DNA of 53,254 nt from NCBI GenBank assembly GCA_900315055.1, contig OMXP01000013.1:1-53254 (forward strand), written 5' to 3'. Position numbers and translations under genes: made by a program. A model generated the notes under the pieces. That model was not told where the DNA came from, did no database searches, and saw only the letters and a list, made by a program, of their open reading frames with translations. Positions 1 to 53,254 of the stretch are shown one piece after another (the stretch's first letter is position 1; every line of letters starts with the position of its first letter). Source of the DNA: an uncultured Lachnospiraceae bacterium (GTDB lineage: Bacteria; Bacillota; Clostridia; Lachnospirales; Lachnospiraceae).

Positions 1-50
1 CGCGAAGGCAATGCACTGGCTGTCAAACCACAATCATTGTCAGGATGCAC

Positions 51-1070
51 ATGGATACCACTTCCATTGCGTTTTGTGCAATGGGAGTGGAGCTTCATGC
101 CTTTAACGTGCGGGACGATGAGCTCCCGTTTTTTGACGAAATGATAAAAGACGAGCACCTGGACCTTACGCTCTCTGCAAATGACCTCACAATGGAGATG
201 ATTCCGACACTGGATCCGGGGAGCGGGGTGTGCATCCAGGGGATGCGGACGTACGAATATGCGATGTTCCATGCCCTTGCAGAGCGCGGGGTACACTTCC
301 TTACGACCCGCACGATCGGGTACAACAACCTCGATCTCAATGCGGCCAGGTCCTGCGGGGTGCATGTGGCAAACGTCAACTACCCGCCGAACGGCGTTGC
401 GGACTACACGGTGATGATGATCCTTCTGTGCCTTCGAAACTACAAGCAGGCGCTCTGGCGGACGAACTGCAACGATTACTCGCTGGAGGGACTCATGGGC
501 AGGGACATGAAGGACCTCACGATCGGCATCATCGGCACCGGAAAGATCGGGGCACAGGTGGCACGGAACCTCTCGGGTTTTGGCTGCCGCCTCATCGCCT
601 ATGACCGGCACCCGAAGGAAGAGCTGAAGAACATCGTGACCTACGTGGATCTCGACACCCTGTATGCAAAGAGCGATGTCATCACGGTGCACACGGCCCT
701 CACAAAGGACACGTACCATCTGATCAGCCTGCGGACGCTCGAGAAGATGAAGGACGGGGTGGTGCTCATCAACTGCGCGCGGGGGGCTCTTATGGACGTG
801 GAAGCCCTGATCCGCGGGATCGAGACCCAGAAGATCGGCGCCCTCGGCATCGACTGCATCGAGAACGAGGAGAACATCGTGCACCGGAACCGCAAGACCG
901 ACATCTTCCCGAACCGGCAGATGGCCTATCTTCGCCAGTTCAAAAACGTGGTCCACACCCAGCACATGGCCTTCTACACCGAGGATGCGATCCGCTCCAT
1001 GGTGTACGAGGGCATCCACGGACTTCTTGCCATGGAAGAGGGGAAGGAGCTGAAGACGCAGCTGTGCTGA
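51..1070 (+). CDS. D-2-hydroxyacid dehydrogenase (D-lactate dehydrogenase-like)
   Basis: A 339-residue cytosolic NAD-dependent 2-hydroxyacid dehydrogenase, probably interconverting a D-2-hydroxyacid such as D-lactate and its 2-oxoacid. The Rossmann motif G-x-G-x-x-G is at residues 162-167 (GTGKIG). The catalytic triad is present with D-LDH spacing: Arg244 in CARG, Glu273 and His305 in TQH, followed by the MAFYT segment typical of D-LDH. The start at 51 is preferred because AGG lies six bases upstream; an ATG at 45 is in frame, and the frame stays open to the left edge of the window, so a longer N-terminus cannot be excluded. It converges on an AraC regulator 20 bp away and is near rhamnose genes, so a role in disposing of a rhamnose-derived three-carbon product is possible but inferred. 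Confidence 0.88.
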   Translation: MDTTSIAFCAMGVELHAFNVRDDELPFFDEMIKDEHLDLTLSANDLTMEMIPTLDPGSGVCIQGMRTYEYAMFHALAERGVHFLTTRTIGYNNLDLNAARSCGVHVANVNYPPNGVADYTVMMILLCLRNYKQALWRTNCNDYSLEGLMGRDMKDLTIGIIGTGKIGAQVARNLSGFGCRLIAYDRHPKEELKNIVTYVDLDTLYAKSDVITVHTALTKDTYHLISLRTLEKMKDGVVLINCARGALMDVEALIRGIETQKIGALGIDCIENEENIVHRNRKTDIFPNRQMAYLRQFKNVVHTQHMAFYTEDAIRSMVYEGIHGLLAMEEGKELKTQLC

Positions 1071-1090
1071 GGAACGAGGCTTTGCTTCGT

Positions 1091-2056
1091 CTATCTTCTG
1101 GAATCCCGGTAGGCCTTCGGGCTAAGTCCCATCTCTCTGGCAAAGAGGCGGTGGAAGAAGCTCGTGTTCTCGTATCCCACGGCCTCGGAGACCTCGGCAA
1201 TCGAGAGATCCGAGTGGGCAAGAAGAACGGCCGCCTCATTCAGACGCTGTTTCTGCAGAAGCTCCTTGAAGGTGGAGCCGGTGCTCTTTTTGATGATCCG
1301 CCCGAGGGTGTAAATATCCACATGGTTATCGGAGGCAAAGCGCTGCAGCTTTGCCTCTTTGTAGTTGGTCTCCAGATAGGAAAGAAGGCGGATCATCACC
1401 TCCTGCTCCCAGGAGGTATCCGGCGTGTGGATGGTGTCGGTGCAGTTCAAAAGGTTCATGAACAGCAGTCCCATCGTCTGCTGCAGAAGAAGCTGCTCAT
1501 TTCCCGTCTCGTGGAGCATGAGATCGATCAGGTTTTCGACAAGGTTCTGGACGGGGAGGACATCGTGCACCGCAAAAAGGAGGTAGTTGCCTCCCATGTC
1601 CCTGCCGGTAAGGCAGCTGACCACAAAGTCCCGCAAAGGACTTGTCCTGTCATCGATCATCGGAAGAACTTTGTCAAAGAAGGCGGGAAGAATCAGGAAG
1701 TTCACCGCAATGTCGTTCTGACCCGCCGGCAGCACCTCCTGCGTTGCATGCTGGTTCATGAACAGGAGATCCCCCTCCTTTAAGGTCATCTCCTGGTGGT
1801 CGATCACGTGCCGGGTGCTTCCCTTGCACATGTAGACGAACTCCACGTAGTTGTGGGTGTGCTCCGGGAAGTGCACGAAGCGCACATTCGGACGGATATC
1901 GATGAGACGCCCGCTCTTTAAGAGCCTTGCCGCGTCCACCTCGTTGCTCGTTGCCCTGTCGTAGTACAGGGAGCGGTCGATGGACGAATTCCCGTCCAGG
2001 ATTGCGTGTTCCTCAGGCGTAATCCGGCCAAGCTCCTCCAGAAGGTGTGCATGCAT
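1091..2056 (-). CDS. AraC-family transcriptional regulator, probable rhamnose regulator
   Basis: A 321-residue AraC/XylS-type regulator. The N-terminal half contains a cupin-like sensing domain (FPEHTHNYVEFVYMCKG at about residues 63-79, then EGDLLFMNQHATQEV). The last ~100 residues hold the two helix-turn-helix units: LQRFASDNHVDIYTLGRIIKKSTG, then the family signature around AEVSEAVGYENTSFFHRLFAREMG, ending SPKAYR. The start has a GGGGGAAG ribosome site on the minus strand. It is transcribed divergently from rhaA across a ~160 bp gap, the usual arrangement for a RhaS/RhaR-like activator, so it most likely activates the rhamnose operon in response to L-rhamnose. The ligand is inferred from position only. 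Confidence 0.88.
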   Translation of the reverse strand: MHAHLLEELGRITPEEHAILDGNSSIDRSLYYDRATSNEVDAARLLKSGRLIDIRPNVRFVHFPEHTHNYVEFVYMCKGSTRHVIDHQEMTLKEGDLLFMNQHATQEVLPAGQNDIAVNFLILPAFFDKVLPMIDDRTSPLRDFVVSCLTGRDMGGNYLLFAVHDVLPVQNLVENLIDLMLHETGNEQLLLQQTMGLLFMNLLNCTDTIHTPDTSWEQEVMIRLLSYLETNYKEAKLQRFASDNHVDIYTLGRIIKKSTGSTFKELLQKQRLNEAAVLLAHSDLSIAEVSEAVGYENTSFFHRLFAREMGLSPKAYRDSRR

Positions 2057-2217
2057 CGCCTCTTCCCCCTTTCTCTTTCTCCCATCGTATCAGGTCCCTC
2101 TCTCATTTGCAAAAACGGACGCTGCTGATGTCAATTGCAGATCTGGAAGGAGAGACATGCTCTTCCTACAATGCAGGTACAGACAGAAAAGATCCGCATT
2201 TCACAGGAGGGTTACAG
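2057..2217 (+). promoter_or_regulatory. Divergent rhaA / AraC regulator control region
   Basis: This 161-bp gap separates the AraC gene from rhaA. A -10-like TACAAT lies at 2167-2172 for rhaA, with no good -35 element at the right distance, which fits activator-dependent transcription. A short imperfect dyad (GGAGAG, five bases, CTCTTC) at 2149-2165 abuts the -10. The ribosome binding site ACAGGAGGG at about 2202-2210 fixes the rhaA start at 2218. I cannot identify AraC-type half-sites with confidence. Confidence 0.45.
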
Positions 2218-3474
2218 ATGACGGTACAGGAACGCTATGAGGATGCAAAGAAGCGCTATGCAGCACTTGGTGTTGACACCGACAAAGCGCTTGAGAACAC
2301 GAAGAACATCAAGCTCTCGGTCCACTGCTGGCAGGGAGATGACGTGGTCGGATTTGATCAGAAGGGACCGCTGACCGGCGGCATCCAGACGACCGGCAAC
2401 TATCCGTACCGCGCACGGAATCCGAAGGAGCTGATGCAGGACATCGACAAGGTCCTCTCCTATATCCCCGGAAAGCACAAGATCAACCTGCACGCATCCT
2501 ATGCGATCTTCGAGGACGGCGAGTGGGCAGACCGCGATGCCCTGGAGCCGAAGCACTTCAAAGCCTGGGCAGACTTTGCAAAGGAAAGAGGCCTTGGTCT
2601 TGACTTCAATCCGACCTTCTTCTCCCACCCGAAGGCAGACGCGATGCGCGGGACGCTCTCCTGTGCCGATGAGGGAATCCGCCAGTTCTGGATTCGCCAC
2701 GGCATTCAGAGCATCAAGATCTCCGAGTACCTTGCGGGTGAGACAGGGCAGCCGTGCCTTATGAACATCTGGATTCCGGACGGAGTCAAGGACGTCCCGG
2801 GCGATCGCACGAGAGCAAGAGCTCGCCTCAAGGATTCCCTGGATCAGATCCTCGCAACCCCCTATGACCACAGCAAGGTGTATGTTGCGGTGGAGTCCAA
2901 GGTCTTCGGCATCGGCGTCGAGTCGATGACGGTCGGCTCCCACGAGTTCTACATGAACTACGCCAACGAGAAGGGGATCCTGTGCCTCATCGATACCGGG
3001 CACTTCCACCCGACCGAGGTCGTCGCGGACAAGCTCTCCTCGATGCTGCTCTTCCATGACAAGCTGGCGCTCCATGTCTCCCGCCCGGTCCGCTGGGATT
3101 CCGATCATGTGACGATCTTCAACGATGACCTGAGAGACCTCGCCACCGAGATCGTCCGCACTGGCCCGGAGCACTACTTCATCGGCATGGATTACTTCGA
3201 TGCCTCCATCAACCGCATCAGCGCCTGGACGAACGGCCTCCGCAACATGCAGAAGGCCCTGCTCTATGCGGAGCTCCTGCCGAACAAGACGCTTGCAGAT
3301 CTGCAGGATGCCGGAAACTTCACGGCTCTCATGAGCCTCAATGAAGAGATGAAGGTGATGCCGTTCGGGGACATCTGGGACATGTTCTGCGAAAAGAACG
3401 GCGTGCTGAAGGAAGAGGACTGGTTCCAGGACTGCATGCAGTACGAGAAGGACGTCCTTTCCAAGAGGGTCTGA
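2218..3474 (+). CDS. rhaA: L-rhamnose isomerase
   Basis: A 418-residue enzyme converting L-rhamnose to L-rhamnulose, the first step of rhamnose catabolism; the E. coli enzyme has a very similar length (419). The N-terminus has the family opening (ERYEDAKKRYAALGVDTDKAL, KLSVHCWQGDDVVGFD) and the middle carries the conserved barrel segments GLDFNPTFFSHPKAD, KIWE/YLA-type, and MDYFDASINRISAW. The frame is open further upstream, but the GGAGGG site 8 bases before 2218 and the family length choose this start. It is followed by rhaB after one base, so rhaA-rhaB-rhaD form a tight operon controlled by the divergent AraC protein. Confidence 0.97.
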   Translation: MTVQERYEDAKKRYAALGVDTDKALENTKNIKLSVHCWQGDDVVGFDQKGPLTGGIQTTGNYPYRARNPKELMQDIDKVLSYIPGKHKINLHASYAIFEDGEWADRDALEPKHFKAWADFAKERGLGLDFNPTFFSHPKADAMRGTLSCADEGIRQFWIRHGIQSIKISEYLAGETGQPCLMNIWIPDGVKDVPGDRTRARARLKDSLDQILATPYDHSKVYVAVESKVFGIGVESMTVGSHEFYMNYANEKGILCLIDTGHFHPTEVVADKLSSMLLFHDKLALHVSRPVRWDSDHVTIFNDDLRDLATEIVRTGPEHYFIGMDYFDASINRISAWTNGLRNMQKALLYAELLPNKTLADLQDAGNFTALMSLNEEMKVMPFGDIWDMFCEKNGVLKEEDWFQDCMQYEKDVLSKRV

Positions 3475-3475
3475 A

Positions 3476-4927
3476 ATGGAACCGGTCTATTACCTTGCCG
3501 TTGATATCGGCGCATCGAGCGGGCGGCACATGCTCGCCCATATGGAAAACGGAAAGCTCGTCCTCGAGGAGATCTATCGCTTTCAGAACGGCGCAAAGCG
3601 CGTAAACGGTCATCTTGTCTGGGACATTGACCATCTGTTTTCAGAGGTCGTAAACGGCATGAAGGCCTGCCGGGAACAGGGAAAGATCCCGAAGACCATG
3701 GGGATCGATACCTGGGGCGTTGACTACGTGCTCCTTGACGGGGACGGGAAGCGCATTTCGGACTGCATGTGCTACCGCGATGAGAGAACGAAGGGGATCG
3801 AAGAGCAGATCGAGAGCATCCTCTCCCCGAAGGATCTCTATGAAAGAACCGGCATCCAGAAGCAGTCCTTCAACACCATCTGCCAGCTGATGGCAGACCG
3901 CATGGACCGTAAGGACGCACTGGAGAGGGCTTCCCACCTTCTCATGGTGCCGGACTACCTGACCTTCCTCCTGACCGGGACGTATCACCAGGAGTACACG
4001 AACGCGACGACAACGCAGCTTGTCGATGCAAAGACCTGCACCTGGGATCTGGACCTTATCAGAAAGCTCCACCTTCCGGAGAAGCTCTTCGGAGAGCTTT
4101 CGATGCCGGGAACCGTCGCAGGTACCCTGAAGATGGAGATTCAGAAGGAGACCGGCTTTGACTGCACGGTGATCCTTCCCGCAACCCACGACACGGGATC
4201 CGCTGTCATGGCAGTCCCTGCAGAGGGAGACGATAACCTCTACATCTCCTCCGGCACCTGGTCGCTGTTTGGCTGCGAGCTCAAAACCCCCTGCACGAAG
4301 GAACAGGCACGGCTCCTGAACTTCACGAACGAGGGCGGGTACGACAGACGCTACCGGTTTCTGAAGAACATCATGGGGCTCTGGATGATCCAGAACCTCA
4401 AAAAAGAGTGCGAGGCAGGCTACGACTTCCCGGGCCGCACGGGAAAGGAAGACTATTCCTTTGCAAACCTGTGCAGCAGGGCAGAGGAGGAGACGATCTC
4501 CTCGATCGTTCCCTGCAATGATGACCGGTTCCTCGCCCCGGCATCCATGATTCAGGAAGTGCAGAGTGCCTGCAGAGAATCGGCACAGGAGGTGCCGGTA
4601 ACGCCCTGGGCGCTGGCCCGCGTCATCTACTGCTCCCTTGCCGTGTGCTACAGACAGGCGGCGGATCAGATCGAGGATCTTACGGGGAAGCACTTTGATG
4701 AGATCCACGTCGTCGGCGGCGGATCGAATGCGGTGTACCTCAATGAGCTCACCGCAAGAGAGACCGGACGGAAAGTCAGTGCGGGGCCCGGAGAGGCCAC
4801 CGCTATCGGAAATATCGGCGCACAGATGATCGCAGATCATGCCGTTGCAGATCTTGCCTCATTTCGCCGCTGTGTGAGAGCATCGTTTGAGATCCGGACG
4901 TATCTGCCCGGGGGAAAGGAAGAGTAA
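3476..4927 (+). CDS. rhaB: Rhamnulokinase
   Basis: A 483-residue FGGY-family sugar kinase that phosphorylates L-rhamnulose to L-rhamnulose 1-phosphate with ATP. The N-terminal domain opens with AVDIGASSGRHML and has GIDTWGVDYVLLD. The catalytic-domain region includes PATHDTGSAVMAVP and YISSGTWSLFGCEL. The C-terminal domain carries the nucleotide-site glycine stretch IHVVGGGSNAVYLNELTA and GPGEATAIGN. The start codon lies one base after the rhaA stop and the gene ends two bases before rhaD, indicating coupled translation in the rhamnose operon. Length and order match known rhaB genes. Confidence 0.97.
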   Translation: MEPVYYLAVDIGASSGRHMLAHMENGKLVLEEIYRFQNGAKRVNGHLVWDIDHLFSEVVNGMKACREQGKIPKTMGIDTWGVDYVLLDGDGKRISDCMCYRDERTKGIEEQIESILSPKDLYERTGIQKQSFNTICQLMADRMDRKDALERASHLLMVPDYLTFLLTGTYHQEYTNATTTQLVDAKTCTWDLDLIRKLHLPEKLFGELSMPGTVAGTLKMEIQKETGFDCTVILPATHDTGSAVMAVPAEGDDNLYISSGTWSLFGCELKTPCTKEQARLLNFTNEGGYDRRYRFLKNIMGLWMIQNLKKECEAGYDFPGRTGKEDYSFANLCSRAEEETISSIVPCNDDRFLAPASMIQEVQSACRESAQEVPVTPWALARVIYCSLAVCYRQAADQIEDLTGKHFDEIHVVGGGSNAVYLNELTARETGRKVSAGPGEATAIGNIGAQMIADHAVADLASFRRCVRASFEIRTYLPGGKEE

Positions 4928-4929
4928 AG

Positions 4930-5814
4930 ATGAGAGTACTGGATGCAGAGTGCACGAAGAAGTTCATGCAGATGGCAGAAGACGGCTGGGAGCAGGGCTG
5001 GCATGAGAGAAACGGCGGAAACCTCTCCTACCGCATGACGATGGACGATGTGGCATCGGTTGCCGAGAACTTCGACCTGACCGCCAAGTGGCGTCCCATC
5101 GGCACCAGCGTTCCGGGCCTTGCCAGGGAGCACTTCTTCATCACCGGCACCGGCCGGTATTTCCAGAACGTCGTCCGGGATCCGGAGCATTCGTTTGGCA
5201 TCATTGAGGTCGACGAGACCGGTGAGAACTACCGCATCGTCTGGGGGCTTCTCGATGGCGGCCGTCCGACCTCGGAACTTCCGACCCACCTCATGAACCA
5301 TGAGGTCAAGAAGGCACAGACAAACGGCGCACACCGCGTCATCTATCACTGCCACCCGGCAAATGTCATTGCGCTCACCTTCGTTCTGCCGCTGACCGAC
5401 GAGGCGTTCACGAGGGAACTCTGGGAGATGATGACCGAGTGCCCGGTCATCTTCCCGGACGGCATCGGGGTCGTTCCGTGGATGGTTCCGGGCGGCCGCG
5501 CGATCGCCGTGGAGAGCGCAAAGAAGATGCAGTCCTACAACGCCGTCATCTGGGCCATGCACGGCATCTTCTGCTCGGGCGCAACCTTTGATGAGACCTT
5601 CGGCCTTGTCCACACGATCGACAAGTCCGCGGGAATCCTCCTGAAGGTCCTTGCAGCGGGCGGAAAGAGACAGACGATCACGACACAGGACTTCCGGGAT
5701 CTGGCTAAGGATTTCCATCTGACCCTTCCGGAGAAGTTCCTCGACGTGAAGGAAGAGAAGTCGGAGACGGCAAAGACCGCTAAGACCGCAAAGGCAGCGA
5801 AGGTTACAAAGTAA
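4930..5814 (+). CDS. rhaD: L-rhamnulose-1-phosphate aldolase with Lys/Ala-rich tail
   Basis: A 294-residue class II aldolase cleaving L-rhamnulose 1-phosphate into dihydroxyacetone phosphate and L-lactaldehyde. Seen: the GWEQGWHERNGGNLSYR opening, the SELPTHL segment with the likely catalytic Glu, the zinc ligands of the HCHPANV motif, and a third His in WAMHGIFCSG. The E. coli protein is 274 residues; this one has an extra C-terminal tail after LDVKEEKSE built from repeats of T-A-K and A-A-K (last ~18 residues, seven lysines). The tail is low-complexity and its role is unknown. It is the last gene of the operon; a perfect terminator hairpin follows 27 bases later. Confidence 0.96.
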   Translation: MRVLDAECTKKFMQMAEDGWEQGWHERNGGNLSYRMTMDDVASVAENFDLTAKWRPIGTSVPGLAREHFFITGTGRYFQNVVRDPEHSFGIIEVDETGENYRIVWGLLDGGRPTSELPTHLMNHEVKKAQTNGAHRVIYHCHPANVIALTFVLPLTDEAFTRELWEMMTECPVIFPDGIGVVPWMVPGGRAIAVESAKKMQSYNAVIWAMHGIFCSGATFDETFGLVHTIDKSAGILLKVLAAGGKRQTITTQDFRDLAKDFHLTLPEKFLDVKEEKSETAKTAKTAKAAKVTK

Positions 5815-5840
5815 AGCAGCACCATATACAGGGTACCGGG

Positions 5841-5872
5841 ACGGACAGGAGGTAAAATCCTGTCCGTTTTTT
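5841..5872 (+). terminator. Intrinsic terminator of the rha operon
   Basis: A perfect 10-bp stem, ACGGACAGGA (5841-5850) with TCCTGTCCGT (5858-5867), encloses a 7-base loop and runs directly into a T-rich tail ending at 5872. It lies 27 bases after the rhaD stop. Confidence 0.93.
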
Positions 5873-5944
5873 CGTCTTGCAGTCTGGCCCCGACGCGCGT
5901 AACGTAAAAGTCAGGCGCGAAGAACTGCGGGAAGGGGGGCTTTT

Positions 5945-6877
5945 ATGGCTGAAAAACTGGAAGTGGCGAAAAAGGAAGAAGTGGGGAAGATCTTTTCCCT
6001 CTATGAGGACAGAGTCCGCTGGATGGACCGAAACGGCATTCAGCAGTGGAATACGGATGACTACCTTCTCATCTACCCGCTCGAGTACTTCGGGCAGATG
6101 CAGGAGGAGGGAAAGCTCTATGCGCTGAAGGACCCTTATGGCACGATCGTCGGGGCCGTGGTGCTGACAAGGGAGGATTCCCGCTGGGACGATGACGCAC
6201 CGGCAGTCTACCTTCACAACCACGTGACGGATCCGGGGGTCCGCGGCATGGGACAGGTGATCATCGAGCAGGCGGGCGAGATCGCGGCGGCCGAGAATAT
6301 CCCCTGTCTTCGCCTCGACTGCGCAAGGGACAATGCGTTCCTGAACGTCTACTACGATTCCCTGGGCTTTGAGGACTGCGGGATCTGCGAGGACGGTCCG
6401 TACGTGGGGATCCGGAGACAGAAGAAGATCCGCAAGGAAGGAGAGCTCACCTTCCGCAGAGCCGGTGAACAGGACATGCAGGCGGTCTATGAGCTCATCT
6501 GCCGCATGGAGGGCAGGGATCTTCCGCTCTCGTCCTTTTCGGAAATCTATCAGAAGCAGGTGGAGAGCGGAACCTTTGCGATGGTCCTGTGCGAGAGTCA
6601 GGATCAGGGACTCGTGGGCCTTCTGAACCTTCGCATGGAGTACTTCCTTCACCACGTGCGCAAGGTTGCAAGGGTTGAGGAGCTTCTCGTTCACTCCTTG
6701 GTCCGCTCCCAGGGCATCGGAACACAGCTCCTTCAGAAGGCGGAGGAGATCGCGCGGGAGAATCAGTGTACGGAGCTGGTGGCCGCGGCAAACATCAGGC
6801 GCCAGGACGCCTTCCTGTTCTACACGCACTTTGGCATGGAGAAGGATCACGTCCGGTTCTCCAAGATGCTGGAGTGA
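5945..6877 (+). CDS. Tandem GNAT-domain N-acetyltransferase
   Basis: A 310-residue cytosolic protein made of two GNAT (Gcn5-related acetyltransferase) folds. The first spans about residues 1-155, with VYLHNHVTDPGVRGMGQVIIEQAGEIA as the acetyl-CoA binding segment and LRLDCARDNAFLNVYYDSLGFE as the C-terminal strand-helix. The second spans about 160-310, with VEELLVHSLVRSQGIGTQLLQKAEEIA (R-x-x-G-I-G pyrophosphate loop) and ANIRRQDAFLFYTHFGM. The second P-loop looks canonical; the first is weaker (V-R-G-M-G). The start has a GGAAGGGGGG ribosome site. The acetyl acceptor is unknown. It lies alone between the rha terminator and the RhuM-Fic gene. Confidence 0.87.
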   Translation: MAEKLEVAKKEEVGKIFSLYEDRVRWMDRNGIQQWNTDDYLLIYPLEYFGQMQEEGKLYALKDPYGTIVGAVVLTREDSRWDDDAPAVYLHNHVTDPGVRGMGQVIIEQAGEIAAAENIPCLRLDCARDNAFLNVYYDSLGFEDCGICEDGPYVGIRRQKKIRKEGELTFRRAGEQDMQAVYELICRMEGRDLPLSSFSEIYQKQVESGTFAMVLCESQDQGLVGLLNLRMEYFLHHVRKVARVEELLVHSLVRSQGIGTQLLQKAEEIARENQCTELVAAANIRRQDAFLFYTHFGMEKDHVRFSKMLE

Positions 6878-6932
6878 AAGCCGGAAGAAGAGGTTTGTGA
6901 AAGAATCAGGCTGCTGATAGAAGGAAAGCAAG

Positions 6933-7922
6933 ATGTCAAAGGCACTAACTCCGGATCAGAATCTTGAGTATCAACTTGCCATATTTGAGACGCAGGACCG
7001 GGAAATCAGCCTGAAGGTCCGCGTGGAAGATGAGAACGTGTGGCTGAACAGGCAGCAGATGTCGGAACTGTTTGGCAGGGATATCAAAACAATTGGCAAG
7101 CATATCAACAATGCCTTGAAGGAAGAATTGAAAGGAGAAGTGGTAGTCGCAAAATTTGCGACTACCACTCCTCACGGGGCAATGCAAGGAAAAACACAGC
7201 TGCATCTGACAGAGTATTACAGCCTGGACATGGTGTTGTCTGTCGGGTACCGTGTCAAATCCAAGCGTGGTATTGAGTTCCGCCGATGGGCCAACGATGT
7301 CCTTAAGCGGTATATCCTTGACGGTTATTCAGTCAACGAAAAGCGACTGCAGGCGCTGCAGAAGACCGTGGAGATTCAGAGCAGGATGCTTGCGGACACC
7401 TTGCAAGTTGATGCAGATGAGGTGCTGCGTGCGGTCAACAGATATACGGAAGCGCTGGCACTTTTGGATCAGTATGATCATCAGGCTTTGCAGAAACCGG
7501 TTGGAAACAGCCCGGTTTATCGGATTACAGCAGAAGAATGCAGAGATATGGTTGATCATATGCGGGATATCTTCCATACAGATGTATTCGGTGTGGAACG
7601 GAAGCCAGGAATAGTGGATGGCATTATTGCGGCTGTGTATCAGAATGTATTCGGGGAGGAAGTTTATCCCACGCTGGAGGAGAAAGCAGCGAATCTTCTG
7701 TATTTCATGATCAAGGACCACCCCTATGTTGATGGCTGCAAGAGAATTGCAGCGTCCCTGTTTTTGGAGTTTCTTGATCGCAATCATGCCTTGTACAGGG
7801 CTGGTGGTTCAAAGGTCATCAGTGACGGAGAGCTGACAGCCATGACGTTAATGATTGCAGAATCGAATCCGCTGGAAAAGGAAATCATGACCACGATGGT
7901 AATGAATTTTCTTACAATTTAA
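6933..7922 (+). CDS. RhuM-family protein with C-terminal Fic/Doc domain
   Basis: A 329-residue two-part protein. Residues 1 to ~135 match the RhuM type: VWLNRQQMSELFGRDIKTIGKHINN, the VVVAKFATTT patch (70-79) and the YYSLDMVLSVGYRVKSKRGIEFRRWANDVLKRYILDGY signature. Residues ~200-329 form a Fic/Doc fold with the active-site loop HPYVDGCKR at 263-271; the family consensus is HPFx(D/E)GN(G/K)R, so the usual Asn is Cys here. Fic domains transfer AMP or phosphate to proteins; the substrate here is unknown. RhuM genes are usually accessory and often found in genomic islands. The codon composition is clearly more AT-rich than its neighbours, consistent with transfer. A perfect 31-bp DNA dyad lies inside the coding sequence (separate entry). 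Ribosome site AGAAGGAAA precedes the ATG. Confidence 0.88.
   Translation: MSKALTPDQNLEYQLAIFETQDREISLKVRVEDENVWLNRQQMSELFGRDIKTIGKHINNALKEELKGEVVVAKFATTTPHGAMQGKTQLHLTEYYSLDMVLSVGYRVKSKRGIEFRRWANDVLKRYILDGYSVNEKRLQALQKTVEIQSRMLADTLQVDADEVLRAVNRYTEALALLDQYDHQALQKPVGNSPVYRITAEECRDMVDHMRDIFHTDVFGVERKPGIVDGIIAAVYQNVFGEEVYPTLEEKAANLLYFMIKDHPYVDGCKRIAASLFLEFLDRNHALYRAGGSKVISDGELTAMTLMIAESNPLEKEIMTTMVMNFLTI
7139..7169. repeat. Perfect 31-bp intragenic dyad in the RhuM-Fic gene
   Basis: Arm AGTGGTAGTCGCAAA (7139-7153), one central A (7154), then the exact reverse complement TTTGCGACTACCACT (7155-7169). It covers codons 70-79 (V-V-V-A-K-F-A-T-T-T). All wobble positions obey the symmetry. As mRNA it could form a 12-bp stem with a 7-base AAAAUUU loop; as DNA it could be a binding site. 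Confidence 0.97.
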
Positions 7923-8018
7923 TGACGCATGTGAAAAAATACACCAGTGCGTTTGCCCCAGATAGCCACTGCACGGGTGCAGTCTGAAATTGGAACGTCC
8001 ATCAAAAAGGAACAAAAA

Positions 8019-8104
8019 GCCGGCACTCTGGCGGTTTTAGCGGCATCGTCTTTCCAAAAGGAGAGAGGTGCCGCTGCTTTTTTTCCAAACCGCCAGGTGC
8101 CAGC
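8019..8104. terminator. Nested inverted repeats with terminator downstream of RhuM-Fic
   Basis: The 229 bp after the RhuM-Fic gene hold no gene. An inner hairpin pairs AGCGGCA (8039-8045) with TGCCGCT (8069-8075), with weaker pairing further in, and is followed by GC and seven T (8078-8084), a plausible plus-strand terminator. An outer imperfect repeat pairs GCCGGCACTCTGGCGGTTT (8019-8037) with AAACCGCCAGGTGCCAGC (8087-8104). The nesting could be a two-way terminator between convergent genes or the relic of a small inverted-repeat element. Confidence 0.6.
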
Positions 8105-8151
8105 TGTAAAAGGCTGTGTTCTGCTCCGGTGCCTGTTGTTTTTGTTTTTAC

Positions 8152-9123
8152 TTAGTCCGGCAGGATCAGCACGTCGGGCGTCATGGCGGCAAGGTTCTTA
8201 ATGCCGGTGTAGCCCATGAGCTGCTTCAGCTCCCCGTTCATCTGCGTGATCTTTTCCTCAACGGCAGGTGTGCCGCCGGAAAGCAGTGGCCGCAGGATTC
8301 CGCGGCCGACACTCACCGCATCGGCGCCGAGGGCAAGGGCCTTGAAGGCATCCCGTCCGTCATCGATGCTGCAGTCGACGAGGACCTTCATGGTGCGCGC
8401 CTTTCCGAGGGCGCGCAGGATTTCCGGAAGGACCACAAGGGGCGGGGCTGCAAAGGGCATTCTCCCGTGGTGGTGGGAGACGACAATCCCGGCGCAGCCG
8501 GCCTGCCTGCAAAGGAGCGCGTCCTCATACCCGAGGACTCCCTTTGCAAGGAAGGGGAGAGGGGCTGCGGCCTGCACGTAGGCTTTCAGGTCCTCCTCTG
8601 TCACAGGTCCCATCTGGAACCCGTCCACGACGTCATAGGAGCCGTCGGTTCCGAAGACGTGGTCGATGTCGATGCCGACGCCGAAGGCGCCGTGCTCCTT
8701 CGAATACCGGATCTGTTCGAGGATCCTGTCGTGGTCCGCAAAGGGCTTGATGATGCGGATGGTCGAGGCACCCGTTGCAAAGATGCCTTCCATCGTCTCA
8801 TCGCTCTCCATCCCGACGAAGTTTACAAGGTTCAGGTCGGCGGCAGCCCTTGCATACTCTCTCATCGGGCGCCGGTCCGGGTCGGTCTTCTTCAGCGCCT
8901 CATTGAGGTGCGAGAAGGCAGGCGTCATGATGGGCGAGGAAAAGGTCTTTCCGAAGAGGCGAAGCGTAAGGTCCGCTTCGGTTGCGCCGATGAGGCGCTC
9001 CCGGATCAGGATCGCGTCGAGGTAGCGTCTTGTTGCAAGGTTTGCGTCCGCCGCGTTCTGCACCGGCTCCGGAATCATGCCCTTGGGTCCCGGCCAGGGG
9101 CCGCGAAGTCCGTTATCAGCCAT
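8152..9123 (-). CDS. FMN-dependent alpha-hydroxyacid dehydrogenase/oxidase family protein
   Basis: A 323-residue TIM-barrel flavoprotein of the lactate oxidase / glycolate oxidase superfamily. Seen in order: SSPIMTPAFSHL (flavin-side N-terminal strand), FLAKGVLGYEDALLCRQAG with the conserved Lys, IVVSHHHGR where the family normally reads SNHGGR (active His and Arg kept), a strand MKVLVDCSIDDGRDAFKAL where the usual DSGxRxG is altered, and ALGADAVSVGRGIL for the FMN phosphate. The substitutions suggest a divergent substrate, so I do not name one. The start codon overlaps the end of the GH13 gene by 8 bases with AAGGAAAAG upstream, so it is the third gene of a minus-strand operon. Confidence 0.82.
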   Translation of the reverse strand: MADNGLRGPWPGPKGMIPEPVQNAADANLATRRYLDAILIRERLIGATEADLTLRLFGKTFSSPIMTPAFSHLNEALKKTDPDRRPMREYARAAADLNLVNFVGMESDETMEGIFATGASTIRIIKPFADHDRILEQIRYSKEHGAFGVGIDIDHVFGTDGSYDVVDGFQMGPVTEEDLKAYVQAAAPLPFLAKGVLGYEDALLCRQAGCAGIVVSHHHGRMPFAAPPLVVLPEILRALGKARTMKVLVDCSIDDGRDAFKALALGADAVSVGRGILRPLLSGGTPAVEEKITQMNGELKQLMGYTGIKNLAAMTPDVLILPD

Positions 9124-10444
9124 TTTCTTTTCCTTCCACCTTCAGAATGATCGGGGAGCCGTCCGTGGACAGATGTCCCTGGGCGACTTCGATCTTCGTG
9201 TGATCGATGAGGTTCTCGTAGATGCCGTCCGGGACGATCTTCCGGACAGACAGGACCGCAGGCACACCCTTTGTCTCAAACACACCGACCATGCGGCCGC
9301 CTGCCGGGTCAACGGGACTCTTTGGATTCTCCGTATGCGTTGCGATCAGCGTATCGCCCTCTGCCCTGACGTGGTAGGTGCTGTCGGCAAAGATCGGATC
9401 CTTCCTGATGACGGACAGGCGTGCCATGAGATCCGAGAGATCGATGGTTCCGTGGTTCCAGTCGATGGTGTCCTTATCAAAGAGGCCCGGCGTATGGGTC
9501 ACGCCCTTTTCCTGTCCGTTGTAGATCAGCGTGCAGCCCTTCTGGAAGGCGTTGAATGCGGTCCAGCTGACAAGGGCTTTCGGATCGCGGATCAGATACG
9601 AGGCCCGGAGCCTGTCGTGGTTTTCAAGGAACCGAAGCTTTACGTAGTTGGCAGGATAGATGATCTCCTGGCGGTTCAGCTCTCTTGCATAGTCTGAAAG
9701 AGTATTCTTCCCGGTGAGGACGCCGTCGAAGGTCGGATAGGCATCGTAGTCATAGCAAAGATCAAAGGCAGAATAGAGCTCACCGTCGGATGCCATGGGG
9801 ATGCCGCTCGAGCGCCCGAATGTCATGAATGCCGGCTCTGCGGACTCGGCAAGCCAGATGCAGCCGGGGCGGACGGAGGCGACCTCCTCCCGCGCCCGGT
9901 TCCAGAACCCGACGGGGACGAGGGGTGCGACATCGCAGCGGAAGCCGTCGACGTACTGCGCCCAGATCTTCAGGGTCTCGATCTGATAGGTCCAGAGCCC
10001 CGCATTGCTGTAGTCAAGGTCGATGACATCCCACCAGTCGCCGATCCGGTTGCCGAACGATCCGTCCGGCAGGTGGTAGAAGTACTCCGGGTGATCCGCG
10101 GAGAGCACGGAGTCGGGGCTTGTGTGGTTGTAGACGACATCGATGATGCACTTCATGCCCTGCGCGTGAATGGCATCGACAAGGTGCGCAAAGTCCTCAA
10201 TCGTTCCGTACTCCGGATTGATCGCGCGGTAGTCGCGGATCGCATAGGGAGAGCCGAGAGCCCCTTTACGGTTCTTTTCTCCTGTCGGGTGGATCGGCAT
10301 GAGCCAGATGATGTCCGTACCGAGGGCTCTTATGCGGGGAAGATCCTCCTCCAGTGCCCGGAACGTACCCGCATCGGAGTAGTTCCGGACAAATACCGAA
10401 TACATGGTGCTGTTTCGAAGGGACAGCAGTGTGTCCTTTGCCAT
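9116..10444 (-). CDS. GH13 alpha-amylase family glycosidase
   Basis: A 442-residue intracellular glycoside hydrolase of family 13 (no signal peptide). The four conserved regions are present: DVVYNH (His107), GFRCDVA with the nucleophile Asp171, WLAES with the acid/base Glu200, and FLENHDR with Asp277. The N-terminal barrel opens with MYSVFVRNYSDAGTFRALEEDL. It is short for an amylase, with only a small C-terminal beta domain, resembling enzymes acting on maltodextrins or sucrose/trehalose-type oligosaccharides; the specific substrate is not evident. Ribosome site AAAGGAGG. It lies 11 bases after the GH25 gene and overlaps the next gene by 8 bases. Confidence 0.9.
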   Translation of the reverse strand: MAKDTLLSLRNSTMYSVFVRNYSDAGTFRALEEDLPRIRALGTDIIWLMPIHPTGEKNRKGALGSPYAIRDYRAINPEYGTIEDFAHLVDAIHAQGMKCIIDVVYNHTSPDSVLSADHPEYFYHLPDGSFGNRIGDWWDVIDLDYSNAGLWTYQIETLKIWAQYVDGFRCDVAPLVPVGFWNRAREEVASVRPGCIWLAESAEPAFMTFGRSSGIPMASDGELYSAFDLCYDYDAYPTFDGVLTGKNTLSDYARELNRQEIIYPANYVKLRFLENHDRLRASYLIRDPKALVSWTAFNAFQKGCTLIYNGQEKGVTHTPGLFDKDTIDWNHGTIDLSDLMARLSVIRKDPIFADSTYHVRAEGDTLIATHTENPKSPVDPAGGRMVGVFETKGVPAVLSVRKIVPDGIYENLIDHTKIEVAQGHLSTDGSPIILKVEGKENG

Positions 10445-10455
10445 TTTTGCCTCCT

Positions 10456-11337
10456 TTACTGCTGCGTCGTCGGGATGAACATCAGATCGACGTCGACATT
10501 TCCCGTGATCCCCGGCACCTGACCGGTCTCGGAGATCTGCAGGTACTGGAAGTCATAGGGCGTCTGCGGGATGGAAGCATAGTCCGCATACCAGACGCTG
10601 TAGTTCTGGATGGTCGGCATGTCGAGGTGAAATCCCTCGAAGACCAGGTTGGAATAGATGCCGGGCTGATAGCCGGCAGCTGCCACGGTGCTGCAGAACG
10701 CGACGGTGTTTGCCGTGAACTGCTCTTTGGTGAGGTTATCGACGCGGCAGGCTCTTCCGCGAATGAACTCCGGATCATAGAAGAGCGGAAGATCGAGAGG
10801 AAAGCCCTGGATCAGGGAGAGCGCGGCGTTTGCCTCGGTGATCGCCTCCGCCTCGTTGGTTGCCTGCGAGAAGTAATAGGCACCGACGAGGAGCCCTGCC
10901 ATGCGGGCGTTCACGAGATTGATCTGGGCGTTCTTGTCAAGGCCGATGCTGCCGGTGCGGCTCCCGCTGTGGCCAAGGCGCACGATGACGAAGTCATAGC
11001 CGGCCGCCTTGACCTTAGCCCAGTCGATGTCTCCCTGGAACACGGAGACGTCGATGCCTTTGACGATCCTGTAGTTCGGGTCGTTCTCGTAGGTCGCAAG
11101 ATAGTCCTCGTGCTGCCAGCAATTTGCCCAGTCATAGGGGCAGGGGCGGGCCGTGGTGTCAAGAAGGGCGCAGTGATAGAGCCCCCAGGCGTCGTAGAAG
11201 TTGAAGACCTGCCCCTGATCAGGCGTTGCCTCCACCTCGGAACCATCCCAGGCGAAAGTGGACAGAACCGGGGATGCGGCAAGGCAAAGGGAAAGGACAA
11301 TAGAGGTCAGAGCAGTTTTCAGGTGTTTGAATTTCAT
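10456..11337 (-). CDS. Secreted GH25-like lysozyme/muramidase
   Basis: A 293-residue protein with a signal peptide (K-rich start, hydrophobic LTSIVLSLCLAASPVLS, cleavage near residue 26-29). From about residue 91 it has the GH25 fold: KGIDVSVFQGDIDWAKVKAAGYDFVIVRLG with catalytic-site Asp96, GAYYFSQATNEAEAITEA, and LPLFYDPEF where D188 and E190 match the D-x-E catalytic pair. The C-terminus GIYSNLVFEG...VWYADY...YDFQYLQIS...VDVDLMF is also typical. An extra ~60-residue segment with four Cys precedes the catalytic domain. It probably cleaves the glycan strand of peptidoglycan outside the cell. The start at 11337 is chosen for its AAAGGAGAA ribosome site and signal peptide. First gene of the minus operon; divergent from the L,D-transpeptidase. 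Confidence 0.9.
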   Translation of the reverse strand: MKFKHLKTALTSIVLSLCLAASPVLSTFAWDGSEVEATPDQGQVFNFYDAWGLYHCALLDTTARPCPYDWANCWQHEDYLATYENDPNYRIVKGIDVSVFQGDIDWAKVKAAGYDFVIVRLGHSGSRTGSIGLDKNAQINLVNARMAGLLVGAYYFSQATNEAEAITEANAALSLIQGFPLDLPLFYDPEFIRGRACRVDNLTKEQFTANTVAFCSTVAAAGYQPGIYSNLVFEGFHLDMPTIQNYSVWYADYASIPQTPYDFQYLQISETGQVPGITGNVDVDLMFIPTTQQ

Positions 11338-11371
11338 GTTGGTTCTCCTTTGATTTCGACGGACAACGTGC

Positions 11372-11484
11372 AGTATAGCATATCCGCGAGGGGGACACAT
11401 GCAAAGAACAGGGCCTTTCACGTTGATTTTTCGGACTTTCCTGTATACCATGGAACACAAATCTTACAGCAGGGGGAGAACTGT
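11372..11484. promoter_or_regulatory. Divergent promoter region, GH25 gene / L,D-transpeptidase
   Basis: For the minus-strand GH25 gene, a -10-like TATACT (complement of 11372-11377) is present without a clear -35. For the plus-strand gene, TTGATT (11423-11428) and TATACC (11444-11449) are 15 bases apart, shorter than ideal. AGGGGGAGAA upstream of 11485 is the ribosome site. Both genes act on the cell wall, so coordinated control is possible. Confidence 0.4.
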
Positions 11485-12930
11485 ATGGAAGAGAACAAGG
11501 GGAAAAGGAAGAAGGGGAAAAAGACTGCCCTTCTGATCGTCCTTTTCGCGGTGCTGGCCCTTCTTGTGATCGGCTATGCGGCCATCGCAGAGCACTTCGT
11601 CACAAGGTACCTTCCGGGAACCGTGATCAACGGCATCGATGTCTCGGAGAAAACGCCTGAGGAGGCGGAAAGGGAGCTGTCCTACTCGTTTCCGGAGGTT
11701 TCGATCACGGAAGAGGGGAAGGAACTGACGGGCTTTACGCTCGAAGACGTCGGCGGAAGCTTTTCCTATGCGGACGGCCTTCAGAAGGTGCTCGTGGACG
11801 AGAAGGCAAGGTACTGGCTCTCCTGGATCCTCTCGAAAAAGACGGTACGGGATTTTACCCTGGATCCTGTTATTTCCTATAACGAGAGTGAGATCCCATC
11901 CTTTGTGTCCGGCCTTTCCTTCCTGCAGAAGGATGCGATGGTTCCTCCCACCGATGCGTACATTGAGGAGACGGAAACCGGGTTTGACATCGTCCCGGAG
12001 ACCGTGGGGAGCACCTGCGACGCGGAGAAGGTCACAGACCTCGTAAGAGAAGGCCTGAAGAATAAGGAAGAGACGATCGCGATCGATGAGGCGAGGGTAA
12101 AGCCCGCTGTCTCTTCTTCCGATCTTTCGCTCACCGATCAGATGCAGAAGATCAACGCCTTCGATACGATTTCCATCGACATCGGCGGCGGGAAGACCCA
12201 CACGATGCAGAAAAAGACGGTCCTGAAGATGCTCACCTGGAATAAGGACGACAACTCCATCACCGTCAACAAGAAGAACCTGACAAAGTACGTCCAGGAC
12301 CTTGCAAAGAAATACGACACGATGAAGACCAAACGGGTCTTCACCACCCATGCGGGAGAGAAGATCCTCGTCGGCGGCTCCTACAAGGATACCCTCGGGT
12401 ATACCATGAACCACAGGAAGACCTACGAGAACCTGAAGGCATCCCTTATTACCGGGGATCCGGTGAGTGCGGTCTATGACAAAAGCGGGGGCTCGAGGGG
12501 TGAGGAGAATGATTTCGGCACGACCTACGTCGAGGTGAGCATCAGGGAGCAGCATCTCTGGTACTACGTGGACGGGAAGGTCGCTCTTGAGACGGACGTT
12601 GTGACGGGAAAGAGCGGCTCGTCTGCGACCTACACGCTGCCCGGTGTGTTCCAGGTGCTGTCCAAGCAGAGCCCTGCAACGCTTGTCGGGGCGGGCTACG
12701 TGTCCCATGTGAACTACTGGATGCCCGTCACCTGGACCGGCACGGGGCTGCACGATGCAACCTGGCGCTCGTCGTTCGGAAAGGACATCTATGTCAGCGG
12801 CGGATCTCACGGCTGTGTGAACATGCCGCTGGCGAAGGCAAAAGAGCTGTACGCAATGATAAAGACTCACACGCCGGTCATTATCTATGACGGCAGTGAG
12901 GAAAAGGCAGGGGAGAGCAGCGAGACATGA
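11485..12930 (+). CDS. L,D-transpeptidase (YkuD) with VanW-like N-terminal repeats
   Basis: A 481-residue membrane-anchored cell-wall enzyme. Residues 1-13 are basic, 14-36 form one membrane helix, and the rest is extracellular. Residues ~45-330 look like two peptidoglycan-binding-4/VanW-type domains. The YkuD catalytic domain spans ~345-470, with His423 and the active-site motif SHGCVNM (His442, Cys444). L,D-transpeptidases make 3-3 cross-links in peptidoglycan or attach proteins to it and resist most beta-lactams. The ATG at 11485 follows AGGGGGAGAA, and the membrane helix begins just after it. The last four bases overlap the next gene's ATG, so the exonuclease gene is translationally coupled, although its function is unrelated. 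Confidence 0.93.
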   Translation: MEENKGKRKKGKKTALLIVLFAVLALLVIGYAAIAEHFVTRYLPGTVINGIDVSEKTPEEAERELSYSFPEVSITEEGKELTGFTLEDVGGSFSYADGLQKVLVDEKARYWLSWILSKKTVRDFTLDPVISYNESEIPSFVSGLSFLQKDAMVPPTDAYIEETETGFDIVPETVGSTCDAEKVTDLVREGLKNKEETIAIDEARVKPAVSSSDLSLTDQMQKINAFDTISIDIGGGKTHTMQKKTVLKMLTWNKDDNSITVNKKNLTKYVQDLAKKYDTMKTKRVFTTHAGEKILVGGSYKDTLGYTMNHRKTYENLKASLITGDPVSAVYDKSGGSRGEENDFGTTYVEVSIREQHLWYYVDGKVALETDVVTGKSGSSATYTLPGVFQVLSKQSPATLVGAGYVSHVNYWMPVTWTGTGLHDATWRSSFGKDIYVSGGSHGCVNMPLAKAKELYAMIKTHTPVIIYDGSEEKAGESSET

Positions 12931-13595
12931 AGAAATACGGCCACTACGCAGTGGTAGATCTTGAGATGTGCATGGTGCCGGACCACAACAGTCCGGGCCA
13001 TCAGGGACTGGAGACGATCCAGATCGGCGCGGCCATGCTGGACCGGGACTACAAGATGGTGTCGACGTTCGATACGTTTGTCTGCCCGGAATACGGGCAG
13101 GTGAATGCCTTCATCGAACAGCTGACCGGGATCCATGAGAGCGACCTCGAGGGTGCCCCGAAGATGGAGCAGGCCCTTACCTCCTTCATGGACTGGGTCC
13201 ACACGTACGACACCGACGGAAATGTCGGGGCCTTAAGCTGGAGCATGAGCGATGCCTCGCAGCTTCGGAAGGAGACTGCGGGCAAGAACATCGAGATCCC
13301 GGGGCTTTCCTGCCTTCTCGACAACTGGGTCGATGCGCAGAAGCTCTTCTCGAAGCGCATGAACACAAAGCACAGCTACAAGCTCTCGGAGGCGCTCTTT
13401 GCGGCCGGTATCGTGCCGGAGGGGCAGGAGCACAACGGCATGTCCGATGCCGTGAACACCGCAGCCCTGCTCTCGAAGCTCCTCTCCGGAACCCTTGTCC
13501 TGAACCCCATCTATGAGAGCATGACCCGCGAGGAGACGACGCCTCTCACCTTCAGCCTGGGAGAGGCCTTCAAGGGACTGAAGTTCGACTCGTAA
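12927..13595 (+). CDS. DEDDh 3'-5' exonuclease family protein
   Basis: A 222-residue exonuclease of the RNase T / DnaQ superfamily. Motif ExoI is VVDLEMC (Asp11, Glu13), ExoII lies around GALSWSMSDASQL, and ExoIII is HNGMSDAVNTAALL, with the His and Asp of the DEDDh type. It resembles the KapD-like stand-alone exonucleases rather than a polymerase subunit. The substrate (RNA or DNA) cannot be told. Start overlaps the transpeptidase stop (ATGA). The stop codon is immediately adjacent to the stop of the convergent gene at 13596, leaving no intergenic space. Confidence 0.85.
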   Translation: MKKYGHYAVVDLEMCMVPDHNSPGHQGLETIQIGAAMLDRDYKMVSTFDTFVCPEYGQVNAFIEQLTGIHESDLEGAPKMEQALTSFMDWVHTYDTDGNVGALSWSMSDASQLRKETAGKNIEIPGLSCLLDNWVDAQKLFSKRMNTKHSYKLSEALFAAGIVPEGQEHNGMSDAVNTAALLSKLLSGTLVLNPIYESMTREETTPLTFSLGEAFKGLKFDS

Positions 13596-14606
13596 TCACT
13601 CTTTTCTCTCCCGCGCCCGCTTCTTCAGCTCATCGATGAGATCCTGATAGGTCTCATGATGCATGCCGGGGAAGGCCCGAAGAAGTCTTCCGGAGCCGAA
13701 GATGCGCTGACTCTTCAGATGCTCTGCATAGGCGTTCAGGCGCTCCTCGTACTGGGCTCTTGCCGCCTGGACTTTGAGCTCTCTGGTCTCGATGGAGTCT
13801 GCCACATCCTGCCGCAGAAGATCCTTTGTCTCGTCGATTCTTGCCTTTCTCTGTGCACTTCGAAGATCCGCGTCCTCCCGTGCCTGCTGGACGTTATTCT
13901 GCAGCTCGGACTTTGCAAGGGCTGCCTGCACCTGTCCTTCTTCAATGCGCTGTGCGGCGTTCATGGAGTTCGTTGCGATGACCTTTGTCAGGGTATCGCT
14001 CGGCGCCCGCATGCGGGAGCGGATATCATCGAGCTGCTTCAGCTCCTTGTTCATGCCGGATACGGTAAGGACCGTCACGATAAGATCAATGAGATAGATC
14101 AGATACAGAATGCCCATCACCGGCCAGCCGATCGACTCCGGTATGGACTGCGTCGTCCCTTTGGAGAGTGCCGGGTGGACGACCTTTACGATGAGCACGA
14201 TGCCGATGCCCCAGAGAATCGAGAACTCGGGACAGATGTAGCCGTGGAGGTTAAAGGGCTTGTCGGAATAGTCCCACCACCTGGCGTGGAACAGGACATC
14301 GAGAAGCCACCCGGCGACAAGCTCGACCGCCGTGGCAAGGAGCATGCCAAAGACAAAGAGCAGGAAACTGTTCATCTGCGTGACGTCTCTGCCGCTTCCT
14401 CCTGCAGCCTCTAAGATCGCATTGCCGGCCGCAAGGACCGCGAGCATGCCGAAGCCGTAGACCGGGCAGACGGGGCCGTTCAGGAACCCGCGGTTTACGA
14501 TCTTTCCCACGGCGACCGCGTGGTAGATGACCTCAATCACCCAGCCAAGGAAGCTGTAGATGAGAAAGTACATGCAGATCTGATAGTACGTCATTCCGGC
14601 GATCAT
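13596..14606 (-). CDS. CmpB-type integral membrane protein (putative ABC transporter permease)
   Basis: A 336-residue protein. Residues 1 to ~200 carry about five membrane helices with the family opening (MTYYQICMYFLIYSFLGWVIEVIYH, then GFLNGPVCPVYGFGML), matching the group annotated as putative ABC transporter permease CmpB. Residues ~205-336 are a charged, probably coiled-coil cytosolic tail (QRIEEGQVQAALAKSELQNNVQQAREDADLRSAQR, many Glu/Arg/Gln). No ATPase partner is nearby, so a transport role is unproven. The start has GGAGG 7-8 bases upstream. Last gene of the minus-strand group, 32 bases after the aldo/keto reductase. Confidence 0.75.
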   Translation of the reverse strand: MIAGMTYYQICMYFLIYSFLGWVIEVIYHAVAVGKIVNRGFLNGPVCPVYGFGMLAVLAAGNAILEAAGGSGRDVTQMNSFLLFVFGMLLATAVELVAGWLLDVLFHARWWDYSDKPFNLHGYICPEFSILWGIGIVLIVKVVHPALSKGTTQSIPESIGWPVMGILYLIYLIDLIVTVLTVSGMNKELKQLDDIRSRMRAPSDTLTKVIATNSMNAAQRIEEGQVQAALAKSELQNNVQQAREDADLRSAQRKARIDETKDLLRQDVADSIETRELKVQAARAQYEERLNAYAEHLKSQRIFGSGRLLRAFPGMHHETYQDLIDELKKRARERKE

Positions 14607-14638
14607 TAAGTTTCCTCCAGGGCTTTTTCAGCAGCCTT

Positions 14639-15769
14639 TTATGCTTTCTTCTGTCCGAAGAGCTCTGCCGCATCCGACAGATGTCTGCGGATTTCGATGT
14701 GCTGGGGACATGCCATTTCGCATCTGCCGCATTTGATGCAGTTTGCGGCCTGTTTCTTTCCGTGGCCTGTCACCAGCCAGTTTTCCTGATGCAGGGCGGA
14801 AGGCATGCTGCGGTAGAGCGTGTAGACGTTCATAGCTGTGAAGGTGCCGGAGATGCCGATGCTTTCCGGGCAGACCTTCGCGCAGTAGTTGCAGGTCGTG
14901 CAGGGAATGAGCGGAATCTTTGCAAGGGCTGTCCGTGCACGCTCGAGAGTTTCTTCCTCGTCCTCTGTAAGCCCCGAAAAGTCCTTCATACAGGAGAGGT
15001 TGTCCTCCATCTGCGTGAGAGAGCTCATGCCGGAGAGCACCACAAGGACACCGGGGAGCGATGCCGCAAAGCGGACCGCCCAGGAGGCTTCTGACATCGA
15101 GGGCTCCGCGCTCTTTAAGATCTCCCGCACGGATTCCGGGGGATTGGCGAGAAGACCGCCCTTTACGGGTTCCATGACGATGACAGGCTTGTCGTACTTT
15201 CTTGCCATCTCATAGACACCCTTCGAGTTTACCGCCGGGTTCTCCCAGTCGGCATAGTTGATCTGGAGCTGGACGAACTCGATCTCCGGGTGGGCTTTCA
15301 GGATTTCCTCCAGTTCTTCGGGCGTCGAGTGGAAGGAGATGCCGATATGGCGGATCTTCCCCTCGGCCTTCTTCTCCTTTACAAAGTCCCACAGATCAAA
15401 GTCGTCAAAGAAATGCGTTCGGTTTTCGCCGAGGTTGTGGAGCAGGTAGTTGTCAAAGTACCCGGCACCGGTGCGCTGAAGGGAGGCATCGAACTGTGCG
15501 ATGGCATCCTCTCTTGTCCTGCACCTGATCCAGGCCGCGTTCTTCGTCGCAAGCTGGAACGAGTCCCTGGGATAGCGTTCCACAAGGGCCTGCCGTATGG
15601 CATCCTCGGACCCTTCGTAGGCCCAGGCGGTGTCAAAGTAGGTAAAGCCCGCCGCCAGAAAGCGGTCCACCATCTCCTTCACCTGATCGATGTCGATGGC
15701 ATCGCCTTTCCTGGGCAGGCGCATGAGACCAAAGCCGAGCTTTTTGATGTCGGTATCGAAAAATGCCAT
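14639..15769 (-). CDS. Aldo/keto reductase with C-terminal 4Fe-4S domain
   Basis: A 376-residue oxidoreductase. The N-terminal TIM barrel has the AKR catalytic residues Asp46, Tyr51 (DTAWAYEGSE), Lys76 (ATKN) and His111 (LLHNL). The last ~90 residues form a ferredoxin-like domain with two cysteine sets, CTTCNYCAKVCP and CIKCGRCEMACP, each able to hold a 4Fe-4S cluster. This architecture is common in anaerobic Firmicutes and probably takes electrons from the cluster chain; the carbonyl substrate is not known. Ribosome site GAGAAGGAA. It lies 42 bases after the RlmI-like gene in a minus-strand operon. Confidence 0.92.
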   Translation of the reverse strand: MAFFDTDIKKLGFGLMRLPRKGDAIDIDQVKEMVDRFLAAGFTYFDTAWAYEGSEDAIRQALVERYPRDSFQLATKNAAWIRCRTREDAIAQFDASLQRTGAGYFDNYLLHNLGENRTHFFDDFDLWDFVKEKKAEGKIRHIGISFHSTPEELEEILKAHPEIEFVQLQINYADWENPAVNSKGVYEMARKYDKPVIVMEPVKGGLLANPPESVREILKSAEPSMSEASWAVRFAASLPGVLVVLSGMSSLTQMEDNLSCMKDFSGLTEDEEETLERARTALAKIPLIPCTTCNYCAKVCPESIGISGTFTAMNVYTLYRSMPSALHQENWLVTGHGKKQAANCIKCGRCEMACPQHIEIRRHLSDAAELFGQKKA

Positions 15770-15811
15770 TTCCTTCTCTCCCGTAACGAGATCTGTCTGT
15801 TCGCTGCGATC

Positions 15812-17068
<1,257 letters not shown>

Positions 17069-17149
17069 GAAAAACTCCTTTGTATGCTGCAATGCTTCCC
17101 CGATTTTATACCATAAACACCCCTGCAGGGGACAGAAAAAGCCTCTGGA

Positions 17150-19273
17150 TCAGCTGTACGAGTTGCTCGAGAGCACGACGAAGCGATCGTCCGGCCGGAA
17201 GTGGCAGCGGATCGGCGCACCTCCGTTTCCGCAGCGCTCGTATTTTGGCGGGTTGAGGACCGGGATCTCGTATCTCTTTCGTCCGGAGTCCTGAGAGATC
17301 AGACGGCTGTAGCCGATGAAGACCTCGTTCTGTTTCTGCAGGGCCGCTGCCGCCTCAAAGAGTGTAATCCCTTCAGGGGCCGAGACGTCCATGAAATCCC
17401 CGACGCGCCGGAAATAGATCTCCGTTCCGAACGGGTCCATGAGCTCCGCAAAGAGCCGGTGCAGCTCCCGCGTCTGCGCGATCTGCGTCATGATAAGGGC
17501 TGTCACGCGGGAACCCACGATGTAATCCTCCGCTCCCGTGTACTCGGCAAGACGCCTGTTGCGGTCGAGATTGATCTCGCAGGTAATGCTGAAATTGATC
17601 TTCCGGTCCTCCCGGATCTGGCGAAGGAACACGAGGCGGGAGAGCGTCCTTTCATCGATGACGTCCTCCACCGGCCGCATCTCCTTGTCCGCAAGGGCCT
17701 GATCCTCCCCGGTCGGCGCATCGGAGAGGACCATGATGCTCGTCGCATCAGCCGGGATCGCCTCATAGAGGTCGTGATAGCGGTCAAGCCTTGCACTTTC
17801 GACCTTGATATGAAGCTCTCCTCCGGCCTTTCCATATGCCTGCTGTTTTTCCCTGGTTGTCTGCTCCTCCCCGCCGTCGCCGATGATCGTGACCCTGGTG
17901 CCCGGCGCAAGGAAACTTGAGAGCCTCTCGAGAACCGTCAGGATCAGCGGACCGCACCCGACAATCGCGTAGTGAACGGGGGACTTTGCGGCTGCCCTTT
18001 CCTTTGGTGCCTTCAGGTGAATTTCCGGCGCCTGCGGAAGAACTGCGATGCTGTTGTCATCCTCCTCGATGAGGTAGAGGAACTCCAGATCACGGACGCG
18101 GATATCGTCCATCGTCGGGGCAAGGCAGCTCTTTTTCCCGGCAAAGGGATCGGAGAGCTTTTCCGAGATACTCACCTCGTGCTCCGTGTCCGCATCGATG
18201 CCGCCGACGGCGATGCTGGAAGGAAGGAGCTGGTTCAGGTCGTAGAGCGTCATATCTGTGTTCATCCTGCTGCCGAGCGGGATGTCGTCCTTCTTTACGC
18301 AGTAGAATTCCTGGCCTGCGTAGTTGAAGATCTCCGTATAGACATAGGAGAGTCCCGGATAGCGGCTCGAGCTTGCGATGATGCGGGACATCAGGTCCTC
18401 GTAGCAGACAAGCTCCAGGTATTTCCCGCCCGCGACGATGGCGGCATCCTGGTTTTCCCGCTTCATGACCATGGCCGTGATGTGCGGGACCTTTGTCCCG
18501 GGAGCTGCTTTGTCATAGAGCTTCTCAAAGACCGAGGCGCAGGCCATGATGGCCTTCAGGGTGTGGGAATCGTCGATGCTGTTCACGATGACGGAGGAGC
18601 AGGTCTCGATGGAGCACATCGAGAGGTCGTCGAGGCTGTAGATATGGCCCGAGCGGCACACGATCCGCGTGTGGCGCCGTGCGGCCTTCTGCTCGGCGGC
18701 AGGCAGGGATGCGATGAAGCGGTTCATGTGCTGCTGGATTTTCTCTTCCATTACGTCGATGTCGATTTTCATGTCCATGACGACGATGGTCTGCACGCTC
18801 TGGTTCTCGTTTGCCCGGATCAGTTCCGCGAGAATCGCATAGGTGATCTCGGAGAAGCCGAGAACGATCGTGTGTCCCTTCTCGAGGACCTTCGAGTGTC
18901 CTTTGGAGAGGGCGTCCATGCGCGCCTCGAGGCCGTTGTTGATAATCGAGATCAGCGTTGCGGTAAAGAACATGCCAAAGATCGTGGCGATGAGCATGAT
19001 GGCAAGGGAGCCGCGGCTCCTGTCGTCTCCGTACAGGTTTCCGGGATCGAAGGTGTGGTTCATCGTATCCCAGAAGGTCGTTGTCATCGGCTTGTGGACG
19101 CTGCGCTCAATGAGGTAATCGATGAGAGCAAGACAGAAGATGACCAGCAGGCTGAAGACAAGAAGGAGCGCCGCCTTGGCAAGCGTTCCCCTCGCCATGA
19201 TGTTGTCGAAACGGTAGCGGAATTTCTCCATCCATCTTGTCTTCTTCGGCTTTTTCCCGTCGTCTGACTGCAT
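17150..19273 (-). CDS. CASTOR/POLLUX-related membrane channel with RCK-like domains
   Basis: A 707-residue predicted ion channel. Residues ~27-125 contain a first membrane helix (LAKAALLLVFSLLVIFCLALIDYLI), a pore-like loop (FWDTMNHTFDPGNLYGDD) and a second helix (AIMLIATIFGMFFTATLISIINN). The rest is cytosolic with Rossmann-type RCK domains starting at HTIVLGFSEITYAILAELIRANENQ, the diagnostic CASTOR/POLLUX segment, and a second at YAIVGCGPLILTVLERL. In plants these proteins are ion channels of the nuclear envelope; bacterial homologues are little studied. The start at 19273 is chosen for the AAGGGGG site upstream. No clear terminator follows; rlmI starts 81 bases downstream. Confidence 0.85.
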   Translation of the reverse strand: MQSDDGKKPKKTRWMEKFRYRFDNIMARGTLAKAALLLVFSLLVIFCLALIDYLIERSVHKPMTTTFWDTMNHTFDPGNLYGDDRSRGSLAIMLIATIFGMFFTATLISIINNGLEARMDALSKGHSKVLEKGHTIVLGFSEITYAILAELIRANENQSVQTIVVMDMKIDIDVMEEKIQQHMNRFIASLPAAEQKAARRHTRIVCRSGHIYSLDDLSMCSIETCSSVIVNSIDDSHTLKAIMACASVFEKLYDKAAPGTKVPHITAMVMKRENQDAAIVAGGKYLELVCYEDLMSRIIASSSRYPGLSYVYTEIFNYAGQEFYCVKKDDIPLGSRMNTDMTLYDLNQLLPSSIAVGGIDADTEHEVSISEKLSDPFAGKKSCLAPTMDDIRVRDLEFLYLIEEDDNSIAVLPQAPEIHLKAPKERAAAKSPVHYAIVGCGPLILTVLERLSSFLAPGTRVTIIGDGGEEQTTREKQQAYGKAGGELHIKVESARLDRYHDLYEAIPADATSIMVLSDAPTGEDQALADKEMRPVEDVIDERTLSRLVFLRQIREDRKINFSITCEINLDRNRRLAEYTGAEDYIVGSRVTALIMTQIAQTRELHRLFAELMDPFGTEIYFRRVGDFMDVSAPEGITLFEAAAALQKQNEVFIGYSRLISQDSGRKRYEIPVLNPPKYERCGNGGAPIRCHFRPDDRFVVLSSNSYS

Positions 19274-19359
19274 GATGTTCGTCCCCCTTTTGTCCGATAC
19301 GACAACTATATCACGTGCAGCTTTCTGCTGACACGACCCCGACCGAAGAACCGAAAGTG

Positions 19360-19388
19360 TTGAGTTTTTGGCGCATTCAGGGTACAAT
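19360..19388 (+). promoter_or_regulatory. Sigma-A promoter of the symporter gene
   Basis: TTGAGT (19360-19365) and TACAAT (19383-19388) are separated by exactly 17 bases. Transcription would start near 19395, only about 10 bases before a terminator-like hairpin. Confidence 0.75.
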
Positions 19389-19404
19389 GCCCGCAGAATG
19401 GCAA

Positions 19405-19440
19405 GGGCGTCATGATCATGGGGTCATGGCGCCCTTTTTT
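19405..19440 (+). terminator. Terminator-like hairpin in the 5' leader of the symporter gene
   Basis: GGGCGTCATGA (19405-19415) pairs with TCATGGCGCCC (19424-19434) with one G-U pair, and is followed by six T (19435-19440). It lies between the promoter and the start codon at 19459, so it may act as an attenuator or a 5'-end stabilising hairpin. Confidence 0.75.
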
Positions 19441-19458
19441 GGAAGATGGAGGAGATTT

Positions 19459-20790
19459 ATGGAAGAGAAGAAGGTAGAGTACAAGACTCCGGCGGAGGCC
19501 ATTGATACGGCCCAGGAGACCTTAAAGAAGATTGAACCGGAGAACCCGGAGCCGAAGAAGGAGAAGAAAAAACTTTCCCTTGCGGCGCAGATCTTCATCG
19601 CCATGGTCCTTGCAATCATCGTGGGACTGTGCATGCAGAACGTCGCCTCCGTTGCAGACAGCTATATCAAGCCGTTCGGCACGATCTTCCTGAACCTCAT
19701 CAAGTTCATCATCGCGCCGATTGTCCTGTTCTCGATTCTGGCGGGCGTCATCTCGCTCTCGGATATCAAGAAGATCGGCATGATCGGCGGCACAACGCTG
19801 ATTTACTACCTGTGCACCACCGCGTGTGCGACGACGATCGGCCTGATCTTCGCCTACCTGTTCCGCGGTGCATTTCCGATGCTCTCGACAAGCGGCGTCT
19901 CCTATGAGGGAGCAGAGGCAACCTCGGTCATGGACACGATCGTGAACATCTTCCCGTCGAACTTCCTGACGCCGATCACCGATGCGAACATGCTGCAGAT
20001 CATCGTCATGGCCCTGATCATCGGCTTTGCGATCATCCTTGTGGGAGAAAAGGCAGCGCCTGCCGTGAAGGCGGTCAATGTGTGCAATGACATCTTCATG
20101 AAGTGCATGGAGATGATCCTGAAGCTCTCCCCGATCGGTGTCTTCTGCCTGCTCTGCCCGGTCATCGCGGACAACGGCCCCTCGATCATCGGCTCCCTGG
20201 CGATCGTCCTTGTCTGCGCCTATATTGCCTACATCGTCCACATGGTGGTCGTCTACAGCACGACCGTGAAGGTGCTTGGCCACATGAGCCCCTTGAAGTT
20301 CTTCAAGGGCATGATGCCTGCCATGCTCTTTGCCTTCTCGTCAGCCTCCAGCGTCGGAACGCTTCCCATCAACATGGAGTGCACCGAGAAGATGGGCGCT
20401 TCGAAGGAAGTTGCGTCCTTCGTCCTGCCCCTTGGCGCCACCATCAATATGGACGGCACCGCGATCTACCAGGGCGTCTGCACCGTGTTCATCGCCGCCT
20501 GCTACGGCATCACCCTGACTCCGCAGCAGATGGTTACCGTCGTCCTGACCGCAACCCTCGCCTCCATCGGCACCGCCGGTGTCCCGGGCGCAGGCCCGAT
20601 CATGCTGTCGATGGTCCTTGCCTCGGTCGGCCTTCCGATCGACGGTATCGCTCTTGTCTACGGCATCGACCGCATCTTCGATATGGGAAGAACCACGGTC
20701 AACATCACGGGCGATGCGAGCTGCACGATGATCGTCTCCTACATGCAGAAGAAGCGTGAGGAGAAGGCGGCAGCAAAGAAGAGCGCATAA
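19459..20790 (+). CDS. Dicarboxylate/amino acid:cation symporter (DAACS family)
   Basis: A 443-residue inner-membrane transporter of the glutamate/aspartate/dicarboxylate-sodium (or proton) symporter family. An unusual ~35-residue charged N-terminus (rich in Glu, Lys and Pro) precedes the first helix LAAQIFIAMVLAIIVGLCMQ. Family signatures are present: SSASSVGTLPINMEC (HP1 serine-rich hairpin), FVLPLGATINMDGTAIYQG (the NMDGT motif of helix 7), and GIDRIFDMGRTTVNITGDA (helix 8 substrate-binding Asp). About eight membrane helices and two re-entrant hairpins are expected. The start has TGGAGGAG a few bases upstream. The substrate (glutamate, aspartate, serine or C4-dicarboxylate) is not decidable from sequence alone. 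Confidence 0.93.
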   Translation: MEEKKVEYKTPAEAIDTAQETLKKIEPENPEPKKEKKKLSLAAQIFIAMVLAIIVGLCMQNVASVADSYIKPFGTIFLNLIKFIIAPIVLFSILAGVISLSDIKKIGMIGGTTLIYYLCTTACATTIGLIFAYLFRGAFPMLSTSGVSYEGAEATSVMDTIVNIFPSNFLTPITDANMLQIIVMALIIGFAIILVGEKAAPAVKAVNVCNDIFMKCMEMILKLSPIGVFCLLCPVIADNGPSIIGSLAIVLVCAYIAYIVHMVVVYSTTVKVLGHMSPLKFFKGMMPAMLFAFSSASSVGTLPINMECTEKMGASKEVASFVLPLGATINMDGTAIYQGVCTVFIAACYGITLTPQQMVTVVLTATLASIGTAGVPGAGPIMLSMVLASVGLPIDGIALVYGIDRIFDMGRTTVNITGDASCTMIVSYMQKKREEKAAAKKSA

Positions 20791-20830
20791 AAAGCAGTCC
20801 CTTATCTTCAGATACCATATCGATCACTTT

Positions 20831-20866
20831 GAGGTGTTTCCCTTCGGGGGGGGGCACTTCTTTTTT
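20831..20866 (+). terminator. Intrinsic terminator of the symporter gene
   Basis: GAGGTGTTTCCC (20831-20842) pairs with the G-run and CACTTC (to 20860) through Watson-Crick and several G-U pairs around a TTCG loop, followed by six T (20861-20866). A run of nine G (20846-20854) makes this a likely sequencing-error spot. Confidence 0.85.
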
Positions 20867-20949
20867 GGGAGAAATGTTGGAAATGCAACGGACTTTTGTC
20901 AGGAAATCCGGCATCATACAGACAGAACAAAGCACAGGAGGTGCAAGAC

Positions 20950-21591
20950 ATGGAAGAGGAAAGATGGATGGCCGTTGCCTCGGACAATGAACCGGTCCCT
21001 GGCTGCACGATCTCAAGGCAGGCACTGAAGGGAAGCGTTTCCGTCTTCTCCCTTGCAAAGGACACGGGAATCAGCGCGGAGACCTATGCGTACCACAAGC
21101 TTTTCACCGTGTACAGGGGAAGTCTTACCGTGTTCACAAAGGACGGCAGAAGAGAAACCCTGCAGGAAGGGCAGAGCATCATTACCCCGACCGGGATTCC
21201 GGTGGGCGTTGAGACAAAGGAAGATACGGTCTACACCGAGACCGCGTTTCGAAAGGAGAGCACAATGAACGACATCTTAAAATCCGGCACCGTATTTGAA
21301 CTCAAGGACCTTCTTCCCTACCGGGAAGGCCGCATCGTCAACATGGATCTCATCTCGGATCCCCACATGAAGTTTGTCCTCATGAGCTTTGATGCAGGGC
21401 AGGCGTTAAAGGAGCACGCAGCCCCCGGCGATGCCCTGGTCTTTGCCCTCGACGGGAAGGCTGAGATCGGCTACGAGGGAAAGGCCTACGAGGTCTCGGC
21501 CGGGCAGACGTTCCGGTTTGACAAGAACGGCCGCCATTCCGTGAAGGCGCTTACGCCCTTCAAGATGGCCCTGCTCCTGACGCTGGACTGA
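20950..21591 (+). CDS. Bicupin-like protein (two cupin domains)
   Basis: A 213-residue cytosolic protein with two cupin folds. The first (~residues 25-105) has YHKLFTVYRGSLTVFTKDGRRETLQEGQSIITPTGIPVGVE but lacks the usual metal-binding His cluster. The second (~130-210) has MSFDAGQALKEHAAPGDALVFALDGKAEIGYEGKAYEVSAGQTFRFDKNGRHSV, with E-H and a late His like canonical cupins. No enzyme activity can be assigned; similar small cupins act as sugar or metal-binding stress proteins or isomerases. The start at 20950 has ACAGGAGGTG upstream. It stands alone between two terminators. Confidence 0.83.
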   Translation: MEEERWMAVASDNEPVPGCTISRQALKGSVSVFSLAKDTGISAETYAYHKLFTVYRGSLTVFTKDGRRETLQEGQSIITPTGIPVGVETKEDTVYTETAFRKESTMNDILKSGTVFELKDLLPYREGRIVNMDLISDPHMKFVLMSFDAGQALKEHAAPGDALVFALDGKAEIGYEGKAYEVSAGQTFRFDKNGRHSVKALTPFKMALLLTLD

Positions 21592-21630
21592 CAATGGAAT
21601 AAGGAAAACTGCGGTAATGCAGTTATGTAG

Positions 21631-21662
21631 AAATCGGGGTGGCCGGCGCTGCCCCGATTTTT
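21631..21662 (+). terminator. Intrinsic terminator of the bicupin gene
   Basis: AAATCGGGG (21631-21639) pairs perfectly with CCCCGATTT (21652-21660), followed by further T. It lies about 40 bases after the stop codon. Confidence 0.9.
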
Positions 21663-21685
21663 CCATATGGTGCAGACAGAAAGAA

Positions 21686-21720
21686 TTTAAGTTGTAACCT
21701 GAAATGGGTTACAACTTAAA
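21686..21720. promoter_or_regulatory. Perfect 14-bp inverted repeat upstream of cobD (candidate operator)
   Basis: TTTAAGTTGTAACC (21686-21699), a 7-base spacer, then GGTTACAACTTAAA (21707-21720). No T-run follows on the plus strand and a separate terminator already precedes it, so a protein-binding site is more likely than a terminator. TTGCAA (21759-21764) and TACACT further downstream, 16 bases apart, may be the cobD promoter. Confidence 0.7.
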
Positions 21721-21825
21721 AAGACTTCATATCCCGGAGAAAACGCGGGTAATCGAAGTTGCAAATACTCTGCAATGGTCTACACTTTCCCCGTATGGCA
21801 AATACCGCAATGAGAGGAGACAGAC

Positions 21826-22821
21826 ATGGCAGAGACAATTGAAAGACGAATGCTGGTTCTGCTTCTTGCCTGTCTTCTCGATGCTCTTGTCGGGGATCCG
21901 AAGCGGCTCTGGCACCCGGTCCAGGGGATCGGGACACTGATCTCCTTTCTGGAGAAGGGACTGTGGAGGATCTTTCACCTATCGGATGAGAGAGAAGAGG
22001 ACAGGGGAAAAAAGCGCCTTGCAGGGACCGTCCTCTGTGTTCTGGTGCCCGTGTGCACAGCACTTGCCGTGATTCTTCTTCTTTACCTTTCGTCTTTGAT
22101 CTCTCCGGTGCTCTCCTTTGTCCTGGAGGTCATTTTCTCCTGTCAGTGCCTTGCGGCAAGGAGTCTTCGCGATGCATCAATGGCGGTGTACCGGCCGCTG
22201 GTTTCCGGGGATCTTCCGGGAGCGAGGAAAGCCGTGTCCATGGTGGTAGGAAGGGATACCGAGGTTCTTGACAAGACGGGGGTTACGAAGGCGGCGGTTG
22301 AGACCGTTGCGGAGAACGCATCGGACGGCGTCATCGCGCCGATGTTCTATCTCTTTCTACTGGGGCCGGTCGGCGGCTTTTTCTACAAGGCCGTGAACAC
22401 GATGGACTCGATGATCGGCTACAAAAACGACCGCTACCGGTACTTTGGCAGTGCGGCGGCGCACCTCGATGATATTGTGAACTTTCTTCCGGCGCGTCTT
22501 TCCGGACTTTTCATGGTGGCGGCAGCCTTCCTGCTTCGTCTTGACGGGAGAAATGCCTGGCGGATCTTCCTCCGGGATAGGGGAAAGCATTTAAGCCCGA
22601 ACGCCGGGCAGCCGGAGAGTGCGGCTGCGGGAGCTCTCGATGTTCAGCTTGGCGGGGACGCGCAGTACTTCGGGCACATGGTCCAAAAGGCGGCCCTCGG
22701 GGATCCCCTCCGGGAGGTGACGCCGGATGACATCAAAACGATGAACCGCCTGATGATCGCGACGGCTATCCTTTCGCTTCTCTTTTTTGAACTCCTGCTC
22801 TTTTGTCTGACCATCCTCTGA
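21826..22821 (+). CDS. cobD: Adenosylcobinamide-phosphate synthase (CobD/CbiB)
   Basis: A 331-residue integral membrane enzyme of cobalamin biosynthesis that attaches the aminopropanol (or aminopropanol phosphate) arm to adenosylcobyric acid. Family features: the LLACLLDALVGDPKRLWHPVQGIG opening, VGRDTEVLDKTGVTKAAVETVAENASDGVIAPMFYL, AVNTMDSMIGYKNDRYRYFGSAAAHLDDIVNFLPARL, and the late SPNAGQPESAAAGAL segment. Four to five membrane helices are expected. Ribosome site GAGAGGAGACAG. No other cobalamin gene is present in the window and no B12 riboswitch is recognisable upstream, so it is a solitary copy; the organism may use it for salvage or keep the rest elsewhere. Confidence 0.95.
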   Translation: MAETIERRMLVLLLACLLDALVGDPKRLWHPVQGIGTLISFLEKGLWRIFHLSDEREEDRGKKRLAGTVLCVLVPVCTALAVILLLYLSSLISPVLSFVLEVIFSCQCLAARSLRDASMAVYRPLVSGDLPGARKAVSMVVGRDTEVLDKTGVTKAAVETVAENASDGVIAPMFYLFLLGPVGGFFYKAVNTMDSMIGYKNDRYRYFGSAAAHLDDIVNFLPARLSGLFMVAAAFLLRLDGRNAWRIFLRDRGKHLSPNAGQPESAAAGALDVQLGGDAQYFGHMVQKAALGDPLREVTPDDIKTMNRLMIATAILSLLFFELLLFCLTIL

Positions 22822-22870
22822 TGGTGTTACAATAAAGGTACCCCGAAAACGGGGCAGGGGAGGCTTCATC

Positions 22871-24067
22871 ATGAAACAATGGCATAAACGGACGAGGACG
22901 GCACTGTCTGCTGTCCTTCTTTCGGTTGTCCTGTTTGTTGGCACGCTGCTTTCCGGCGGCGCGGTGGAGGCAAAGTCGAAGGTAAAGACAAAGGCTGCGT
23001 CTGCAAAGACGGTAGCGAGTGGTTCGTCCGGTTTTTCCCTCACGATGCTCGATGTCGGACAGGGGCTCTCATGCCTGATAAAGTCCGACGGCCAGTACAT
23101 GCTCTACGACGGCGGCCCGAGGGAGAGCTCTTCCTACGTGGTCAGCTATCTTCAGCAGCACGGCGTGTCGAAACTCACCTACCTTGTGGCGTCCCACTAT
23201 GATGAGGACCACATCGCGGGGCTTGTCGGTGTGCTGAACACGACACCGGTGACGTACGCGCTGACGCCGGACTACGTCGCGGACACGAAGATCTACGCGT
23301 CCTTTGAGAACGGCCTTGCGGCAAACGGGGCAAACGACATTCACCCCATCATGGGAGATGTCTACACCCTCGGGAAGGCACAGCTGCAGGTTGTGGGACC
23401 TGCCTACTACACCCACCCGGGAGACAATGACAACTCGATTGCCATACGGATCACCTACGGGAACACGAGCTTTCTTCTGACGGGGGATGCCGAGGAGGAC
23501 GAGGAGTACGAGATGGTGGCCTCGGGGCTGCCGCTCGATTCCGATGTCTATGTCGTCGGCCATCACGGGAGCGATTCCTCGTCCACGACAGAGCTGTTAA
23601 ATGCCGTGACACCCTCCTATGCGCTGATCAGCGTCGGGAAGGGCAACAGCTACGGGCACCCGACAGAAGGCGCCCTGACACGGCTTACCGCCGCCGGGGC
23701 AAAGATCTTCCGCACCGACGATCAGGGTGAGATCACGGTTGTCTCCGACGGAAAGACACTCACCTTTTCGACGGATCCCACGACGGATCTGACCCCGGGG
23801 AGTGCTTCGAAGGGAAGTTCTTCTTCGGGAAGTTCTTCTTCGGGAAGTTCTTCTTCCCTTTCATCGTCCAGTTCTTCGTCGGCGGTGACCACTCCTTCCA
23901 CGACACCTTCCGGAGGGTATGTTCTCAACACGCACACGAAGAAGTTCCATCTGCCGACCTGCAGCAGCGTCTCGCAGATGAAGGAGAAGAACAGGGCCTA
24001 CTCGAACGAGAGCAGGGATCAGCTCATTTCCGAGGGGTACTCGCCCTGCAAAAAGTGCAATCCCTGA
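22871..24067 (+). CDS. Secreted ComEC-like metallo-beta-lactamase-fold hydrolase with C-terminal Cys/His motif
   Basis: A 398-residue exported protein. Residues 1-34 are a signal peptide (basic start, hydrophobic core, AVEA). Residues ~54-300 form an MBL-fold domain of the ComEC/Rec2 soluble type: MLDVGQGLSCLI, LYDGGP, ASHYDEDHIAG with metal ligands H109, D111, D113 and H114, LLTGDAEEDEE and VGHHGSDSSS. A serine-rich linker (~residues 310-345), encoded partly by three 15-bp repeats, leads to a C-terminal module YVLNTHTKKFHLPTC...YSPCKKCNP resembling the Ada-type metal-binding motif. It may hydrolyse extracellular nucleic acid or another phosphodiester, but the substrate is unknown. Ribosome site GGGGAGG; a -10-like TACAAT occurs near 22830. 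Confidence 0.87.
   Translation: MKQWHKRTRTALSAVLLSVVLFVGTLLSGGAVEAKSKVKTKAASAKTVASGSSGFSLTMLDVGQGLSCLIKSDGQYMLYDGGPRESSSYVVSYLQQHGVSKLTYLVASHYDEDHIAGLVGVLNTTPVTYALTPDYVADTKIYASFENGLAANGANDIHPIMGDVYTLGKAQLQVVGPAYYTHPGDNDNSIAIRITYGNTSFLLTGDAEEDEEYEMVASGLPLDSDVYVVGHHGSDSSSTTELLNAVTPSYALISVGKGNSYGHPTEGALTRLTAAGAKIFRTDDQGEITVVSDGKTLTFSTDPTTDLTPGSASKGSSSSGSSSSGSSSSLSSSSSSSAVTTPSTTPSGGYVLNTHTKKFHLPTCSSVSQMKEKNRAYSNESRDQLISEGYSPCKKCNP
23812..23856 (+). repeat. Three tandem 15-bp repeats encoding a Ser-rich linker
   Basis: The unit GGGAAGTTCTTCTTC occurs three times without mismatch and in frame, encoding repeats of G-S-S-S-S. It lies in the linker between the hydrolase domain and the C-terminal Cys/His module, a site that could change length by slippage. 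Confidence 0.97.
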
Positions 24068-24118
24068 GACATAAGAGAACTGGGAAAAACACGAATTTAT
24101 CCTGCCCGGCAGCTGCGG

Positions 24119-24141
24119 AAACCCGCGGCCGCCGGGTTTTT
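24119..24141 (+). terminator. Intrinsic terminator of the MBL-fold hydrolase gene
   Basis: AAACCCG (24119-24125) pairs with CGGGTTT (24133-24139) around a GC-rich 7-base loop and continues in a T-run to 24141. Confidence 0.75.
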
Positions 24142-24150
24142 GTCTGCCGA

Positions 24151-24179
24151 TTGCGAAATCGGGCAAGCGGGCTTATCCT
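24151..24179 (+). promoter_or_regulatory. Promoter candidate for degV and the EPS locus
   Basis: TTGCGA (24151-24156) and TATCCT (24174-24179) are 17 bases apart, just after the preceding terminator and about 60 bases before the degV start. No other clear promoter is seen before the polysaccharide genes. Confidence 0.6.
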
Positions 24180-24238
24180 TGTACTGTGTCATTCCATGCT
24201 TTTGGAAGAAGCATTCTTTTGGAGAAAGGAGGGAACAC

Positions 24239-25093
24239 ATGAACGAACAGAAAACTGCCATTCTGGTGGATTCGGGCTGCGATATCGCCAGGGCACAGCG
24301 GGAGAAGTACAACATCGAGGTGCTGCCGCTCCACGTCATGTATCCGGAGAAGGACTATGCGGACGGCGTCGACATCGATCCGATCATGATCTACAACCGC
24401 TTTCCGAATGAGATCCCGACGACGTCGACCCCGAGTGTGGCCGAGGTTCTGGACAAGTTCGAGGAGATCAAGAAGGAGGGGTACGAAAACGTGATTGCGA
24501 TCACGATCTCGTCCTCCCTGTCCGGCACCTGCAACACGATCCGTCTTGCGGCAACCGAGGTCGAGGACCTGAACGTCTTTGTCTTCGACACCAAGAACAT
24601 CTCCATCGGCGCGGGAATCTTTGCGATCTGGGCGTCCCACAAGCTCGAGCACGGCGTGCCCTATCAGGTGCTCTGCCGCCAGCTCCAGGACAAGATCAGG
24701 GACAGCAAGGTCTTCTTCTACATGGATACCCTGAAGTACCTCCAGCACGGCGGGCGCATCGGCAAGGTTGCGGGCACCGTCGGCGAGATGCTGCGCCTGA
24801 AGCCCCTCATCTCCTGTGATGAGACGGGATCGTACTATACCGTTGCCAAGCTTCGCGGCTCCAGGCTTGCCCGCGTCAGGCTCACCGAGGAGATCGTAAA
24901 GTACCAGTTCGGCCACAAGGCCTGGCTCGTGGTCGAGGAGGGCGATGCCCATCAGGAGGCCATGACCATCAAGGAGATCCTTGAAAAGACGCTCATCGAC
25001 AAGAAGATCCTGTTCGAGCAGCAGATCACGGCGACGATGGCGGTGAACACCGGCCCCGGACTTGTGGGTGTTGCCGTCTTTCTCGAGCCTTAA
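24239..25093 (+). CDS. DegV family fatty-acid-binding protein
   Basis: A 284-residue cytosolic protein of the DegV family, which binds a fatty acid and in Firmicutes supplies acyl chains to fatty acid kinase FakA. Signatures: AILVDSGCDIA, LPLHVMYPEKDYADGVDID, PTTSTPSVAEVLDKFEE (the TSTP fatty-acid carboxylate loop), ITISSSLSGTCNTIRLA, and YMDTLKYLQHGGRIGKVAGTVGEMLRLKPLIS (the G-G-R-I segment). The start has AAAGGAGGG upstream. It is followed 12 bases later by the first polysaccharide gene, so it may share a transcript with that locus, but a functional link is not established. Confidence 0.94.
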   Translation: MNEQKTAILVDSGCDIARAQREKYNIEVLPLHVMYPEKDYADGVDIDPIMIYNRFPNEIPTTSTPSVAEVLDKFEEIKKEGYENVIAITISSSLSGTCNTIRLAATEVEDLNVFVFDTKNISIGAGIFAIWASHKLEHGVPYQVLCRQLQDKIRDSKVFFYMDTLKYLQHGGRIGKVAGTVGEMLRLKPLISCDETGSYYTVAKLRGSRLARVRLTEEIVKYQFGHKAWLVVEEGDAHQEAMTIKEILEKTLIDKKILFEQQITATMAVNTGPGLVGVAVFLEP

Positions 25094-25105
25094 AGGAGCA
25101 CAGAC

Positions 25106-26122
25106 TTGGAAAAACATCTCCTCACGGCGATCGTGCCGTGCTTCAACGAAGAGGAAAACGTTCCTTACTTCTATGAGGAGTTCTTGAAAAACAAACCCTT
25201 TCTCGAGGGAAGGGGCATTGACTATGAGCTGATCTATGTCGATGACGGCTCATCGGACGGGACGGCTAAGGCCGTGCGCGCGCTGGTTGCAAAGGATCAA
25301 AACGTAAGGCTCTTGTCCTTTTCCCGGAACTTCGGCAAGGAGGCCGCGATGTACGCGGGCCTGCAGAACGCGAGGGGAGACTATGTCTCCATCATGGACG
25401 CAGATCTCCAGGATCCGCCAAGCCTGTTGCCTGAGATGTTCGGATATCTCGACGAGGGGTACGATCAGGTGGCAACCCGGCGCGTGAACAGGACCGGCGA
25501 GCCGCCGGTTCGCTCCTTTTTTGCGCGCCGCTTTTACCACCTCATCAACCGGTATTCGAAGACGGAGATCGTCGACGGATCGAGGGATTTTCGCCTGATG
25601 ACGCGGCCGGTGGTGGACGCCATCCTCGAGGTCAGCGAGTACAACCGCTTCTCGAAGGGCATCTTTTCCTGGGTCGGGTTCAGGACGAAGTGGATTGCCT
25701 ACGAGAACATCGAGCGCACCCACGGGAAGACGAAGTGGAGCTTCTGGTCGCTGTTCGGCTATGCGATCGACGGGATCGTCGCCTACTCGACGGTGCCGCT
25801 TACGATCTCGGCGTTCATGGGGATCCTTCTGTGCTTTATCGCGATCCTGATGATCATCTTCATCATCATCCGGAAGCTTGCCTTCGGGGATCCGACACCG
25901 GGGTGGCCTTCCATGGTCTGCATCATTCTTCTGGTCTCCGGCCTGCAGCTGCTCTCCATCGGCATCATCGGGGAGTACCTCTCGAAGACCTACCTGGAAG
26001 TCAAGAACCGCCCGATCTACATCGTAAAGGAAGATACCGCGGCCGATGAGAAGACCCCGAGGGTCGGCATCCCGGGCGGGGCTCCGGACAGGAAAAACAC
26101 GAAACAAACGTATGGGAAATAA
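25106..26122 (+). CDS. GT2 glycosyltransferase, GtrB/polyprenyl-phosphate sugar transferase-like (TTG start)
   Basis: A 338-residue glycosyltransferase of family 2, of the group that transfers a sugar from a nucleotide donor to polyprenyl phosphate. The GT-A domain has TAIVPCFNEEENVPYF, DDGSSDGTAKAVRAL, SFSRNFGKEAAMYAGLQNARGDYVSIMDADLQDPP (D-x-D region) and VDGSRDFRLM. Two membrane helices at ~230-260 and ~270-300 anchor it. The start codon is TTG with AAAGGAG six bases upstream; no ATG is suitably placed. First gene of the EPS cluster; its 3' end overlaps the next gene by 11 bases if the longer start is used. The product may provide a lipid-linked sugar for a side branch. Confidence 0.9.
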   Translation: MEKHLLTAIVPCFNEEENVPYFYEEFLKNKPFLEGRGIDYELIYVDDGSSDGTAKAVRALVAKDQNVRLLSFSRNFGKEAAMYAGLQNARGDYVSIMDADLQDPPSLLPEMFGYLDEGYDQVATRRVNRTGEPPVRSFFARRFYHLINRYSKTEIVDGSRDFRLMTRPVVDAILEVSEYNRFSKGIFSWVGFRTKWIAYENIERTHGKTKWSFWSLFGYAIDGIVAYSTVPLTISAFMGILLCFIAILMIIFIIIRKLAFGDPTPGWPSMVCIILLVSGLQLLSIGIIGEYLSKTYLEVKNRPIYIVKEDTAADEKTPRVGIPGGAPDRKNTKQTYGK

Positions 26123-27515
26123 GAAATCGAGCTCAATCAGGAAAGTTTTCGCGATGAACCTCCCGTTTCTCGGGAGTCTTCTGCAGGTGGCGGTGTACGC
26201 GTGGCTGTGGTTTGTGTACTACTACCCGCTGGTCCGCCTGAAGCTCAAGTTTTATGTGAAGGGCCACATCCTGGTCCTTGCGATCTACTTCGTGCTGCTG
26301 ATGTTCTTCATGACGACCTACGGGGGCTTCCGCGCAGGCTACATGAAAAAGCTGGACGTGTGCCTCTCGCAGGTGTTCTCGCTCCTTGCCGTCAACGTGA
26401 TCTCCTACTTCCAGGACTCGCTCCTTCGGAACTGGACGCTGCCGGCCCTGCCGATGCTTGCCTGCACGGGGGTGCAGATCCTCATCGCGATCCTGTGGGT
26501 CAATCTCTCGGACAGGGTCTACAAGAAGGTCTTCCCGCCGATCCCGCTGCTTCTGATTCACGGAGAGCGGCCGGTGGATGAGATCATCGGAAAGTTCAAA
26601 TCCCGGCCGGACAAGTACCGGATTGAGGGAAAGGTCAGCGCTGACATCGGGCTTCCGGCCCTGAAGGATAGGATCCTGAAGGACCACATGGCGGTGGTTC
26701 TCTGGGATATCCCGGTGGATGTGAGAAACGAGCTGTTAAAGTTCTGCTATGAACAGGGAATCCGCACCTACATGATGCCGAAGATTCCGGACGTTCTCGT
26801 CAAGGGCTCGACCCAGCTCCACCTGTTCGATACGCCGATCTACATGACGCGGGAGTATGCCCTGACCGTCAACCAGCGCTTCTGGAAGCGGCTCTTTGAC
26901 ATCGCGCTCTCACTCTTTCTCCTGATCCTGCTCTCGCCCCTGTTTCTCATCACGGCGATTCTCGTGAAGTCGGACGGGGGACCGGTGTTCTACAAGCAGG
27001 TCCGCTGCACGATCCACCAGAGAGAATTCAGGATCATCAAGTTCCGGTCGATGAAGGTCGATGCGGAGAAGGACGGCGTTGCCCGTCTTGCCGCGGAGAA
27101 TGACGACAGGATCACGAAGGTCGGGCACTTCATCCGCAAGGTCCGCCTCGATGAGCTCCCTCAGCTCATCAATATCTTAAAGGGCGACATGTCGTTTATC
27201 GGTCCCCGCCCGGAGCGGCCCGAGATCATCGCGCAGTACCTTGAGACCATGCCCGAATTTGCCTACCGCATGAAGGTGAAGGCGGGCCTTGCGGGCTATG
27301 CGCAGGTCTACGGCAAGTACAACACGACGCCCTATGACAAGTTAAAGCTCGACCTCACCTACATCCAGAACTACTCCATCTGGCTCGACTTGAAGCTCTG
27401 CCTTCTGACCCTCAAGATCCTGTTCCAGCCGGATTCCACCGAGGGCGTTGACCAGGGCCAGGTGACGGCCCTGAAAGAGGAGGACAGCAGCAATGACCAC
27501 TCCGCACGCGGATGA
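26112..27515 (+). CDS. Initiating polyprenyl-phosphate sugar phosphotransferase of EPS synthesis
   Basis: A 467-residue membrane protein that starts repeat-unit assembly by moving a sugar phosphate from a nucleotide sugar to undecaprenyl phosphate. The N-terminal ~110 residues contain four membrane helices, followed by a CoA-binding-like domain. From ~280 comes the catalytic bacterial sugar transferase: KRLFDIALSLFLLILLSPLF, GGPVFYKQVRCTIHQREFRIIKFRSMKVDAE, IRKVRLDELPQLINILKGDMSFIGPRPERPE (with the DELPQ-N and PRPE signatures) and VKAGLAGYAQVYGKYNT. An in-frame ATG at 26154 preceded by CAGGAAAG is an alternative start. The 3' end overlaps the next gene by 23 bases. Confidence 0.94.
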   Translation: MGNKKSSSIRKVFAMNLPFLGSLLQVAVYAWLWFVYYYPLVRLKLKFYVKGHILVLAIYFVLLMFFMTTYGGFRAGYMKKLDVCLSQVFSLLAVNVISYFQDSLLRNWTLPALPMLACTGVQILIAILWVNLSDRVYKKVFPPIPLLLIHGERPVDEIIGKFKSRPDKYRIEGKVSADIGLPALKDRILKDHMAVVLWDIPVDVRNELLKFCYEQGIRTYMMPKIPDVLVKGSTQLHLFDTPIYMTREYALTVNQRFWKRLFDIALSLFLLILLSPLFLITAILVKSDGGPVFYKQVRCTIHQREFRIIKFRSMKVDAEKDGVARLAAENDDRITKVGHFIRKVRLDELPQLINILKGDMSFIGPRPERPEIIAQYLETMPEFAYRMKVKAGLAGYAQVYGKYNTTPYDKLKLDLTYIQNYSIWLDLKLCLLTLKILFQPDSTEGVDQGQVTALKEEDSSNDHSARG

Positions 27516-28557
27516 AACCCTGAACCGAAGGAGCACGTACCTTCGGGTCCGGAAGCATCTGATTCTTGTCCCGGTGTCGATGATTGCCTGCGCCCTGCTC
27601 TTTGCCGCGATCTACACGCTGGTTGTCGTCTCGGTAAAAAATCAGAGACAGTACGAACAGACCCAGACCCTCTACATCGACTTTGCGGTGAATAAGAAGA
27701 CACAGGAGGCCTACGACTACTACAATGCCGCGACCTGGAAGCAGCTGCTCTTTGCAGAGCCTCTGATGCAAAAGATCATGGAGGACGGACTCCCGTCTGA
27801 CATGACGCTTCAGGAGGCCGAGGACGCCGTTTCCACCGACCTCATGAGCGATATCCGGGTACTGACCTTTACGGTGACCTGCCCCTCGAAAGAGGACGCA
27901 CAGGCCCTCACCGATACCATCACGAAGGCGGTGCTCTCCTTCGGGGAGAGTGCGAAGGAATTTGACCAGATCTCGTTCCTCTCGGAGACGGAACCGGCGC
28001 TTGTTGTCGTCTCGGACCGCACCTGGAACGCCGTGTACCTTGGACTGTTCCTGGGACTTGTGTTCTCGGTACTCGTCCTCTGGCTTTCCTGTGTGCTGGA
28101 CGATGCCTTCTACACGCCGGAGGACGTGGTCCTTCGCCTTGGCATCCCCTGCGCGGGGGTTGTCGGGAAGGATCTTCCGGCGTTTCTTGTGGACGAGAGG
28201 AAGCGAAATCTTGCCTTCCTTGCAGGAGAACACAGGTCTGTCATGCTCCTCTCCCCTAAGGGAGAGCAGGACGCGAAGGAGAAGGCGGCGCTTCTTCAGG
28301 ACGCTGTTTCCTGCGCAGTTTCTGCAAAGTCCGCGGCCGAGTATGAGGTGCAGGCGGGGACCGGCGCCGTGCACCATGCCCCCGACAGGGAAGTTCTCCT
28401 TCTTCTCGTGTATGCGGGAGAGGGGAGAGGGACGAGACTGTCCCATTACATCGAACAGATGAAGATCTGCCATGCCGTGCCGGATGGGATCATCCTTGCA
28501 GGAGCGGACGGCAGGTTTCTGTCACAGTATTATCAGGAAGAGAAGACCAAAGGATGA
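27493..28557 (+). CDS. Polysaccharide chain-length (Wzz/CpsC-like) protein with degenerate kinase-like tail
   Basis: A 354-residue membrane protein. A first membrane helix (~residues 24-47) and a second (~177-200) flank an extracellular ~130-residue domain, the layout of polysaccharide co-polymerases that set chain length. The cytosolic part (~205-354) resembles a BY-kinase (CpsD) domain in outline: RSVMLLSPKGEQDAKEKAALLQDAV where a Walker A loop would be expected, then EVLLLLVYAGEGRGTRLSHYIEQMKIC and GIILAGADGRFLSQYY. The Walker A and B residues are missing, so it is probably not a kinase. The start overlaps the sugar-transferase gene by 23 bases, and the end overlaps the next ATG by four. 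Confidence 0.75.
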   Translation: MTTPHADETLNRRSTYLRVRKHLILVPVSMIACALLFAAIYTLVVVSVKNQRQYEQTQTLYIDFAVNKKTQEAYDYYNAATWKQLLFAEPLMQKIMEDGLPSDMTLQEAEDAVSTDLMSDIRVLTFTVTCPSKEDAQALTDTITKAVLSFGESAKEFDQISFLSETEPALVVVSDRTWNAVYLGLFLGLVFSVLVLWLSCVLDDAFYTPEDVVLRLGIPCAGVVGKDLPAFLVDERKRNLAFLAGEHRSVMLLSPKGEQDAKEKAALLQDAVSCAVSAKSAAEYEVQAGTGAVHHAPDREVLLLLVYAGEGRGTRLSHYIEQMKICHAVPDGIILAGADGRFLSQYYQEEKTKG

Positions 28558-29372
28558 CGCTGGAAGTACTCGTTGCCGCCGTGCAGGAAAACGAAATCAT
28601 GCTGGCGGAGCATATGAATATCTCGACGGATGCCATCATCTGCAACCAGTGCCAGGAAAACTCCAGCCGCGAGTTCACCAGGAAGAGGCATTCCATCCGC
28701 TGCTATGCCTTTGACGACCGCGGGGTCGGAAGAAACCGGAACAACGCGCTGCTTCGGGCAAGGGCGGACATCGTGCTCTTTTCCGATGAGGACATCGTCT
28801 ACTGCGATGACTACGGGGAGAGGGTCCTCGAAGCCTTTGAAGAGCACCCGGAGGCGGACGTTCTGATGTTCAACGTGACCGCCGTGGAGGAGAGACGGAC
28901 CTACGAGAACACGAGGGTAAAGCGCGTCTCCTGGTACAACTACGGGCGCTATCCCACCTATGCGATGGCCTGCAGGCTTGCATCGATCAGGCGTGCGAAC
29001 ATCTGGTTCTCCCTGCTCTTTGGCGGCGGGGCGCCCTACTCCAACGGGGAGGACTCCCTGTTTCTCCACGACTGCCTGAAGAAGGGACTGAAGATCCTCG
29101 GCGTTCCCACGGTGATCGGCCACGAGAAGGCAAGGGCGGACAATGCGTCCACCTGGTTTCACGGCTACAACGAGAAGTTCTTCTACGACCGCGGCGTTCT
29201 CTACCACTACCTGTACGGGGCGATGGAAAAGCCCTTTGCCCTTCGCTTTCTTCTGACGAAGAAAAAGACGCTCTGCCAGAGCGTACCGTTCAAAAAGGCC
29301 TACGCTCTCATGGTACAGGGGATGAAGGATATCCGGGAGGGGAGACGAAGCCCCTATGTGAAGGAGACGTGA
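28554..29372 (+). CDS. GT2-like glycosyltransferase of the EPS locus
   Basis: A 272-residue protein with a GT-A-like glycosyltransferase fold: LEVLVAAVQENE at the start, IICNQCQENSSRE, an R-N-R-N-x-A-L segment (VGRNRNNALLRARADIVLFSDEDIVYCDDY) where SDEDI takes the place of the D-x-D metal motif, and PYSNGEDSLFLHDCLKKGLKI with the likely catalytic acid. The N-terminus is unusually short before the nucleotide site. The donor and acceptor sugars cannot be assigned. Start and stop both overlap neighbouring genes (ATGA upstream; TGATG downstream), so it is firmly part of the EPS operon. Confidence 0.8.
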   Translation: MTLEVLVAAVQENEIMLAEHMNISTDAIICNQCQENSSREFTRKRHSIRCYAFDDRGVGRNRNNALLRARADIVLFSDEDIVYCDDYGERVLEAFEEHPEADVLMFNVTAVEERRTYENTRVKRVSWYNYGRYPTYAMACRLASIRRANIWFSLLFGGGAPYSNGEDSLFLHDCLKKGLKILGVPTVIGHEKARADNASTWFHGYNEKFFYDRGVLYHYLYGAMEKPFALRFLLTKKKTLCQSVPFKKAYALMVQGMKDIREGRRSPYVKET

Positions 29373-30496
29373 TGGGACTCTACATCGGAATCGCCATCGT
29401 CTCCTGTGCCCTGGCCTTCGGAAGTGAGAAAACAAAGAGTACCGTTTCGGGGAGCCGGGGGAAGGCGGCATCGCGTCTTTTCATGGCGCTGCTGTACCTG
29501 GTTCTCTTCGTTCCGGCAGCCCTCCGGCAGGCAACGGGCAACGATTACCTTCGCTATGTCTCGTTCTTCCACCTTGCCTCGGTCGATGCCTACGTGCCGA
29601 CGGAGCCCGGGTTCAACGCACTGGCAAAGCTTGTGTATCACCTGGCCGGGTACGAGAACTACCTGCTGCTCTTTGCGATCTATGCCGGGGCGACGATTGC
29701 GCTGTTTCTTCTTTCGATCCACCTGCTCTCGGACTCGTTTGCGTTCTCGTTCTTCCTGTTCATGGCCTTCGGGCTGTACTTTCAGTGCTACAACACGGTA
29801 CGGTATTACCTTGCGCTCTCGATGGCCCTCGTTGCCCTGTACTTCTTTCTGCAGCGGGAGTACCTCCCCTTTCTGGCGCTGGTGCTGTCTGCCGCCCTGT
29901 TCCACAAGTCGGTGCTCGTGGTGCTGGTTCTCTATCCCCTGTGCCGCATCCCCTGGAAGATGGGACAGAGGATCGTGTTCACAGGACTTGGAGCGGTTTT
30001 CTTTGCGACAAGATCCTTCTGGCTGAAGCTTGCGGTAAAGCTCTATCCCTCCTATGAGGGGTCCGCAATCCTTGCCGCCGGCGGGAGCATCACCTGGTCC
30101 GGGATCCTTCGCTGCGCGGCGTGCCTCATTCTTCTGTTCCTGTGCCTTCGGATTTCCGGGCACCGGGCGGACGATCTTGCCGGACCGCACCGGTTTTACG
30201 CGAATGCCGCGTTCCTTTCGCTCTGGATCTACGTGTTTGCAAGCTTTATCCCGGAGCTCTCGAGGATCTGCTACTACCTCACGGCAACGCAGATCTTCCT
30301 CGTCCCGAAGACCCTGGAACTTGTCCCGAAGGAGGAGAAGAACCTGAAGACAGGTCTGACCTTCCTTGTGATCGCTGCCGCCGTGCTGTACTTTGCGGCA
30401 TTCCTCCTTCGCGCCGATGATCCGACGGTACGGATTCTTCCGTACTCGTCGTTCCTGTTTTCCGATCTGCCGGCCTATACGCCGCCGGATCAGTGA
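29372..30496 (+). CDS. EpsG-like polysaccharide polymerase
   Basis: A 374-residue integral membrane protein with about ten helices. The family segment ALRQATGNDYLRYVSFFH (R-x-x-x-G-x-D-Y) lies near residues 50-67, followed by EPGFNALAKLVYHLAGYENYLLLF and FNT/YNTVRYYLALSMALVALYFFL, which match the EpsG group that polymerises repeat units outside the membrane. The preferred ATG at 29372 overlaps the previous stop by one base and has AAGGAG upstream; a GTG one codon earlier is possible. It supplies the polymerase step of the locus. Confidence 0.87.
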   Translation: MGLYIGIAIVSCALAFGSEKTKSTVSGSRGKAASRLFMALLYLVLFVPAALRQATGNDYLRYVSFFHLASVDAYVPTEPGFNALAKLVYHLAGYENYLLLFAIYAGATIALFLLSIHLLSDSFAFSFFLFMAFGLYFQCYNTVRYYLALSMALVALYFFLQREYLPFLALVLSAALFHKSVLVVLVLYPLCRIPWKMGQRIVFTGLGAVFFATRSFWLKLAVKLYPSYEGSAILAAGGSITWSGILRCAACLILLFLCLRISGHRADDLAGPHRFYANAAFLSLWIYVFASFIPELSRICYYLTATQIFLVPKTLELVPKEEKNLKTGLTFLVIAAAVLYFAAFLLRADDPTVRILPYSSFLFSDLPAYTPPDQ

Positions 30497-30517
30497 GAAA
30501 GAATTGTAGTATCTGCC

Positions 30518-31330
30518 ATGCACACACCGTTCTTCTCGGTCATTGTGGTCTGCCGCAATGCCGGCGAAAAACTGCATCAGACGGTTTCCTCCGTCCTCTC
30601 CCAGACCGAAGGGGATTTCGAGATCCTCGTAAAGGACGCGGGATCGACGGACAAAAGCCTTGAAAAACTCCCCGAAGACCCCAGAATCCGCGTCACGGTT
30701 TCGAAGGATCAGGGAATCTACGACGGCATGAACATCGCCGCAGGCATTGCCACGGGGAGAATCCTGTACTTTTTGAACTGCGGGGATCTTCTGCATGATG
30801 AAACCGTCCTCTCAAAGGTCCGCGCGGCCGTGGAGGCGGATTCTCTTCCGGGGAGCGCGATCTACTACGGGGACATCATCGAGGAGACAACGGGGCAGAG
30901 GGTCGTGGCAAACCCCGTGATGAGCCACTTTGCAATGTACCGGAACATCCCGAACCACCAGGCCTGCTTCTATACGGCTGAGATCTTCAGGGACGAGCAC
31001 TTTGACCTTTCTTACAAGGTCCGGGCGGACTATGAGCACTTCCTTCGGGTCGTGATCACGAAGAACGTGCGCACCGTGCCCATGGGGTTTGTCGTTGCGG
31101 ACTACGAGGGCGGCGGCTACTCGGAGTCGGAGGAGGGACGAAGGCGCTCTGCTGAAGAACATAAGGAGATCACAGGGAAGTACTTTACGCTCCGGGAGCG
31201 GTTCTGCTTTAAGGCATATCTGATCCTTACCCTGCAGCCTTTGCGGGAAAAGCTTGCCCACGGAAAGCACACGGCAGCCCTCTACGACAGGGTGCGGAAT
31301 GGCCTTCTTCAAAGAGGAGGCAGGGCATGA
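30518..31330 (+). CDS. GT2 glycosyltransferase (WcaE-like)
   Basis: A 270-residue family 2 glycosyltransferase. The GT-A core shows FFSVIVVCRNAGEKLHQTVSSVLSQTEGDFEILVKDAGSTDKS, then SKDQGIYDGMNIAAGIATGRILYFLNCGDLLHDETV, where N-C-G-D replaces the usual D-x-D and matches the SDQGIYDAMNKG / NSGD pattern of WcaE-like enzymes. The C-terminal half has NHQACFYTAEIF and a DYEHFLRVV acid motif. No strong ribosome site is visible. It sits 21 bases after the polymerase gene and overlaps the next gene by four. Confidence 0.9.
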   Translation: MHTPFFSVIVVCRNAGEKLHQTVSSVLSQTEGDFEILVKDAGSTDKSLEKLPEDPRIRVTVSKDQGIYDGMNIAAGIATGRILYFLNCGDLLHDETVLSKVRAAVEADSLPGSAIYYGDIIEETTGQRVVANPVMSHFAMYRNIPNHQACFYTAEIFRDEHFDLSYKVRADYEHFLRVVITKNVRTVPMGFVVADYEGGGYSESEEGRRRSAEEHKEITGKYFTLRERFCFKAYLILTLQPLREKLAHGKHTAALYDRVRNGLLQRGGRA

Positions 31331-32685
31331 GAGTTCTCTGGCTTTGCAACATCATGCTGCCTGCCTTCGCGAAGATGGTCGGGGAGCCCTATACGAACCG
31401 CGAGGGGTGGCTCACCGGTTCCTTCGAGCGGCTGATCCGGGAGAAGAAGGACGGGAGTGATTCCTCGCTTCTTGTGGAGCTTGGCGTCTGCTGCCCGGTG
31501 CCCGCCCACATGGGAAACTGCCATCTTGCCATGGACGTCTCGACGGGAAGGCAGGCGGACCTTGGACAGACCAGGGGGATTGTCGAGTTCTTCGGCTTTC
31601 AGGAGGATCTCGATCACCCGGAAATCTACGACCGGGATCTCGAGGAGCGCTTCTCGAACGTGATCCGGGACTTTGAGCCGGACATCGTGCACATCTTCGG
31701 GACGGAGTTCCCCCACACGCTCGCGATGGTAAAGGCCTTTGACCACCCCGAGAGGACCCTCATCGGCCTGCAGGGCATGTGCTGTGCGATTGCGGAAGCC
31801 TACATGGCAGAGCTTCCCTACAGCGTGCAGAAGGCAAGGACCTTCCGGGACCGGGTAAAACACGATTCCCTGAAGGAGCAGCAGGAGAAGTTCCGGAAGA
31901 GGGCGCGGATCGAGGCCGAGGCGATCTCCCGCACGGCCCACGTGACCGGCAGGACCTCGTTTGACCGGAATACCACGAGTAAGATCAACCCGGACGCGCT
32001 CTACCACGTGATGAACGAGACCATGCGATCGCCGTTTTATACGGGCAGCTGGGATCCGGAGAGCGAGGGCTTCCTGCCCCGCTCGATCTTTCTCTCCCAG
32101 GGCGACTATCCCCTGAAGGGCTTTCACTTCATGCTCGAGGCGATGCCGAAGATCCTGGAAAAGTTCCCGGACACGCACCTGTACGTTGCAGGCACCAACA
32201 TCCTCGGGAAAATCGGGGGCGGACAGCTCACCGGTGCAAAGCGCTACCCGGAGGCGGTCTGGATCAGCGCCTACGGAAGATACCTCGAGCAGCTGATCCG
32301 GAAATATCACCTGCAGGGCCATGTGACGATGCTGGGGAAACTTACCGCAGGCCAGATGAAGGAGCGGTTCCTTGACAGCAACGTGTTCGTCTGCCCATCC
32401 ATCATGGAGAATTCCCCGAACTCCCTGTGCGAGGCGATGCTTCTCGGAATGCCGGTGGTTGCGGCAAAGGTCGGCGGCATCGGGGATCTTGTGGACGACG
32501 GGGAGGATGGGATCCTGTTCCCGGGCGGAAAATCGGACGAGCTTGCCGAGGGCGTGATCACCGTGTTCTGCGAGGAGGAGATGGCAGAGCTTCTCGGGAA
32601 GAATGCAAGGGCTGCCGCCCTGATCCGCCACAACCCGGATACGAACTACCGACGGCTTCTTGAAATCTACCGAAGCCTTGCCTGA
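31327..32685 (+). CDS. GT4 family glycosyltransferase
   Basis: A 452-residue GT-B glycosyltransferase. The N-terminal Rossmann domain starts RVLWLCNIMLPAFAKMVG and has DFEPDIVHIFGTEFPHTLAM. The C-terminal nucleotide-binding domain has SQGDYPLKGFHFMLEAMPKILEKFPDTHLYVAGT, HVTMLGKLTAGQMKERFLDSNVFVCPSIMENSPNSLCEAMLLGMPVVAAKVGGIGDLVDDGEDG; the E-N-S-P-N-S-x-x-E-A segment is the GT4 E-x7-E site. The start overlaps the previous gene by four bases with GGAGG upstream. Sugar specificity unknown. Confidence 0.93.
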   Translation: MRVLWLCNIMLPAFAKMVGEPYTNREGWLTGSFERLIREKKDGSDSSLLVELGVCCPVPAHMGNCHLAMDVSTGRQADLGQTRGIVEFFGFQEDLDHPEIYDRDLEERFSNVIRDFEPDIVHIFGTEFPHTLAMVKAFDHPERTLIGLQGMCCAIAEAYMAELPYSVQKARTFRDRVKHDSLKEQQEKFRKRARIEAEAISRTAHVTGRTSFDRNTTSKINPDALYHVMNETMRSPFYTGSWDPESEGFLPRSIFLSQGDYPLKGFHFMLEAMPKILEKFPDTHLYVAGTNILGKIGGGQLTGAKRYPEAVWISAYGRYLEQLIRKYHLQGHVTMLGKLTAGQMKERFLDSNVFVCPSIMENSPNSLCEAMLLGMPVVAAKVGGIGDLVDDGEDGILFPGGKSDELAEGVITVFCEEEMAELLGKNARAAALIRHNPDTNYRRLLEIYRSLA

Positions 32686-32703
32686 AGGAGCCTTTGGGGG
32701 AAT

Positions 32704-33906
32704 ATGAACGTTACATTTGTCTCCAACTACATCAATCACCACCAGATCCCGTTCTGCGAGGCCATGGTGAAGAGCCTCGGTGAGGGGAACTTCACGTTTC
32801 TGCAGACGATGCGCATGGAAAAGGAGCGCCTCGACATGGGCTGGGAGGATCTCTCCGAAGATCTCCCCTATGTCGTCCGCTACCACGACGATACAAAGAA
32901 AGCAGAGCAGCTGCTGATTTCTTCCGATGTGGTGCTCTACGGCTGGGCTCCGACGGTGGAGAAGATCATCGAGGAGAGGGTGCGCTGCGGGTACCTCACG
33001 TTCTGCGTCTCGGAGCGGCTCTACAAGGACGGACAGTGGAAAGCTCTGTCCCCGAAGGGACAGATCGCAAAAAGACGCGCCTACACAAGGTTCAGGGAAA
33101 GCCCCTACTACCTGCTCTCTGCGGGCGCGTACGTCGCAAGCGACTTTTCCCTCGTCGGCGCCTTCCCGGGAAAGAAGCTCTGCTGGGGGTACTTTCCGCC
33201 GCTCTATACCTACGGGCAGACACAGCTCTCCGAGATCAAGCAGAAGGTGCGAAAGAAGAGCGGGCGCCCGGTGACGCGGATTCTCTGGGCCGGCAGGTTC
33301 GTCGACTTCAAGCACCCGGAGACCGCCCTTCGCCTTGCGGCAGACCTCAAAAACGCGGGGGAGAAGTTCGAGCTTCACATCGCAGGGGGCGGAGAGAGGG
33401 AGGAAGAGCTGAAGAATCAGGCAGCGGCGCAGGGCCTCAACGACTGCGTCACCTTCCACGGCTTTTTGCCGCCCCAGAAGATAAGAGGGCTCATGGAGGA
33501 GTCGCAGATCTTTGTCTTTACGAGCGATGCCGGCGAGGGCTGGGGCGCCGTGGTGAACGAGGCGATGAACAGCGGCTGCGCCGTGGTCGCGGGGACCGAG
33601 GCGGGGTGCGTGCCCTGGCTTATCACCAACGGGGTGAACGGGCTTCTCTACACAAGGTGCGACTATGACCAGCTCCTCTCGCGCGTCAGGCAGCTGCTTC
33701 GCTCGGATCCTCTCTGCACAAGGCTCGGGGACATGGCGCGGCAGACGATCGAGACGATCTGGAACGCGGATACCGCGGCTGAGCGCCTCGTGTGGCTGTG
33801 CGGGTGTCTTCTCGACGGATACAGCCTGGACGAGATCGAGCTTCCGTCGAGGGGACCGATTTCCCGGGACCCGGAGATGAAACCATTCCTGAAAGTGCCG
33901 AACTGA
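32704..33906 (+). CDS. GT4 family glycosyltransferase
   Basis: A 400-residue GT-B enzyme. The N-terminal domain (NVTFVSNYINHHQIPFCEAM; DVVLYGWAPTVEKIIEER) and the C-terminal donor-site domain (RILWAGRFVDFKHPETALRLAADLK, FELHIAGGGEREEELKNQA, FHGFLPPQKIRGLMEESQIFVFTSDAGEGWGAVVNEAMNSGCAVVAGTEAG) are clear. The donor-site motif G-E-G-W-G-A-V-V-N-E-A is the GT4 pattern. A C-terminal ~25-residue tail rich in Pro and charged residues extends past the fold. It precedes the last gene by one base. Confidence 0.93.
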   Translation: MNVTFVSNYINHHQIPFCEAMVKSLGEGNFTFLQTMRMEKERLDMGWEDLSEDLPYVVRYHDDTKKAEQLLISSDVVLYGWAPTVEKIIEERVRCGYLTFCVSERLYKDGQWKALSPKGQIAKRRAYTRFRESPYYLLSAGAYVASDFSLVGAFPGKKLCWGYFPPLYTYGQTQLSEIKQKVRKKSGRPVTRILWAGRFVDFKHPETALRLAADLKNAGEKFELHIAGGGEREEELKNQAAAQGLNDCVTFHGFLPPQKIRGLMEESQIFVFTSDAGEGWGAVVNEAMNSGCAVVAGTEAGCVPWLITNGVNGLLYTRCDYDQLLSRVRQLLRSDPLCTRLGDMARQTIETIWNADTAAERLVWLCGCLLDGYSLDEIELPSRGPISRDPEMKPFLKVPN

Positions 33907-33907
33907 T

Positions 33908-34945
33908 ATGGAAACAGACAACAGACCTCTTGTCAGCGTCGTGGTGCCCGTGTACAACGCGGAAGGATTCCTTAAGGACACGGTGCAGACGATTGAGGAA
34001 CAGACACTGAAAAATCTCGAGATCCTTCTTGTGGACGACGGATCGAAGGACGAATCCCTGCGAATCTGCCGGGAACTTGCAAAGGAAGACGTGAGGATCA
34101 AAGTCTTCCACAAGGAAAACGGAGGCGCGGCGAGCGCCAGAAACCTCGGGATCCGGAACGCCAGAGGCTCCTTTATCGGCTTTGTCGACTCGGACGACAG
34201 GATTGAAAAGACGATGTATGAGGACCTCCTTCGGGGCGCGAAGGTCATGGAAGATGAGGGAAAGGAGAACTTCATCGTCCAGATCGGACGGCGGGAGGTG
34301 AACGAGAAGGGAGAGGCTCTCCCCGATGTCGTGATCCCGCCGGTTGAGGATACCTTTGTCCCTGCCATCTCCTTTGCGGAAAGTCTTCTTCTCTATACGG
34401 GAGATGCTTCGTTCTGCACATCCCTTGTTCCTGCAGGCTACATGAAGCAGCATCTCTTCCCGGAGGGCATCACCGGGGAGGATTTCCGGCTTCTCATGGA
34501 GATGGTGGATACGATGGACGGGGTCTACAGGCTAAGTGCCCGCGGATACACGGTGGTCCACCGGAAGGGATCCGTGACAAGAAGGCAGGCAGGCTCCTTT
34601 TCGAGGGTCTACCGGGACATCATCGTCCATGCGGACTTTGTGGAGCAGGAGATGGTCCGGAAATACCCGGAGCTGCAGGCTTCGGCGCTTCGCTTCGGGC
34701 TCTATGAGAGACTCGACTACATGCTCCACGTGCCGGTAAAGGACATGAACAGGGGCAATGCCTTCTACACGCAGGTTGTCGCCTACCTTCGGAAGAACTT
34801 CTTTAAGATGCTCTCCTGTGAGAATCTCACCGCAAAGAACAAGGGTTATCTCGTTCTCCTGACCCTGCACCCGAGACTTACGAGAAAGGTCCACTGGGCA
34901 CTCCGGGGAAAGAAGATCCTGAAGGAAGAGGCGGCGAGCAGGTAG
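33908..34945 (+). CDS. GT2 glycosyltransferase, last gene of the EPS locus
   Basis: A 345-residue family 2 enzyme. The GT-A domain has VSVVVPVYNAEGFLKDTVQTIEEQTLKNLEILLVDDGSKDESLRICREL, KENGGAASARNLGIRNARGSFIGFVDSDDRIE with the canonical D-S-D-D metal site, then a less conserved C-terminal half with basic ends (RKVHWALRGKKILKEE). It starts one base after the previous stop. About 170 bases without a recognisable terminator follow before ilvE, and no flippase gene follows. Confidence 0.93.
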   Translation: METDNRPLVSVVVPVYNAEGFLKDTVQTIEEQTLKNLEILLVDDGSKDESLRICRELAKEDVRIKVFHKENGGAASARNLGIRNARGSFIGFVDSDDRIEKTMYEDLLRGAKVMEDEGKENFIVQIGRREVNEKGEALPDVVIPPVEDTFVPAISFAESLLLYTGDASFCTSLVPAGYMKQHLFPEGITGEDFRLLMEMVDTMDGVYRLSARGYTVVHRKGSVTRRQAGSFSRVYRDIIVHADFVEQEMVRKYPELQASALRFGLYERLDYMLHVPVKDMNRGNAFYTQVVAYLRKNFFKMLSCENLTAKNKGYLVLLTLHPRLTRKVHWALRGKKILKEEAASR

Positions 34946-35037
34946 AGGTATAGGAAAATCAGCAAAAAGGCGGTCGGACCTTATGGAAAGGACACCTGTT
35001 CTGTCACTTTACTGTGGTAAAACGGAAACAGCCGATT

Positions 35038-35043
35038 TATAAT
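35038..35043 (+). promoter_or_regulatory. -10 element upstream of ilvE
   Basis: A perfect TATAAT lies in the 171-bp gap between the EPS locus and ilvE. No good -35 stands 16-18 bases upstream. No T-box or leucine leader is recognisable in the gap. Confidence 0.5.
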
Positions 35044-35116
35044 AGAAAACCGAAATGTGCGGGAAACAACGTCAGGCTGCTTCCGGCAGGAAACAAGTTT
35101 CGGAGGTATCAAAGCA

Positions 35117-36154
35117 ATGGAGAAGAAAAATCTGGACTGGGCCAACCTCGGCTTCGCTTATCAGAAGACCGACAAGCGCTTCGTCGCCAACTACACCAAA
35201 GCAAGTGGCAAGTGGGACGATGGTGCACTGACTGACGATGACAAGATCGTCATGAGCGAGTGCGCCGGCGTACTGCAGTATTCTCAGTCCGTATTCGAAG
35301 GCCTGAAGGCGTACACGACAAAGGACGGACACATCGTCTGCTTCCGCCCGGATCTGAACGCACAGAGAATGTATGATTCCGCAAAGCGTCTGGAGATGCC
35401 GCCGTTCCCGGTCGACCGCTTCGTGCAGGCCGTCAAGGACGTCGTCAAGGCAGATGATGCCTGGGTTCCGCCCTATGGCACCGGTGCAACCCTGTATATC
35501 CGTCCGTACATGTTCGGCATCAGCCCGGTCATCGGCGTCAAGCCCGCAGATGACTATCAGTTCCGCATTCTGACCACCCCTGTCGGACCCTACTTCAAGG
35601 GCGGCGCAAAGCCGATCTACGTGAGAGTTTCCGACTACGACCGTGCGGCACCGCACGGCACCGGCAACATCAAGGCCGGCCTGAACTATGCCATGAGCCT
35701 GCATGCGATCGTCAAGGCGCATCAGGAGGGCTTTGCCGAGAACATCTATCTGGATGCCGCAACCAGAACCAAGGTTGAGGAGACCGGCGGCGCCAACATC
35801 CTGTTCGTCGACCGCGACGGCAAGCTGGTGGTTCCGAAGTCCGATTCGATCCTGCCGTCCATCACGAGACGTTCTCTTGTCTATGTCGCCGAGCATTACC
35901 TTGGCCTGACCGTCGATGAGAGACCGGTCTACTGGAAGGAAGTCCTGGACAACGACTTCGTCGAGTGCGGCCTGTGCGGCACTGCTGCCGTCATCAGCCC
36001 GATCGGCAAGATCAATGACCATGGCAAGGACATCGAGTTCGAGTCCGGCATGGAGAAGATGGGCCCTGTCATGACCAAGCTTCGCGAGACCCTGCTTGGC
36101 ATCCAGGAGGGCGAGATCGAGGCACCGGAAGGCTGGATCTGCCACATCGAGTGA
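35117..36154 (+). CDS. ilvE: Branched-chain amino acid aminotransferase
   Basis: A 345-residue class IV PLP aminotransferase of the longer (plant/animal/BAT2-like) type, interconverting leucine, isoleucine and valine with their 2-oxoacids using glutamate/2-oxoglutarate. Seen: QYSQSVFEGLKAYTTKDGHIVCFRPDLNAQRM, LYIRPYMFG, the PLP-binding Lys186 in GTGNIKAGLNYA, then AENIYLDAATRTKVEETGGANILFV, SITRRSLVYVAEHY and ECGLCGTAAVISPIG. The start at 35117 has GGAGG ten bases upstream and gives the family length. It is monocistronic as far as can be seen. Confidence 0.96.
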   Translation: MEKKNLDWANLGFAYQKTDKRFVANYTKASGKWDDGALTDDDKIVMSECAGVLQYSQSVFEGLKAYTTKDGHIVCFRPDLNAQRMYDSAKRLEMPPFPVDRFVQAVKDVVKADDAWVPPYGTGATLYIRPYMFGISPVIGVKPADDYQFRILTTPVGPYFKGGAKPIYVRVSDYDRAAPHGTGNIKAGLNYAMSLHAIVKAHQEGFAENIYLDAATRTKVEETGGANILFVDRDGKLVVPKSDSILPSITRRSLVYVAEHYLGLTVDERPVYWKEVLDNDFVECGLCGTAAVISPIGKINDHGKDIEFESGMEKMGPVMTKLRETLLGIQEGEIEAPEGWICHIE

Positions 36155-36263
36155 TCAAAGCGCTGACAGTACAGCGTAACGGACTTTTTTGGTCGAAAGC
36201 CTGTGGGAATCTGCGGTATGATAGTACTGCAGGTTCCCTTTTTGTTTTTCTGGAGGTGCGCAA

Positions 36264-37025
36264 ATGGTAAAGGACAATGCGAAGGTTCAGGAGCTCAACG
36301 AGATCATCAAAGAAAGCGACAATGTCGTCTTCTTCGGCGGCGCGGGGGTGTCGACCGAGAGCGGAATCCCGGATTTCAGGTCTCAGGACGGGCTCTATCA
36401 TCAGCAGTACCGGTATCCGCCGGAGACGATCTTAAGTCACACGTTCTATGAGGAGAATCCGAAGGAGTTCTTTAGGTTTTACTTCAACAAGATCCTCGTC
36501 CCGGGGCAGAAGGCGCGGCCAAACAAGGCGCACAAAAAGCTTGCCCAGTGGGAGAAGGAGGGGAAGCTTAAAGCCGTGGTCACCCAGAATATCGACGGCC
36601 TGCATCAGGCGGCAGGAAGCAAAACGGTCTATGAGCTCCACGGGAGCGTTCTTCGAAACTACTGCGAGGACTGCCATGCCTTCTACGACGAGAAGTACAT
36701 GCTCACGTTCTGCGATCCGAAGGATCCGGAGAACATCCAAATCCCGGTCTGCGAGAAGTGCGGCGGCAGGGTAAAGCCCGATGTCGTCCTCTACGAGGAG
36801 GGCCTCGACATGGACGTCGTCAACGGGGCAGTCCGGGCGATCGCGCAGGCGGACGTTCTCATCATCGGCGGCACGAGCCTTGTGGTGTACCCGGCGGCGG
36901 GACTTATCGATTACTTCCGGGGCAGAAAGCTTGTTCTCATCAACAAGTCCGCGACGAGCCGGGATTCACAGGCGGACCTTGTGATCGACGACAGCATCGG
37001 CGAAGTGCTCGATGCCTGCGACTGA
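36264..37025 (+). CDS. NAD-dependent protein deacylase, SIR2 family
   Basis: A 253-residue sirtuin that removes acyl groups from lysine side chains using NAD. The NAD site GAGVSTESGIPDFRS (~residues 26-40), the TQNIDGLHQ motif, the catalytic His in YELHGSVLRNYC, a four-Cys zinc site (CEDC and CEKC), and the late GGTSLVVYPAAGL and LINKS segments are all intact. A -10-like TATGAT at 36217-36222 may belong to its promoter. Ribosome site TGGAGG. The carboxylesterase gene follows 10 bases later, suggesting co-transcription. Confidence 0.95.
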   Translation: MVKDNAKVQELNEIIKESDNVVFFGGAGVSTESGIPDFRSQDGLYHQQYRYPPETILSHTFYEENPKEFFRFYFNKILVPGQKARPNKAHKKLAQWEKEGKLKAVVTQNIDGLHQAAGSKTVYELHGSVLRNYCEDCHAFYDEKYMLTFCDPKDPENIQIPVCEKCGGRVKPDVVLYEEGLDMDVVNGAVRAIAQADVLIIGGTSLVVYPAAGLIDYFRGRKLVLINKSATSRDSQADLVIDDSIGEVLDACD

Positions 37026-37035
37026 AGGAGGGTGC

Positions 37036-38592
37036 ATGGAACAGACCTTTCGCCACGGCGGCGATGCGGCAAGGGTGGAGCTCTCAGAGGGCGTTGTCCG
37101 GGGCTTTGAGCTTGACGGGATCTCGATCTTCAAGGGGATTCCCTACGGGAAGGCAAAGCGCTTCCATCAGCCGGAGAAGGCAGATCCCTGGAGCGGGGAA
37201 TATGATGCGACATCCTACGGGTACGTCTGCCCGCTCCTTCGGGTGGACAGACCCAGGGGAGAGCTCCTGGTGCCGCACCGCATGTGGCCGATGGACGAGG
37301 ACTGCCTGAACCTCAACATCTGGACGCCGGGACTCGACGACAGGAAGAGACCGGTGCTCTTCTGGATCCACGGAGGCGGCTACTTTGGCGGCTCGTCGAT
37401 CGAGCAGGTGGCCTATGACGGGCAGGCGATGGCAAAGTACGGCGATGTCGTCGTGGTGAGCGTGAACCACCGGCTGAACGTCCTGGGGTATCTCGATGTC
37501 TCCTCGTTCGGACCGGAGTACAAAAACAGCGCAAACGCCGGAAACGCGGACCTTGTCCTTGCTCTGATGTGGGTTCGGGATCACATCGAAGCTTTTGGCG
37601 GAGATCCCGGGAATGTCACCCTGTTCGGGCAGTCGGGCGGCGGAATGAAGATCACAAACCTTCTGCAGACGCCTGCGGCGGACGGCCTCTACCATAAGGT
37701 CCTGAACATGTCCGGCATCTTCCCGCGTGAGGTTTCCGGGGACAGCAAGGGCTCTCAGAGAGAGCTCGTCCTTGCCATGATGAAGCGCCTGAAGATCCGG
37801 AAGATCAGGGACCTCGAGACGGTGCCCTATGCATCCCTTGCCGCGGCCTACAATGCGCTCTCGCCTCTTGCAGCCCGCATGGGACACGGGATCGGCGGGA
37901 CGCCGGAAAAGAATGACTGGTACCTCGGGGATCCCATGGAGAACGGCTTCCGGAAGGAGACGATCGGCATTCCGATGATCGTGACCTCCGTCTTTGCCGA
38001 GTTCTCGGGCTTCATGCCCTTTGACAATGCGCTTCGGACTGCGCCGGAAAAGGAGCAGAAGGAAGCGGTCGAAAAAGCCATCGGGAAGGAGAACGCAGAA
38101 AAGCTCCTGCCTCTCTTTCAGGAGGCGTACCCCGGGCGGCCTCTTGCCGATGTCCTGACCCTCGACTACACCGTGCGGCAGCCGCTTCTGTCCTACGCGG
38201 CAGAGAGGGCGGCACAGGGCGGAAAGGTCTGGACCGCACTCTTCAACCTCGATCAGCCGGTGGACGGCGGCAAGGCGCCCTGGCACTGCGCGGACATTCC
38301 GTATGTCTTCCACAACACGCATCTTGTCCCCTCGACGCAGATGCCGGGGGTGACGGAGAAGGTGGAAGGCCAGATCTTCGGGGCACTGATGAACTTTGCA
38401 AGGCACGGCGATCCGAACGGAGGGGATCTTCCCCGGTGGGATCCTGCAGAGAGCACAAAAGACAACACGATGGTGTTCGGGAAGGAGCCTGAGGTCCGGG
38501 ACAGCTTTGACCGGGAGCTTCTTCCCATGGCCAGGACAGCGGTGGCGCCCTATGCGGCACGGCTTGCGGAGGGCATGCAGATCCAGCACTGA
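37036..38592 (+). CDS. Type-B carboxylesterase family protein
   Basis: A 518-residue alpha/beta hydrolase of the carboxylesterase/PnbA type. The oxyanion-hole motif HGGG is at 112-115 (FWIHGGGYFGG), preceded by DEDCLNLNIWTP. The nucleophile elbow is GQSGGG with Ser200, where most relatives have GESAGG, so Glu-to-Gln and Ala-to-Gly changes are seen. The catalytic His is probably in WHCADIPYVF near residue 415. No signal peptide, so cytosolic; the ester substrate is unknown. The start at 37036 has GAAGGAGGG upstream. Followed by 160 bases holding the rpsF promoter and leader. Confidence 0.92.
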   Translation: MEQTFRHGGDAARVELSEGVVRGFELDGISIFKGIPYGKAKRFHQPEKADPWSGEYDATSYGYVCPLLRVDRPRGELLVPHRMWPMDEDCLNLNIWTPGLDDRKRPVLFWIHGGGYFGGSSIEQVAYDGQAMAKYGDVVVVSVNHRLNVLGYLDVSSFGPEYKNSANAGNADLVLALMWVRDHIEAFGGDPGNVTLFGQSGGGMKITNLLQTPAADGLYHKVLNMSGIFPREVSGDSKGSQRELVLAMMKRLKIRKIRDLETVPYASLAAAYNALSPLAARMGHGIGGTPEKNDWYLGDPMENGFRKETIGIPMIVTSVFAEFSGFMPFDNALRTAPEKEQKEAVEKAIGKENAEKLLPLFQEAYPGRPLADVLTLDYTVRQPLLSYAAERAAQGGKVWTALFNLDQPVDGGKAPWHCADIPYVFHNTHLVPSTQMPGVTEKVEGQIFGALMNFARHGDPNGGDLPRWDPAESTKDNTMVFGKEPEVRDSFDRELLPMARTAVAPYAARLAEGMQIQH

Positions 38593-38610
38593 AAGTTTCC
38601 AAAAAAACAG

Positions 38611-38640
38611 TTGAACCTTTGATGTCTCGTGTGCTACTAT
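38611..38640 (+). promoter_or_regulatory. Promoter candidate of the rpsF-ssb-rpsR operon
   Basis: TTGAAC (38611-38616) and TACTAT (38635-38640) are 18 bases apart, about 115 bases upstream of rpsF, leaving a structured leader. Confidence 0.6.
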
Positions 38641-38645
38641 TAACA

Positions 38646-38727
38646 CCCGTGGGGTCAGAGCCCCTTTGCACCCTGTCTGCCAGCAGAGCGCAATAAAATC
38701 CATCCTTGCTCGCGTCAGATCGCGGGC
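38646..38727 (+). promoter_or_regulatory. rpsF leader with two TCAGA-loop hairpins (candidate S6:S18 autoregulatory element)
   Basis: Two hairpins with near-identical loops lie in the leader: GGGG-TCAGAG-CCCC (38651-38664) and GCTCGCG-TCAGAT-CGCGGGC (38708-38727). Leaders of rpsF operons are known to carry an RNA motif bound by the S6:S18 complex. I cannot confirm that consensus here; the first hairpin is preceded by C-C-C-G. Confidence 0.4.
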
Positions 38728-38754
38728 CAAGAGACCAGAAGGAGGTAAGAGCAC

Positions 38755-39045
38755 ATGAGCAAATACGAGTTAGCCGTTGTTGTGAATGCGCAGATTGACG
38801 ATGATGCAAGAACAGCAGTTGTAGACAATTGCAAGGCGCTCGTCGAGAGATTCGGCGGCAAGATCGCAAATGTCGATGACTGGGGCAAGAAGAAGCTTGC
38901 CTATGAGATCCAGAAGATGGATGAAGCCTACTACTACTTCATTCAGTTCGAAGCGGAAGGTTCTGCAATCGCCGAGATTGAGAACCGCATGCGCATCATG
39001 GATAATGTCCTCAGATATCTGTGTGTGAAGCAGGACGAAGCATAA
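38755..39045 (+). CDS. rpsF: 30S ribosomal protein S6
   Basis: A 96-residue ribosomal protein of the small-subunit platform, partner of S18. Typical sequence: MSKYELAVVVNAQIDDDARTAVVDNCKALVERFGGKI, then WGKKKLAYEIQKMDEAYYYFIQFEA and NRMRIMDNVLRYLCVK. Ribosome site AGGAGGTAAGAGC. First gene of the conserved rpsF-ssb-rpsR operon. The C-terminus is short without the acidic extension found in some species. Confidence 0.98.
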   Translation: MSKYELAVVVNAQIDDDARTAVVDNCKALVERFGGKIANVDDWGKKKLAYEIQKMDEAYYYFIQFEAEGSAIAEIENRMRIMDNVLRYLCVKQDEA

Positions 39046-39061
39046 CAGAAAGTAGGATACT

Positions 39062-39565
39062 ATGAACAAAGTTGTCCTGATGGGACGTTTGACGAGGGAT
39101 CCCGACGTGCGTTATTCGCAGGGGGATAACTCGATGGCAATCGCCAGATTTACGGTGGCATGCGACCGGAGACGGAGCAGCCGCCAGGGTGCAAATGAGC
39201 AGCAGACGGCAGATTTCATTTCCTGCAAGGCCTTCGGAAAGACGGGCGAGTTCGTCGAGAAGTACCTGCACAAGGGAACCAAGATCTGCCTGAGCGGACG
39301 CATTGAGACCGGCAGTTATACCAACCGCGACGGTGTGAAGGTCTATACGACCGAAGTTGTTGCGGATGATATCGAGTTTGCGGAGTCGAAGAACGCACAG
39401 TCCTCCGGCCCCGACTACAGCAGCTACCAGGGTGGCAGTAATGGCAGCAGCTATGGCGGCTCCCGCAGCAGTGCGGCGGCACCGGAGAGCGAACCTTCCG
39501 GAGAGCCGGACGGCGGATTCATGAATATCCCCGACGGCATCGAGGAGGAGCTTCCCTTCAAGTGA
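39062..39565 (+). CDS. ssb: Single-stranded DNA-binding protein
   Basis: A 167-residue SSB protecting single-stranded DNA in replication and repair. The OB fold covers residues 1-110 (MNKVVLMGRLTRDPDVRYSQGDNSMAIARFTVACDRR, ISCKAFGKTGEFVEKYLHKGTKICLSGRIETGSYTNRDG). It is followed by a Ser/Gly-rich flexible linker and the acidic protein-interaction tail ending EELPFK; SSB tails usually end in xxDDxPF, so the extra Lys after Phe is slightly unusual. Lies 16 bases after rpsF. Confidence 0.98.
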   Translation: MNKVVLMGRLTRDPDVRYSQGDNSMAIARFTVACDRRRSSRQGANEQQTADFISCKAFGKTGEFVEKYLHKGTKICLSGRIETGSYTNRDGVKVYTTEVVADDIEFAESKNAQSSGPDYSSYQGGSNGSSYGGSRSSAAAPESEPSGEPDGGFMNIPDGIEEELPFK

Positions 39566-39615
39566 TCTGTCTTTGAACGTTTCTGATCGGACCGTTTGAT
39601 TTGTTGGAGGCAATC

Positions 39616-39876
39616 ATGGCTTACACGAAGACGGAGGGCACGGACAAGCCCTACAGAAGAAAGAATAACTTCCACAGAAAGAAGAAGGTCTGTGTGTTCT
39701 GTGGCAAGGAGACCATCGATTACAAGGATGCTGCAAAGCTTCGCAAGTACATCTCCGAGGGAGGAAAGATCCTTCCCAGAAGAATTACCGGTACCTGCGC
39801 GACACATCAGCGTGAGCTGACCACGGCCATCAAGAGAGCAAGACATCTTGCAATCCTGCCGTACAGCGAGAAGTAA
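39616..39876 (+). CDS. rpsR: 30S ribosomal protein S18, zinc-ligand type
   Basis: An 86-residue ribosomal protein. The start at 39616 has TTGGAGG upstream. The sequence has basic residues, then [59 protein letters not shown]. The C-x-x-C near the start plus later Cys and His suggest the zinc-binding (C+) S18 form. Last gene of the operon; a bidirectional-looking terminator follows 30 bases later. Confidence 0.98.
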
Positions 39877-39906
39877 TCAGGGCTGACGTTTCTGATTCGG
39901 AACAGT

Positions 39907-39943
39907 AAAAAAGACTTCGACACTTCGGTGCCGGAGTCTTTTT
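39907..39943 (+). terminator. Intrinsic terminator of the rpsF-ssb-rpsR operon
   Basis: AAAAAGACTTCG-CAC with a TTCG loop pairs with GTG-CGGAGTCTTTTT (one G-U and small mismatches), with T-rich 3' end at 39943. The A-run on the 5' side would also make it work on the other strand. Confidence 0.88.
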
Positions 39944-39981
39944 GCATGGTTGGGAAAATGGCGGGAACCATACCGCAAAGA

Positions 39982-40026
39982 AAAGCAGCAGCGGGAAGAG
40001 GAGGAGTCTCTTCCCGCTGCTGCTTT
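39982..40026 (-). terminator. Terminator of the flavodoxin-like gene (19-bp perfect stem)
   Basis: AAAGCAGCAGCGGGAAGAG (39982-40000), a 7-base loop, and its exact reverse complement (40008-40026). On the minus strand the stem ends in CTTTTCTTT. It lies 24 bases beyond the stop of the minus-strand gene at 40050. Confidence 0.9.
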
Positions 40027-40049
40027 CATCTCTGAAAAAACGTGAATCT

Positions 40050-40619
40050 TTATGCGAGGATCCAGTCGGCGATTTCGTCCGCTGCCTTCAGGTCTTCCGG
40101 CTTGTCCATGATGCTGCCGGGGACGTTCGCATCGCCTGCGACATGGCACTTATAGTCGGTGAAGCCTGCCGTTGCAAAGCTCTTCAGGTTCGTCTCGACC
40201 ATCTTCGTGTAGACATCGACCGGACCAAAGCCTGCGCAGAAGAAACCGGCGAGCTTCTTGTCCTTTCTCGTTGCCATGGAGAAATCAGGCTGTGTGAAGT
40301 CCATGAAGGAGTAGGTTCTGTCGAGGAAGGCCTTGAGCTGTGCCGGGAACTGATCCCAGTGGACGGGGGAGAGGATGATCATGCCGTCACAGGAGTCGAT
40401 CTCCGGGATCAGAGCGGTGAAGTCATCTTTCTGAATGCAGTTCGGCGTGTGCTGTCTCTTGCACGCGTCGCAGGCAAGACATGCGTTTACCTTCTGGTTT
40501 GCGGTCTCGAGCGTCTTCACCTCGGCCTTTCCCTCGAGCTTTTTCTTCAGATAGTCCTCGAGTGCGAAGGAGTTGCCCCTTCTGCGGTTGCTTGCATTGA
40601 CGATCAGAATCTTTTTCAT
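40050..40619 (-). CDS. Flavodoxin-fold NADPH-dependent FMN reductase family protein
   Basis: A 189-residue flavoprotein-like enzyme. It opens with KKILIVNASNRRRGNSFALEDYLKKKLEG, where N-A-S-N-R-R-x-G-N-S forms the FMN phosphate loop. A cysteine-rich segment CLACDACKRQHTPNCIQKDDF may bind an iron-sulfur cluster, as in iron-sulfur flavoproteins, though spacing is compact. LSPVHWDQFPAQLKAFLDRT is the conserved flavin loop. Likely an FMN-dependent oxidoreductase; electron partners unknown. The gene has its own near-consensus promoter and operator (separate entries) and a strong terminator. Confidence 0.9.
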   Translation of the reverse strand: MKKILIVNASNRRRGNSFALEDYLKKKLEGKAEVKTLETANQKVNACLACDACKRQHTPNCIQKDDFTALIPEIDSCDGMIILSPVHWDQFPAQLKAFLDRTYSFMDFTQPDFSMATRKDKKLAGFFCAGFGPVDVYTKMVETNLKSFATAGFTDYKCHVAGDANVPGSIMDKPEDLKAADEIADWILA

Positions 40620-40650
40620 GTTGTTTCCCCTTTCCGGAATGCTCTGTAAA

Positions 40651-40669
40651 TGTAAGTGAACTACTTACA
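40651..40669. promoter_or_regulatory. Perfect 7-bp dyad operator candidate of the flavodoxin-like gene
   Basis: TGTAAGT-GAACT-ACTTACA. It lies between the -10 element and the start codon of the minus-strand gene, covering about +6 to +24 of the transcript, a position where a bound repressor would block elongation or clearance. Confidence 0.8.
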
Positions 40670-40681
40670 ACTCATGCTTGA

Positions 40682-40710
40682 ATCATAACAGGGATCCCGC
40701 ACGATGTCAA
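40682..40710 (-). promoter_or_regulatory. Near-consensus sigma-A promoter of the flavodoxin-like gene
   Basis: On the minus strand, TTGACA (complement of 40705-40710) and TATGAT (complement of 40682-40687) are 17 bases apart. This is the closest match to consensus in the window. Confidence 0.9.
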
Positions 40711-40836
40711 TATTTTAGTTACATCAAATATAGGGATTTTGTTGGATGATGGAGAGGTGCTGATCGGGGAACTTTCGGGACTTCAGTGGCTGATTTTTCG
40801 GGCATTTCGGCCGGGGTGCAAGCTTTTTCCAAATAT

Positions 40837-40844
40837 GCTACAAT
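40837..40844 (+). promoter_or_regulatory. Extended -10 promoter of gdpP
   Basis: TGC-TACAAT, an extended -10 element, with a weak GTGCAA at 40816-40821 in the -35 position (17-base spacing). Start codon at 40888. Confidence 0.55.
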
Positions 40845-40887
40845 AACTCCAAATACTATTTCAGCCTTCAGGAAAGGGCCTGCTACT

Positions 40888-42933
40888 ATGAGCAGTCAAG
40901 TTAAGTTGAAAGGGAGGCTATCGGGGTACTTCAACATGCCGATCCGGCTCGGAATCCTGCTGATTCTGGCGGATGTGCTGATCTATTTCATGTACTGGCC
41001 GGCCGGCGTTGTGGTTTCTCTGTTCCTCATCCTGTATTTCTCCATCGCTCTTTACTACTACTTCAACAATAAAACCCTGTATCAAAATGAACTGATCAGC
41101 TTTGCCACGCAGTACGGGCAGGTGCAGAAACAGCTCCTGAAAAACCTCGAAATTCCCTATGCGGTGCTCGACGAGGTGGGCAGGATCGTCTGGACGAACT
41201 ATGCGTTTGACAGGACCGTCAATACCGACAAGATCCTCAAGCGCCAGATTTCCTCGATTTTCCCCTCACTCACGAAGGACACCCTCCCGACCGGGGAGGA
41301 CTCGGTGGAGCTCGAGATCGACTATTCCTCGAGCAACTTCCGGGCGCTGATGCGGCGGATTCCGCTCGATTCCATTGCGGAGGACTCGGACGTCATCGAG
41401 GGGGACCGGTACGCGGGCGCACTGATTGCCCTGTACCTGTTCGATGAGACGGCCACGAGGCTTGCCATCCAGGAGGTGGACGACCAGAGCCTGGTGATCG
41501 GGTTCATCTACATGGACAACTATGACGAGGCCCTCGAATCCGTCGAGGACGTCAGGAAATCCCTTCTTATCGCGCTCATCGACCGCAAGGTCAACAAGTA
41601 CATCGCCTCGATCGACGGCATCTGCTCCAAGATCGAGAAGGACAAGTACCTGATCATCCTGCGCAAAAAATCCCTGCTTCAGCTGCAAGCCGAACATTTT
41701 GAACTGCTCTCCGATGTGAAGACCGTGAACATCGACAACGAGATGGCGATCACGCTCTCCATCGGTGTGGGCATGGACGGACTCTCCTACGCGCAGAACT
41801 ACGAATTTGCCCGAAACGCCATCGACCTGGCTTTAGGGCGCGGCGGCGATCAGGCGGTGGTGAAGACCCCCGACAACATCATCTACTACGGCGGAAAGAC
41901 CCAGCAGGTGGAGAAGAACACCCGCGTCAAGGCCCGCGTGAAGGCGCAGGCCCTGAAGGAGATCATCTCGTCGAGGGATCAGGTGTTCATCATGGGACAC
42001 CGGCTCGGCGACTTCGACTGCCTCGGCGCCGGGATCGGCATCTACCGGGCGGCCGTTACGATGAACCGCGAGGCCCACATCGTGCTCAACGACATCTCGA
42101 CGTCCCTCGAGCCCATCGTGAACCTGTTCCGCAACAACCCCTCCTACCCGGCAGACCTGTTCTGCACAAGCCAGGAGGCCATCGAGAAGGTGGGCAGCAA
42201 TGCGGCCCTTGTCGTCGTGGACGTCAACAAGCCGAGCATCACCGAATGCCCGGAGCTTCTGCACCTGTGCAAGTCCATCGTCGTCCTCGACCATCACCGG
42301 GCGGGGTCGGAGACCATCGAGAATGCGACGCTCTCCTATGTGGAGGCCTATGCCTCGAGTGCCTGCGAGATGGTATCCGAGATCCTGCAGTACATTGACG
42401 AGCACGTGAAGATCCGGCAGGAGGAGGCGGATGCGATGTACGCCGGGATCCTCGTGGATACCGACTCGTTCCAGAACAAGACGGGGGTCCGCACCTTCGA
42501 GGCTGCGGCCTTCCTTCGCCGCAACGGCACCGACGTCACGAGGGTGAGGAAGCTCTTCCGCGAGGACGTCTCCGAGTACAAGGCAAAGGCCGACGCGGTC
42601 TCCCAGGCGGAGATCTACCGGAATGCCTATGCGATCTCGACCTGCAACGCCGAGGGCCTGCAGTCGCCGACGATTGCCGGCGCCCAGGCGGCGAACGAGC
42701 TGCTCAACATCAAGGGCGTGAAGGCAAGCTTTGTCCTGACGGAGTACCAGAACCAGATCTTCATCAGCGCGCGCAGCATCGACGAGGTCAACGTCCAGAT
42801 CATCATGGAACACCTCGGCGGGGGCGGCCACATGTCGATTGCCGGCTGCCAGATGGAGGACGTCACGATCGAGGAGGCCATCGGGATCCTCAAGCACACC
42901 ATCGACACGATGATCGACGACGGGGAACTGTGA
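40888..42933 (+). CDS. gdpP: Cyclic-di-AMP phosphodiesterase GdpP
   Basis: A 681-residue membrane protein that hydrolyses c-di-AMP. Two membrane helices lie at ~21-59, then a PAS-like domain (~80-170), a degenerate GGDEF domain (~200-320, with no intact GGDEF), and the DHH/DHHA1 phosphodiesterase: MGHRLGDFDCLGAG (369-382), VVDVNKP, LDHHRAG with D468-H469-H470, DTDSFQNKTGVRTFEAA and GGGGHMSIAG. All metal ligands appear intact. The frame extends upstream, but 40888 follows GGAAAGG and fits family length. In Firmicutes gdpP normally precedes rplI and dnaB; here a sugar ABC transporter cassette lies between them. Confidence 0.96.
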   Translation: MSSQVKLKGRLSGYFNMPIRLGILLILADVLIYFMYWPAGVVVSLFLILYFSIALYYYFNNKTLYQNELISFATQYGQVQKQLLKNLEIPYAVLDEVGRIVWTNYAFDRTVNTDKILKRQISSIFPSLTKDTLPTGEDSVELEIDYSSSNFRALMRRIPLDSIAEDSDVIEGDRYAGALIALYLFDETATRLAIQEVDDQSLVIGFIYMDNYDEALESVEDVRKSLLIALIDRKVNKYIASIDGICSKIEKDKYLIILRKKSLLQLQAEHFELLSDVKTVNIDNEMAITLSIGVGMDGLSYAQNYEFARNAIDLALGRGGDQAVVKTPDNIIYYGGKTQQVEKNTRVKARVKAQALKEIISSRDQVFIMGHRLGDFDCLGAGIGIYRAAVTMNREAHIVLNDISTSLEPIVNLFRNNPSYPADLFCTSQEAIEKVGSNAALVVVDVNKPSITECPELLHLCKSIVVLDHHRAGSETIENATLSYVEAYASSACEMVSEILQYIDEHVKIRQEEADAMYAGILVDTDSFQNKTGVRTFEAAAFLRRNGTDVTRVRKLFREDVSEYKAKADAVSQAEIYRNAYAISTCNAEGLQSPTIAGAQAANELLNIKGVKASFVLTEYQNQIFISARSIDEVNVQIIMEHLGGGGHMSIAGCQMEDVTIEEAIGILKHTIDTMIDDGEL

Positions 42934-42960
42934 TATTTCTGACAATATCTGCTTTTTATT

Positions 42961-42989
42961 GGCATCAGCGTCTGCTGGTGCCATTTTTT
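42961..42989 (+). terminator. Intrinsic terminator of gdpP
   Basis: GGCATCAGC (42961-42969) pairs with GCTGGTGCC (42974-42982) with one G-U, followed by A and six T. Confidence 0.92.
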
Positions 42990-43040
42990 CTGCTCTTTTG
43001 CAGGGAAATTCAGGGGCATATTGACGGAAATTTAACAAGC

Positions 43041-43079
43041 GGGAACGTTTCTATTTGTAAAGATGACATCTTGTACAAA
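43041..43079. promoter_or_regulatory. Candidate LacI operator and adjoining dyad upstream of the sugar ABC operon
   Basis: The 338-bp gap between gdpP and the binding-protein gene holds no gene. GGGAACGTTTC (43041-43051) resembles a LacI-family half-palindrome with central ACGT; GCGAACGTTTTC recurs at about 46728, upstream of the lacI gene. Next to it TTTGTAAAGATG (43054-43065) and CATCTT-G-TACAAA (43067-43079) form an imperfect 12-bp dyad. Confidence 0.5.
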
Positions 43080-43136
43080 ACTCGGAGACGAAAAACAGCG
43101 GGTTTCACAAAAAAAATCCTTTTGCGGGGAGGTGTA

Positions 43137-43208
43137 TTGATTGTTTCGACGGGGGGTGATACCATCTCAATTGGAAACGATGCCGGGAACCTAACCGGAA
43201 TGGTTTCC
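43137..43208 (+). promoter_or_regulatory. Promoter candidate and 5' hairpin of the sugar ABC operon
   Basis: TTGATT (43137-43142) and TACCAT (43160-43165) are 17 bases apart. The transcript would begin near a symmetric hairpin: GGAAAC (43173-43178), four unpaired, CCGG, an 8-base loop, CCGG, four unpaired, GTTTCC (43203-43208). The hairpin could stabilise the message or be a DNA-level operator. Confidence 0.5.
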
Positions 43209-43271
43209 GACATAATTCTCTGCCGGGGGGATCCGGCAGAAGCATCTATTTCCAAGGGAGGAAATCGAACA

Positions 43272-44768
43272 ATGAAAAAGAAAATCGTCAGTATCGTGAT
43301 GTGCTCCGCGATGGCTGCTGCAATGCTCGCCGGCTGCGGAAGCTCGAGCTCCTCGACGTCCGCGTCCACAACAGCTGACACCACAGCTGCTGCAGAGACC
43401 ACGACGGCTGCAACCACCGAGGCTGCTGCAGACACTGCTTCCACCGAGGCAGCTGCTGATATGGCTTCGACCGAGGCTTCTACCGATGAGATCTCCGATG
43501 CAAGAGTTTATCTCCTGAACTTCAAGCCTGAGACCAACGATGCCTGGCAGAAGCTCGCTGAGGATTACAACGCACTCGGCGGCAACGTCACGGTCATCAC
43601 CGCAGCAGACGGCCAGTACAACACCACCCTCCAGTCCGAGATGGCAAAGAGCGAAGCTCCGACCATCTTCAATATCGGTTCTTCCACCGATGCACAGACC
43701 TGGGATGATTACACCTATGATCTGTCCGGCACGGATCTGTACAAGCACGCAACGGATCACTCCCTCGATGTTGTCTACAACGGCAAGGTCGCAGGTATTG
43801 CAAACTGCTACGAGTGCTACGGCATCATCGTCAACAAGACGATCCTCGATGACTACTGCACGATGGACAACGCCGTCATCTCCTCGATCGATGACATCAA
43901 GGATTTCGACACATTAAAGAAGGTTGCTGATGATATTCAGAGCCGCATCGATGAGATCAACGATCAGTTCGGCTATGAGCTGACCGGTGCCTTCACTTCC
44001 GCAGGCCTGGATTCCGGTTCTTCCTGGAGATTCTCCGGACACCTTGCAAACTTCCCTCTGTACTATGAGTTCAAGGACGACGGCCTTGAGGATCCTACGG
44101 CCGGCGAAGCTACCATCAAGGGAACCTACCTGGACAACTTCAAGAACGTCTGGGATATGTACGTATCCGATTCCGGTGCTGATCCGCAGCTGCTCGATGG
44201 CGGCTCCTACAATGCAGAGCAGGAGTTCGGCATGGAAGAGGCAGTCTTCTATCAGAACGGCGACTGGGAGTACAGCGCACTCAAGGATGCAGACGGCTCT
44301 AACGGCTATCTGACCGCTGATGATGATCTGGACATGATCCCGATCTACTTCGGTGTTGATGATGAGAACGAAGGCCTTGCAGTCGGTACCGAGAACCACT
44401 GGGCAATCAACGGCAAGTGCAGCCAGGACGAGATCGATGCTTCTCTTGCATTCCTGAACTGGGTTATCACCTCTGATGAGGGCCGTGATGCTCTGACGAA
44501 CACCATGGGTCTCTCCTGCCCGTTTGATACCTTCACCGGCGACTATGCACCGAGCAACGCTTTCGGCGCAAAGGCAAGCACCTATACGTCTGAGGGCAAG
44601 ACCTCTGTCGCATGGGCATTCAATGCAACTCCGAACGTCGATGACTGGCGCGCAGATGTCGTCACTGCTCTGACCGCTTACACGAAGGGCACCGGCAGCT
44701 GGGACGATGTTGTTACCGCATTCGTCGATGGCTGGGCTGATCAGTGGAAGATCGCTCACGCTGAATAA
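43272..44768 (+). CDS. Sugar ABC transporter substrate-binding lipoprotein
   Basis: A 498-residue extracellular binding protein. The lipoprotein signal peptide ends in LAGC (Cys21). Residues ~22-75 are a Ser/Thr/Ala/Glu-rich linker with repeated T-E-A-A-A-D/S units. The rest is a family 1-type solute-binding fold (VYLLNFKPETNDAWQKLAEDY, APTIFNIGSSTDAQTW, WAINGKCSQDEIDASLAFLNWV). It delivers a sugar or oligosaccharide to the two permeases downstream; the ligand is not evident, and no ATPase gene is in the cluster, so a shared MsmK-like ATPase elsewhere is expected. Ribosome site AGGGAGG. A terminator separates it from the permeases. Confidence 0.94.
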   Translation: MKKKIVSIVMCSAMAAAMLAGCGSSSSSTSASTTADTTAAAETTTAATTEAAADTASTEAAADMASTEASTDEISDARVYLLNFKPETNDAWQKLAEDYNALGGNVTVITAADGQYNTTLQSEMAKSEAPTIFNIGSSTDAQTWDDYTYDLSGTDLYKHATDHSLDVVYNGKVAGIANCYECYGIIVNKTILDDYCTMDNAVISSIDDIKDFDTLKKVADDIQSRIDEINDQFGYELTGAFTSAGLDSGSSWRFSGHLANFPLYYEFKDDGLEDPTAGEATIKGTYLDNFKNVWDMYVSDSGADPQLLDGGSYNAEQEFGMEEAVFYQNGDWEYSALKDADGSNGYLTADDDLDMIPIYFGVDDENEGLAVGTENHWAINGKCSQDEIDASLAFLNWVITSDEGRDALTNTMGLSCPFDTFTGDYAPSNAFGAKASTYTSEGKTSVAWAFNATPNVDDWRADVVTALTAYTKGTGSWDDVVTAFVDGWADQWKIAHAE

Positions 44769-44849
44769 GGAGTACAGTTTGTAAGGAAGTTCCAACTGAA
44801 CAGAATCGCGGTTCTCCCGTGTGATCTGTAACAACGGATGGACAAGATG

Positions 44850-44883
44850 TGGGCTGTCGGTTCGTACCGGCAGCCCATTTTTC
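44850..44883 (+). terminator. Intercistronic terminator between binding protein and permease genes
   Basis: TGGGCTGTCGGT (44850-44861) pairs with ACCGGCAGCCCA (44866-44877) with one G-U around a 4-base loop, followed by TTTTTC. Partial termination here would give more binding protein than permease, a common design in ABC importer operons. Confidence 0.9.
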
Positions 44884-44942
44884 TCTCAAAGGGTCATTTT
44901 TTAAGGCCCTGCGGGAAAGGTTTTGAAAGCGAGATAACTGGT

Positions 44943-45800
44943 ATGGGAAAAGCAATGAAACGGTACTGGCCGTTATTCGTCCTGCCGACCATGGCCGCAT
45001 TCACGATCGGATTCATCATTCCGTTCGTGTACGGCGTATACCTTTCCTTCTGCGATTTCACAACAGTCGTAGATGCCAAGTGGGTCGGTTTTGCGAACTA
45101 CGCCAAGATCTTCTATCGCAGCGGTAAGCTTGACACATCGTATCTGCACTCGATCTGGTACACCTGCCTGTTCGCAGCTGTCACCGTGATCCTGATCAAC
45201 GTGATCGCCTTCGCGATCGCACTGGCCCTGACCAAGGGCTTCAAGGGAACGAATTTCTTCCGCACGGCGTTCTTCCTCCCGAACCTGATCGGCGGCATCG
45301 TTCTCTCCTACATCTGGCTGATGATCCTGAACAGCATGCTGCAGAACTACTCCATGACGGTGGTCTCCACACAGTGGTCCGCCTTCTGGTCCCTGGTCGT
45401 GGTCGTCTGCTGGCAGCAGATCGGCTACATGATGATCATTTACGTCGCAGGTCTGCAGAACGTCTCGGGTGATCTGCTCGAGGCAGCCCAGATCGACGGC
45501 GCAAACAGCTGGCAGACCCTGACCAAGATCACGATCCCGGTCATGGCACCGACCATCACGATCTGCACGTTCCTGTCCCTGACAAACGGCTTCAAGCTCT
45601 TCGATCAGAACTACGCACTGACCGGCGGCAACCCCGGCAAACAGTCCGAACTGCTTGCTCTGAACATCTACAACACGATGTACGGCACGCAGGGGTATCA
45701 GGGTGTCGGCCAGGCAAAGGCAGTCCTGTTCTTCATCATGGTTGCGCTGATTTCGCTGATCCAGAATAAGGCATCGCGCAGCAAGGAGGTAGTAGACTGA
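44943..45800 (+). CDS. Sugar ABC transporter permease (MalF-like)
   Basis: A 285-residue inner-membrane permease with six predicted helices. It starts RYWPLFVLPTMAAFTIGFIIPFVYGVYLSFCDF, and carries the EAA loop DLLEAAQIDGANSWQTLTKITIPVMAPT that contacts the ATPase. The ATG at 44943 lacks a strong ribosome site; ATG at 44955 with GGGAAAAG upstream is an alternative. The stop overlaps the next gene's ATG by one base. Confidence 0.94.
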   Translation: MGKAMKRYWPLFVLPTMAAFTIGFIIPFVYGVYLSFCDFTTVVDAKWVGFANYAKIFYRSGKLDTSYLHSIWYTCLFAAVTVILINVIAFAIALALTKGFKGTNFFRTAFFLPNLIGGIVLSYIWLMILNSMLQNYSMTVVSTQWSAFWSLVVVVCWQQIGYMMIIYVAGLQNVSGDLLEAAQIDGANSWQTLTKITIPVMAPTITICTFLSLTNGFKLFDQNYALTGGNPGKQSELLALNIYNTMYGTQGYQGVGQAKAVLFFIMVALISLIQNKASRSKEVVD

Positions 45801-46723
45801 TGGCTAAGCAGAAGAAATACAAGGAAAACCAGGAAGTCGAGACCGTCCGGAGAGCAAGACACGGCGGAATCTGGACGTTCTTCTTCACGATCCTGTCGAT
45901 CATCTGGATCCTCCCGATCATCATCGTCGTACTGAACTCCTTCAAGAGAAAGGCCTACATCTTCAAGAACCCGTTCGGCATTTCGAACGTGTCCCTGTTT
46001 GACAAGGGGTTTGACCGCTGGAAGGCCGGCATCTCGAAGACCTTCATCGGTTTCACGAACTATGCGACCGCCATCAAGCAGACGGATTTCTTCCACGTGT
46101 TCGGCTACTCGCTGTTCATCACGGTGGCATCCGTTGCCGTCATCATTCTGTTCTGCTCGATGACCGCATGGTACCTGGTCCGCGTCAAGACCAGGGCGAC
46201 GAGCTTCATGTACACGCTGTGCCTGTTCTCCATGATCGTCCCCTTCCAGATGGTCATGTTCACGCTGTCCAAGTTTGCGAACATGCTGCACCTGTCCAAC
46301 CCGGTCGGCATCATCGTCGTGTACCTGGGCTTCGGCGCAGGCCTTGCAGTGTTCATGTTCACAGGCTTTATCAAGGGCGTCTCGACCGAGATCGAGGAAG
46401 CGGCCATGATCGACGGCTGCACGCCGCCGCAGACCTTCTTCAAGGTCCTCGTTCCGATCATGAAGCCCACGATCATCACGGTTGCCATCCTCGAGTCCAT
46501 GTGGGTATGGAACGACTTCCTTCTGCCGTATCTGACCCTGGACATCACGAAGTACCGCACCATCCCGATTGCCATTCAGTTCCTGAAGCAGTCGCACGGC
46601 CAGGTCGACTGGGGCGCCATGATGGCAGCTCTGGTGCTGGCGATCGTCCCGATCGTCATCTTCTACGCGGCTGCGCAGAAGTACATCATTGCCGGAGTTC
46701 TTGCAGGAGCCGTCAAGGGCTGA
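45800..46723 (+). CDS. Sugar ABC transporter permease (MalG-like)
   Basis: A 307-residue permease partner. A ~30-residue basic N-terminus precedes the first helix (WTFFFTILSIIWILPIIIVVLNSFK). The EAA loop is VSTEIEEAAMIDGCTPPQTFFKVLVPIMKPT, and SMWVWNDFLLPYLTL follows as in carbohydrate CUT1 permeases. Translation is coupled to the upstream permease (TGATG). It is followed by a terminator and then the LacI regulator. Confidence 0.95.
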   Translation: MAKQKKYKENQEVETVRRARHGGIWTFFFTILSIIWILPIIIVVLNSFKRKAYIFKNPFGISNVSLFDKGFDRWKAGISKTFIGFTNYATAIKQTDFFHVFGYSLFITVASVAVIILFCSMTAWYLVRVKTRATSFMYTLCLFSMIVPFQMVMFTLSKFANMLHLSNPVGIIVVYLGFGAGLAVFMFTGFIKGVSTEIEEAAMIDGCTPPQTFFKVLVPIMKPTIITVAILESMWVWNDFLLPYLTLDITKYRTIPIAIQFLKQSHGQVDWGAMMAALVLAIVPIVIFYAAAQKYIIAGVLAGAVKG

Positions 46724-46763
46724 TACCGCGAACGTTTTCTTTACAGGATAGATGAGATCAAAG

Positions 46764-46805
46764 AGAGCACACCGCGTCCGGACCCGGGCTGCGTGTGCTC
46801 TTTTT
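46764..46805 (+). terminator. Terminator of the sugar ABC operon
   Basis: AGAGCACAC (46764-46772) pairs with GTGTGCTCT (46793-46801) around a GC-rich 20-base loop that can pair further, followed by TTTTT to 46805. GCGAACGTTTTC, similar to the putative LacI operator, lies just before it at about 46728. Confidence 0.85.
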
Positions 46806-46827
46806 GGTGGGGGTAACAGGTTACGAA

Positions 46828-47865
46828 ATGGCAACAACGATCAAAGACATAGCAAAGATGTGCGGTGTGGGGGTCAGCACCGTGTCCCGGGCCATCACCG
46901 GGCACCCGGATATCAATCCGGCAACCCGGGAGAAGATCATGAAGGTCGTGGAGGAGACGGGCTTTGTGCCGAACGCCTCCGCAAGGAGCCTCAAGCAGAG
47001 CGAGTCCAACAACGTGGCGCTCATCGTCAAGGGCATCGCGAACCCGTTCTTTACGAGAATGATTCACGTGCTCGAGGACTCCATCGAGAAGAAGGGGTGC
47101 GCCACGATCCTGCGCCATGTGGCGTCGAATCAGGACGAGGTCCACATCGCGGCGGGTCTTGCGGCGGAGCGAAAGCTCAAGGGCATCATTTTCCTGGGCG
47201 GAAACTTCACCCATGACGGCATGCAGCTGAAAAACCTCGGGGTTCCCTACGTGTTCTCGACGATCGGCATGGATTCCGACGGGAAGGATCCGGTGATTGC
47301 AAACGTCTCGGTGGACGACGTGGAGGCCGCAAAGATGGCGACAAGCTACCTTATTGAAAGCGGTCACCGGCGTATCGGCCTCATCGCCGAGGGCATCGAT
47401 GTCCCGTCCGTCGGACAGCTGAGATACCGCGGCTACTGCGAGGCGTTCAAAGAGCACGGCCTTGAGATCGACCACAGGCTCATCACGCAGGTGAGCGATG
47501 GCGAGGAGCATTACACGATGGAGAACGGCTACAAGGCCGCAAAGATACTCCTTCGCACGGTCCCGGACCTGTCCGCGATCTTCTGCTTCAGCGACGTACT
47601 CGCGATGGGCGCCTGCCGGGCGATCACGGACCACGGAAAGAAGATTCCGGAGGACGTCTCGGTGGTCGGATTCGATGGCATCGAGGATGCAAAGTACTTC
47701 ATCCCGCGCCTTACCACCATACGCCAGCCCGTGGACGAGATCGCCAGGGAGACCATCGACATGCTCTTTGGCATGATCGAGGGAAAGACACCGGGGCGGC
47801 GCGTGCTCATGCAGGCACAGCTGGTCCTCGGGGAATCCACGGCAAACGGACCCTTCCGGAGATGA
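46828..47865 (+). CDS. LacI-family transcriptional regulator
   Basis: A 345-residue repressor. The N-terminal helix-turn-helix TTIKDIAKMCGVGVSTVSRAITGHPDINPATREKIMKVVEETGFVPNASARSLK is canonical, and the remainder is a periplasmic-binding-like sugar-sensing domain (NNVALIVKGIANPFFTRMIHVLE, IANVSVDDVEAAKMATSYLIESGHRRIGLIAE, PDLSAIFCFSDVLAMGACRAI, SVVGFDGIEDAKYFIPRLTTIRQP). The start at 46828 is required for the complete first helix. It most likely represses the adjacent sugar transporter until its inducer binds. Downstream lies a 14-bp repeat array. Confidence 0.95.
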   Translation: MATTIKDIAKMCGVGVSTVSRAITGHPDINPATREKIMKVVEETGFVPNASARSLKQSESNNVALIVKGIANPFFTRMIHVLEDSIEKKGCATILRHVASNQDEVHIAAGLAAERKLKGIIFLGGNFTHDGMQLKNLGVPYVFSTIGMDSDGKDPVIANVSVDDVEAAKMATSYLIESGHRRIGLIAEGIDVPSVGQLRYRGYCEAFKEHGLEIDHRLITQVSDGEEHYTMENGYKAAKILLRTVPDLSAIFCFSDVLAMGACRAITDHGKKIPEDVSVVGFDGIEDAKYFIPRLTTIRQPVDEIARETIDMLFGMIEGKTPGRRVLMQAQLVLGESTANGPFRR

Positions 47866-47868
47866 CAA

Positions 47869-47966
47869 GGAACTGACGTTCCGAAACTGACGTTCCGAAA
47901 CTGACGTTCCGAAACTGACGTTCCGAAACTGACATTCCGAAACTGACGCTCCGAAACAGATGATCC
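47869..47966 (+). repeat. Array of seven 14-bp tandem repeats downstream of lacI
   Basis: The unit GAAACTGACGTTCC recurs with 14-base period seven times starting 47869. Unit 1 differs at one base, units 2-4 are exact, units 5 and 6 carry one change each, unit 7 is decayed. It begins four bases after the lacI stop and ends before the rplI promoter. No ORF with family features runs through it. Confidence 0.97.
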
Positions 47967-47988
47967 GGATCAGATGAAATTTCCATAA

Positions 47989-48044
47989 AGAATGCGCACC
48001 CGGCATGCTGCAGGTTTGCACCGGGTGCGCATTCTCTGTATAAT
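47989..48044 (+). promoter_or_regulatory. rplI-dnaB promoter inside a 15-bp perfect inverted repeat
   Basis: AGAATGCGCACCCGG (47989-48003) and its exact reverse complement (48021-48035) are 17 bases apart. TTGCAC (48016-48021) and a perfect TATAAT (48039-48044), 17 bases apart, form a promoter whose -35 touches the second arm and whose spacer contains it. No T-run follows the repeat. Confidence 0.8.
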
Positions 48045-48049
48045 CAACT

Positions 48050-48078
48050 TTACGCCCTCACACTCTCGTGGGGGCGCA
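48050..48078 (+). promoter_or_regulatory. Leader hairpin upstream of rplI
   Basis: CGCCCTCAC and GTGGGGGCG form a 9-bp stem (one G-U) with a 6-base loop in the short 5' leader, about 35 bases before the GTG start. It may be a regulatory hairpin for L9; no known motif was recognised. Confidence 0.4.
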
Positions 48079-48111
48079 GTACACTTACAACCACAAAACG
48101 AGGAGGGTACA

Positions 48112-48558
48112 GTGAAGGTTATTCTGTTACAGGATGTCAAATCACTCGGTAAAAAGGGGCAGATCGTCAACGTCTCCGACGGCTATGCGCGAAACTATGT
48201 GCTGCCGAAGAAGGTGGGCGTTGAGGCTACCGATAAAAACAAGAACGAATTAAAGCTCCAGAAGCAGCACGAGGACAAGATCGCAGCCGAGAAGCTCCAG
48301 GAGGCAAAGGATCTTGCGGCAAAGCTCGACAAGATGACGATCGAGGTCCGCATGCGGGCAGGAGAGGGCGACAGGGTCTTCGGGTCCGTCTCCTCGAAGG
48401 AGATCGCGGAGGCTGCAAAGAAGCAGCTTAATATCGAGCTCGACAAGAAGAAGATCCAGGTGGACGAGCCCATCAAGGGCTTCGGAACCTATGAGGTGCC
48501 GATCCGCCTGCACACGGAGGTCACCGGCAAGCTTCACGTCAATGTGACGAAGATGTAG
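48112..48558 (+). CDS. rplI: 50S ribosomal protein L9 (GTG start)
   Basis: A 148-residue ribosomal protein with two globular domains joined by a long helix. The sequence has the N-terminal signature [39 protein letters not shown], a charged central helix, and the C-terminal domain with [16 protein letters not shown]. The start codon is GTG, preceded by GAGGAGGG. An upstream ATG in the same frame would add an unlikely N-terminus. dnaB follows after eight bases. Confidence 0.98.
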
Positions 48559-48566
48559 GAGATGCC

Positions 48567-49934
48567 ATGCCGGACGATAACAATGCCATAGCGCGGGTGA
48601 TGCCGCACTCCGCGGAAGCGGAGAAAGCCGTCATCGCCGCCATGCTGATGGACCGGAAGGCCATCGCCAGGGCGCGGCAGTATCTGACCCCGAAGGACTT
48701 CTACGTGGGCCAGTATGGCAAGATGTTCGAGATCATCTGTGCCCTCGATGAGGAGGGACTCGACGTCGACATCGTGACAGTCCAGGGCAGGATGCAGTCG
48801 CTGAACCTGCCGCCGGAGAGCTACTCCGACGAGACCTTCACCAATATCCTCTACTCCACCGCCACCAGCGCGAACGTCGTATCCTATGCGAAGATCGTCC
48901 TGGAAAAGTCGATGCTTCGCCAGACGATCCGGATCAGCGAGGAGGCGGCGCAGAAGGCCTACCAGGGCGAGGAGGACGTCGACGATATTCTCGCCGCGGA
49001 GTCCTCGGACATCTTCAAGCTCGCCCAGCACATGGACGACGACTACGTGCCGATCCGCCAGGTCGTGCTGAACACGATGGACAAGATCTACAAGGCATCC
49101 CAGGTGGACGGGACGATCACGGGCATCGCGACGGGGTTTGCGGACCTCGACCTGAAGACCGCGGGACTCCAGCCCTCCGACCTCGTGCTCATCGCGGCAA
49201 GACCCTCCATGGGCAAGACCGCGTTTGTGCTGAATATTGCGGATAACGTCGCCATCCGCCCGAAGGAGCCGAAGAACGTCGCAATCTTCTCCCTCGAGAT
49301 GTCGAAGGAGCAGCTGATGAACCGACTGCTCGCGATGGAGAGCCATGTGGACTCCCAGAAGATCCGCACCGGTACGCTGGACGAGGGCGAGTGGTCAAAC
49401 CTCATCGAGTCGGCGACGAAGATCGGCGATTCGGGGCTTATCATCGACGATACGCCGGGCATCACGGTGCCTCAGCTTCGTGCCAAGTGCCAGAAGTACA
49501 TGGAGGAGGTCGGCCTCGACATGGTGATCATCGACTATCTGCAGCTGATGAACGCCGCCCACTCGAGAGCCTCGGATTCGAGACAGAACGAGATCTCCGA
49601 GATCTCGCGTTCCCTGAAGGCCCTGGCCCGGGAGCTGAAGGTCCCGGTGGTCGCGCTCTCCCAGCTCTCCCGTGCCGTGGAGGCCCGCCCCGACAAGCGG
49701 CCGATGCTTTCCGACCTTCGTGAGTCGGGCGCCATCGAGCAGGACGCCGATGTCGTCATGTTCATCTACCGCGATGACTACTACCACCCGGATTCCGAGG
49801 ACAAGGGCGTCGCGGAGATCATCATCTCCAAACAGAGAAACGGCCCCCTGGGAACCGTCAGGCTCAAGTGGATTCCGGAGCTCACCCGGTTTGCAAACCT
49901 CGCCTCCCCGGCCCTTGCCGGCGGGGCAAACTAA
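48567..49934 (+). CDS. dnaB: Replicative DNA helicase DnaB
   Basis: A 455-residue hexameric helicase (DnaC in Bacillus naming). The N-terminal domain (SAEAEKAVIAAMLMDRKAIARA) is followed by the RecA-like motor with Walker A ARPSMGKT (211-218), FSLEMSKEQLMNRLLAMES, the Walker B region MVIIDYLQLMNA, and SRSLKALARELKVPVVALSQLSRAVEARPDKRPMLSDLRESGAIEQDADVVMFIYRDDYY. No intein or insertion. It directly follows rplI as in most Firmicutes. Confidence 0.98.
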   Translation: MPDDNNAIARVMPHSAEAEKAVIAAMLMDRKAIARARQYLTPKDFYVGQYGKMFEIICALDEEGLDVDIVTVQGRMQSLNLPPESYSDETFTNILYSTATSANVVSYAKIVLEKSMLRQTIRISEEAAQKAYQGEEDVDDILAAESSDIFKLAQHMDDDYVPIRQVVLNTMDKIYKASQVDGTITGIATGFADLDLKTAGLQPSDLVLIAARPSMGKTAFVLNIADNVAIRPKEPKNVAIFSLEMSKEQLMNRLLAMESHVDSQKIRTGTLDEGEWSNLIESATKIGDSGLIIDDTPGITVPQLRAKCQKYMEEVGLDMVIIDYLQLMNAAHSRASDSRQNEISEISRSLKALARELKVPVVALSQLSRAVEARPDKRPMLSDLRESGAIEQDADVVMFIYRDDYYHPDSEDKGVAEIIISKQRNGPLGTVRLKWIPELTRFANLASPALAGGAN

Positions 49935-49946
49935 GTAAGGATTTTT

Positions 49947-51728
49947 ATGAGTCTTTTCAAACGTGTCCTGAATATCCTCACGAAGCGGCAGCGCCACCTG
50001 ATGGTGGTGCTGTTTGCCATGATGGTGGTCGGTGCCGTGCTCGAGACGATCGGCACGGGACTGATCCTGCCGCTTGTCACCGCGGCGACAAGCCCAGATG
50101 CCGTGATGGGAAACCGCTACATGCGGGCGGTGTTCAACTTCTTCAACCTCACCGACGTCACACAGTTCCTGAGGCTCTGCGTCATTGCGCTCATCGTCGT
50201 GTACATCTTCAAGGACGTGTACCTGTACTTCATGTACTATGCCCAGTACCGCTTCGTCTACAACGGACAGTACAACACCTCGAAGGCCATCTTCATCGAG
50301 TACATCAACCGGCCCTATGAGTTCTACCTGAACGCGAGCACACCGGTGGTCATAAGGAACATCGTCTCCGATGTGAACGGCTCCTATCAGCTGGTGCTGA
50401 CCTATCTGCAGCTGTTCACCGAGGTCGTGGTCTTTGCGGCGCTGTTTATTCTCTCCCTTGTCACGAGCCCTGTCATGACGCTCATCATGACGGGCTTTAT
50501 CGGCGTGATTCTTGTCATCAACAAGAAGGTCTTCGGACCGATCCTTCGCCGGTACGGCAATGAGGTGCAGCAGAACAACGCGAACGTCACCAAGTGGCTC
50601 CTGCAGGCGATGAACGGCATGAAGGAGACGAAGGTCCTGAACAAGGAGAAGTACTTCGTCGATCAGTACGACCACAGCGCAGGGCGCCTGAACCAGATCC
50701 AGATGAAGCAGAGCTCCATGAGCAACGTGCCGCGCCTGTCCATCGAGACGGTCGTGATCACGGCCATTCTCGTGATGTTCTACATCTTCCTGGGACAGGG
50801 CGACGCGCCGGGCTACGGGTCGCTTGTCAGCCAGATCGCGGTGCTCATCGTGGTCGCGGTCCGCATGATGCCCTCCGCAAACCGCATCGCCACCGCCGTC
50901 AACAACCTGGCCTACTATGAGCCGTCGCTGACCGCGGTCGAGAACATCATCAAACACGCGCGGGAAATCGACACGAACCGGATTCTCGAGGAGCAGTCCC
51001 GCCCCATCGAGAAGATCCCGTTCGAGAAGGAAGTAAAGCTCAACGACATCACCTACGCCTATCCGAATACGGACGTCAACATCTTCGAGAAGGCAAACCT
51101 CACAATCCCCATCGGGAAGTCCATCGGCATCATGGGACCCTCCGGCGCCGGCAAGTCGACGGCGGTGGACCTGCTGCTCGGACTTCTCACCCCGCAGGGC
51201 GGTACCATCACGGTGGACGGATACGATATTCAGAAGAACCTGCCCGGCTGGTATGCAAACATCGGCTATGTGCCGCAGATGATGTTCATGCTCGACGACA
51301 CGATCCGTGCAAACGTCGCCTACGGCGTCGATCCGCAGGATGTGGACGATGAGAAGGTCTGGGCGTGCCTCAAGGAAGCCCAGATGGACGAGTTCGTGCG
51401 GGGACTTCCCCAGGGACTCGATTCGTCGGTCGGCGAGCGGGGTGTCCGCATCTCCGGCGGCCAGAGACAGCGAATCGGCATCGCAAGAGCGCTCTACAAT
51501 GACCCGCAGGTCATGATCTTTGATGAGGCGACCTCCGCTCTCGACAACGACACCGAGGCGGCGATCATGGACGCCATCGAGCGCCTGCATGGCCGCAAGA
51601 CCCTGATCATCGTCGCCCACAGGCTGACGACGATCGAGAACTGTGACGAGATCTACAAGGTGGAGAATCAGACCTTTGTTCCGCACCACATCACGGAAGA
51701 AGACCTGCACCCGGGAAGGAACAAGTGA
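49947..51728 (+). CDS. ABC exporter, PglK/MsbA-like fused permease-ATPase
   Basis: A 593-residue half-transporter. Six membrane helices occupy ~18-320. The nucleotide-binding domain has Walker A GPSGAGKST (397-405), signature ISGGQRQRIGIA, Walker B VMIFDEATSALD and the switch His in VAHRLTT. The N-terminal style (LETIGTGLILPLVTAATSP) and the odd E-x-x-G region resemble PglK-type flippases of lipid-linked oligosaccharides rather than drug exporters. The gene lies 12 bases after dnaB and is coupled to the DUF3431-like gene. It may flip a lipid-linked glycan; linkage to the EPS locus 15 kb upstream is inference. Confidence 0.87.
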   Translation: MSLFKRVLNILTKRQRHLMVVLFAMMVVGAVLETIGTGLILPLVTAATSPDAVMGNRYMRAVFNFFNLTDVTQFLRLCVIALIVVYIFKDVYLYFMYYAQYRFVYNGQYNTSKAIFIEYINRPYEFYLNASTPVVIRNIVSDVNGSYQLVLTYLQLFTEVVVFAALFILSLVTSPVMTLIMTGFIGVILVINKKVFGPILRRYGNEVQQNNANVTKWLLQAMNGMKETKVLNKEKYFVDQYDHSAGRLNQIQMKQSSMSNVPRLSIETVVITAILVMFYIFLGQGDAPGYGSLVSQIAVLIVVAVRMMPSANRIATAVNNLAYYEPSLTAVENIIKHAREIDTNRILEEQSRPIEKIPFEKEVKLNDITYAYPNTDVNIFEKANLTIPIGKSIGIMGPSGAGKSTAVDLLLGLLTPQGGTITVDGYDIQKNLPGWYANIGYVPQMMFMLDDTIRANVAYGVDPQDVDDEKVWACLKEAQMDEFVRGLPQGLDSSVGERGVRISGGQRQRIGIARALYNDPQVMIFDEATSALDNDTEAAIMDAIERLHGRKTLIIVAHRLTTIENCDEIYKVENQTFVPHHITEEDLHPGRNK

Positions 51729-52618
51729 TGCAGGGCGTTTTCCTGATCCATACCTACAACACCCTGGAGCAGCACCTCCTGGACAAGGCAGAGGAGCTTC
51801 GCTATGACGTCGCTATCTTTGATGCCTCGGATACGAAAGAGGGACAGGAGACCATTGAATCAATGGCTCCCGGGCACGTGCGGCATGTGGAGAACACCGG
51901 CCACAACATCACCTCGTACTTTACGTACTTTGCAGACCACCTCGAGGCGGGGGATCTCCCGGACCTTGTGTGCCTGCTTAAGGGCAATATCCTCGGGCGG
52001 CACTGTTCGAGAGAGTACTTCGATCAGGTCATCGGGAACACCTTTTTTACCTTCCTCTATGAGGAGAGGCCGATGCGGGACCGCTACAGCAAGGCAACGA
52101 AGGAGACGCTCGAGCGAAACGGCGGAAAAGACCCGTCGGAGGGGTGCATTGCAAATATCCTCACGCAGAGCTGGTACATAGAGCAGAACAGCTCCTGGTA
52201 CATGCGCGTGGACACCCATACAAGCCGCTATTTTGACGATTACGACGATGTTCTGCGGTTCGTGTACAAAGACCCCGTGATCCCGAAATACGTCCTGTTC
52301 AGCCCCGGAGCCTGCTATATCGTCCCGAGGGATCAGATCGCACTCCACGGGCCTGCATTCTACCGGAACCTGAATAAACTCCAGGACTACACCCTGACAC
52401 CGGGATTCCCGGCGGAGGCCTACATCATCGAGCGAATGCTCCCGGTGATCTTCACGGACAGAAGCGCCGTAAACCCATGGATGGAGGACGAGAGGGTTTT
52501 CGATGAGAAGCTGCAGGAAGCTAAAGAGAGCCTTGCCAGGAAGCGGCAGGAGAGGGCAGAGGCGATCGCAAACCGCACGTTCCTCGACAAGGTGAAGGGA
52601 AGGCTGAAGAGGCTGTAG
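51728..52618 (+). CDS. DUF3431-like protein of unknown function
   Basis: A 296-residue soluble protein without signal peptide or membrane helices. The opening GVFLIHTYN, then HVRHVENTGHNITSYFTYFADHL and LVCLLKGNILGRHCSREYF, resembles the DUF3431 group, which is found near glycosyltransferases. Later parts (CYIVPRDQIALHGPAFYRNL) also look like that group. The C-terminal ~45 residues are a charged helix ending in basic residues (LDKVKGRLKRL). It overlaps the ABC exporter stop by one base. I do not know its reaction; a sugar-transfer or glycan-modifying role alongside the exporter is plausible. Confidence 0.65.
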   Translation: MQGVFLIHTYNTLEQHLLDKAEELRYDVAIFDASDTKEGQETIESMAPGHVRHVENTGHNITSYFTYFADHLEAGDLPDLVCLLKGNILGRHCSREYFDQVIGNTFFTFLYEERPMRDRYSKATKETLERNGGKDPSEGCIANILTQSWYIEQNSSWYMRVDTHTSRYFDDYDDVLRFVYKDPVIPKYVLFSPGACYIVPRDQIALHGPAFYRNLNKLQDYTLTPGFPAEAYIIERMLPVIFTDRSAVNPWMEDERVFDEKLQEAKESLARKRQERAEAIANRTFLDKVKGRLKRL

Positions 52619-52707
52619 GAAAGAACTAAGAGATGGAAGAGCAGAGAGCGTCTGCTGAAGATCAGGCAGCATTCAAAAGGTAACGTTCAAAAGGTAATAA
52701 GATAAAG

Positions 52708-52741
52708 AAAACGTCCCGGACGAGTCGTCCGGGACGTTTTT
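52708..52741. terminator. Bidirectional terminator between DUF3431-like gene and ferredoxin gene
   Basis: AAAACGTCCCGGACG (52708-52722), a 3-base loop, and its exact reverse complement (52726-52740) plus a T. A-run on one side and T-run on the other serve both converging transcripts. Confidence 0.95.
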
Positions 52742-52773
52742 GAATCCTATTGATTGGGATCTCAGGCTAAAAA

Positions 52774-52944
52774 CTAAGCCTCAGAGATAGCGCCGACAGG
52801 GCACTGAGCCTCGCATGCACCGCAGTCGATGCAGGTGTTGGCGTCGATCTCATAATGAGAATCGCCCTGGGAGATTGCCTGTACAGGACACTGAGCTGCG
52901 CAGGAACCACAGGAAATGCAGGAATCACCGATAACACGTGCCAT
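52774..52944 (-). CDS. 2[4Fe-4S] ferredoxin
   Basis: A 56-residue clostridial-type ferredoxin, a soluble low-potential electron carrier. It has two cluster motifs, CISCGSCAAQC followed by P and CIDCGACEAQC followed by P, each C-x2-C-x2-C-x3-C-P, in a pseudo-twofold repeat. The ribosome site AAGGAGG lies 8 bases before the ATG. A promoter candidate on the minus strand is TTGTCT with TACTAT 18 bases away, upstream near 53025-53055. The short ORF encoding it is followed by the shared terminator. Confidence 0.97.
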   Translation of the reverse strand: MARVIGDSCISCGSCAAQCPVQAISQGDSHYEIDANTCIDCGACEAQCPVGAISEA

Positions 52945-53254
52945 AGTTGTAATCCTCCTTCAAGAATTAACTTGTAGTTTTTATATGTGAAATTGCACGG
53001 TGGACAATCTGCCCTCACGTACGGGCATATAGTACTACCTGGATGTGCAATTAGACAACACTAATCTTATTTATCTTTTGTATGAGTGACAGGGTCACAA
53101 AAAAGCGCGTTTAATGACTCTTACGGCAGGACAATTTACGGAAAGACGTAACTGTTCAGTTGGGTCAGAATGATAGCCCTGCTCCGATTGTAAGCGGCGG
53201 CATACAAAAAGACCAGTTCTAGCCGCGCATCTAATCGAAGATGCGCGGCTTAAC
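52945..53254. other. 310-bp region upstream of the ferredoxin gene
   Basis: No gene found. On the minus strand TTGTCT and TACTAT (18-base spacing; complement of about 53029-53058) look like the ferredoxin promoter. A small palindrome GTGAC-AGG-GTCAC lies at 53086-53098. At the right edge, AGCCGCGCATC (53221-53231) and GATGCGCGGCT (53240-53250) form an 11-bp hairpin that may be the terminator of a gene outside the window. Confidence 0.5.

Follow-up and report, generated by a model that had tools for sequence, protein, structure and literature searches.

The coding sequence of rhuM genes carries a dyad that tracks the predicted DNA-binding domain of the same gene and is very probably its operator

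Introduction

The closest described counterpart of the arrangement reported here is the phage lambda O protein, a dimer that recognises inverted-repeat sites within its own coding sequence (PMC4488673, PMC7466680). Because these sites stand beside the code for its DNA-binding half, protein and site travel together. Lambda ori is a replication site with four 19-bp iterons and an AT-rich region where the DNA unwinds, whereas rhuM genes carry one 25-bp site, likewise inside the gene and near the code for the DNA-binding half of the product, to which we infer that RhuM binds. RhuM further differs from lambda O in being found in many bacterial genomes and plasmids, and its pentamers, of which there are at least 41, track the helix. 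What sets it apart from lambda O is a single site shared by a whole family, together with a two-part code that can be read.

In P22-type phages, the pac site of the small terminase lies within the terminase gene. There too, as in rhuM, the recognition site of a product is contained in its own gene, but the role is packaging and the protein is a ring-shaped oligomer; we know of no comparable helix-site code for small terminases. RhuM-Fic also invites comparison with autoregulated type II toxin-antitoxin operons such as Phd-Doc, as its C-terminus is Doc-like and self-repression through its DNA-binding part is predicted. Unlike these systems, RhuM-Fic joins toxin-like and DNA-binding parts in one protein, and its predicted operator lies in the gene instead of the promoter.

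Type I restriction operons are controlled by RptR, a small DNA-binding repressor that acts via a palindrome (PMC12255303). RptR is unrelated to RhuM and its sites are 6-bp promoter palindromes; the article does not mention RhuM. In the LacI family, a recognition code was derived from the covariation of helix residues and operators (PMC2978694). Those LacI operators lie in promoters, whereas the predicted RhuM operator forms part of the very sequence that encodes the protein. One analysis put RhuM itself forward as a toxin domain linked to restriction operons (PMC3710099), and a Streptococcus RhuM-Fic protein was studied for its Fic part, the RhuM part being dispensable for host-cell entry (PMC6529018). 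Searches of open-access papers found no description of a dyad inside rhuM.

Materials and Methods

The first set of rhuM loci (L numbers below) was drawn from GTDB contigs (80 loci, the best 80 of 124), near relatives (30), IMG/VR (92 loci, including the best 80 of 117 from one search), 398 genomes spread over the window's phylum (best 30 loci plus 20 chosen regions) and 15 plasmid or phage records. Together with the window itself these made 268 sources; they included the window's gene again (L081), whose removal left 267. Of these, 258 matched the domain profile and 9 did not; 13 had an incomplete domain, leaving 245 complete. Removal of sequences sharing at least 85% nucleotide identity reduced the 245 to 189 genes. 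A held-out set of 68 loci came from a spread of the window's class (best loci plus chosen regions; the two genome spreads supplied their best 28-30 loci each and 60 chosen regions in all) and yielded 60 genes after removal of 8 redundant ones, so that the combined set holds 249 non-redundant genes, mostly from the window's phylum. rhuM is common in bacterial genomes, occurring in 65 of 398 and 92 of 391 sampled genomes.

Among the 15 annotated loci from plasmids and phages, 14 were non-redundant. They come from Vibrio, Pseudomonas, Roseomonas, Methylocystis, Neotabrizicola, Bacteroides, Pseudonocardia and Aliarcobacter, as well as Wolbachia phage WOVitA2, two Gordonia phages and a Methanobrevibacter virus.

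Results

The rhuM-fic gene and its dyad

The window is a stretch of 53,254 nucleotides from an uncultured Lachnospiraceae bacterium. It contains a gene (Table 1) whose predicted product belongs to the RhuM family (Pfam PF13310, 72.8 bits against a curated cut-off of 33.7) and carries a Fic/Doc domain (PF02661, 31.7 bits, cut-off 24). Profile searches matched residues 12-328 to the PADLOC candidate defence family PDC-S23 (E 4.2e-120) and returned, from NCBIfam, only DOC_P1 below threshold. Foldseek paired the protein model with P1 Doc (3k33; prob 1.00, E 6.8e-3), the C-terminal part of the model being of low confidence. The canonical Fic/Doc catalytic motif is HxFx(D/E)GN(G/K)R; the corresponding stretch here, HPYVDGCKR, keeps the His, Gly, Lys and Arg and has Cys for Asn. 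An AlphaFold model of the N-terminal domain alone (mean pLDDT 87, pTM 0.81) predicts a winged helix-turn-helix (HTH) fold; in the numbering of that model, two helices (36-43 and 47-60) precede the two strands of a beta-hairpin wing (68-76 and 84-92). Foldseek found no match under 1e-3 for this domain model, and a PDB sequence search gave no convincing RhuM relative. A GNAT acetyltransferase gene (5945-6877) ends 55 bp upstream of the rhuM-fic start. The promoter scan of 6700-8150 returned 2 sites against 1.5 expected; an Rfam scan of the window gave 0 matches at gathering scores, and a tRNA scan was likewise unproductive.

A sequence-only reading of the window had singled out a perfect dyad in this gene, and the letters bear it out: the arm at 7139-7153 (AGTGGTAGTCGCAAA) is the exact reverse complement of 7155-7169 (TTTGCGACTACCACT), centred on A7154. 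The dyad begins 207 nt inside the gene, spans codons 69 to 79 (third position to third position) and encodes EVVVAKFATTT, the Val codons GTG GTA GTC being mirrored by the Thr codons ACT ACC ACT, as that reading had remarked. The PF13310 model starts at residue 71, within this peptide. Widened to 19-nt arms (7135-7173), the dyad is still 95% complementary. We also agree that such a match exceeds chance, as the other 13 inverted repeats listed between 6000 and 9000 have widely separated arms, pair less completely or measure just 10-12 nt. At up to 3 mismatches, nothing else in the window matches the 17-bp centre, its own reverse strand excepted, and the sole exact copy of the 25-bp core in the organism's own genome is the in-gene one. 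The spacer AAATT sets the half-site centres 10 bp apart, which is one helical turn. A separate inverted repeat (8028-8037/8087-8096) lies downstream of the gene.

Table 1. Coordinates of the rhuM-fic gene, the dyad and the predicted protein elements.
Feature	Position	Strand	Basis
rhuM-fic gene, 329 aa: predicted winged HTH at the N-terminus, then RhuM, then a Fic/Doc-like domain at the C-terminus	6933..7922	+	ORF, Pfam, PADLOC, Foldseek
Predicted recognition-helix codons, residues 51-64	7083..7124	+	AlphaFold models
Full perfect 31-bp dyad, 15-bp arms	7139..7169	.	Inverted-repeat search
Predicted 25-bp operator core, GGT-AG-TCGCA-AAATT-TGCGA-CT-ACC	7142..7166	.	8/8 core positions complementary; architecture common to 249 non-redundant relatives
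Left outer triplet GGT, distances 12-10, predicted wing contact	7142..7144	+	Triplet covaries with wing-tip loop type
Predicted wing strand 1 codons, residues 72-80, largely operator-encoded	7146..7172	+	AlphaFold models
Left pentamer TCGCA, distances 7-3, predicted recognition-helix contact	7147..7151	+	Pentamer covaries with helix residues
AT-only 5-bp spacer AAATT	7152..7156	.	Central 5 nt AT-rich in relatives
Right pentamer, mirror of TCGCA	7157..7161	-	Pairing across relatives
Right outer triplet, mirror of GGT	7164..7166	-	Pairing and loop association in relatives
Predicted wing-tip loop codons, residues 81-87 (PHGAMQG, HGA type)	7173..7193	+	AlphaFold models; loop-type association

Conservation of the dyad among rhuM genes

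The same dyad recurs across the family. Over the 249 genes, 1964 of 1992 positions of the 8-position half-site are exact complements of their mirror positions, compared to 1325 (sd 15, maximum 1369 in 200 rounds) in synonymous resampling, an excess of more than 40 standard deviations. Full 8/8 pairing occurs in 224 of the 249 genes. Synonymous resamples, for each of which the best centre was sought afresh, reached it in 1.3% of 1494 cases, and windows further downstream in these genes in 0.4% of 1591. At least 7 of the 8 are complementary in 247 genes, which have 41 pentamers and 176 peptides among them. Stem scores point the same way: the best score was 10 or higher for 131 of the 189 genes, a level attained by 2.2% of 11340 synonymous resamples and by 0.27% of 3382 windows taken elsewhere in these genes. 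Complementarity thus lies far above the codon-shuffled null proposed in the sequence-only reading, and the dyad is not missing from most relatives. Among the plasmid and phage loci, 13 show 8/8 core pairing and Gordonia phage Sidious 7/8.

The claim that the dyad is constrained in relatives holds for the 25-bp core but not for all 31 bp. In the 189 genes, pairing reaches 97-99% at distances 3-7 from the centre and 98-100% at distances 10-12, and it is weaker at distances 8 and 9 (79% and 84%). At distance 13 it is 54% against 29% expected from composition, at distance 2 it is 64% against 60%, and at distances 1 and 14-16 it is at or below composition. The 60 held-out genes gave 93-100% at distances 3-7 and 98-100% at 10-12. 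The central 5 nt show no self-pairing beyond composition and are 95.5% A/T, compared to 59.7% gene-wide (249 genes). The common architecture is therefore a 25-bp site made of a triplet, 2 bp, a pentamer, a 5-bp AT-rich spacer and the mirror image, with a spacer length that is invariant in all 249 aligned genes. All 249 best dyads (189 plus 60 held-out) are centred on a base although both parities were allowed. The site lies within the coding sequence in 249 of 249 genes, its centre a median of 202 nt past the first plausible start codon (218 genes).

The sequence-only reading had also predicted, partly from variants of the peptide patch, that relatives with differing residues would still back-translate to a dyad with the same centre. 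Patches of the type it named do exist (SVVRKFRTT; RTCANFAQV in L095), and the predicted dyad is present, at 7/8 or better, in 247 of the 249 relatives. The shared centre applies to most genes, but 33 of the 249 carry the site in another reading frame, where the half-site is read as an unrelated peptide. For example, L163 (SNVQKMHFA) and L185 (STSAKIAQV) have the same predicted helix, GVDRSVITK, and the same pentamer, GTGCA, in different frames. Since one half-site can thus code for unrelated peptides in two frames, it is the DNA that is conserved and not the peptide. Protein conservation or codon usage acting on a peptide that is palindromic by chance could, in principle, leave a similar trace, and the peptides do lean palindromic, their resamples pairing fully in 1.3-1.8% and at 7/8 or better in 16% of cases. 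We give this explanation next to no credence: it does not account for identical half-sites being coded in two frames, and the 1964 complementary positions found against 1325 in synonymous resampling refute it.

An mRNA hairpin, controlling translation or decay and possibly bound by RhuM as RNA, would show the same self-complementarity and compensatory change as a DNA site, and the window's dyad does fold strongly as RNA (-29.4 kcal/mol, z -5.85; 0 of 200 shuffles of 7120-7190 were as stable as the native sequence). An RNA stem tolerates G-U pairs but not A-C, yet the core mismatches comprise 6 G-T, 9 A-C and 13 others, and those at distances 8-9 comprise 28, 24 and 32, respectively. The absence of a G-U excess disfavours the hairpin. 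In addition, the central 5 nt are unpaired beyond composition, the stem ends at distance 12-13, the spacer has one length throughout the 249 aligned genes, and the letters of the pentamer, not its pairing alone, are fixed by a predicted DNA-recognition helix (see below). A hairpin role, which was among those listed in the sequence-only reading, is for these reasons very unlikely.

Covariation of the site with the predicted helix and wing

Across the family, the pentamer tracks the predicted recognition helix and the triplet tracks the predicted wing-tip loop. Partial Mantel correlations were 0.60 for helix and pentamer and 0.80 for loop and triplet, whereas the crossed terms were near zero (helix-triplet 0.009, loop-pentamer 0.016), as were those with the background protein (-0.03 and 0.03). 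The two links are therefore separate and form a double dissociation.

Both links can be written as simple tables for the 189 genes. In the helix signature, the penultimate residue, which immediately precedes a conserved His, dictates the two innermost bases of the pentamer: E goes with GG (37/37), R with CA (41/41), L with AG (22/22), Y with GA (14/15) and Q with AG (5/6), while K is less specific (n = 59; CA 35, CC 22, AC 2). For the wing, loop EGxR goes with AAC (74/74), DGK with AGT (55/60), HGA with GGT (19/21), GRKP with CTT (13/15) and DKP with GCA (11/14), the loops of 5 of the 189 genes being unclassified. The helix RDIKTIGK or RDVKTIGK was present in 13 of 13 training genes with the window's pentamer, TCGCA. 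In frame-shifted genes the helix rule holds in 31 of the 32 covered; prediction of the whole pentamer from the nearest helix of the other frame succeeded in only 11 of 33.

These associations recur in independent lineages. A tree of 201 genes was built from the sequence that follows the domain; along it, the pentamer changed at least 111 times and the triplet at least 65 times. Phylogenetically independent pairs, with HGA as the loop type covered, changed in the same direction in 20.4 of 22 cases for E/GG, 11.5 of 12 for L/AG, 8.0 of 10 for Y/GA, 16.3 of 23 for R/CA and 8.6 of 9 for HGA/GGT, with 0 pairs in the opposite direction for any of the five. The crossed controls were non-significant (median p 0.69 and 0.29). 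When the tables from the first set were applied unchanged to the held-out genes, they gave the right triplet in 54 of 58 cases and the right inner dinucleotide in 47 of 52. Whole held-out pentamers were predicted from the nearest helix in 43 of 60 cases; the nearest background sequence succeeded in 22 of 60.

Because the letters of the dyad follow the predicted helix and wing of the same gene, the dyad is very likely the binding site of that gene's own product. Binding by an unrelated factor, such as an integrase, a transposase or another regulator whose target happens to lie in rhuM, might have been expected from the mobility of rhuM genes and from the frequency with which dyads serve as targets of such enzymes. 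This would leave the covariation of site and helix in independent lineages, and the held-out predictions, without a reason, and we regard it as extremely improbable. The integration or foreign recognition site entertained in the sequence-only reading is disfavoured on the same ground, as the site tracks the gene's own helix. A self-encoded operator, which that reading had placed first among the possible roles, is the one that the helix and wing covariation favours.

Other copies of the site and gene neighbourhood

Second copies of the site were not enriched near rhuM genes. A dyad matching the gene's own site at 12 or more of 16 positions was found in 4 of 238 upstream regions; 0 of 658 control stretches held a dyad match of that quality. 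Only two genes, L225 and L268, have promoter-like upstream dyads of their own class, respectively 79 and 77 nt before the first listed start codon; these two count in favour of the operator reading. The upstream region of L225 has, beside its own-class dyad (15/16), a GTAAG-class dyad typical of other helices, perhaps reflecting cross-control by a second RhuM. Two further candidates were rejected as promoter sites: the upstream dyad of L085 resembles a terminator, and that of L134 falls within a truncated second RhuM frame, consisting of the HTH and operator followed by a stop, about 50 nt upstream of the intact rhuM start. With 4 matches in 238 regions, a general promoter dyad in place of the in-gene site was likewise rejected.

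In the organism's own genome, the core pattern had 33 forward matches at up to 3 mismatches (1 exact, 3 with two and 29 with three), compared to 4 for the reversed pattern, 3 for a second control pattern and 7 for the reverse of the latter. We claim no regulon, since this excess is unexplained and codon usage is a possible cause.

In restriction operons on four plasmids (L256, L263, L264 and L265), rhuM is flanked by a methylase gene (hsdM or similar) on one side and by hsdS or an hsdR-like helicase gene on the other; the order in L256 is hsdM-rhuM-hsdS-hsdR, and L263-L265 are similar.

Discussion

We conclude from the covariation data that the in-gene dyad is very probably a self-encoded operator, at which binding of the gene's own product would throttle expression of that gene. 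A RhuM dimer would set one recognition helix on each pentamer, in adjacent major grooves, while each wing would touch an outer triplet. Since upstream dyads are rare and second copies are not enriched, we favour an in-gene roadblock that gives promoter-independent feedback: the bound dimer would block RNA polymerase within the gene and so exert negative feedback behind any promoter. Where rhuM sits inside an operon, as in hsdM-rhuM-hsdS-hsdR, the bound site would also damp the downstream genes.

In-gene binding could instead serve the start of replication, partition or packaging, as lambda O does at ori. However, rhuM genes have a single site and no iteron array, and rhuM is frequent in bacterial genomes and in plasmid type I restriction operons, where an origin or pac role would be unexpected. 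We judge it improbable.

The operator reading bears on several questions. In a widespread family without an agreed function for the N-terminal part, genes would contain the DNA to which their own products likely bind, and at one place the coding sequence is apparently selected both as protein and as the binding site of that protein. As wing strand 1 is operator-encoded, recombination could not separate the DNA-binding domain from its site; a mobile regulator could thereby retain feedback behind any promoter, because to lose the operator would be to lose the gene. Each rhuM gene moreover supplies a matched DNA-binding domain and predicted site, so that a natural helix and wing code can be read from databases.

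More speculatively, and with a low probability in our view, the gene might act as its own antitoxin, the in-gene operator being a DNA leash that keeps the RhuM-Fic (or RhuM) dimer quiet. If so, an intact double-stranded coding sequence would hold a few dimers bound with their synthesis repressed, and a phage that degrades or seizes the DNA, or loss of the element, would free the dimers to act. The gene would then be a one-gene addiction and defence module with its own coding sequence as the sensor.

Weak matches to Bro-N were found for 13 of 74 N-terminal domains (best 0.00018), and a similar in-gene site is conceivable in Bro-N, ORF6N and pRha. Finally, rhuM is carried by 23 Streptococcus phage records, mostly satellite phages among those listed, and in Streptococcus satellite phage Javan598 it adjoins the integrase gene.
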